Shown: positions 1 to 33,915 of the stretch, in pieces
Position numbering within the stretch: position 1 is the first letter of the stretch
Layout of the letters: every line of letters starts with the position of its first letter
Source: a virus
Reading direction: 5' to 3' (one strand)
Length of the DNA stretch: 33,915 nucleotides
Virus record (IMG/VR): IMGVR_UViG_3300044621_001766
Coordinates: 1-33,915 of that record
The notes under the pieces: generated by a model
Told to the model about the DNA's origin: nothing
Database searches by the model: none
What the model saw: only the letters and a program-made list of their open reading frames with translations
Made by a program: the position numbers and the translations under genes

Positions 1-2
1 AA

Positions 3-290
3 ACAGGCGTTTCTACATTAGTGGGCGAATACGAAGGTACATACCCTGCCTTACCTGCATCTTCTTACTGCTATACAATTACAGTAACGGGTGTTGCAGA
101 TTACCCAACTGCACAAGACATCAAAGTTGTCGAAATGAACTTAGGCAATTATCTTGTTGGGGCGGTTAAGGTTCAATCGTACAATGCAGGTACAGATACG
201 GCGGTATATCGTGCTTGTCTTACAATTTCTGTCGGGTCTAAAGGTCAACCGATGGGCGCACCATCAACTTATACCTTCGCTGCGGTTTAA
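3..290 (+). CDS. C-terminal part of a phage structural protein (5' truncated)
   Basis: The frame is open from the first bases of the window, so the GTG at 21 is probably internal and the real start lies upstream. About 95 residues are visible, rich in Thr, Val, Tyr and Ala with alternating beta-type patterns, ending SKGQPMGAPSTYTFAAV. The gene is followed by a hairpin and a clear intrinsic terminator, so it closes a transcription unit. Small, beta-rich and next to virion genes, it could be a capsid decoration or head-fibre type protein, but nothing specific is recognisable. Function is inferred from position only. Confidence 0.55.
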   Translation, partial: TGVSTLVGEYEGTYPALPASSYCYTITVTGVADYPTAQDIKVVEMNLGNYLVGAVKVQSYNAGTDTAVYRACLTISVGSKGQPMGAPSTYTFAAV

Positions 291-319
291 TATCGTTGCA
301 TAGGCTATAACAAGGTGGT

Positions 320-336
320 ACAAAATAGGATTTTGT
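320..336 (+). other. short perfect inverted repeat
   Basis: ACAAAAT and ATTTTGT flank a 3-base AGG loop in the gap between the stop at 290 and the terminator. It may be part of the 3' UTR fold; no function is assigned. Confidence 0.3.
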
Positions 337-358
337 CGGTAGTAATAGGTGAAAACCG

Positions 359-393
359 AAAAGCCCCTTGCGCAAGTAGGGGGCTTTTTATTT
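359..393 (+). terminator. Rho-independent terminator
   Basis: The 9-bp stem AAAAGCCCC / GGGGCTTTT (359-367 with 380-388) encloses a 12-base loop and runs into a T-rich tail. It separates the upstream structural gene from the virion block starting at 407. Confidence 0.85.
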
Positions 394-406
394 AAAAAAA
401 AAACAA

Positions 407-3232
407 ATGTGCAATAACACACTAAATATTGATACGGCCAATGTGAATGTATTTGGCTTTACAACAACATTTAAACCATACGACAAATCGGTGGTGTTTG
501 ATATATCCGAATTGACTACATTTAAATCGGGGGGGCAAGCAAATATTGATAATATCGTTTTTACTATTACAACGCCAATCGGGGATGAAAAATCAGTAAC
601 GATTGACCCGTCTGATAGCGAAGAAACAGGAACAATATCAACCCTTAATCAAGGGGCGTTGTTCTTTGGAACATATCACATAAAGGCAGTATTAGAAGAA
701 GCAGATAATACACCATATACTATTGAGTTTGATGTTAATGTTTGCGGCGATGACCGAATGACAGCGCAAAACTTCATTCAGGGATGTCTTGATTTAGATG
801 TTGATTGTGGGCGGGCTGTTATCGAAATTTATGACAAATCAAATTTGAAGTTTGCGGGCAAATCGCCCGAAACGGAATTGACGACATGGGATGGGGCTAT
901 CATATACCCCGAAAACTATGAAGACCAAGTTGATTTTACATTTGTTCCATACTCATTAAATATCGCTGAATCAATTACAGGGCTATACCAAGTATCGTTA
1001 GTGACCAAAGCGAAGTATGATTTGGATTGCGGGGTTACGTTAGAAGTGCAATTTAGAAGCAAGGTAAATCAAGATATTCAATGCGGGGCTTCTATGTGCG
1101 AATTGAATTGTTGTTGGAGCGATGCACTTGCTATTGTTCAGGAAGGCGGCACTAAGGGCGCACAAATGAAAGAAAAATTACAACTTGCATCTTACTACTT
1201 TAATAGTGCCGTTGCTGCGTGGTCATGTGGGAAAGATAATGAAGATGATATTGCAATGGTAAAAAATATTTTGGACTGCGATTGCAAATGCCAAAAATCT
1301 TTGGTTATTCAGCCTCGACCAATAACATACGGGGCTGCTAATTTGAATGGTTCATGCGGAACTACAATCACACAAGATGAAAATGGTGATTATGAATTTC
1401 ATTCATTTGTTTATACGTTGGCAAACGACCCCACAACAGATGAAGATAAATTTACATTTAGAACAGTTCAAGTAAGCGAATGTGAAAAGCGTACATACAT
1501 TACATTGGATTGCGAAAAAATAGAAAGATGTGTTTATAATATTCTTGCAAGTAGTGATAATATTTATATTTTAAATCAATGGAGAAATCTATTTGGTGTG
1601 GGGTGCGATTGCGATGAAGTATCATTGTCATCTCATATTGAGAGTGTTTCATCTTTGGCGACCGACATCGAAGCAAACAAACTTGAAGATTACTACTTTG
1701 TGCGAAATGAAACATTGCAAGAAATCGTTTATAACGTAGGTGCGACCGTAAGCGGGGGCGTTATTGATAGTATTCAGTATCACGACCAAATGGTAGGTAA
1801 TGCCGCACAAAAAGCAAACGGCACATTGGGCGATATTACAATCCCATGTAACGTATGTTCCGAATCTGTTATTGATGTAGAAAATAGAGATTTATTAGTA
1901 AACATACATACGGAGTGCGGGTGCGTGCTACAAACAGATACACCTATTATTGTAAACAAAGTTCCATATTCTGAAAGATATGATTTCTCATATCGCTTTA
2001 ATCCGCAAATTGACGATGCCCCTTATATCGAATATACAGAGTACGATGAAAGCGGTGAAGTATATACAATTCGTGAAGTTATTTATGCCGAATCATTATA
2101 CAATTCTTTGGCCGAAAGTGATGGAAGCGTTATTCGGTCATTGAAGTTGAAAACAGATGTGGGCGGGGCTACGTCATTTGTGGAAACAAGAACTTTGTTT
2201 GGTCGCTCAAAAGCGGGGGCTGCGCCACTAACATACAATAACGTGTGGGGCAATCAAGCAGAATTTGACTATGCAAGTAGTGTTGTTCTTGACCATTTAG
2301 AGATAGTAAACGGATACCCAACATTGTATCTTGTTACCTTTGGAGGTGTTGTTTGTCGGGCGGTTCGTGAAAGAGATAACCAATGCGATGAAAGAGCGAA
2401 TTGGAAAGTTTACATTGTCAACGGGTCTAACGGCGGCAATGATATGTACGGGATTAAAAAATGGAAAGTTCATGCAAATGACAACCAAACATTTTTGATT
2501 TTTGACAATGACGACCAAGCGATTAAATTGCTTAATTACGATGGAACGGGGTCAAAAAATAGTTCTTCTAATTGGGTATTAACTACGTTAATAACGGGGC
2601 TTAATGGGCAAAACGCAAATTTCAATGTTGATGGCAATGTAATATACGCCCTGATTCAAAATCAAATAAAATATTACAGATACACAGGAACAAATGCGTT
2701 TGCATCGTTGCAAACGGCATCAAACTATACAACTACATCGCATAATTTAACGAGTGGTGGTGCGGTTGTGCCAAATAGTTATGCAGACGGGGCGGGGGAT
2801 GTAGCAACGGTAGATAACCCAATGGCCCTATGGAAGGAAGGGGCAACATTCTATTTTTGCAATTCAAGGATGGGCGTAATTGGAAGTACTACTAATGCAA
2901 GAGGTTCTTATATTCGTGCATTTGAACCAACAACTGATAACCCTGCGGGGCCGTCCGACTATTTGTTTAGTACTGAAATTGTTGTAAACTCAAATAGCAA
3001 TGTAATTGCAGGTACTTGGGTTGGCGGCACGTCATCAAACATAAGCGGTGAAACAATGGGGATGTGCTATATACCTGATTTGGGGTGGTTGTCTATGTAT
3101 CAGTATGGGGTGAGAATTTTTGACTTTACGGCTAAAACTTGCACTTTGCTTACAGGTCAAGCGGGGGCGGGTCAAAACCTAAATACAGATGGCGAAATCA
3201 TGGATTCTCAATGGTCGTATTTAACAACATAA
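407..3232 (+). CDS. large Cys-rich virion protein with C-terminal propeller-like repeats
   Basis: This 941-aa protein begins 14 bases after the terminator T-tract behind an A-rich leader typical of Bacteroidota. The N-terminal ~200 residues look like beta-sandwich modules. Residues ~225-460 hold many paired cysteines (ELNCCW, LDCDCKCQK, VGCDCDE, CGCV later), suggesting disulfides or metal sites in an extracellular particle. The C-terminal ~300 residues contain blade-like repeats (NGYPTLYLVTFGG, NDNQTFLIFDND, DGNVIYALIQN, GATFYFCNSR, GAGQNLNTDGE), suggesting a beta-propeller. It is followed by ring-like connector genes. A tail or host-contact protein is the best guess; the name is inferred. 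Confidence 0.6.
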   Translation: MCNNTLNIDTANVNVFGFTTTFKPYDKSVVFDISELTTFKSGGQANIDNIVFTITTPIGDEKSVTIDPSDSEETGTISTLNQGALFFGTYHIKAVLEEADNTPYTIEFDVNVCGDDRMTAQNFIQGCLDLDVDCGRAVIEIYDKSNLKFAGKSPETELTTWDGAIIYPENYEDQVDFTFVPYSLNIAESITGLYQVSLVTKAKYDLDCGVTLEVQFRSKVNQDIQCGASMCELNCCWSDALAIVQEGGTKGAQMKEKLQLASYYFNSAVAAWSCGKDNEDDIAMVKNILDCDCKCQKSLVIQPRPITYGAANLNGSCGTTITQDENGDYEFHSFVYTLANDPTTDEDKFTFRTVQVSECEKRTYITLDCEKIERCVYNILASSDNIYILNQWRNLFGVGCDCDEVSLSSHIESVSSLATDIEANKLEDYYFVRNETLQEIVYNVGATVSGGVIDSIQYHDQMVGNAAQKANGTLGDITIPCNVCSESVIDVENRDLLVNIHTECGCVLQTDTPIIVNKVPYSERYDFSYRFNPQIDDAPYIEYTEYDESGEVYTIREVIYAESLYNSLAESDGSVIRSLKLKTDVGGATSFVETRTLFGRSKAGAAPLTYNNVWGNQAEFDYASSVVLDHLEIVNGYPTLYLVTFGGVVCRAVRERDNQCDERANWKVYIVNGSNGGNDMYGIKKWKVHANDNQTFLIFDNDDQAIKLLNYDGTGSKNSSSNWVLTTLITGLNGQNANFNVDGNVIYALIQNQIKYYRYTGTNAFASLQTASNYTTTSHNLTSGGAVVPNSYADGAGDVATVDNPMALWKEGATFYFCNSRMGVIGSTTNARGSYIRAFEPTTDNPAGPSDYLFSTEIVVNSNSNVIAGTWVGGTSSNISGETMGMCYIPDLGWLSMYQYGVRIFDFTAKTCTLLTGQAGAGQNLNTDGEIMDSQWSYLTT

Positions 3233-3236
3233 GAAA

Positions 3237-4040
3237 GTGACTAAAATAACATTTCAAGATATTGTCAATTCTGCAATCATTTTAGGTTCAAACAAAGACC
3301 AAAATGCTTCGATACCTCCGAGTGTGGTTACTACGGCTGTAAACTTAATGACTGATTTTGTCTTGAATGAATTGGTGCGTATATATCCAAATTCCACTTT
3401 GGTTTTTGATAAGGCCCGCCCGTTCTTAAAAAGAAAGATAGTTGAAGTAAACAATGGATTAATTACACTCCCAAGTGATTATCGGGATATTCTTAGTATA
3501 TGCATTGCGGTCGATAAAACATACACTTCAAAATGCGAGTGCGAAAAAGAATGTGATGAAAATGATGTTTCACATGAAACGAAAGTAAGCGATTTGGTAG
3601 AAACGTGTGACCCGCAAAGCCCACTATATGACCCCAAAGCCGCAATAGTACGAAAAGAAAAATGTGAGTTCAAAAAAATTACAATACTTGATACAGACCA
3701 ATTTGATGATGCGACAATGAGTTCGCTATACCCGCCAACATATAAAGAACCTATTGGCGTTTTTGTGGATGTGAATACAATAAAGATTTGCCCAACAGAT
3801 ATTGTAAATGCAGAAATCAGGTACATCAAGCAGCCTTTGACTTACAATATGGCATACACCTTAATGCCCGATGATACATGGCAGATAAACACATCCGCAA
3901 GTAATTATATCGACTTAGAGTGGGAAAGAAATGTGTGGCCTGAATTTCATAGAGGTTTAGTATCTTTGTTTGCATTGCATACAAGAGATGGGAATTTGGT
4001 GCAATGGAATAATGAACTTAAAAAAATTGGATTCTTTTAA
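3237..4040 (+). CDS. putative ring/head-tail connector protein
   Basis: 267 aa with a GTG start 4 bases after the previous stop; no in-frame ATG is available nearby. The N-terminal ~65 residues look helical, then comes a beta-strand pair with GLITLPSDYRDI at ~80-91, a layout seen in ring or tail-adaptor proteins of podoviruses. The same layout (helices followed by an LPxxY/VPND-type strand) appears in the products at 4811 and 5740, so the three may be paralogous ring subunits. A Cys-rich insert (KCECEKEC) at ~100 is unusual. The assignment rests on architecture and position, not on a search. Confidence 0.5.
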   Translation: MTKITFQDIVNSAIILGSNKDQNASIPPSVVTTAVNLMTDFVLNELVRIYPNSTLVFDKARPFLKRKIVEVNNGLITLPSDYRDILSICIAVDKTYTSKCECEKECDENDVSHETKVSDLVETCDPQSPLYDPKAAIVRKEKCEFKKITILDTDQFDDATMSSLYPPTYKEPIGVFVDVNTIKICPTDIVNAEIRYIKQPLTYNMAYTLMPDDTWQINTSASNYIDLEWERNVWPEFHRGLVSLFALHTRDGNLVQWNNELKKIGFF

Positions 4041-4057
4041 CCTAAAAAATACATACA

Positions 4058-4171
4058 ATGAAACAAGTAAAAATGACAAAATCAAAAGTGAAACAAATTC
4101 ATAATAGTGCTTGTGGCAAAGGTCGCAGATGCGCTGTTATTGTATTGCCTACATTTAAAAAAGCAGCGTAA
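4058..4171 (+). CDS. small basic peptide, 37 aa
   Basis: An ATG at 4058 opens a 37-codon frame ending TAA at 4169-4171; the last A of the stop is the first base of the next gene's ATG (TAATG coupling). The product is strongly basic (MKQVKMTKSKVKQIHN at its start), with two cysteines (ACGKGRRCA) and a hydrophobic VIVLP patch. The tight coupling and A-rich leader (aaaatacataca) support a real gene. Function unknown. Confidence 0.55.
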   Translation: MKQVKMTKSKVKQIHNSACGKGRRCAVIVLPTFKKAA

Positions 4172-4806
4172 TGGAAGTGGTTACATATTGGGAGGCGTAT
4201 ATCGTCTTTCTTGTTATATCGTTGTTTTTTGGGGCGTTGGTGTGCAATGGCATTTGGGTCGCTTTTGGTGGCGAAACTGAACGTGCGCCAAACGGCGATT
4301 ATCGTGAAGTTTGGGCAATGATATTTTATCCAATCTATAAAAAAATAGCAAATCCCCGCACAACAAAAATTCACTATAATGAAGAAGGCGTTAGAAACTT
4401 AATATGTCAATTACATAATTGGTTTCCACACTTATTATTTGACATTGATTTCCCAAGAAGTATTGGCACTAAAATTTATGTTACTGACGAACAAAAACAA
4501 GCGTGGCATGAGGCCGCAAATGAACTTGAAGAAAAATACAATATCCATGTATCAATCGAAAAAGATAATAAGCTAAGAGTTTACAAAGAGTATTTCAATG
4601 TAAGGACATGGGCAAAGCCTATTGTTGCTTGCTATAAATGCTTCCCTTCATTTTGGGGGTCTATCGTATATTGGTTGGGAGTGTCTTTTTTCGTACATAC
4701 TAATTTTATCTGTTTTGAACTTCCTGTATTATTGCCAATGTGGGCGGTGTATGTATTGGCCTTGACACCGCTAAATATTATGCTTCATAAATTAATCGAG
4801 GACTAA
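4171..4806 (+). CDS. predicted membrane protein of the virion block
   Basis: 211 aa. One strong hydrophobic segment lies near the N terminus (~residues 6-30, around IVFLVISLFFGALVCNGIW) and two more near the C terminus (~155-205, around IVYWLGVSFFV and LLPMWAVYVLALTPLNIML). The middle is soluble and charged. The start codon overlaps the upstream peptide's stop. A membrane protein between connector genes is unusual; it could act in lysis, superinfection exclusion or DNA entry, but the sequence gives no family motif. Confidence 0.5.
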   Translation: MEVVTYWEAYIVFLVISLFFGALVCNGIWVAFGGETERAPNGDYREVWAMIFYPIYKKIANPRTTKIHYNEEGVRNLICQLHNWFPHLLFDIDFPRSIGTKIYVTDEQKQAWHEAANELEEKYNIHVSIEKDNKLRVYKEYFNVRTWAKPIVACYKCFPSFWGSIVYWLGVSFFVHTNFICFELPVLLPMWAVYVLALTPLNIMLHKLIED

Positions 4807-4810
4807 GAAA

Positions 4811-5425
4811 ATGACCATTAGACAAATTGGTGAATTATTACAGCGTTTTGTAAAAAACGGAGTTGTTAGAGGGAATGATACTCTTACAATTCGTGATTAT
4901 CAAAACATAGCTATCCTCGCAAGGGATTATATTCTATTTGATAAAAAACGTGCAACAAGTAGCATGGTTTTTTTGCAGATGGATGTAAGCAAAGAAAACC
5001 AATATAAGATATTGGGCGAATATGCCGAATTGCCAAGTGGGTTCAATGTGCAAGGCATTTCGTCTGTTACATTAATGACAGAAGCCAAAAAGCCATTAGA
5101 TGCTACATTGCTACCTGTTAGCGGGGCGCAGTTTAATATTGTAACAGATGGTCTATTTTCGTACTATGCACCATTGCATAATAAACTTAAATTTAAGAAT
5201 ATCCCGCAAAACGCATACTACGCAAATGTAGTTTCTTTGGCGGGTACTGACCCAGATGATGAAATTACAAACGACATCGCATTTGCAATATTCAAAGAGT
5301 GTATGAAGTTGGGGCAAATTAGCGAAGAAAAAAGAAAGGATACAAGTGCCGATGGGAATAAGTTTGACGATTATCTACAAAACCAAATTAGACAATTTAT
5401 TAATTCACCAAATAACGTAACATAA
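4811..5425 (+). CDS. putative ring/tail-tube connector protein
   Basis: 204 aa, starting 4 bases after the upstream stop. The N-terminal ~60 residues are helical (IRQIGELLQRFV, LTIRDYQNIAILARDYIL), followed by beta segments with YAELPSGFNVQGISSV, matching the layout of the 267-aa protein at 3237. No catalytic motif is visible. Its stop overlaps the next start (TAATG). Most likely a structural ring or adaptor subunit; inferred from architecture and neighbourhood. Confidence 0.5.
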   Translation: MTIRQIGELLQRFVKNGVVRGNDTLTIRDYQNIAILARDYILFDKKRATSSMVFLQMDVSKENQYKILGEYAELPSGFNVQGISSVTLMTEAKKPLDATLLPVSGAQFNIVTDGLFSYYAPLHNKLKFKNIPQNAYYANVVSLAGTDPDDEITNDIAFAIFKECMKLGQISEEKRKDTSADGNKFDDYLQNQIRQFINSPNNVT

Positions 5426-5736
5426 TGGAAGATATAACTTCGATGTATGGCGGCATGAACGCCCCGATTCAAAAAACTTCATCCCCTTCAATTTCTTTTA
5501 GGCCAAAAGAGGTGCAAACTCCATTGCCCGAAAATGCAAAAATCATATCTGAAACAAAAGATATTTATGTGCAAGAAATAGAAAACGGGTATGTAATTTC
5601 AATGGATACAAATGTTTGCTATACTTGTAAAGAAGATGACGAAGAAGGCGAAATGGAGGAAGGTGAAAGAAAATATGCATTCTTTTCAAAGAAAGTTTAC
5701 ACCAAAGAAAAACCAATAGACATCAAAATTAAATAG
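5425..5736 (+). CDS. small hypothetical protein of the virion block
   Basis: 103 aa, translationally coupled to the upstream connector gene by a TAATG overlap. The first ~35 residues are Ser/Pro-rich and probably disordered; the rest alternates beta segments (IYVQEIENGYVISMD), a CYTC motif and a very acidic stretch (EDDEEGEMEEGE). It could be a small virion or assembly protein. No family recognised. Confidence 0.5.
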   Translation: MEDITSMYGGMNAPIQKTSSPSISFRPKEVQTPLPENAKIISETKDIYVQEIENGYVISMDTNVCYTCKEDDEEGEMEEGERKYAFFSKKVYTKEKPIDIKIK

Positions 5737-5739
5737 TAG

Positions 5740-6791
5740 ATGGACGCTTATATTTCCGCAAACGACTTGATAAAAGATTTATGCTTAATGAATGAAGATT
5801 TTTCATTGAGTAAGGCGGCTATATATGCAAGCCATTTAAAAACCGAATTGATGTTACGCAAAAAACAAAAATATCTAAGTTTGCGATTAATAAAAATACA
5901 AATTCAATAGGAGTTCCAAATGATTGTTTGTTACTTCATGCTATTGGATATGAAGATGATTGCGGGGTGGTGCAGCCATTGTGGTATAACACAAAAATCC
6001 CACAAGAAATATTGTTTGAGGGCGGTCGTGGATGTAGTTGTCAAACTTGCGGTGAAGAACATACCTATTGTTCAGTTATTGATACGGTGGATACAACCGA
6101 AGAAGATATAGAGATAGGACGTGCCACATACACAAAAACAACTAAGACAATAACAACAAAAGACGGTTCTGTTATTCGTAGAATTACGCAACCCGTAATT
6201 GTCGCAACAAGGGGTGGTTCAAGGGGTGGTGAAATCGTAGAATCGGTGCAAATGCAAACAACAGAGGAAGAATTATGTAAACTTGAATTGTTGCCTTGCG
6301 GATGCGTGAAAAGCACAGAATCAAATTCTGAAAATATCGAAAAGTACGATTGCGGTTGTTGGAATTTCAATACAAATTGCGGCACATACAATAAGTTCCA
6401 AAAGAAAGAATACGGATATACTATTGACATAACAGGGGAAAACATTATCCTTGATATTTCATACCCATACGATTATGTTGTGCTTAGATATACGTCTGCA
6501 ATAAATTCAATGAATGAATTTAAAATACCTGTCATAGCTGCGCCCGCAGTAAGAACGGGTATTATGTACTACTATCACCAAATGAACCCAACATCTCCAA
6601 TGGCAATGAAGCAAGTTGGGGGCGTGGCATATCAATCATACTATGCCGAAAAAATGAAATTAGGCAAAAGGCTTAGACCAACATTTTTTCAAAAGGCACT
6701 TGCCGCTATGGGTATCCCACAAAGTAATGAGTGCGATAACCGATTTGAGTATTACAATCGGTCTTGGGTGAACAAAAGAATTTTAATTTAG
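5740..6791 (+). CDS. ring-like virion protein split by a frameshift
   Basis: The N-terminal piece is an ATG frame at 5740-5910 (56 aa, starting MDAYISANDLIKDL). The C-terminal piece is open from 5814 to 6791 but has no ATG until well inside it; its first usable start is a TTG at 5928. Joining them by a -1 shift in the A-rich run at 5860-5871 gives helices followed by KISKFAINKNTNSIGVPND, the same layout as the ring-like proteins at 3237 and 4811. The body has paired cysteines (CSCQTC, CGCV, DCGCW) and then a beta-rich/helical end. The next gene starts directly after its stop. It may be a homopolymer sequencing error, a real mutation, or recoding. If unshifted, the gene is a TTG-started 287-aa protein. 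Confidence 0.6.
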
Positions 6792-9700
6792 ATGGAACAA
6801 ATCAATAGTGTATATTATCCAATATCAATTAATATTGATGCAGACCCGCTTAAACTAAAACAAACGGAAGGGCGTTTTATTAAGGGTACAAGATTTCGCA
6901 TTAATGCAAATAATTCAAGTAGTTCAGTTGGCGGCGGCAATGACATCATTACGCCTATTGTTTCAAATGAAATATTTGTAGAAGGGTTTATCGTTGAAGA
7001 TGGGATAAATAAAACTATTGGAGCATTTGAGTTTAGAGAACTTAATGAAATCTATTGGATTAATTGGAATGAAAATTCAAAGTATGCGGTATATCTTATA
7101 GACGGCCCGACCGAAACGGCTACATTGGTGTACAAAGGCGAATGCCCTAATTTGTCACTTGACCCACAATACGCACTATCCGAACATCGTTTGTATATGC
7201 GTGTGCAATATGATGAAGAAAACGGGCAACGCACAACAAGAGAGAAATACTTAATATTCACAGATGGGCTAAACGATATTCGACAAATTAATGTACTTGC
7301 GAGTATTGGCAGTTCATCATTTACAACTCCTTATTTCAATCCCGTATATCCACATTACGAAAAATGTAGTTATATAACACTTGCACCAATCGCCCCAATG
7401 TATAAACCAAAGTGGGAATTGATAGAGAGAGAAGAAGGTTCTGATGGCGAACCTGATGATAAGCTAATCCCAAATAAACTATTCAATCGGGCAATACAAA
7501 TAGCCTATCAATTCGTATATGTAGATGGGCGTGTGAGTAGCATAAGCCCATATAGCGCACCTATCATTGTGGGCGGTACTGATTGTAGTGAGCAAAACCC
7601 CGAAGTATTACCTCGATGTGCTGACATAGAGTTTTGGGTAGGTAACGCATTTGTTGATAAGATAAACATTTACTTTAGAGAATGTACAACGTGCGTAACA
7701 GGAACGTGCAACCAAAATTGGTTTTTGTTTGATACCATAGAAAAACATAATTGCCAAGAAGATAAAAAATGGTGGCTTCGTGACGGCGCATGGAACGAAT
7801 ACGAATATGATGCAGAATTTAATCGTATAACATATCGTTTTTGTGCAGATAAAGAATGTACACCCGTTGACCAAACAATATTTGACCATATAGAAAATGA
7901 AGTGCCATTTAAGGCCGTTGCATTATCGGGCGTTGGTGATAGATTGATGTTGGGCAATGTGCTTATTGATAGCGATAACCTTACTTGTGAAGAAAAAGAT
8001 TCTTTTGCAATATCAGTAGAGGCGCAACCTGACGATAGCTGTCAAATACCAAAAAGAAATATTACCGTTTATGCTATCATAAGAAACGATAGTAATGACG
8101 GCGAAGGGCATGGTGGCGAATGTCAATTCTTATTTGGAGATATAGTTGACGGGGCTAATACATCAATAGATGGTAGATTTTATTTCGGAGGTATGGGGTG
8201 GCGTGAACATCCCGTAACGGGTAATATGAAAGTTGCCATTGATAGCTTTTGGAAGGAATACAACCAATACGTTCCCGCAGATATTGAAGGTGAAACAGGT
8301 GGCTTTGTAGGCTATTTGGCGGGTACTCAATTTTATTGCATATCTAAACAAGTTAAACTTACATCATCTTGTGATATAGTTGATGTCGGCCCAATATATG
8401 CAGATGTATCAAACATGACAAAATCAACGGGGTCATTTGATAGTATTATCAAAGACTTAAAAGATGGCGAATATGTGTTTTTGCAAAAGTTTGAATTTAA
8501 AGATGTGCCATCGGGAAAATATGTTTTTCGTTTAGCGGGGCATAGAACGGGCCTTGCGTTGGGTTACGAAAAAACAAGCACATACGTTTACGGCAGCCAA
8601 AATACTTGCAAGGGTTCGGGCGTACCGACCGACCAATGCATAATGAAAGATTACGAATGGATTATTGATGTATGCGAATCAGACTTTGATTGTTTGGCAG
8701 ACGACCAAAGCGGGTTTGTTATGAAAATATTGGACAATACGCTTCCTGATTTTGAAAGCGATGCAAGGAATGTAATTGATTATAATTTTGTGCGTGAAAT
8801 ATATCTTTATGAAGATGAAGATTATAGTGTGCCGTTTGAGCAGCAACAATTAGGATTTGAGTTTGGGTATTTTAAGGATAAGATTACAGGAGTTGAAATT
8901 ACGGTTGATGGGTTTGAGGTTAGTGGAACTCCCTTATATCTTATAGACCCGTTGACTACAAACATATTGGGACTTGGTGTTTATCTCCCATGCCCACCCT
9001 TCCCGTTACTCCCATTTGCGGGGATATTAAGAACTCCAAGTGGGATTGAGAGTACTACATTACGCAAAACAGACCACAATGGATTTGGATTTCATCGTCA
9101 ACAATTTTGGAGATGGAGGACATTTTTCAATGTATTAAATTGTAGTTTGTTTGATATGACGGCACAATTTGGAGAACCAACATTAGGCACATTAAAAGTT
9201 AGTTATGTTGATGGGTGTAATGTCGAACAAATTGATGTGGCCGTTGGCATATCTAAGGTATCGCCGCCCGTTACCGCTATCAACAACAAAGGTTATAAGG
9301 GGCTGTTAGGTACGGTGTCAAAAAGCACAAACACAATAGATAACCCATGCAATCGTGTTACGTTTACGGGCGTTGTTATGTCATTGGAAGGCAAGCGGCT
9401 TGCGGGTGTAAACGTGGGTTATTCAGGAAGCCAATTTTCTATTACTGATGGATTTGGCCGTTTTGAGGTCGTGGCGCATCAAGACACATCATTTGCAAGA
9501 GATGATTATTTTATGATTAGCAATTCGGGTAATTCATGCCTTATTGCTTGTGGTGAAGATTGTGAGCCTTGTTGTGAATCTATGTTTGAACCTATTGAAT
9601 TGCCCGCTTGTGGTTCAGGTTCGGATAGTGGCGAATGTCCCGCACTATACATAGACAAAGGGATTTATTATTTTAAGAAAGTTAATGAACCCGATAAAGG

Positions 9701-11765
9701 GTTAAAGGGCCGATATGGGTTTGGCGTAATTGGCTTTGACTTATATGGTCGTATCGTTACGGGCGGGGTGAATAACATTGGCTATATTGATACGCCCGAA
9801 TGTTGGTCAAAACATCCATTAATCACATGGTCAAAAACGGGAGCATCTATTAATTCGGAAATTAAATATTTGACGTTTTCAAGAACTCACAACCTAAATG
9901 GAACAATAATACAATGGGTTGCGGATAAATTTATTCTTATTGATAGAAACGGGAATGAAACATCAAGCAAGGGGCAAGCGGTGGCGGTCGCAGTAGATAT
10001 GACATCGTTGCTCGAATACAACGAACAAAACAATTTCGGCACTTTAGTTTCATACGGGTTTGTAAAAGGGGATATACTCAAAATAATTGCAGATTGCGAA
10101 AATCCTATTCAGTATAATATCACAGGAACGACATTTGGGTCAAATCAAACAACGGCACAAGAACTTGAATTGACACTTAACGGGGCGACCGCAACAACTA
10201 CAAATGTATCTACCGAAAATGGTGGTAGAATTATCATTCCTTATGATAGTAGATTAAACGATTATCTTCAAGATTGTGCCGTAAAAATAGAAATCATAAG
10301 ACCTTATAATTGCCAAAACTCAATAGACCCATATTGTGAAGTATCGGAGGTTGTCAATGTTGTTGATGGTGAGTTAGAAAGCACATCGGGCGAAATCGTA
10401 ACATGGGATACTTACAAAATATTCAGAAATATACCGAAGCCCGTAGGGTGCAGCAACAACCCAAGTGATGACCCTTATTTTTCAAATAACATCACAGATT
10501 TTTGGGGCGAAAACTGCAATGATTGTGGACGGCTTTTTACCGAAAATCCTTATGCACAAAGAAGGTGGTCTGAATCAGAAGTATGTACAAGCAAGGCGTG
10601 GGTAAACAATGGAATCGTAAATGGGCTTGCTACGTTTTGGGGCGAAGATAGAAAGCTATTTAAAAACCAAAATTTCGGTGGAATCATTGCTATTATCCCG
10701 CAAAGAGGCGCAATATTTATTTTATGCGAAAACGATTATTTTGTAGTTCCTTATGACCAAAATTTTCTTGTTGTAAATGAGAACGGGGCGGTGCAAGCAA
10801 CATTGCCCGATAAGATAGGCGACCCAAATCAGAAAATAGGGATGAACTATGGATGTTCTTACGAAGATACAAGTAGTATTGTTGTATTTGATGGATTGGT
10901 ATATTGGTTAGACAGAAAGAATACTGCATACATTAAATGTAACTATAATGAATCTGTGGACGTGTCGCGGGATGTGTTCAAGTCGTATCTTATGAGTAAA
11001 TTGAAGTATATCCAAAACTTCAATGAAAGCATAAAGGATACGCCCGATTATTTAAAAAATATGTTTGAGGTCGTTGGTGGTATATGCCCACTTCATAAAG
11101 AAGTTCATTTTACTATTAGGCCTCGACTTGGGCTTAATCAAGAAATGGCTACATACATAAACGACCAAAGAGATTATATACTACAAGTTGGCGAAACATT
11201 TGTTTATAATTCAGAGGCGCAATTACTATCAAACACAAGGGCGTATGTTCCTGAATATTATGGGAAATTAAGAACGTCAAAAAGTGGGTTGCAGTTTATT
11301 GCATTTGTCGGGGGTGTGCCATATAAGCAAAATACAAATCTCAAAACAACAAACATTTTCTTTGGGATACCAACAACGCCCGTTATCGAATTTTCTGCAA
11401 ACTTGACAGATGCAAAAGTTAAAATATTTGAATCTATTTCAGAAGAAATACAGCCGTTTGCATTGTATATTGATTCTATAAAAACAGAAGAAATAAATAG
11501 TTTTTCTTATGTGCCGCAACCTTATTTTAATCGAAAGGAAAATATACAATACGCAGAATTATTGAGAGATATGAGTAGCTATTTTGACCCAAATAAATAT
11601 CAGGTATCTATGCTGCTTGATGGGAAAAGATTATTTGGGAGATACGCACTCGTTAGGCTTGTTGCGACACCTACCAACCAAAGCGCATATTTTGAATTAG
11701 CAAGAATATGGGTATTGTTTTCAGGTAGCGAATTATCTATGAAGCCGCAAGTTGCAAATGGTTAG
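6792..11765 (+). CDS. giant muzzle/stabilisation-type tail protein
   Basis: 1657 aa, starting directly after the upstream stop. The N-terminal third is beta-rich and contains KYLIFTDGLNDIRQINV (~residues 150-170), a phrase of the kind seen in crAss-like stabilisation or muzzle proteins (recalled, not searched). Around residues 855-900 there is a carboxypeptidase regulatory-like beta-sandwich (FTGVVMSLEGKRLAGVNVGY, ITDGFGRFEV), a fold often linked to adhesion or polysaccharide contact in Bacteroidota systems. Cysteines are abundant and often paired (CGEDCEPCCE at ~920). The C-terminal ~350 residues are again beta-rich and may dock on the ring proteins. It ends by overlapping the terminase gene of the opposite strand by 4 bases. 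Confidence 0.6.
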   Translation: MEQINSVYYPISINIDADPLKLKQTEGRFIKGTRFRINANNSSSSVGGGNDIITPIVSNEIFVEGFIVEDGINKTIGAFEFRELNEIYWINWNENSKYAVYLIDGPTETATLVYKGECPNLSLDPQYALSEHRLYMRVQYDEENGQRTTREKYLIFTDGLNDIRQINVLASIGSSSFTTPYFNPVYPHYEKCSYITLAPIAPMYKPKWELIEREEGSDGEPDDKLIPNKLFNRAIQIAYQFVYVDGRVSSISPYSAPIIVGGTDCSEQNPEVLPRCADIEFWVGNAFVDKINIYFRECTTCVTGTCNQNWFLFDTIEKHNCQEDKKWWLRDGAWNEYEYDAEFNRITYRFCADKECTPVDQTIFDHIENEVPFKAVALSGVGDRLMLGNVLIDSDNLTCEEKDSFAISVEAQPDDSCQIPKRNITVYAIIRNDSNDGEGHGGECQFLFGDIVDGANTSIDGRFYFGGMGWREHPVTGNMKVAIDSFWKEYNQYVPADIEGETGGFVGYLAGTQFYCISKQVKLTSSCDIVDVGPIYADVSNMTKSTGSFDSIIKDLKDGEYVFLQKFEFKDVPSGKYVFRLAGHRTGLALGYEKTSTYVYGSQNTCKGSGVPTDQCIMKDYEWIIDVCESDFDCLADDQSGFVMKILDNTLPDFESDARNVIDYNFVREIYLYEDEDYSVPFEQQQLGFEFGYFKDKITGVEITVDGFEVSGTPLYLIDPLTTNILGLGVYLPCPPFPLLPFAGILRTPSGIESTTLRKTDHNGFGFHRQQFWRWRTFFNVLNCSLFDMTAQFGEPTLGTLKVSYVDGCNVEQIDVAVGISKVSPPVTAINNKGYKGLLGTVSKSTNTIDNPCNRVTFTGVVMSLEGKRLAGVNVGYSGSQFSITDGFGRFEVVAHQDTSFARDDYFMISNSGNSCLIACGEDCEPCCESMFEPIELPACGSGSDSGECPALYIDKGIYYFKKVNEPDKGLKGRYGFGVIGFDLYGRIVTGGVNNIGYIDTPECWSKHPLITWSKTGASINSEIKYLTFSRTHNLNGTIIQWVADKFILIDRNGNETSSKGQAVAVAVDMTSLLEYNEQNNFGTLVSYGFVKGDILKIIADCENPIQYNITGTTFGSNQTTAQELELTLNGATATTTNVSTENGGRIIIPYDSRLNDYLQDCAVKIEIIRPYNCQNSIDPYCEVSEVVNVVDGELESTSGEIVTWDTYKIFRNIPKPVGCSNNPSDDPYFSNNITDFWGENCNDCGRLFTENPYAQRRWSESEVCTSKAWVNNGIVNGLATFWGEDRKLFKNQNFGGIIAIIPQRGAIFILCENDYFVVPYDQNFLVVNENGAVQATLPDKIGDPNQKIGMNYGCSYEDTSSIVVFDGLVYWLDRKNTAYIKCNYNESVDVSRDVFKSYLMSKLKYIQNFNESIKDTPDYLKNMFEVVGGICPLHKEVHFTIRPRLGLNQEMATYINDQRDYILQVGETFVYNSEAQLLSNTRAYVPEYYGKLRTSKSGLQFIAFVGGVPYKQNTNLKTTNIFFGIPTTPVIEFSANLTDAKVKIFESISEEIQPFALYIDSIKTEEINSFSYVPQPYFNRKENIQYAELLRDMSSYFDPNKYQVSMLLDGKRLFGRYALVRLVATPTNQSAYFELARIWVLFSGSELSMKPQVANG

Positions 11766-13726
11766 CCCCAAAACATTTCTGATATTGGTTTTCTTTTCCC
11801 ATCATGTGTCGCAGTTGCTTTCATTATTTTTGATGCGGTTATAAAGCATTGTATTAATGCCGCAATGGTATCATGCGTATTAAGTTTGTCTGCATCAAAT
11901 GATTCAAGTTCCGATAGTAGTTCATCGAATAATATTGTGTCTAACAAATCTTCTTCTATTTCGTTTTTTGGCTTTTTGATGTAGTCCGAAATCAAAGCCA
12001 TGCCGTCCGATAATGGACGTTTACCTACGCCCGTTGTGGATATGTATATGCCACGCTTCCTATCGTATGGAGAAACAACAACCATTCTATTGTATCCATG
12101 TTTCTTAAAGTATCTTTCCCCTACGTTGGCTTCGGGGGATATGTATGCGCCATAGTACCTTGCTGCAAGTGCAATTTGTTCAGCGACTTCATCTAAATCG
12201 TTTGTGCGAAGTGTGATTATGCCAATAATCTTATTCTCTACGCCCGACCTTGAATAGTGGTCGAATTTCTTATATATCAATCCGCAAGGTTTTGATATGT
12301 GGTCGCTTCTTGTTTCTTCTAATTTTACGGGGTCGAAGCCAACAACCGTTTCGGGGTTTCGGGGCAATTCGTATTCTTTATCCCAATACCTTACATTGTT
12401 TGGTTTGGCAATATTTGTAAGTGATATTTTCCACCAATCTTTGTATTCAATAGAAGTATCAAGATATACTTTCCCATGTACATCTTCAAAGAATTTACCG
12501 CAAACATATCCTTTTTCAGATTGTGGCAAATTGGCTACATAAATTTTTCGCCTACTTACACGCCCATCGCTATTGAAGGCAGAACCTAATTTTGGGCTAT
12601 CAAATACATCGTTAATTGTTCTTGGGGCGGTGCGTAATAACTCAATATGGTCTTTTGAGCCTTCTCCATGTTTTTCAATAATTGCTTTTAAGTCGTTGTT
12701 GTATTTTTCTTCTACACGCCCTCTATCTGAAAATCCATATTTATCAATTAAGTGCGTGTCAAGGCACGACATAAAATATCTTGCAAAGCCACTTCTTGTA
12801 CTGCCGTTATCTGTTAATTCGGCCATGTTGGAATCGCCCCACAACTTCCTTCCTTCTTCAATGGCTAACTTCATTCCTTTATCATCAAGCCCCATCGTGC
12901 TAAATAAAGAAGCCTTCCCAATAATCTCACCTGTACTTGGTAATTTCATTGTTTCCATTTGAGGGGCAATAATTGTCATCGGGTTTATCCCTAAAAATTT
13001 TAAGACTTCATCTACTTTTAATGTGTGTAATTTTTCTCCATCAAACCCCGTTGCCGTAGTCCCTGTGTATCGAACCCATCCTTTTAAATACTCTCTTTCG
13101 TCATCTACTTTTTCGGGAGAAAAATCAAGTTCTGCTTGTGGGATACCTCCATTTGGCTTTTTGAACAATGGCCTAAACTGCTTGGGGTACTTCATTACTG
13201 CATTTCGTATTGGCCTAAATTGAACAGATTTTACCTTCTCTAAATTTGCGGACATAAGCCCACCGAATTTATAAAAGTCACTTGTCACAACTTCAATAAC
13301 ATCGGAATTGTGTATTTGCGTAACCCCCGCACGTCTTGGCTTTATCGTAAAATCGCCTCTTAATAATGGGTTATTTTGAACATACTCTAAAAAGTAAAAG
13401 TATTTCCTATGCTCCTCCCAATAATCGGGCGAATCCTTGCCCTCAAATGCCCCTGTGTAAAACTGCAAAAAACGATAATGCTTTTTGTTGATATATGTCA
13501 ATTCCCCATTGTTTAAAAAATGAACCCCCTCATTCAGCCGCCTATACTCCCGTTCAATCCATTTGATTTCTTGGATTTTACTTTCAAATCTCTTTGGCAC
13601 TTCTTGTTTTCGCCAATATTGGTCTTTCTTTTTGGGTATATCAAAATTGATTATATCCTTTTCATCCCCTTTGAAATCAGGGATTTCATACGGGTATATG
13701 TCTTGAATTAAAAATGTTGTCGGCAT
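11762..13726 (-). CDS. terL: phage terminase large subunit
   Basis: 654 aa, the only sizeable gene on the minus strand. It packages genomic DNA into the procapsid. The ATPase half shows a Walker A-like IKPRRAGVTQ (~127-137) and Walker B LHTLKVDEV (~233-241, D239/E240). The RNase H-fold nuclease half shows VVGFDP (D465), SPEANVG (E532) and NTHDTIAAL (D619), giving the expected acidic triad. The A-loop lacks the classical GKS, as is common in large terminases (R-rich loop). The gene converges on the muzzle gene (4-base overlap) and diverges from the ATPase gene at 13797. No small terminase subunit is visible nearby. Confidence 0.93.
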   Translation of the reverse strand: MPTTFLIQDIYPYEIPDFKGDEKDIINFDIPKKKDQYWRKQEVPKRFESKIQEIKWIEREYRRLNEGVHFLNNGELTYINKKHYRFLQFYTGAFEGKDSPDYWEEHRKYFYFLEYVQNNPLLRGDFTIKPRRAGVTQIHNSDVIEVVTSDFYKFGGLMSANLEKVKSVQFRPIRNAVMKYPKQFRPLFKKPNGGIPQAELDFSPEKVDDEREYLKGWVRYTGTTATGFDGEKLHTLKVDEVLKFLGINPMTIIAPQMETMKLPSTGEIIGKASLFSTMGLDDKGMKLAIEEGRKLWGDSNMAELTDNGSTRSGFARYFMSCLDTHLIDKYGFSDRGRVEEKYNNDLKAIIEKHGEGSKDHIELLRTAPRTINDVFDSPKLGSAFNSDGRVSRRKIYVANLPQSEKGYVCGKFFEDVHGKVYLDTSIEYKDWWKISLTNIAKPNNVRYWDKEYELPRNPETVVGFDPVKLEETRSDHISKPCGLIYKKFDHYSRSGVENKIIGIITLRTNDLDEVAEQIALAARYYGAYISPEANVGERYFKKHGYNRMVVVSPYDRKRGIYISTTGVGKRPLSDGMALISDYIKKPKNEIEEDLLDTILFDELLSELESFDADKLNTHDTIAALIQCFITASKIMKATATHDGKRKPISEMFWG

Positions 13727-13742
13727 TTTTTTGTTAAATATT

Positions 13743-13772
13743 TTTGTTTATCGGGATTGGTTATTATCTTTG
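13743..13772 (+). promoter_or_regulatory. Bacteroidota-type promoter
   Basis: The -33 element TTTG (13743-13746) and the -7 element TATCTTTG (13765-13772, fitting TAnnTTTG) are 18 bases apart, just short of the usual 19-21. It reads into the ATPase-nuclease-cassette unit starting at 13797, in the 70-base gap between divergent genes. As no terminator is evident before 22976, it may also transcribe the whole cassette array. Confidence 0.6.
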
Positions 13773-13796
13773 TTTCCTATTTAAAAATTATAAATC

Positions 13797-15149
13797 ATGT
13801 CAAAAAAAGAAAACCAATTAGTTTTAGAAAAAATCGAAGTTAAAAATTTTGCGGGTATTGATGATTCAAAGCCCGTTTTAATTTGTCTTGGTAAAGATAG
13901 TAAAAATATTGTAACGGCTGGCGGCGACCAAGAGGTAGGCAAAACTTCTTTCTTAACTGCTATCAAAGGGACATTAGGCGCAAACCTTGAATTAAAGGAA
14001 GAAAACTATGTCAACCAAAAAACAGGGAAAATTGAAACCGATTTAGAATTTGTGTATAAGGGTCGTAGATTCCGATGCACATGGAGAAAGTCTTATTTTA
14101 AAGTTCAGGAGTACATTACGGATGAAGTATTGAAGCGCGAAGGGTGGACTGACCAAAGAAACCCAACTGAACTATTGAAGGTGATGTTTGGATATGTTGC
14201 ACAAACACCCGAATCGTTACGCTTAAAAGATGGGAAGGCTCAAATTGAGGAATTTAAAAAAGTCATTGGGGCTTCTTTGGACGAAACCGAAATTAAATTA
14301 AAAAAAGACTTTGAGGAAGTTTCAAAATCTCGCACAGAGGCCAATCGTTCTTATACGGGCATCAAAAAGAAATTGGAAGAAACTCCTATGTATGTAAATT
14401 GGGAGGAATTTGAAAAACTTTATTCGCAAGAAAAGTCAATCGAAAGTGAAAAGTCTAAATACCTTCAAGCGCAAGAAAAATCTTCAAAATATCAAGAGGC
14501 ACAATTAAGACTATCAAGCCTACAAGAGCAAAAAACATCAAAGGCAAAAGAAATTCAGGATTTAGAGAACAAATTAATTACTCTTAAAAATGAGCAAGCG
14601 GCCCTTGAGGAAAAAATAGAAGTTGGCGAAAAGTACATCAATGACAATAGTTCTGTAATTTCTGAATTTGAAGAAATAAGCAAGTCATATTTAGAGATTA
14701 GCCAATATATAGCAGACCGAAATAATTGGTTGGGCGTTGTGACATCAAAGAAAGAAATGGAGGAATACGAATCATTGATACAAGCCTTCGATTCTCAAAA
14801 AGACACAATCAAGGCAAAGTTGCGTGAATTATATACGTCTATGTTGCCAAACATTGAAGGTTTAGAAATCATATCTGTTGAAGAATTGGATTCTGATAAA
14901 AAAGTTGGCGTTTACTACAAAGACAAACCTATTTCGATACTTTCTGAAAGTGAGTTGTGGGGGCTGTACTTGCAAATATGGGATGCGCTAAATATCAAAT
15001 TTGTAATTATTGACAATATATCTGATTTAGGTTCACGGGCCGTAGAAATCATCAACCAAATGGCCGCAGAAGGCGTTTACTTCTTTGCCGCCAAGATGAA
15101 AAGAAATGAGCCAATGACAATTACAATTACTGAAAAGGTAGATGATTAA
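13797..15149 (+). CDS. Rad50/SbcC-like SMC-type ATPase
   Basis: 450 aa with split ABC-ATPase architecture. The N-terminal head begins LEKIEVKNFAGI and has Walker A GGDQEVGKTS (~42-51). A central heptad-rich coiled coil spans about residues 165-300. The C-terminal head has an LSESELWG signature (~382) and Walker B FVIID (~402-406). The residue after the Walker B Asp is Asn where Glu is usual (FVIIDNISDLG), so hydrolysis may be slow or altered. It is much shorter than cellular SbcC (~1000 aa), like phage gp46-type proteins. The nuclease gene overlaps its 3' end, suggesting a two-subunit DNA end-processing complex for replication or recombination. Confidence 0.8.
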   Translation: MSKKENQLVLEKIEVKNFAGIDDSKPVLICLGKDSKNIVTAGGDQEVGKTSFLTAIKGTLGANLELKEENYVNQKTGKIETDLEFVYKGRRFRCTWRKSYFKVQEYITDEVLKREGWTDQRNPTELLKVMFGYVAQTPESLRLKDGKAQIEEFKKVIGASLDETEIKLKKDFEEVSKSRTEANRSYTGIKKKLEETPMYVNWEEFEKLYSQEKSIESEKSKYLQAQEKSSKYQEAQLRLSSLQEQKTSKAKEIQDLENKLITLKNEQAALEEKIEVGEKYINDNSSVISEFEEISKSYLEISQYIADRNNWLGVVTSKKEMEEYESLIQAFDSQKDTIKAKLRELYTSMLPNIEGLEIISVEELDSDKKVGVYYKDKPISILSESELWGLYLQIWDALNIKFVIIDNISDLGSRAVEIINQMAAEGVYFFAAKMKRNEPMTITITEKVDD

Positions 15150-16158
15150 CATGAAGCAAATACTAAAGTTGGATAGGATATGGAATGAGGTGGCCTACAA
15201 AGAAAATAAGCCACTTGTTAAAAGGGATTATTGTTATGCATCTGAAATAGGTGGCGCAATGTATGACAGAATACTAAAAATGAACGCAGTCGAATATACT
15301 AATCCCCCGAATATAAGGTCATTACGAAAATTCCTTGCGGGTAATATATGGGAATATGTGGTTAAGCAAGTACTACTTGCATCGGGCGTATTTAAAAGAG
15401 AAGAAGTGAAATGTGATAGTACTCCTTATTCGGGCCTTGTATCGGTACATGGTAGATTTGATTTTCACGTTGGCGGCGTTGTTGATATAGAACACGCATT
15501 TCACGAATTGAAAAGCATGAACGCCCCTGAATATTTGTATATCTTAGGTGAAAAGATTATCTATGGATTAAAGGGGGCCGAATTTGAGGAATCAATATTT
15601 GAACTTAAATCATGTAGTTCATTTGCGATGGATAAGTTAGAACGCACCAACGCTCCGCTATACAACAACGAAAGCCAAGCGTACTACTACAAGCGTAGCA
15701 CACAAAAAGATGCACAGCTTTGCTATATATGCAAGGATGATAACCGAATGAAGCAATTTTCAATAGGCGACTGCGAGCAGCAACTACACCAAGACTTAAA
15801 AAAGATTTCAGACTATTTAGAAAGTGGTGAAACACCCCCGCTTGAACCTATCGTAAAATGGAGTGATGCCGATGCTAAATTTGAAAAAAATTTCAATGTA
15901 GAATACAGCCCATATCTTGAACATTATGGATTCAAAACACCCGAAGAATATAGAGATTCAGTTACCTTTGTTACATCATGGAATAGGGTTATTGATAGGT
16001 ACTATATGGCCGAAATAGGTATCAAAACAGCAAACGGCCAACCCGTAAAAATAACCGATAAAAACAAACAAGTAAAAGCCCAAATCGCCGAACTATACGA
16101 CTTTGAAAAAATACTCATAAGAAGAATAGAAGTCGGTGGCGAAGCAAGCGAAGAATAG
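15142..16158 (+). CDS. PD-(D/E)XK (RecB/Cas4-type) nuclease
   Basis: 338 aa; ATGs at 15142 and 15151 are both possible, each overlapping or abutting the ATPase stop at 15149. Motifs fit a RecB-family exonuclease: SEIGGAMYDRIL near the N terminus, GRFDFHV (D ~107), FELKS (E154-x-K156) and a QAYYY helix (~179-183) after the active site. Tight coupling to the Rad50-like ATPase suggests that it supplies the nuclease of an SbcCD/gp46-gp47-like complex, but with a PD-(D/E)XK domain instead of the usual Mre11 phosphoesterase. It is the last phage-backbone gene before the cassette array. Confidence 0.75.
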   Translation: MINMKQILKLDRIWNEVAYKENKPLVKRDYCYASEIGGAMYDRILKMNAVEYTNPPNIRSLRKFLAGNIWEYVVKQVLLASGVFKREEVKCDSTPYSGLVSVHGRFDFHVGGVVDIEHAFHELKSMNAPEYLYILGEKIIYGLKGAEFEESIFELKSCSSFAMDKLERTNAPLYNNESQAYYYKRSTQKDAQLCYICKDDNRMKQFSIGDCEQQLHQDLKKISDYLESGETPPLEPIVKWSDADAKFEKNFNVEYSPYLEHYGFKTPEEYRDSVTFVTSWNRVIDRYYMAEIGIKTANGQPVKITDKNKQVKAQIAELYDFEKILIRRIEVGGEASEE

Positions 16159-16177
16159 CAAAGTAAAACAAAAAAAT

Positions 16178-16447
16178 ATGCGTACACAAGAAGAAATTAA
16201 AAGACAAATTGAAGGATTAGAGAAAATGAAAACTTGGTTGCCCGAATATTCAGGATTAGGAACGCCTAACCACGAATTGATTGATGTTCAAATATCAATA
16301 ATTGATGGCAGTAGCGAATTATCGGATATTGATGAAGGTGATTTTGAAGAAATGGATGCACAGAATGAGGTTTATCGTGGTGCAGAAGAAGCTGAAATGT
16401 GGTTAGATGGTGATAGGGAAGAAGATTTGTTTGAGGAACAGTCGTAG
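16178..16447 (+). CDS. cassette 1: acidic small protein, unknown
   Basis: 89 aa from the ATG at 16178, preferred because of the A-rich leader; an earlier in-frame start at 16136 would overlap the nuclease gene. It begins MRTQEEIKRQIEGLEKMK and has a very acidic second half (SDIDEGDFEEMDAQNE, DGDREEDLFEEQS). The end of the gene runs into TAGTATTACCGCTAACG, closely matching the end of cassette 11 (TTAGTATTACTGCTAACG), so this is probably the first cassette. A matching 5' GTTAGCGGT box is not found upstream, so its left end has been lost. Function unknown; acidic DNA-mimic behaviour is possible but unsupported. Confidence 0.65.
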   Translation: MRTQEEIKRQIEGLEKMKTWLPEYSGLGTPNHELIDVQISIIDGSSELSDIDEGDFEEMDAQNEVYRGAEEAEMWLDGDREEDLFEEQS

Positions 16448-16451
16448 TATT

Positions 16452-16583
16452 ACCGCTAACGTTGAAGCATTGGCGATGTAAGGGATTTAAAGCACAAAAG
16501 TTGATATGAGTACAGGTTTAAATAATAGCACAAATGTTGAAGGTTTGCACGTCAGCCCTTCTCTTGCCAATGCTATGTTATCG
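16452..16583 (+). repeat. attC site A (complete)
   Basis: R'' ACCGCTAAC is at 16452-16460 and R' GTTATCG at 16577-16583. The arms pair strongly through AGCATTGGC (16467-16475) with GCCAATGCT, and further in through AAGGG/CCCTT. The long spacer contains GCACAAAAG and the ATG (16506) that starts the next gene. Confidence 0.85.
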
Positions 16584-16751
16584 GCAGTTTCTCGTCCCGT
16601 TGTTAAAATGAAAGTACAATGGCATGGGTACGATTGTATCATACAGAAACTACGATACAGAGATAAGGTTGCCAAACTGAAACCTGATTATAGTGGTAAC
16701 CCCATGCCATACGATTACTTTTGGGTTGACTTTAATGAAATCGGTTTTTGA
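16506..16751 (+). CDS. cassette 2: small unknown protein started inside attC A
   Basis: 81 aa. The ATG at 16506 lies in the attC A spacer, so the first ~24 residues (MSTGLNNSTNVEGLHV onward) are encoded by the attC right half, and the frame crosses the crossover point at ATG|TTATCG. Internal alternatives are the ATG at the crossover (16575, MLSAVSRPVVKM) or a later one (VKM). The cassette body encodes KVQWHGYDCIIQKLRYRDK and ends DYFWVDFNEIGF, a compact beta-type pattern of unknown family. The stop is 6 bases before the R'' of attC B. Confidence 0.6.
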   Translation: MSTGLNNSTNVEGLHVSPSLANAMLSAVSRPVVKMKVQWHGYDCIIQKLRYRDKVAKLKPDYSGNPMPYDYFWVDFNEIGF

Positions 16752-16756
16752 AATTG

Positions 16757-16888
16757 CCGATAACGTTATTTGGCTTTACGCAGGTGGGGCTAAATAGTAC
16801 GAAAATTTCAACCTGCACAAAAGATTATTAAAAGCACGTAAGCTGGGTTTAATCGCTAACCCCCACTTGCGTAAAACCAATGTTAGCG
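16757..16888 (+). repeat. attC site B (complete)
   Basis: R'' CCGATAAC ends at 16764 and R' GTTAGCG is at 16882-16888. The arms TTTGGCTTTACGCAGGTGGGG and the complement of CCCCACTTGCGTAAAACCAA pair over ~20 positions with two mismatches. The extended R'' TGCCGATAAC is complementary to the start of cassette 2, GTTATCGGCA. Confidence 0.9.
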
Positions 16889-17155
16889 GTTCGTTTTATT
16901 ATGAATTTTCAAGAAGCACTCAAAGTATTAGGCATAGAAGATTATGCTGAAAGAATTTTTAAAAGTAATTCTCACGGGGAGTTATTCCATATACAGCAAT
17001 ATTTTACACTTGCTGAAACATTCAAAGATGATGCAGGTTGGTTTAGACAATGGTTTGAAGAAGTGGTAAAATTTGCTGAACAAAATTGGCAACGTCCAGA
17101 ATCTGTCTTTCAGCATATATCTAAAATTCTCGTTGAACAGATGTCTGAAAAATGA
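16880..17155 (+). CDS. cassette 3: small unknown protein
   Basis: 91 aa if started at the ATG straddling the crossover of attC B (ATG|TTAGCG at 16880), or 84 aa from the ATG at 16901, which is equally plausible. It begins MNFQEALKVLGIEDYAERIF and is rich in aromatic residues and Glu (GWFRQWFEEVVKFAEQNW), predicted mostly helical. No domain is recognised. Its stop overlaps the first base of the extended R'' (ACCGCTAAC) of attC C, which is complementary to this cassette's start GTTAGCGGT. Confidence 0.6.
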   Translation: MLAVRFIMNFQEALKVLGIEDYAERIFKSNSHGELFHIQQYFTLAETFKDDAGWFRQWFEEVVKFAEQNWQRPESVFQHISKILVEQMSEK

Positions 17156-17200
17156 CCGCTAACGTTTTCGGGCTTGGCGAAGTGGCTGAACCCGAAGCTA
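17155..17200 (+). repeat. attC site C (partial, right arm lost)
   Basis: R'' ACCGCTAAC (17155-17163) and a left arm with an inner hairpin TTCGGG...CCCGAA are present, followed by GCTAAATAG, a motif that also follows the left arm of attC B. No complementary right arm or R' box is found downstream before attC D, implying a deletion. Confidence 0.65.
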
Positions 17201-17233
17201 AATAGAATTAATAAACTTTAAAATTAAAAATAT

Positions 17234-17506
17234 ATGTCAAAATTAAAAAATCAAACAGTATTCCCAATAAAAGAAACTATAAGAGATATTAATAATGTTA
17301 CATTATGCTCTCAACAAGCTGGGATTAAAAAAATAGAGCATTTCACGTCTTTAGCTATGCAAGGTATTGTATCAAATGAATTTATGATTAAAGATATTCT
17401 CACTCAACGTACAGTAAACGATAGAGATACTCCACTTGAAACACTTATGGCTCGTTTCGCTGTCAAATTAGCAGATGCAACTTTAAAGGAAATAGAAAAA
17501 TTATAA
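17234..17506 (+). CDS. cassette 4: small unknown protein (first of a pair)
   Basis: 90 aa from the ATG at 17234, preceded by a very A-rich leader. It begins MSKLKNQTVFPIKETIRD and is largely helical, with SLAMQGIVSNEFMIKDIL in the middle and a C-terminal helix LADATLKEIEKL. Its stop is two bases from the start of the 66-aa frame at 17509, so the two may be translated together. That spacing resembles toxin-antitoxin pairs, but no toxin or antitoxin motif is visible. The 5' boundary of this cassette was lost with the attC C right arm. Confidence 0.55.
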   Translation: MSKLKNQTVFPIKETIRDINNVTLCSQQAGIKKIEHFTSLAMQGIVSNEFMIKDILTQRTVNDRDTPLETLMARFAVKLADATLKEIEKL

Positions 17507-17508
17507 TT

Positions 17509-17709
17509 ATGAATATTCTACAAAACTTTATAAACTTTGAAAGCAAACAGTCAAAGTCAATTCGTGGCGGTGTTGAAATGTATGATATTAAAGGGTATTA
17601 TAAATATCTTACTTTTTCTGAACTGTTTGATTATTGGTGTAGTAGGTCAAATTGCACCCAACGTTTTGCAGCTATGCTTAGTTGCGGACTTAAAGAACGA
17701 AATTTTTAA
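17509..17709 (+). CDS. cassette 4: second small protein, running into attC D
   Basis: 66 aa from ATG 17509 (an internal ATG at 17578 would give MYDIKGYYKYLTFSEL). The last ~18 codons are encoded by the left arm of attC D: CCCAACGTTTTGCAGC translates as part of QRFAAMLSCGLKERNF. The real C terminus may therefore be an attC read-through tail. Function unknown; it may be a remnant whose own stop was lost when the cassette end was rearranged. Confidence 0.4.
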   Translation: MNILQNFINFESKQSKSIRGGVEMYDIKGYYKYLTFSELFDYWCSRSNCTQRFAAMLSCGLKERNF

Positions 17710-17788
17710 TTAACAACAAAAGTAAATATGGAAAACGAAACAACAATTAAGCACGAAACCGACAATAGCGATTTAGGTGCTGTTAGCA
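17655..17788 (+). repeat. attC site D (complete boxes, degenerate arms)
   Basis: R'' ACCCAAC (17656-17662) fits RYYYAAC exactly, and R' GTTAGCA is at 17782-17788. Arm complementarity is weak. The layout of the spacer, including GTTGCGGACTT and a start ATG at 17728, closely follows attC F. Weak arms suggest a hybrid or decayed site. Confidence 0.6.
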
Positions 17789-18108
17789 GCAGTTTTAATT
17801 ACGAGGCTGCATGGAAATTACTCGAAGAAAAAGGTCTTAATTTTGGCGAAAGAATAAAGATTAGAAAAGCCTTTTCTGATTGGGGTAAAGGATTTGATGA
17901 AAACATTGAATACGACCATAAACACAATACTTATTCATCAAAGAAGAAAAAAGGCTATGGATTTAGTAAAGAAGACGAGGTGACTTTTTTTAATGCACTA
18001 ATTGACTTTTCGCCAAATTCAGACACCGAAAAAATAATTCAAGTAATGTCAATCGTTATGAAATTGCTTGATATAGAAAGTGAATGGTCATTTCGTGGCA
18101 GTCGCTAA
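17728..18108 (+). CDS. cassette 5: unknown protein whose only start is in attC D
   Basis: 126 aa. The ATG at 17728 lies in the spacer of attC D and the frame crosses the crossover as GCT G|TT AGC (GAVSSS). Downstream of the crossover no in-frame ATG occurs until near the C terminus, so translation depends on the attC-borne start. The leader peptide (MENETTIKHETDN) resembles that of the cassette 7 gene (MKTETLIKHENGN), although the bodies are unrelated. The body begins FNYEAAWKLLEEKGLNFGER and carries a basic patch (SSKKKKGYGF) and a helical C terminus. Function unknown. Confidence 0.65.
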   Translation: MENETTIKHETDNSDLGAVSSSFNYEAAWKLLEEKGLNFGERIKIRKAFSDWGKGFDENIEYDHKHNTYSSKKKKGYGFSKEDEVTFFNALIDFSPNSDTEKIIQVMSIVMKLLDIESEWSFRGSR

Positions 18109-18111
18109 AAT

Positions 18112-18217
18112 TGCTGCTAACGCTTTGCAGCTCGGTGTCTGTTATTTTGCCTTGCAGATACTTCAAGCCTTAGATAAATTTAATAGGCAAAATAATAGCA
18201 CCAAACTGCTGTTAGTG
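18112..18217 (+). repeat. attC site E (complete)
   Basis: R'' TGCTGCTAAC (18112-18121) is exactly complementary to the start of cassette 5, GTTAGCAGCA. R' GTTAGTG is at 18211-18217. The arms GGTGTCTGTTATTTTGCC and GGCAAAATAATAGCACC pair over ~16 bp. Sequence and size are close to attC H. Confidence 0.9.
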
Positions 18218-18241
18218 GATGGTGCGGTAAATTAAGTAGAA

Positions 18242-18442
18242 ATGACATTAATAGCAGAATTAGAAAAGAAAATCACAACAGAAATGGAGAATAAATATTT
18301 TCCGAAATTTAAAAAGCAAGCCGCTTATTTAGGTAATGGAGTATATTCAATACCTGCAACAAATATTTATTCCACCGATACGAGGGAATTGTTTTTAATG
18401 TTTGTCGCAGCACAAGAAAATATTTCATTTAAACAACGATAG
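18242..18442 (+). CDS. cassette 6: small unknown protein
   Basis: 66 aa with its own ATG 30 bases inside the cassette. It begins MTLIAELEKKITTEMENK, a charged helix, then YLGNGVYSIPATNIYS and a hydrophobic helix FLMFVAAQENI. The stop is 9 bases before the R'' of attC F (TACTAAC). No family recognised. Confidence 0.55.
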   Translation: MTLIAELEKKITTEMENKYFPKFKKQAAYLGNGVYSIPATNIYSTDTRELFLMFVAAQENISFKQR

Positions 18443-18450
18443 GTAGCACT

Positions 18451-18587
18451 TACTACTAACGTTTTGGCGGTTGGCGTTCGTTGCCGACTTTGGAACACAA
18501 AACTTTAACTTTAAAAATAAATTTGATATGAAAACAGAAACTTTAATAAAACACGAAAACGGCAATGACGCTAACCGCTTGTTAGCT
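18451..18587 (+). repeat. attC site F (complete, carries a start codon)
   Basis: R'' TACTACTAAC ends at 18460 and R' GTTAGCT is at 18581-18587. The left arm GGCGGTTGGCGTTCGTTGCC pairs with GGCAATGACGCTAACCGC with one small bulge. The spacer contains CACAAAACTTTAA and the ATG at 18528 that initiates the next gene. Confidence 0.88.
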
Positions 18588-18737
18588 GCCGTTATTCCTC
18601 CTCAATCGGAGGTAGATTACAGCAAGGTAAAACAAACTTGCTTATGTGGTGTAAGTGTAAATCTATGCGATAAAGTTATTATGCCTGATTATGGTAAAAG
18701 ATGCCCTTGTGTGGTGTCACATTACAATGGCAGCTAA
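18528..18737 (+). CDS. cassette 7: small Cys-rich protein started in attC F
   Basis: 69 aa from the ATG at 18528 in the attC F spacer. The first 18 residues (MKTETLIKHENGNDANRL) come from the attC, and the frame crosses the crossover at TTG|TTA GCT. After the crossover the next in-frame ATG is deep in the body (VIMPDYGK), so the attC start is needed. The body has five cysteines (CLCG, VNLC, RCPC), a possible zinc-binding knuckle. The longer open frame back to 18471 uses only non-ATG starts within the attC and is not preferred. Its stop overlaps the R'' of attC G. Confidence 0.6.
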   Translation: MKTETLIKHENGNDANRLLAAVIPPQSEVDYSKVKQTCLCGVSVNLCDKVIMPDYGKRCPCVVSHYNGS

Positions 18738-18863
18738 CGGTTCGCAGGCATATTTAGTTTCGGACTTAAATGCACAAAACTTTAAATTTAGAACAAATGA
18801 ACATAGAAGAACAGAACTTGAATGAATCACAAAAACCGCAATTGAATATACCTGCTGTTAGCA
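18729..18863 (+). repeat. attC site G (complete, carries a start codon)
   Basis: Extended R'' GGCAGCTAAC (18729-18738) is exactly complementary to the start of cassette 7, GTTAGCTGCC. R' GTTAGCA is at 18857-18863. The arms GCAGGCATATTTAGTTTCGG and the complement of CCGCAATTGAATATACCTGC pair nearly throughout. ATGs at 18770 and 18797 lie in the spacer. Confidence 0.9.
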
Positions 18864-19003
18864 GCAGTGTTTTGATGAAGTATATTAATATGACGAGAGA
18901 AGAAGAGATTCGGTTTATGAGTGAGTGTATAAATGGTAAGCCGAGATATTCAGATAGCGAAATAGCTTTAAGTTTAGCAATGATGTCAATTAGCGGTAAG
19001 TAA
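18797..19003 (+). CDS. cassette 8: small unknown protein started in attC G
   Basis: 68 aa from ATG 18797 (a start at 18770 adds 9 residues but lies in the GCACAAAACTTTAA spacer motif). The leader MNIEEQNLNESQKPQL is attC-encoded and the frame crosses as GCT G|TT AGC (PAVSSS). Here the body has its own possible starts just after the crossover (VLMKYINMTREEE), so the fused leader may be optional. The rest is helical (REEEIRFMSECI, SDSEIALSLAMMSI). Function unknown. Confidence 0.55.
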   Translation: MNIEEQNLNESQKPQLNIPAVSSSVLMKYINMTREEEIRFMSECINGKPRYSDSEIALSLAMMSISGK

Positions 19004-19006
19004 CAT

Positions 19007-19108
19007 TGCTGCTAACGTTTTGCGGCTTTGTGTCTGTTTGCCCCTTGCACAATGCTTCAATTTACCACAAATGTTGATGGGGCAAATAGCACAAAACCGC
19101 TGTTAGGC
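19007..19108 (+). repeat. attC site H (complete)
   Basis: Extended R'' TGCTGCTAAC (19007-19016) is exactly complementary to the start of cassette 8. R' GTTAGGC is at 19102-19108. The arms GCGGCTTTGTGTCTGTTTGCCCC and GGGGCAAATAGCACAAAACCGC pair along their full length with small bulges. Confidence 0.93.
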
Positions 19109-19133
19109 GTATGTATTTAAAAACCATAACGAA

Positions 19134-19793
19134 ATGATAAAGCACCCTGCAACGTACACAAATAGTTTCATTCCAAAATTTGCTGAATTGCTTATTGGAT
19201 GTGAGAATGTACTTGATATTTTCGGGGGCGTAGGAAAACTTGCCCTGATAAAAGAACACGGATTTACTGGTAAAGTAATCTGTAATGAATTGGAACGAGA
19301 GTGGGCGGAAACATCACCACATAATGTTGATGAATGGCATATTGGAGATGCTGCAAATATGGCGTGGGCTGTAAGTAATTCTTTTGATGCGATATGTACA
19401 AGCCCCACTTATGGCAATAGAATGGCTGACCACCACAACGCAAAAGATGGAAGCAAAAGAGTTACTTACAAGCATTTTTTAGGTAGGGATTTGAACGAAG
19501 CGAATACAGGTAAAATGCAATGGGGTGAAAATTACAGGCAGAAGCATTTGGAAATTTACAAAGAGTGTGGTAGGGTTCTAAAAAATGGTGGGCTTATGAT
19601 TGTGAATGTTTCCGACCATATACGAAAAGGGCAAGTTGTGAATGTGGTTGAATGGCATAAGGATGCACTAACAAATTTTGGAATGAAACTTATAAACGAA
19701 ATTAAAATTGAAACACCGAGAATGGGATTTGGGCAGAACGCTAAAAGCAGGGTGCAACACGAATGTATCTTGGTTTTTAAATATTACGCCTAA
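19134..19793 (+). CDS. cassette 9: DNA adenine/cytosine-N4 methyltransferase
   Basis: 219 aa, own ATG. SAM-binding motif I is VLDIFGGVGK (~26-35) and the catalytic motif IV is TSPTYGNR (~89-96), i.e. SPTY in place of the usual SPPY. Motif I precedes motif IV, the gamma-type order. It ends with a beta hairpin (ECILVFKYYA). The family transfers a methyl group to the amino nitrogen of A or C in a target site. No restriction gene is adjacent, so it is an orphan enzyme, plausibly protecting phage DNA from host restriction. Its stop codon TAA lies within the R'' GCCTAAC of attC I. The Thr in motif IV may affect activity. Confidence 0.82.
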   Translation: MIKHPATYTNSFIPKFAELLIGCENVLDIFGGVGKLALIKEHGFTGKVICNELEREWAETSPHNVDEWHIGDAANMAWAVSNSFDAICTSPTYGNRMADHHNAKDGSKRVTYKHFLGRDLNEANTGKMQWGENYRQKHLEIYKECGRVLKNGGLMIVNVSDHIRKGQVVNVVEWHKDALTNFGMKLINEIKIETPRMGFGQNAKSRVQHECILVFKYYA

Positions 19794-19881
19794 CGTTTTG
19801 CGTATATGAGAAGTGGCACTTGTAAAATGTTGAAATTTAACACAAATGTTTCTGTGCCATTTCTTATATACGCTGTTAGCA
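19785..19881 (+). repeat. attC site I (complete)
   Basis: Extended R'' TACGCCTAAC (19785-19794) is exactly complementary to the start of cassette 9, GTTAGGCGTA. R' GTTAGCA is at 19875-19881. The arms GCGTATATGAGAAGTGGCAC and GTGCCATTTCTTATATACGC pair almost perfectly. Confidence 0.94.
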
Positions 19882-19979
19882 GTAGTACGGTAATTAACCA
19901 CAAATGCTCAATCGAAGAACTGAACCTTTTTCTTTTCTTTTTTGAGCGAGGGCAAAAATAATTTTGAAAAAATTAAAAT

Positions 19980-20822
19980 ATGATTGATATAAATAAGAAT
20001 TATAATGAAAGCAATTTAGAAACAATGGCAAAGATGCCTGATTGTTTCGTGGATTTAACAGTAACTTCTCCACCTTATGATGGATTAAGGACTTATGAAA
20101 GCGAAGATTATTTAACCTGTGGTGAATTTGAACAAATGGTTCAAGAGTTATGGAGAATAACAAAGCAAGGCGGTGTTGTTGTATGGATAGTTGGAGATTC
20201 AGTAAAGAATGGAAATGAAAGTGGAACGAGTTTTTATCACGCCTTGACTTTTAAGAAGTACGGTTGGAATTTATTTGACACTATGATTTACTTCAAAAAC
20301 GGTGGACTAAATTCAGGTGCAAATAATTCATACATTCAAAAGTTTGAGTATATGTTTGTATTTTCAAAGGGTAAAATAAAAACAACAAACATTATTGAAG
20401 ATAGACCAAACGAACACACCAAACCAAGAACAAAGAAAAAAAGAAACCCTGATGGCACATTTAGAATACAAGAAGTATTGACAAAAGAGCAAGGTAAGAG
20501 GTATAATATTTGGTGTGTAAATACAGGAATACCACATTCAACGCAAGATAAAATTGCTTACGAACATCCTGCAATATTTCCAGAAGAACTTGCTAATGAC
20601 CATATTTTAAGTTGGACAAATGAAGGGGATTTGGTTTACGATTGTTTTATGGGAAGCGGAACAACTGCAAAAATGAGTATTTTAAATAATCGTAATTGGA
20701 TAGGGAGTGAATTATCTTCTGAATACTGCAACATTATTGAAGAACGTATTAAAAAAGCGTGGGAAGAAAAAAGAAAAGAAAAATATTTACAAGCAGGAAC
20801 TCTATTTGAAAACGAAATGTAG
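19980..20822 (+). CDS. cassette 10: beta-class DNA N4/N6 methyltransferase
   Basis: 280 aa, own ATG about 100 bases into the cassette behind an A-rich leader; TAATTTTG at 19959-19966 could be a weak -7 box. The catalytic motif TSPPYDGLRTY (~29-39) is N-terminal and the SAM motif FMGSGTT (~223-229) is C-terminal, the beta-class order. NESNLxTMxxMPDxFxDLTVTSPPY is shared with the cassette 13 enzyme, as are FEYMFVFSKGK and HPAIFPEELANDHI, so the two are paralogues with different middle (target recognition) regions. The C-terminal tail is charged. Likely an orphan methylase protecting phage DNA. Confidence 0.88.
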   Translation: MIDINKNYNESNLETMAKMPDCFVDLTVTSPPYDGLRTYESEDYLTCGEFEQMVQELWRITKQGGVVVWIVGDSVKNGNESGTSFYHALTFKKYGWNLFDTMIYFKNGGLNSGANNSYIQKFEYMFVFSKGKIKTTNIIEDRPNEHTKPRTKKKRNPDGTFRIQEVLTKEQGKRYNIWCVNTGIPHSTQDKIAYEHPAIFPEELANDHILSWTNEGDLVYDCFMGSGTTAKMSILNNRNWIGSELSSEYCNIIEERIKKAWEEKRKEKYLQAGTLFENEM

Positions 20823-20827
20823 CACTT

Positions 20828-20919
20828 GCTGGTAACGGTTGCGTATATAAGAGGTATGCCACCGAGATTATGAACTGAAAAAATATGCTTCTGCGTATCT
20901 CTTATATACGTTGTTAGCA
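20828..20919 (+). repeat. attC site J (complete)
   Basis: R'' TGGTAAC is at 20830-20836 and R' GTTAGCA at 20913-20919. The arms GCGTATATAAGAG and CTCTTATATACG pair well, and the site is related to attC I. Complementarity of R'' to the start of cassette 10 (GTTAGCA) has a mismatch, the weakest of the intact cassettes. Confidence 0.85.
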
Positions 20920-20954
20920 GTAGTACGGATTATTAACAACTAAATATAAATAGA

Positions 20955-21176
20955 ATGAGAATTTATCAATTAAGAACAGCGAAAGAGTTTTACAACTCAA
21001 TTAAAGGAAATTTTACAACGGAAGAATTAATGCAAATGTACGCAGAAGATGTGGCGAAAAGATTTGCTGCTGAATGTGTAAATGAAGCACTTGGAAATAA
21101 GATGGAAGTATCAAACTCTTTGCATCACGCAATTGAAGGAAAGTACAAATCTATCATTTGGGAGAGCGAAGGTTAG
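20955..21176 (+). CDS. cassette 11: small helical unknown protein
   Basis: 73 aa from ATG 20955 with an A-rich leader. Mostly helical: RTAKEFYNSIKGNF, EELMQMYAEDVAKRFAAECV, SLHHAIEGKYKSI. No catalytic motif. The same cassette-start sequence (GTTAGCAGTAGTACGG) begins cassette 10, suggesting a shared cassette lineage or recombination between neighbours. The stop is 3 bases before the extended R'' of attC K. Confidence 0.6.
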   Translation: MRIYQLRTAKEFYNSIKGNFTTEELMQMYAEDVAKRFAAECVNEALGNKMEVSNSLHHAIEGKYKSIIWESEG

Positions 21177-21179
21177 TAT

Positions 21180-21268
21180 TACTGCTAACGGTTGGCAGAT
21201 AAGCGAAGGCACAAATAGCGTTGGCATTGTGCGGTGGGATTTGGGCTTTTGCTTATGTGCTGTTATAT
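21180..21268 (+). repeat. attC site K (complete)
   Basis: Extended R'' TACTGCTAAC (21180-21189) is exactly complementary to the start of cassette 11, GTTAGCAGTA. R' GTTATAT is at 21262-21268. The arms GCAGATAAGCGAAGGC and GCTTTTGCTTATGTGC pair with three mismatches or wobbles. Confidence 0.88.
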
Positions 21269-21306
21269 GCCGTTTGAATTATTAACCAATTAAAAAAAAT
21301 ATAAAA

Positions 21307-21525
21307 ATGAACATTATTAAAGACAACAGAATTGTATCAGACAAAACATTTGCAACCCGATTTGTAAATTTCTTAAAAGACATACAAGTTAATGACCCAA
21401 TGAGTGAAGAAGAACTTGAATACTTGCGTAGGGTTGCACATTCATTACTTCTTCATCAAGCTAATACTTGCACTGAAAAAGAAGAATTAAACTACTTGGA
21501 TAGGTGTCACCCAAATGGCATATAA
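21307..21525 (+). CDS. cassette 12: small unknown protein, stop codon in attC
   Basis: 72 aa with its own ATG after an AAAAAAATATAAAA leader. It begins MNIIKDNRIVSDKTFATRFV; the middle is acidic and helical (SEEELEYLRRVAHSLLLHQ) and the end carries CTEKEELNYLDRCHPNGI. The TAA stop is formed by the R'' box itself (GGC ATA TAA C). Function unknown. Confidence 0.6.
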   Translation: MNIIKDNRIVSDKTFATRFVNFLKDIQVNDPMSEEELEYLRRVAHSLLLHQANTCTEKEELNYLDRCHPNGI

Positions 21526-21649
21526 CGTTTCCGCTATGAGTAGTGGCGGGCTTAGAACTACTCACTATCAAAATACAACAAATGATAATAGAAAGCACAA
21601 ACGATAATAACAGCACGAACCCCGCCATTACTTATAGCGAGTGTTATGC
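21517..21649 (+). repeat. attC site L (complete, carries a start codon)
   Basis: Extended R'' GGCATATAAC (21517-21526) is exactly complementary to the start of cassette 12, GTTATATGCC. R' GTTATGC is at 21643-21649. The arms CGCTATGAGTAGTGGCGGG and CCCGCCATTACTTATAGCG pair with two mismatches. The ATG at 21582 in the spacer starts the cassette 13 methylase. Confidence 0.94.
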
Positions 21650-22439
21650 ACAGCCTTTTTTACTTTTCAATGAGAGTAATTTAGCTACAATGAAACGAAT
21701 GCCTGATAACTTTATAGATTTGACGGTAACAAGCCCTCCTTATGATGGTTTGCGAACATACAATGGATATTCATTCCCATTTGAAGATATAGCAAAAGAA
21801 CTTTATAGAGTAACAAAACAAGGTGGAGTTGTTGTTTGGGTTGTAAATGATAGTACAAAAAATGGTAGCGAAAGTTTAACTTCATTTAAACAAGCAATTT
21901 ACTTTACAGAATGTGGTTTTAATTTGCACGATACAATGATTTATAAAGCAGAAAAACCACCATTAACACATAACAGATATGAACAAAAATTTGAATATAT
22001 GTTTGTGTTTAGTAAAGGAAAGCCAAAAACATTTAACCCAATTTTAGAGCCATCAAAATATGCTGGGCAAGATAAAAAAAACAGAACAATGCGACAAGAT
22101 AGTGATGAACTTGGGAATAGAAGTGGTAAAGGATATGTTGCAGATTTAAAAATAAAGGGAAATATATGGGAATATGCTATTGGTGGTGGTAAAAGCACAA
22201 AAGACCAAATTGCATTTAAGCACCCTGCAATATTCCCTGAACAATTAGCTAACGACCACATAATAAGCTGGAGCAATGAAGGAGATATTGTTTACGACCC
22301 ATTCGCAGGAAGTGGAACAACTGGGAAAATGGCAATACTAAATAAACGCAAATGTATCATGTCAGAAATTTCATCTGAATATTGCGAGATAATAAAAAAA
22401 CGATTAGAACCGATAATAAATGAACGCACGCTCTTTTAA
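21582..22439 (+). CDS. cassette 13: beta-class DNA N4/N6 methyltransferase started in attC L
   Basis: 285 aa from the ATG at 21582 in the attC L spacer (a GTG at 21543 is further back in the left arm and less likely). The frame crosses the crossover as GAG TG|T TAT (SECYAQ). No in-frame ATG exists between the crossover and the conserved NESNLATM segment, so the attC start is needed to make a protein as long as its cassette 10 paralogue. TSPPYDGLRTY (~50-60) and FAGSGTT (~241-247) are intact. The middle (ADLKIKGNIWEYAIGGGKSTKDQ) differs from cassette 10, implying another target site. The stop is 3 bases before the terminal R'' half-site. Confidence 0.86.
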   Translation: MIIESTNDNNSTNPAITYSECYAQPFLLFNESNLATMKRMPDNFIDLTVTSPPYDGLRTYNGYSFPFEDIAKELYRVTKQGGVVVWVVNDSTKNGSESLTSFKQAIYFTECGFNLHDTMIYKAEKPPLTHNRYEQKFEYMFVFSKGKPKTFNPILEPSKYAGQDKKNRTMRQDSDELGNRSGKGYVADLKIKGNIWEYAIGGGKSTKDQIAFKHPAIFPEQLANDHIISWSNEGDIVYDPFAGSGTTGKMAILNKRKCIMSEISSEYCEIIKKRLEPIINERTLF

Positions 22440-22442
22440 GGT

Positions 22443-22452
22443 TGTGCATAAC
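22443..22452 (+). repeat. attC half-site at the 3' end of the array
   Basis: TGTGCATAAC is exactly complementary to the start of cassette 13 (GTTATGCACA), so this is its R'' box. No left/right arm pair or R' follows; only CACAAATAG, a motif also seen inside attC K, comes next. The array therefore ends in a truncated attC. Confidence 0.75.
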
Positions 22453-22511
22453 TCACAAATAGACGAAATATACACATTGATAATCAACAAACTGCGGTTT
22501 ATTTTTTAATT

Positions 22512-22967
22512 ATGATAAATAAAAAGGTACATATATGCGATTGTGGGCGCAAGTCCTATGGGTTTAGGCAATGTCAAGTTTGTAGAAGTAGGAGGTATGC
22601 GGACAATGCTATAAAAAGAAAATCAGAAAAAGGGGGCGAATCGGGCATGGATGAAATTGATGATTACTTTAATTATCACATAGGGGTTATAATTAAAAAT
22701 AAGGTTTGCTGTGCCGAATGTGGGGTGCGCCTCCCTCAAATACCTGATAGGAAAAATGTTTGCCATCTATTGCCAAAATCTATATTCCCATCAGTTAGGG
22801 CAATAAAAGAAAATTGTATTTATCTATGTTGGCAGCATCACGCCGATTTTGATAGCACATACGAAAAAGCCCAAAAAATGAAAATATGGGGTTACGTCAA
22901 GCAGAAAGTTAGCGAATTTAGGCATTTGGTAAAGGAACGCCACAAAATATTAAACTACTTTGATTAA
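22512..22967 (+). CDS. HNH-like zinc nuclease
   Basis: 151 aa. Two Cys clusters are seen: an N-terminal knuckle ICDCG...QCQVC (~8-24), and a CAEC pair in the middle followed by NVCHLLPKSIFPSVRA and CIYLCWQHHADFDS, consistent with an HNH/treble-clef fold with a C-terminal CxxxH-type site. It could be a free-standing homing-type endonuclease or a packaging or recombination nuclease. It is immediately downstream of the truncated end of the cassette array and is closed by a terminator, so it is the last gene of the unit begun at 13797. The HNH assignment is by motif only. Confidence 0.65.
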   Translation: MINKKVHICDCGRKSYGFRQCQVCRSRRYADNAIKRKSEKGGESGMDEIDDYFNYHIGVIIKNKVCCAECGVRLPQIPDRKNVCHLLPKSIFPSVRAIKENCIYLCWQHHADFDSTYEKAQKMKIWGYVKQKVSEFRHLVKERHKILNYFD

Positions 22968-22975
22968 AACAAAAC

Positions 22976-23002
22976 AGGGGCCAACCAATGCCCCTATTTT
23001 TA
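22976..23002 (+). terminator. Rho-independent terminator
   Basis: AGGGGC (22976-22981) pairs with GCCCCT (22990-22995) around an 8-base loop, followed by ATTTTTAT. It closes the ATPase-cassette-HNH unit. Confidence 0.85.
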
Positions 23003-23067
23003 TAACCATGAAAAAAGAAATCGTGACAAAAATAACTAAAACTTTTTAATAAAAGTCAAAAAAAACT

Positions 23068-23075
23068 TATATTTG
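23068..23075 (+). promoter_or_regulatory. Bacteroidota -7 box
   Basis: TATATTTG fits TAnnTTTG and lies 26 bases before the ATG at 23102, downstream of the terminator. The -33 region is T-rich but lacks a clean TTTG. It probably drives the internal-virion-protein operon. Confidence 0.55.
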
Positions 23076-23101
23076 TCCCAACAAAACTTTTTTAAATTTT
23101 T

Positions 23102-23329
23102 ATGCCCGAAGTATATCGAAGGACGATTGAACCAGATTATGAAAGATTAATTTTTGCGGTTTACTCTGAAACGCCCGACAATTCCCAAAAACAAAATGCC
23201 TTGAATGAGGTAAGTGTTTTAGTGAATAGCGGGGCGATGGTATATAAATGCGAGGACTTAAATGGTACTTTTAGCGGCGTTCAGGTCATAGATGGAGAAG
23301 AAGTTTTGTTCTCTAAATTTAGAAAATAA
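23102..23329 (+). CDS. small hypothetical protein
   Basis: 75 aa, first gene after the 23068 promoter and 5 bases upstream of the next gene. It begins MPEVYRRTIEPDYERLIFAV, and the second half alternates beta strands (GAMVYKCEDLNGTFSGVQVI). No family recognised; position suggests a minor virion or assembly factor. Confidence 0.55.
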   Translation: MPEVYRRTIEPDYERLIFAVYSETPDNSQKQNALNEVSVLVNSGAMVYKCEDLNGTFSGVQVIDGEEVLFSKFRK

Positions 23330-23334
23330 CTACT

Positions 23335-24126
23335 ATGTGGGGTGCAGTAATTGGCGGTATTCTCGGATTAGGTAAAATGGCCTATGGTGCGTACCAAACT
23401 AAAAAGGCGAAAGACGCTGCGGGCAAAGCCCCTACTTACAATATTAGCGACCAATACTATAATAATGTTGGACTTGCACAATCAGAATTATCACAAGGTG
23501 GCTTTTCGGCAGATGCGTTAAGTGCGTTGTATCAAGCAAATCAACAAAATTTAGCAGCATCAACAAATGCTATCCTACAATCAGGTGGCGGGGCTAATGA
23601 TATTGCATCCTTATACAGAAATTCTGCACAAGCAAATGCCGCACTTGCATTGCCCGACCAACAATTAAGAATGGCAAAAATCCAAAACTTAATGGAGCAG
23701 CGATTGAACCTTGCGGGGCAAGAGATAATTCAATGGAGAACAAATCAGTATAATCGTTGGAAAGATAAAGCACAAGCGGCAGCCATGTTGGGCGCAATGG
23801 GCAATCAAAATATCATGGGCGGTATTGACCAATTCGGGTCATCTGTGGCACAATTAGGAGATTACGCATCTCAAAATTCAGTAAATAAACAACTGAAACA
23901 AATGCAAAAACAAAATCAGTTTGGGGGTAATTATCAAGTAGATGCAATTGGGGGGATGAATGCGGGTTATGATGAAGCTACATTTGATAATTGGCATCAT
24001 AACGTAGATAACATAGGGAATCCCGCAAGCCCTGAATTTCCAACATTATCGCAAACGCAAACAGAATCACCGACATCACCATACGCTTACAATAGTTTTA
24101 ATAATTTTAATACTTCATTTCTTTAA
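23335..24126 (+). CDS. putative internal virion / DNA-ejection protein
   Basis: 263 aa. The N terminus is a Gly-rich hydrophobic helix (VIGGILGLGKMAYGAYQ) followed by a basic KKAK segment and long Ala/Gln/Asn-rich helices, ending in a disordered Gln/Asn/Ser/Pro tail. This is the look of small internal-core or ejection proteins of podoviruses, which precede large internal proteins in the operon, as here. No enzymatic motif. Inference from composition and context. Confidence 0.5.
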   Translation: MWGAVIGGILGLGKMAYGAYQTKKAKDAAGKAPTYNISDQYYNNVGLAQSELSQGGFSADALSALYQANQQNLAASTNAILQSGGGANDIASLYRNSAQANAALALPDQQLRMAKIQNLMEQRLNLAGQEIIQWRTNQYNRWKDKAQAAAMLGAMGNQNIMGGIDQFGSSVAQLGDYASQNSVNKQLKQMQKQNQFGGNYQVDAIGGMNAGYDEATFDNWHHNVDNIGNPASPEFPTLSQTQTESPTSPYAYNSFNNFNTSFL

Positions 24127-24128
24127 AG

Positions 24129-26108
24129 ATGGCTGACCAAAATATAGGCATAGATTTAGAATCGTATCAGGGGGATGCGGGGATTGCATTTGGTAGTGGC
24201 TTTGCGGGTGGGATGCCGTTGTCGTTAAACACGCCAAAAACAGATGCGGCATTAACGGCTATTACACAAAATACTATCAATAGGCGTAAAAAGGATTTTG
24301 ATGACTTCCAAAAAAATATAGAAGTCGCATTAACAAGCATATCCGATACAGATGGAATTTATGAAGTTGACCAACAGGTAATCAGAGGGAAGCAGAAAGA
24401 TTTGTATAAATACATTATTGAAAATGCAGATGCAATCGCCCCGATGTCGTCTGTAAAAAATCCGCAACGATACGCTGAATTTAATAGTCGCTTATCATCG
24501 TTTATGATGGATGTTGACAAATCTAAGCAAGACAAAAAACTTGAACAACAATACCAACAACTTATAAGGCAAAAGCCCGAATACAACAATCAGGCGACAA
24601 GGAAATTGTGGGAAAATTGGAGAAATGAAGGCCCATCGAGATTGCCATTTTTGGGCGTACCCGATGGCGAAAAAGAACTTCTTGAAGCCGAAAAGCAATA
24701 CTACAAAGATTTAGCAGGAGCAGAAGTTACAATAGTAGAAGAACCTATACCAAACGACCCAATGAGTTATACTGTAATGCAAAAAGCAAAGTATAACATG
24801 GACGATTATCGGGATAGGGTGTTTTTGCCGCAAAAGACTGAATTTATCGAAGCATCGTGGGCGGCCAACCCTGAATTGCGAATTAAGTACAAAGATGATA
24901 AACAAGCCTATATTGATGATTTGGTAAAACAAAGATTTGGTTCGGGCGAAAGAGTATTAGCAAGTAAAATTCAGAATAGAACAAATCAATCTGAATTGGA
25001 GGCGGGGCGCAACCAACGTGCAAATAACGCATTGGCATTAAGAAGGGAAATTAGCGATAGGCAACTTAACCTTGCAGAATACAAACAAGAATATAAAGAA
25101 AGTCAAGATAGGCTAAAGGCGATTGAAGAAAATGCATCATCAATGCCGCTAATGCAAAACGTAATTAAGCGGTTGGGCGATGCCGAAGTTGAACAAGATT
25201 TAACCTCTGTTGGCAAAAAGTTTATCCCAAATGCAAAGAGTATTGTTGAATTAAAATCAACGACTATCCCTGATGATGTAAAATCGTATTTGTACGAAAA
25301 GGGCGAAGGCGGTCGTAGTGCGTTTGGTGAAGCATACGGCAAAGTGTATAAAATCGAAACGTCCGATGGGCGGGAATATTACGCTCCTGCGAAAAGAGTG
25401 TTTATTCTAAGAGGGAAAGAGGTTGATAAAAAAGATTACGATGCAGCCGTAACAGATAATAAATCAATTCGTAGCGTAATTGATAACAACAGAATCTTTA
25501 CAAAAGAAACACTTGCGTTACGCTCAATAGAGGGCACACAAAAAGGCCGTGAAGAAGTAGCAAACTATAACAAGACGTATTCTTCAACTCCAAAAAGTAG
25601 CGGGAGTGGTTTTTTGAAATCTGCCGAAAAGTACAAGAACGTAAAGTATAAAATGGGCGCAAAAGGCGATGACGGGAATATGGATTGTAGTGGTATCGTT
25701 TGCGCAATACTCAATGATAATGGGATTAAGGCAAGCGGCACATCGGAGGAAATAGTAGCCAACGCCCCACAAAAAATTAATGCAAGTTCCATTACTTCTA
25801 TTAATGATTTCAAAGAAGGGGATGTTATAGGTGTTGATACGGGGGCTACTTCTTTTGATAAAGGACGTAAAAATGGGATTGACCATGTAGGTATTGTTGT
25901 AGAGAAAGATGGTCGAAAATATTTTGTAGAAAGCCGTTTAGGTAAGGGGTACGATATGACACCGCTTGAAGATAAATGGAATAAGTACGCAAAATCGGGG
26001 TATGGTATTTTCGTTGGTAGATATGGTGGTGGCGATTCGCAGCCTGTAAATTCAGGGGCTAAACAGAAATATAAATTTAATCCTAAAACGGGCAAAGTTG
26101 AACTTTAA
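24129..26108 (+). CDS. internal virion protein with C-terminal NlpC/P60 peptidase domain
   Basis: 659 aa. The first ~480 residues are mainly helical and charged, with coiled-coil stretches (e.g. ~280-345). The last ~150 residues form an NlpC/P60-type domain: NMDCSGIVCAIL with the catalytic Cys near 519, then DFKEGDVIGVD and GIDHVGIVVEKDG with the His near 585. Such domains cleave peptidoglycan stem peptides; in the virion this would open the cell wall for DNA entry. It is two bases after the upstream stop and five before the 2370-aa gene, consistent with an ejection-protein operon. Confidence 0.75.
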   Translation: MADQNIGIDLESYQGDAGIAFGSGFAGGMPLSLNTPKTDAALTAITQNTINRRKKDFDDFQKNIEVALTSISDTDGIYEVDQQVIRGKQKDLYKYIIENADAIAPMSSVKNPQRYAEFNSRLSSFMMDVDKSKQDKKLEQQYQQLIRQKPEYNNQATRKLWENWRNEGPSRLPFLGVPDGEKELLEAEKQYYKDLAGAEVTIVEEPIPNDPMSYTVMQKAKYNMDDYRDRVFLPQKTEFIEASWAANPELRIKYKDDKQAYIDDLVKQRFGSGERVLASKIQNRTNQSELEAGRNQRANNALALRREISDRQLNLAEYKQEYKESQDRLKAIEENASSMPLMQNVIKRLGDAEVEQDLTSVGKKFIPNAKSIVELKSTTIPDDVKSYLYEKGEGGRSAFGEAYGKVYKIETSDGREYYAPAKRVFILRGKEVDKKDYDAAVTDNKSIRSVIDNNRIFTKETLALRSIEGTQKGREEVANYNKTYSSTPKSSGSGFLKSAEKYKNVKYKMGAKGDDGNMDCSGIVCAILNDNGIKASGTSEEIVANAPQKINASSITSINDFKEGDVIGVDTGATSFDKGRKNGIDHVGIVVEKDGRKYFVESRLGKGYDMTPLEDKWNKYAKSGYGIFVGRYGGGDSQPVNSGAKQKYKFNPKTGKVEL

Positions 26109-26113
26109 TAGAA

Positions 26114-29100
26114 ATGGGCAAAAAATTAACCGCAGATAAAATAAAGGCACTTGAAGAAAATGCAAATATTCTCATGGAGCAAGGTGCTTCGCAGGGGGAT
26201 ATTGACTTGATGACATCCCAATTTATAGAAGAATTTGGCGTGGACGATGCCATGCCCGAAAAAAAAAACGAAGTTCAGGGATTGAACGTAGAAGTTGGTA
26301 CTTCGGTTGGTTCAAGTGTAAAGTCACCTGTATCAAGTATAAAAACGGAACAAAATGTTGGACTTTCACCTTCGGGAAAGAAAGGGATTGATATTTTGCG
26401 GGGCGCATCTGTTAAGCCAATTTCGCCAACAAAAACAGCTATCCCACAAACGCCTAAAAAGAAAAAATCAAAAGTTGAAGAATTACGAAAATCAATACAG
26501 CAAAAAGTAGCGGTCGGTGAACCACTCACAACAGATGAAGTAAGTGAAGTTCGTGATATTTCATCAAATGCATTTTTGCCGTTGGATGGATTAAAGGATG
26601 GTGAAGTTAATGCCGTACTTGCGGGTGCGCAAAACAAACAAAATCAACAATTAATATCTAAATCAAGAAACGACCAATATCAAAAACAATTAAAAGATAG
26701 GATTGTTTCAGGTGAAGTATTGCCCGAAGATATTAAGGGGATGTATGACGTATCGGGCTTTGCGCCTCCTGATACCGATTTTGAAAAATTGGCAAATGAT
26801 TGGAACGCCGAAAACATAAAAATAAAACAAAAGATAGATTCCGAATTACTCAATGAATCAACTAAAGTAGATAAATACATTGTTGATTTAGATGATAAAA
26901 TAAGAAATCTCGAAAGCGAACAATCAAGGCAAGCCGTTGAAACAAGAAGAACGCCTAAAAATGAAATGGATATTGAAGCGCAATCTGCAACGGACGGTGC
27001 AATTAGCAATTTAAAATCTATCAAGTACAAGGCACAAGAATATCTTGATTACTTATCCGAAAAAGCGATTGATACATCAAAGGATGAAATCATAAAAAGA
27101 GTAAATAAGATTCAAGGGGTTAGAGATGAAAAAGGGTTAGTAAAAGATGTGGTATCATTAGAACAAGTCGTGGATAACTACATATCTACTCAACCTACTG
27201 AAAAGCAAAATTTACTTTTACGCAAAAAACCATATTTAGTAGAATCATTAGTAGCGAGTGAGTATGTAATACCAAAAGCAAATGAGGTATTTTACCAAAA
27301 AGCAGAAAGCATAATATCCGATGTGCCGCAAAGCGCAAAGCAGTTGTTTAAGCGGGTAACTGGCGAAATTGATGTGAAGGACGGAGAGGAAAAATACTAC
27401 GATACACAACAACAATTTGCAATAGCCAACAATGCGGCTTCCTTGTATTTTATGGATGAAGTCGCCAGAACAAATCAAGCATTTGAATCTGTTGTTTCTT
27501 TGCCCAATGTGCGCAATGCAGTAGGGGGCAAATTGGACGTTTTGAAGCAACAATACGATGCGGGGCAAATATCAGCAAACGACTACAAGCTAAAAAGACT
27601 ACAAGCATTATCTCTTAATCCACAAACATCAGAGTATGTAAAAGAGTATGTTAGAAAAATACAAAACGCACAAGAAAGGTATGAATCTAAAATTGATAAA
27701 TTTCTTCAATCAAAAGTTCCTGATTTTGCCAAATTTACAGAAGTAGATGAAAGTGGAAATATCGTATCAATAGCGGGTATGAAGCCTATGGAGTTCACGC
27801 AAAAAATGACGGAACTACAAACGGCAAAAACAGAATCATTGAATGAGGCTGCATCAATGTATAAAACCGACATCGAAAACAGGGCCGTTGAAAGACGGGG
27901 TGAATTGTTTGGTCGTGGTATAAAAAGTTGGGTTTGGGCAAACTTCGCAAAGGGTACGTATGGATTATTTGAAAGCATGGGCCGTTGGGCCTATGACAAT
28001 ACGGGGTTGGAATTTTTTGATGCATCAAGACGTGGGGCAACGGATATGTTGTATAACGCATCTGTCCCGTTTGAATCACAAGAGGTACAGGACATAATGG
28101 ATATTGAAGCGGGGGATTACGCAAAGGCATTTAACCCATTATATATTACGGGGGTTGCATCTGAAAGCGCACCGTATATGTTGGCGACTATTGCGGCGGG
28201 TATTGCATCGGGAGGTCTTGCGGAAGGTGTGTTGTTAGGAATGGGTCTTTCGGAAGGTATCGGGGCTGCTATTACATTAAGTCGTGCGGGGCGTGTCGCA
28301 CAAAAAACAATAGCTGCAATATCAAGTGGTACAAGTGATGCCTACTTGAATATGACCGCTAATTACAATTATTTAATTAAAGAAGGGTACTCAAAAGAGC
28401 AAGCAAAACAAATAGCTTTTGATGCTTTTAAAAATGAATTGCCCGTTGATATATTGTCGGGGGCTGTTGAAATGGATGCTTTGTTTCGTGCGACCTCAAA
28501 GCCTACTATTAAAAATATAATCAAGGGCGGCGCAAATAAAGCGGGTTCAATACTTATTGAAGAACCAATACAAGAAGTTTATCAAGGTTATTCATTAGAA
28601 AAAGCAAAAGGTACAAGTAAGTCATTGGTAGATTATGCTTTTTTTGATAAAGAAGGGTTTAATAATTTAGTTGGCGGCTTTTCGGGTGGGTTAGGCACAT
28701 CTGCCGTAACAAACGCAATGGGTATCGCTAAAAATGCATTATCGTGGAATAGGTTGTATAACGTATCAACTGCGGATATGCAAAATGCAGTTAGGTATGC
28801 GGGGGTCGCGCAAATGGTCGCCACTCCCTCCGAAATGCAAAATTCCATAAATCTTGATTTGCTCAAATCGGCACAATCTATATCACAAGAAGAATATCAA
28901 AAAATACCAAATAACGAAAGGGCGCAAAAAGAGAAAGCAAAGAATGAGTATGTTAATAGGACGGTCGCCTATGTGTATGGAAAATCAATAAACAACAGCG
29001 TACAAAATGGTCTTAACATAGAAGATGTACATGAACACTATAAGGCACATAATGAAGCTATATCGAAAGCATATAGCACACTTGCAGAATTGGCAAATGA

Positions 29101-32100
29101 AACGAACAAGCCTATGTATAAGAAGCAAGCGGACTACTATGCTTCATTGGCGCAAAAATCAGAAATAGGCCAACAAACGCCTATATATTCTTTGATAACT
29201 CCTAAAGGTCGTGTTTTCATTTCAGAGCAAACCGCAAAAACATTAGGCGAAGGAAGCATACAACAAAAAAATGATTCTTTTGCTAAAGCGGTTCGGGCGG
29301 GCGACATCATAGGAGTACAAGTAGTAGATGATTCACAAACAGCACAATCACTCATTAAAAAATTTGACGATGCAAAACTTAGTCAACAACTTGCAGTACA
29401 ACAAAGTCAGGGAGGCGCAACAGAAGTTGGACAACCTAATCAAACAAACGTCCAAACTCCCATTGAAGGAACAACAGAAATTCCAACAACAAAAGGAGTT
29501 ATTGATAACCCAAATATTAGCCCTGAAAGTACAACCTCAACCGCCCAAGAACAAGTCGAAGTTTCGGGGTTGGGTACAGAAACTATTGGGGGCGAAGTAG
29601 CGGCACAGCCCGAACAACAACCTATATTTCTTGCTCAAGGTCAAACGATAATTAAAGGAGGAACATGGTATGAATATAAAGGGAAGAATTATATTATAAC
29701 CAAAGGGGGATTCATTTATAGTGAAGATGGTCTACCCAGAGTAAGCGAGCTTGCTGAAATAGTCATTAAAGACGGTACAAAAATAGAACAACCTATATCT
29801 ACTACTCAATCTGAAATAAAAGCTAAAAAAGCTGATATAGAAATAGGTAAAGTAAATAATACAGAATACGAAGTAAAAGCTGATGGTGTTTATTACCAAA
29901 ATAAAAAACTTGATAATCCTGAAAATAAAACTCATAGACAACTTATTGAAGCTGATATAAAAAGAAGAAAACGAAAGGAATTAGAAAAACAAAGTAATTT
30001 TATTAAACAACAAAATAATAAAATTAATGAAGATTCTAAAAAAACTAAAAAAGTAGGTAAATGGTTTACAGTAAATGGGGAAGAAGCCCCAATTGCTCCA
30101 AATGATGTTGCAATAAATGACCTTGATATGTGGCATGTAAAACAAGGACATATATTAAAGTATGAAGAAAAACCATTAATAAATATCGAAACAGAACTGG
30201 ATTTATTAGAAAAAGGGAACTTATATAAAATAGATAAAATCAATGCTAAATACGATGCAGAACTAAAAGAATTAGAACAACAACCTATATCTACTACTCA
30301 ATCGGGAAGTAACCCTGCATTAAGTGATGTAGAGAGTACAGCTAAAGCGTTGAGGGAAAATGAAGAAAAAGGCGGAAAACCAATACCAACAACGCTAATT
30401 CCTAAACAAGAATTTGAAGTATTGAATAATGGGAATAGAGGGCTTAATGATATTATCGCCGAAACCTATCATAAAGCCAAAGCGAAGCCAGAAAATACAA
30501 GAACCGAGCAAGAGCAAGAATTAATAAAAGCGGTTGAATCAGCACTCACTGGAGAGGCAGAAAAAATATTAGAGCAACAACCTATATCTACTACTCAATC
30601 TGAAATAGAAAAAAAGACAAAAGAAATATCAGATTTAGAAGAACGATTAAAAGAACCACTTTTAAGACCTGTAATTTTTGAAGATGATTATAGCCCATCT
30701 CAATTAAGGGATTTAAAAGAAACTTGGGCTAAACAAGATGAAGAAGAACGTATTATTATAAGAAAAGAAATAGCTCAAAAACAAGCTGAACTAAAAGCAT
30801 TAGAACAACAACCTATATCTACTACTCAATCGGACATAACAGATACAGAGTACAATGAATTTATTGACAAGGGGGCGGTTTCAGCCGAAAGATTAAACAG
30901 CATAGCAAGTAAAGTAAAAAATAGAGAATCTTTATCTGATAGAGAAAAAGAAATATTTACAGATAAGACATCTGAAATAAATAAAATTATTGCAGCAGGC
31001 CAAACTACATCTACTACTCAATCGGGAAGTAACCCTGCATTAAGTGATGTAGAGAGTACGGCAAAAGCTGAAATAGAAAAATTAAAAAAAGAGCAACAAA
31101 ATGAGATAGATAATTTATTTGCTAAAACCCAAGCATCTGTTGATAAAAAATTAAATACTCCTGTTCAAAAATTATCTAAAGATGAAATTGGTAAAAACAT
31201 AGAAACCGCTAAAAGTGAGAACAAATTATTAATTGAAGAACTTGAAAAAGAATTTAAAGAAAATACAGAGAATAAAGCATCGGATGAAGTTTGGGATAAA
31301 TGGGATAAAAAAGCAGATGAATTAAGCGACAAATTACCACAAGGAGTTTCTTTTAGAATAACTAATGGTAAAGTTGATTTTTTTGATAATCAATCTTATA
31401 GAGAAAAAGGTTTTGGTAAAAGTATAGAACAAGTATCAGTTGGTAATATTCACAATAAAACTGAAAAGTTTGAAGTAGGAGATAACTTACAAGTACAAGA
31501 TGGTTCAATAGCAACGCCAGCAGTAGTAACTAAAGTAAATGAAAATGGTAAAATATTAGAAGCTAAAACAGAAGATGGTAAAATAATAATTAGTAAAGGT
31601 AATATTGTTACTACTGCCCCTATTAATGATAGACTTAAAATCAATAACGAATATGAAGCAAAAATTAAAGCAGTAGAATCCCTACTATCTAAAGAACAAC
31701 AACCTATTGAAATAGACGAATCTACTCCATTCGATTTATCAATAGCATTACAAACTAAAAAAGAAGAACAAGATGCCATTCAAAAGCAAAGCACAACAGA
31801 AGAAGTGCTACTCAATGAACGACCCGAAATGGGATTGCAAGAAGTGGGAGAAGGAAACGCCCAAGTCGAAGCCGTTGCCGAACAAGGTAGCCAAGAAGAA
31901 AAAATAGAAGTTGCGCCATTGTCGTTTACCCCAAAAAACTTTATTGAAGAATTGATAGGGGTTGAAGGGGCGGTCGCACTATCGGGGATTAATGAGCAGC
32001 AACGTCAAGAGTTAATAAAAGATAGGTTGCGCACCACGACCTTAACCCCGCAAAAAGAAAAAGAAAGAGAAATCGTAAAACTTGTCAAGTCGCATAATGG

Positions 32101-33226
32101 CATGAGAAGAAATGCGAGAGAAAGACTTGATGTGCGGGGCCGTATAATGCGATTAGTCAATGATTACAATAAAGAATACCCAAATCAAAAACTTACCTTC
32201 AAGTCGTGGTATGGCGATGTGAAAGTTACCCGACCTTCGTTTGATAGAAAACAAAAGTCAACTTATCAAAAAGACTTGACCGTTGCAAACTTAGATGTAT
32301 CAAATGCCTCTTTAGATGAAACTGAAAAAACATTTTCAGAACGTAGTGATGAATTTCAAAGAAAGTTTATTGAGTTAATGGACTTAGGCGTTCAGTTTGA
32401 ATTTAGAGATGCGGGCAATAAGAAGTTTAGCCAAAAGATGCTTGATGACGCTATGAACGATTTGGAAAACGGCATCCCAAGTAGAAGGGCGGCTGTTATC
32501 TTAAATACCGTTGAAAAGGCAATAGAAGAAAATGTAATTACCGTTGGCGGTTCACTAACAGAAGGCTTCCAATACATACCATTAAATTTAGCTATTGAAG
32601 AAACTAAAGAAATGAAGTATGAAGATGAATTGAGAAATTTATCAAATGCCGAAATTGTTGCTATATACGAAAACGAAATACTTGCACAAAAAGAACTTGA
32701 CAATATAATACAACAAGAATATGAAAGAGAATTTGAATCAGACCCAAATGACGAATTTGGAAATGTTAGACAACTTGCCCCCCGAAAAAAGAGAGATATT
32801 ATTAACCCAAATCAAGAAGGAGATAATCAAGGACAGACAAGTGAAGGCACTATTGAAGAAACCCAAAATGTAGAAAATGAAACACCAAAAACTACGGCAA
32901 ATCGAGAAGCAGGAGAAAATCTTGTGGGAGGAAATCAAGCAGATATACCAACAAATGCAGACGGCAACGGGCAGCGAGAGGAAGAAATTACAGAAAATAC
33001 ACCAAAACAAGGTGAAGAAGGTGTCGGAGTTGTCACAGGCGCACCAACTCCCGTTATAAGTGAAATGGATAGGGCGGTTTTGGATGCTATGAAGCCAACC
33101 TTTGAAATTGAATTTATCCCAAATGCTAAGTTCTTAAATACAAGCGCACCCTTAGAAAATAAATCATCGCAAGATGCCGTAAAAAGAAGATACCAAACCA
33201 TTAAAAAATTATTAGAATGTCTTTAG
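26114..33226 (+). CDS. giant internal virion / polyvalent-type protein with repeat-punctuated region
   Basis: 2370 aa. The N-terminal ~660 residues are helical and charged. Residues ~680-760 are Gly/Ala-rich and hydrophobic (ESAPYMLATIAAGIASGG, GLSEGIGAAITLSRAG), likely membrane-interacting, and are followed by more helices. Residues ~1165-1870 are different: segments separated by near-identical QQPISTTQS repeats (DNA copies at about 29784, 30272, 30569, 30800 and 31007), two of them extended by GSNPALSDVESTAKA. A C-terminal structured part (~1930-2200) is followed by a disordered Glu/Asn/Gly-rich linker and a conserved-looking end. Giant podovirus ejection proteins and phage polyvalent proteins share this layout. 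The exact role is unknown. Confidence 0.6.
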   Translation: MGKKLTADKIKALEENANILMEQGASQGDIDLMTSQFIEEFGVDDAMPEKKNEVQGLNVEVGTSVGSSVKSPVSSIKTEQNVGLSPSGKKGIDILRGASVKPISPTKTAIPQTPKKKKSKVEELRKSIQQKVAVGEPLTTDEVSEVRDISSNAFLPLDGLKDGEVNAVLAGAQNKQNQQLISKSRNDQYQKQLKDRIVSGEVLPEDIKGMYDVSGFAPPDTDFEKLANDWNAENIKIKQKIDSELLNESTKVDKYIVDLDDKIRNLESEQSRQAVETRRTPKNEMDIEAQSATDGAISNLKSIKYKAQEYLDYLSEKAIDTSKDEIIKRVNKIQGVRDEKGLVKDVVSLEQVVDNYISTQPTEKQNLLLRKKPYLVESLVASEYVIPKANEVFYQKAESIISDVPQSAKQLFKRVTGEIDVKDGEEKYYDTQQQFAIANNAASLYFMDEVARTNQAFESVVSLPNVRNAVGGKLDVLKQQYDAGQISANDYKLKRLQALSLNPQTSEYVKEYVRKIQNAQERYESKIDKFLQSKVPDFAKFTEVDESGNIVSIAGMKPMEFTQKMTELQTAKTESLNEAASMYKTDIENRAVERRGELFGRGIKSWVWANFAKGTYGLFESMGRWAYDNTGLEFFDASRRGATDMLYNASVPFESQEVQDIMDIEAGDYAKAFNPLYITGVASESAPYMLATIAAGIASGGLAEGVLLGMGLSEGIGAAITLSRAGRVAQKTIAAISSGTSDAYLNMTANYNYLIKEGYSKEQAKQIAFDAFKNELPVDILSGAVEMDALFRATSKPTIKNIIKGGANKAGSILIEEPIQEVYQGYSLEKAKGTSKSLVDYAFFDKEGFNNLVGGFSGGLGTSAVTNAMGIAKNALSWNRLYNVSTADMQNAVRYAGVAQMVATPSEMQNSINLDLLKSAQSISQEEYQKIPNNERAQKEKAKNEYVNRTVAYVYGKSINNSVQNGLNIEDVHEHYKAHNEAISKAYSTLAELANETNKPMYKKQADYYASLAQKSEIGQQTPIYSLITPKGRVFISEQTAKTLGEGSIQQKNDSFAKAVRAGDIIGVQVVDDSQTAQSLIKKFDDAKLSQQLAVQQSQGGATEVGQPNQTNVQTPIEGTTEIPTTKGVIDNPNISPESTTSTAQEQVEVSGLGTETIGGEVAAQPEQQPIFLAQGQTIIKGGTWYEYKGKNYIITKGGFIYSEDGLPRVSELAEIVIKDGTKIEQPISTTQSEIKAKKADIEIGKVNNTEYEVKADGVYYQNKKLDNPENKTHRQLIEADIKRRKRKELEKQSNFIKQQNNKINEDSKKTKKVGKWFTVNGEEAPIAPNDVAINDLDMWHVKQGHILKYEEKPLINIETELDLLEKGNLYKIDKINAKYDAELKELEQQPISTTQSGSNPALSDVESTAKALRENEEKGGKPIPTTLIPKQEFEVLNNGNRGLNDIIAETYHKAKAKPENTRTEQEQELIKAVESALTGEAEKILEQQPISTTQSEIEKKTKEISDLEERLKEPLLRPVIFEDDYSPSQLRDLKETWAKQDEEERIIIRKEIAQKQAELKALEQQPISTTQSDITDTEYNEFIDKGAVSAERLNSIASKVKNRESLSDREKEIFTDKTSEINKIIAAGQTTSTTQSGSNPALSDVESTAKAEIEKLKKEQQNEIDNLFAKTQASVDKKLNTPVQKLSKDEIGKNIETAKSENKLLIEELEKEFKENTENKASDEVWDKWDKKADELSDKLPQGVSFRITNGKVDFFDNQSYREKGFGKSIEQVSVGNIHNKTEKFEVGDNLQVQDGSIATPAVVTKVNENGKILEAKTEDGKIIISKGNIVTTAPINDRLKINNEYEAKIKAVESLLSKEQQPIEIDESTPFDLSIALQTKKEEQDAIQKQSTTEEVLLNERPEMGLQEVGEGNAQVEAVAEQGSQEEKIEVAPLSFTPKNFIEELIGVEGAVALSGINEQQRQELIKDRLRTTTLTPQKEKEREIVKLVKSHNGMRRNARERLDVRGRIMRLVNDYNKEYPNQKLTFKSWYGDVKVTRPSFDRKQKSTYQKDLTVANLDVSNASLDETEKTFSERSDEFQRKFIELMDLGVQFEFRDAGNKKFSQKMLDDAMNDLENGIPSRRAAVILNTVEKAIEENVITVGGSLTEGFQYIPLNLAIEETKEMKYEDELRNLSNAEIVAIYENEILAQKELDNIIQQEYEREFESDPNDEFGNVRQLAPRKKRDIINPNQEGDNQGQTSEGTIEETQNVENETPKTTANREAGENLVGGNQADIPTNADGNGQREEEITENTPKQGEEGVGVVTGAPTPVISEMDRAVLDAMKPTFEIEFIPNAKFLNTSAPLENKSSQDAVKRRYQTIKKLLECL
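29784..31060 (+). repeat. in-frame dispersed DNA repeat inside the giant virion gene
   Basis: Five copies of a ~30-base unit containing CCTATATCTACTACTCAATC (the last copy differs at its 5' end) sit at 29784, 30272, 30569, 30800 and 31007, at unequal spacing of 488, 297, 231 and 207 bases. Copies 2 and 5 share a further ~35 bases encoding GSNPALSDVEST. Degenerate relatives occur at ~29611 and ~31691. The intervening segments are unrelated to each other. Confidence 0.85.
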
Positions 33227-33609
33227 ATAGAAAATACACCGAAGAAGAACTTGACGATTTGACCTTTGAAAAATTGGCGCAAGAAAAGATGAACGCCCAA
33301 ATGAGGGAGGTGCTAAATAGCATCTTAAAGAAGTTAGAAAATGATAACCCATCAAAATTGCAAGATTCTATGGCGGGGATTGAGGCGGGCATTGTTAATT
33401 TATTGGCGGCAATACGGGATGCGCAAAATCAACCGCAAAAAATTGATGACAATATTGTAAATTCGCTTCAAAAAATAAGCAATGAATTTTCTATTTCCCT
33501 ATCAAATTTAAAAGATGCAGTTGTGTACCAAACGACCGCTTCATGGGAGTTCAAAATAGAAAGAAATAGTTTATCTTTAATTGACAAAGTAATAGCAACA
33601 AGAAAATGA
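33217..33609 (+). CDS. small helical (coiled-coil) protein
   Basis: 130 aa, overlapping the end of the giant gene by 10 bases. It begins MSLDRKYTEEELDDLTFEKL and is nearly all helix (MREVLNSILKKLENDN, IEAGIVNLLAAIRDAQ, NSLQKISNEFSISLSNL), suggesting an oligomeric coiled coil. Its stop overlaps the next start (ATGA). It could be a scaffold or virion assembly factor; no family recognised. Confidence 0.55.
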   Translation: MSLDRKYTEEELDDLTFEKLAQEKMNAQMREVLNSILKKLENDNPSKLQDSMAGIEAGIVNLLAAIRDAQNQPQKIDDNIVNSLQKISNEFSISLSNLKDAVVYQTTASWEFKIERNSLSLIDKVIATRK

Positions 33610-33915
33610 GATTAAGTACCGAAATACAACCACGAATTGCAGATATTAACTATCTGAAAGAAAGTGCCTATGACTACACTAAATGGAATTTAGGAGATTC
33701 CATTACGTTCAATGACGGGGTGTCCGACATTGATAAATATATTAACCCGCACTATGATGTTTTGCGACCGAATGAAGAATCTACTGCATTCCTTGTTTCG
33801 GCAATATGGGCGTATAAGTTTAGTGAAGAAATATCGTACTTGTGGGCCGCAGAGAATGTGGCTACTGCATCAAACACAAGGCGTATCATGCTTTGGCAAA
33901 TAAACAATTTTACAG
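33606..33915 (+). CDS. partial gene running off the window
   Basis: An ATG at 33606 overlaps the previous stop (ATGA) and the frame stays open to the window end, giving 103 residues. It begins MRLSTEIQPRIADINYLKES and includes FNDGVSDIDKYINPHYDVL and AFLVSAIWAYKFSEEISYLW. No family recognised; by context a virion or assembly gene. Confidence 0.55.
   Translation, partial: MRLSTEIQPRIADINYLKESAYDYTKWNLGDSITFNDGVSDIDKYINPHYDVLRPNEESTAFLVSAIWAYKFSEEISYLWAAENVATASNTRRIMLWQINNFT

Follow-up and report, generated by a model that had tools for sequence, protein, structure and literature searches.

An integrase-less cassette array in a viral contig as the probable cargo half of an integron-like system of Bacteroidota and their phages

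Why should a phage carry a string of integron-type gene cassettes and no integrase? Bacterial integrons swap antibiotic-resistance genes, and the question is raised here by an array at positions 16,159 to 22,452 of the window, the 33,915-nucleotide IMG/VR virus record IMGVR_UViG_3300044621_001766, in which phage genes flank the array on both sides. Integrase-less attC arrays (CALINs) are known from phages, among them Polaribacter phage P12002L with methyltransferase cassettes, Tetrasphaera phage TJE1 and Pseudoalteromonas phage PH101 (Qi et al. 2023, PMC9892861). From the sequence comparisons presented below we consider it likely that the window locus is the cargo half, an attI-like end with its cassettes, of an integron-like system of Bacteroidota and their phages, in which a recombinase that is a sister of the integron integrase IntI would exchange the cassettes.

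The first-pass annotation had described ten complete attC-like sites in one orientation, and that description holds. A custom scanner found 10 sites on the plus strand of the window and 0 on the minus strand, versus a mean of 0.77 and a maximum of 4 in 100 dinucleotide shuffles of the window, and a covariance model trained on 22 sites, all from other phage contigs, retrieved all ten in one orientation (25.7 to 90.3 bits; Table 1), its remaining matches in the 33.9 kb being only antisense shadows of two of them. Compensatory changes occur in 17 of 25 stem pairs among the model's source sites, where two G.T wobbles are invariant. As in canonical integrons, the sites are tandem hairpins of a single orientation with R''/L''/L'/R' boxes; Rfam gave zero matches in the array region. 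The self-matching of boxes within cassettes was likewise borne out: among the seven scorable window cassettes, six agree at 6/6 variable positions and the seventh at 4/6, and the mean for 332 unique cassettes from all loci, some of which had been picked for resembling the window's cassettes or attC, is 5.05/6, versus 2.24 (maximum 2.42) when R'' boxes are shuffled across those cassettes. Of three further sites called damaged, two are genuine remnants: an R''/L'' half near 17160, lying in a stretch (17158-17230) with ~96% identity to an attC-bearing Muminvirus sequence, and an R' half at 17782. The terminal one (22443-22452) is probably the cassette-attI junction, judging by its counterparts at other loci.

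Table 1. Features of the cassette array, in window coordinates
Feature	Position	Strand	Content or evidence
Distal array end	16159-16460	+	ORF 16178-16447, then R'' 16457-16460; no attC 5' of the ORF
attC-like site 1	16452-16585	+	Covariance model, 25.7 bits
R''-bounded unit	16461-16764	+	attC 1 body, small ORF (listed 16506-16751), R''
attC-like site 2	16756-16890	+	Covariance model, 35.5 bits
Unit	16765-17163	+	attC 2 body, small ORF (ending 17155), R''
Damaged attC, R''/L'' half	17160-17200	+	Sequence
Damaged attC, orphan R' half	17782-17792	+	Sequence
attC-like site	18113-18219	+	Covariance model, 27.8 bits
attC-like site	18452-18589	+	Covariance model, 46.7 bits
attC-like site	18730-18865	+	Covariance model, 46.5 bits
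attC-like site	19008-19110	+	Covariance model, 58.1 bits
Unit	19017-19794	+	attC body, 219-aa N6/N4 DNA methyltransferase-like ORF 19134-19793
attC-like site	19786-19883	+	Covariance model, 90.3 bits
Unit	19795-20836	+	attC body, DNA methyltransferase 19980-20822 (PF01555, 2.8e-41)
attC-like site	20828-20921	+	Covariance model, 65.6 bits
attC-like site	21181-21270	+	Covariance model, 36.2 bits
attC-like site	21518-21651	+	Covariance model, 47.1 bits
Last unit	21527-22452	+	attC body, DNA methyltransferase 21543-22439 (PF01555, 3e-42); ends in R'' TGTGCATAAC
Putative cassette-attI junction TGTGCATAAC/TCACAAATAGACGAAATATACAC	22443-22475		Analogy with other loci; single sequence

Most of the window cassettes encode small unknown ORFs or DNA methyltransferases. 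As the annotation had stated for an integrase, the 33.9-kb record, a linear and possibly incomplete contig, contains no tyrosine recombinase; with at least two attC and no intI on a contig of this kind, the array formally fits the definition of a CALIN. The attC-like site at 19008-19110 shares ~91% identity over 100 nt with attC of isolated Flavobacterium phages. A donor search of 395 Bacteroidia genomes found the attC end AATAGCACAAAACCGCTGTTA (at most one mismatch) in only 3 and identified no cassette donor. The window's Rad50-like and nuclease proteins matched none of the phage records, and its nuclease and terminase retrieved no relatives as single-sequence IMG/VR queries.

What do related phages reveal? 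All 14 of the virulent Baltic Flavobacterium (Moomin) phages examined carry arrays of the same type with different cassettes, compared with the 17 CALINs counted in 10,705 phage genomes by Qi et al. (PMC9892861); an array like that of the window is not unusual in flavobacterial phages. Across the 14 arrays, 26 units and 36 distinct junctions could be delimited, and turnover is precise to a single base, the shared stretches of 111-6802 nt ending at YAAC plus 1-13 further matching bases, except in two comparisons with incomplete segmentation. Seven different cassette ends abut a single invariant 76-nt attI-like phage sequence, and none of the 14 genomes encodes a tyrosine recombinase. The proposal of integron-type cassettes serving a Bacteroidota phage as swappable accessory genes, for which turnover in relatives had been named as a check, is supported, and such junctions suggest that recombination occurs at these arrays. 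The accompanying picture of a plain, one-time CALIN capture does not agree with relatives in which the array stands at a fixed attI and cassettes are still turning over.

Canonical recombination is restricted to R' of the bottom strand (PMC2727003). The G|TT polarity that had been assumed for the window, with attC 3' of the gene, is not supported: attC lies 5' of the gene here, the exchange boundary is R'' (YAA|C) 3' of the gene rather than R' (G|TT), and the moving unit is an attC together with the gene 3' of it. This is seen in related arrays and in the window's own 19017-19794 unit, which recurs in L044 at 94.5% identity over 689 nt, divergence starting exactly after R'' TACGCCTAAC. Shared units retained their 5' attC and differed in the 3' attC in 250 comparisons of pairs, most of them between Moomin phages and not independent, versus 0 of the reverse; at other loci, window included, the corresponding numbers of pairs were 9 and 0. 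Segmentation of the Moomin arrays at G|TT was rejected, giving 34 inconsistent cassette families where segmentation at R'' gave clean units. The longest ORF runs from R' to R'' in 307 of 316 cassettes, and the genes could equivalently be viewed as reversed relative to canonical cassettes, reading toward attI. The strand may also differ from that of canonical integrons, for sequence features point to the ORF-sense strand, which bears the G.T wobbles and folds better: in 417 of 435 unique sites a G following YAAC faces the T that precedes GTTR, two bases that pair on the ORF-sense strand only, and folding favours that strand in 337 sites and disfavours it in 29.

Which enzyme might be responsible? 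In 80 viral loci selected by their recombinase alone, 293 sites lie 5' of the recombinase on its strand, versus 5, 8 and 6 (19 in total) in the other three position and strand classes, and a conserved attI, YAAC|TATTATATATA, precedes the start of the viral recombinase genes. On chromosomes the sites lie 3' of the recombinase in converging orientation (33 versus 4), with attI identified by eye, as for AAC|TCATTTATAG in L274. An attI can be recognized in related arrays from the 76-nt sequence and from the motif before viral recombinases, and in the window by analogy only; the putative attI of the window deviates from the viral consensus. The recombinase does not possess the IntI-specific I2 insert, with 83-92 amino acids between GxR and HxxRH versus 133 in IntI, and recombinases of related arrays score below the cut-offs of both TIGR02249 (140-161 of 265 bits) and the Xer families (about 150-200 bits, cut-offs near 330). 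In the tree the clade falls outside XerC/XerD and groups with IntI (support 100/100), the viral and chromosomal recombinases being placed apart from IntI with a support of only 82/89. On profile scores and phylogeny, the linked clade is a sister of IntI without I2. It resembles XerC/XerD and XerA-like recombinases (NF040815, TIGR02224, TIGR02225) in its catalytic boxes and absence of I2, and differs from XerC/XerD in its ties to attI and attC arrays and its grouping with IntI.

Relatives of this recombinase occur in 193 of 395 Bacteroidia genomes, about half, whereas a true IntI above the TIGR02249 cut-off occurs in 1; the canonical IntI platform assumed at first is rare in this class. No attC was detected within the 16 kb read around the sole true IntI, in genome G153, and host polarity is therefore not readable from G153. 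Only 9 of 40 contigs with the recombinase carry either of two terminase families, so some of the 40 may be host DNA. Of two phages with terminases related to that of the window, Cellulophaga phage phi13:2 has sites of the same type and a nearby tyrosine recombinase that did not match the clade profile, and an elemo phage gave zero model matches in the 48 kb read.

In the mechanism that we propose, a tyrosine recombinase of the I2-less sister lineage would exchange cassettes at attC-like hairpins, possibly on the folded ORF-sense strand, crossing over within the R'' box that follows a gene and moving a unit that consists of attC and then gene. In other phages attI is followed immediately by the recombinase gene. 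Neither the window nor the Moomin phages have this gene, so the enzyme would have to act in trans, supplied by the host or a co-infecting phage. Such a system would share with canonical integrons (IntI1, VchIntIA) an attI beside a tyrosine recombinase gene, tandem hairpin attC, single-gene cassettes, self-matching R boxes and single-base exchange. It would differ in placing the exchange at the R'' that follows the gene rather than at R', in genes that read toward attI, and in a recombinase without the I2 or additional domain of IntI: an intI with I2 beside the array is absent in the window, and its counterpart in related arrays is insert-less. Both single-strand hairpin recombination and cassette capture are considered to require I2 (PMC7790495), and the mode of action of an I2-less enzyme may therefore be another one.

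Could the window simply hold a block of canonical cassettes, captured once by illegitimate recombination and static ever since? Its hairpins are attC-like, its contig encodes no integrase and 17 phage CALINs are already on record, yet isolated phages with the same array type show single-base turnover at a fixed attI, the boundary is R'' and not R', true IntI occurs in 1 of 395 Bacteroidia genomes and the arrays are linked to a different recombinase; for other phages this reading is largely contradicted, and for the window we regard it as unlikely. We are equally doubtful of exchange in trans by the host's XerC/XerD, or by one of the rare true IntI enzymes, with the linked clade not the main actor. 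XerC/XerD were found in the Bacteroidia genomes checked, neither the Moomin phages nor the window encode a tyrosine recombinase, and CTX phage is a case of XerC using a hairpin (PMC7790495); against this stand the orientation-specific linkage of arrays to the recombinase (293 versus 19), the conserved attI in its leader and the separation of its clade from XerC/XerD (100/100). CTX-phi and other Xer-exploiting elements do share a hairpin substrate and a tyrosine recombinase without I2 (PMC7790495), but there the whole phage enters dif, whereas here single-gene units are exchanged within an array.

Homologous recombination between similar attC repeats, by phage annealing proteins or RecA and with no site-specific enzyme, would draw on attC bodies that are alike across cassettes and on long identical tracts common to related phages. 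It is very improbable in view of breakpoints at one base (YAAC) with 1-4 further matching bases in most comparisons, attC bodies that consistently remain attached to the same side (250 and 9 versus 0) and attI junctions without flanking homology. Just as remote is a chimeric assembly joining phage and bacterial integron DNA, given the same structure in isolated, finished phage genomes, a window methyltransferase unit that recurs on another viral contig and phage genes in both flanks.

With exchange by an IntI-sister recombinase as the preferred explanation, the wider significance lies in integron evolution. Standard tools define IntI by its I2 insert. With them, Bacteroidetes had yielded a single complete integron and otherwise just In0 elements (PMC9024848), so tools keyed to the insert may have missed a system that is common. 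How integrons arose is an open question, with no known intermediates (PMC7790495); an I2-less sister lineage tied to genuine attC/attI arrays would make it directly testable and, if correctly interpreted, would be a living counterpart of a pre-I2 stage. We lean, with less assurance than for the window locus itself, toward a phylum-wide integron class, common to Bacteroidota chromosomes and phages, with an IntI-sister recombinase that never gained I2, attC-first cassettes and exchange on the opposite strand; some phages would keep just an attI with its cassettes and borrow the enzyme. A search of open PMC papers turned up no account of this variant. The phage CALINs of Qi et al. likewise lack an integrase, sit in virulent phages and include methyltransferase cassettes, and in their main text the authors describe neither turnover among related phages nor an R'' boundary nor such a recombinase clade (PMC9892861); what is new beyond it is the single-base turnover at attI, the R'' boundary and the linked I2-less recombinase. 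The sites of Polaribacter phage P12002L are matched by the present covariance model.

The cassettes probably alter phage protection against host restriction, which could bear on host range. In Flavobacterium phages isolated together with their hosts, second-host plating efficiency has been linked to a methyltransferase gene (PMC7077304), and the arrays described here indicate that phages exchange single defence-related genes at fixed sites.

Where does cassette exchange take place in the array that the first-pass annotation had read as an integron cassette array in a phage, without an integrase and with circular cassettes recombining at G|TT? The ten attC-like sites in one orientation stand: the scanner finds on average 0.77 sites, and at most 4, in the shuffled window, and a covariance model trained on 22 sites taken from contigs of other phages, chosen against circularity, recovers 10/10, its other matches being antisense shadows of two sites only. 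The record is a linear IMG/VR virus contig of 33.9 kb with virion and nuclease genes on the flanks of the array, and its terminase is 24-28% identical to those of flavobacterial and Cellulophaga phages. The adjoining Rad50-like ATPase and nuclease had no match at E <= 1e-5 among 50,697 phage records. The cassettes encode small ORFs, which found no match in Pfam, and three N6/N4 DNA methyltransferase-family proteins. Since Qi et al. 2023 (PMC9892861) already reported integrase-less arrays in phages (17 CALINs among 10,705 phage genomes, the virulent Polaribacter phage P12002L being among the carriers, with methyltransferases in its cassettes, and 5/6 tested phage attC sites recombining with attI1 under IntI1), the array taken alone is a further example of a known arrangement; our covariance model also matches the P12002L sites.

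Short DNA matches led to the Moomin phages, isolated virulent Baltic Flavobacterium phages of Muminvirus, Lillamyvirus and Hattifnattvirus (Nilsson et al. 2020), in whose description neither integrons nor attC or attI are mentioned. Close to the left end, 14/14 genomes carry 9-14 attC-like sites in varying order and content. Unit boundaries at the canonical G|TT of R' were rejected, the resulting units being inconsistent; segmentation at the R'' end (YAAC) gives 26 clean units and 36 different junctions in the 14 arrays. Where two Moomin phages have a common unit and a different next unit, their identity extends over 111-6802 nt as far as YAAC and is lost within the following 1-13 nt; another two comparisons are off-pattern through incomplete segmentation. 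In 250 comparisons of common gene units in different contexts (overlapping pairs, mostly within the Moomin phages), the units had the same 5' attC and a different 3' attC, and in 0 the reverse; outside this group the counts were 9 and 0, one of the nine being the window's methyltransferase unit against viral contig L044. The proposed G|TT polarity is thus not supported. In canonical integrons the gene comes first, then attC. Recombination there occurs at R' of the bottom strand only (PMC2727003), whereas here the exchange boundary is at R'' and attC lies 5' of the gene.

Features and their coordinates in the window and in related loci
Feature	Locus	Position	Strand	Remark
Ten complete attC-like sites	window	16.16-22.45 kb	all +	scanner and covariance model
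Rad50-like ATPase and nuclease genes	window	13797-16158		adjoin array
Methyltransferase unit	window	19017-19794		also in L044
Moomin arrays and putative attI	L034-L040, L108-L114	about 1.6-8 kb	minus
True IntI	L126 (G153:C40)	3295-4542		sole one in 395 Bacteroidia genomes
Clade-like recombinase copies	G051:C1	near 2259396, 2356719, 2629472		one chromosome
Recombinase with N-terminal extension	L115	1216-2349
attC-like sites and methylase gene	L322 (Cellulophaga phage phi13:2)	12855-16359		terminase relative of window phage

The predicted attC structure agrees with the turnover polarity. Compensatory changes occur in 17/25 stem pairs, with two G.T pairs invariant, and in 417/435 unique sites the G after YAAC lies opposite the T before GTTR, giving a wobble pair in the ORF-sense strand, where the complementary strand has a C.A mismatch; predicted stability of the ORF-sense strand is higher in 337 sites and lower in 29. 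Gene direction is R' to R'' in 307/316 cassettes.

At the 3' end of the Moomin arrays, seven different cassette ends are joined to one invariant 76-nt sequence, which, judged by these joins, behaves as an attI site. Variability is highest at the attI-proximal end. A PF00589 tyrosine recombinase was found in 0/14 Moomin genomes. Some viral contigs encode a tyrosine recombinase (about 265-300 aa) directly 3' of the array, and when IMG/VR was searched with the recombinase alone, the best 80 loci, some near-identical, held 293 strict attC-like matches upstream on the recombinase strand versus 5, 8 and 6 in the three remaining classes. Only 9/40 recombinase contigs carry a terminase from either of two families, so host DNA may be among them. 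The leader in 68 distinct loci reads variable...YAAC|TATTATATATA; at least 10/14 motif bases occur in 68/68 leaders versus 25 shuffled and 21 downstream controls, so many because the motif is AT-rich, and the strong point of this candidate site is that the left half varies, the right half is conserved and their join keeps a regular spacing to the gene. Against the integron-integrase model, whose cut-off is 265 bits, the recombinases reach 140-161 bits; they lack the IntI-specific insert, the distance from GxR to HxxRH being mostly 83-92 aa, compared with 133 aa in IntI1 and Bacteroidia IntI and 94-98 aa in E. coli XerC/XerD. In the tree, the clade groups with IntI, apart from XerC/XerD (100/100), and its viral members form one lineage (100/100). 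IntI branches with moderate support (82/89) as the sister of all other sequences in that group. In phage phi13:2, the tyrosine recombinase beside the attC-like sites does not match the clade.

Clade profile matches at E <= 1e-55 occur in 193/395 sampled Bacteroidia genomes and true IntI in 1/395; no attC was detected near this IntI, which is In0-like. Since the chromosomal sites are on the 3' side of the recombinase and converge with it (33 versus 4 in 299 kb; in a first pass, 12 in 64 kb downstream versus 7 in 557 kb upstream) and cassette ends there run into AAC|TTGTTTATA-like sequence (read by eye, in about half of 16 loci), the putative attI is behind the recombinase gene in chromosomes, in front of it in phages, and genes read toward it in both. 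The attC sites can alternatively be described as ordinary relative to attI, with the genes reversed; a promoter at attI would therefore be unable to express the cassettes, and we infer that their genes use their own or upstream promoters. Most chromosomal recombinases have longer frames (about 300-460 aa), and that of L115, a recombinase locus, has an N-terminal extension absent from the viral ones. Three clade-like recombinase copies with nearly equal scores in Bacteroidia genome G051 suggest recent duplication or mobility. In draft genomes (e.g. G387:C183, G192:C157, G230:C9) a contig end is no more than a few hundred bases away from many of the clade recombinases, as though repeated arrays had interrupted the assembly.

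The window array ends in TGTGCATAAC|TCACAAATAG, which, by analogy with the Moomin phages and recombinase loci, is probably the attI junction rather than a damaged attC; the terminal one of the three sites first called damaged would be reassigned accordingly. By the same analogy, the window phage and the Moomin phages would be carriers of attI plus cassettes that borrow a recombinase, supplied in trans by the host or a co-infecting phage.

A methyltransferase cassette that some isolates have and others lack may account for the published differences in plating between LMO6 and LMO9. A particular methyltransferase is missing from Moomin isolates of LMO9 with poor plating on LMO6, morran9-1 and lillamy9-1 being named (PMC7077304). 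Unit 6 of the Moomin arrays contains an 843-nt methyltransferase gene; that this is the published one is a guess, because the unit is also missing in snusmum and hattifnatt phages. It is missing in morran9-1, lillamy9-2 and lillamy9-6, and found in sniff9-1, mumin9-1 and filifjonk9-1.
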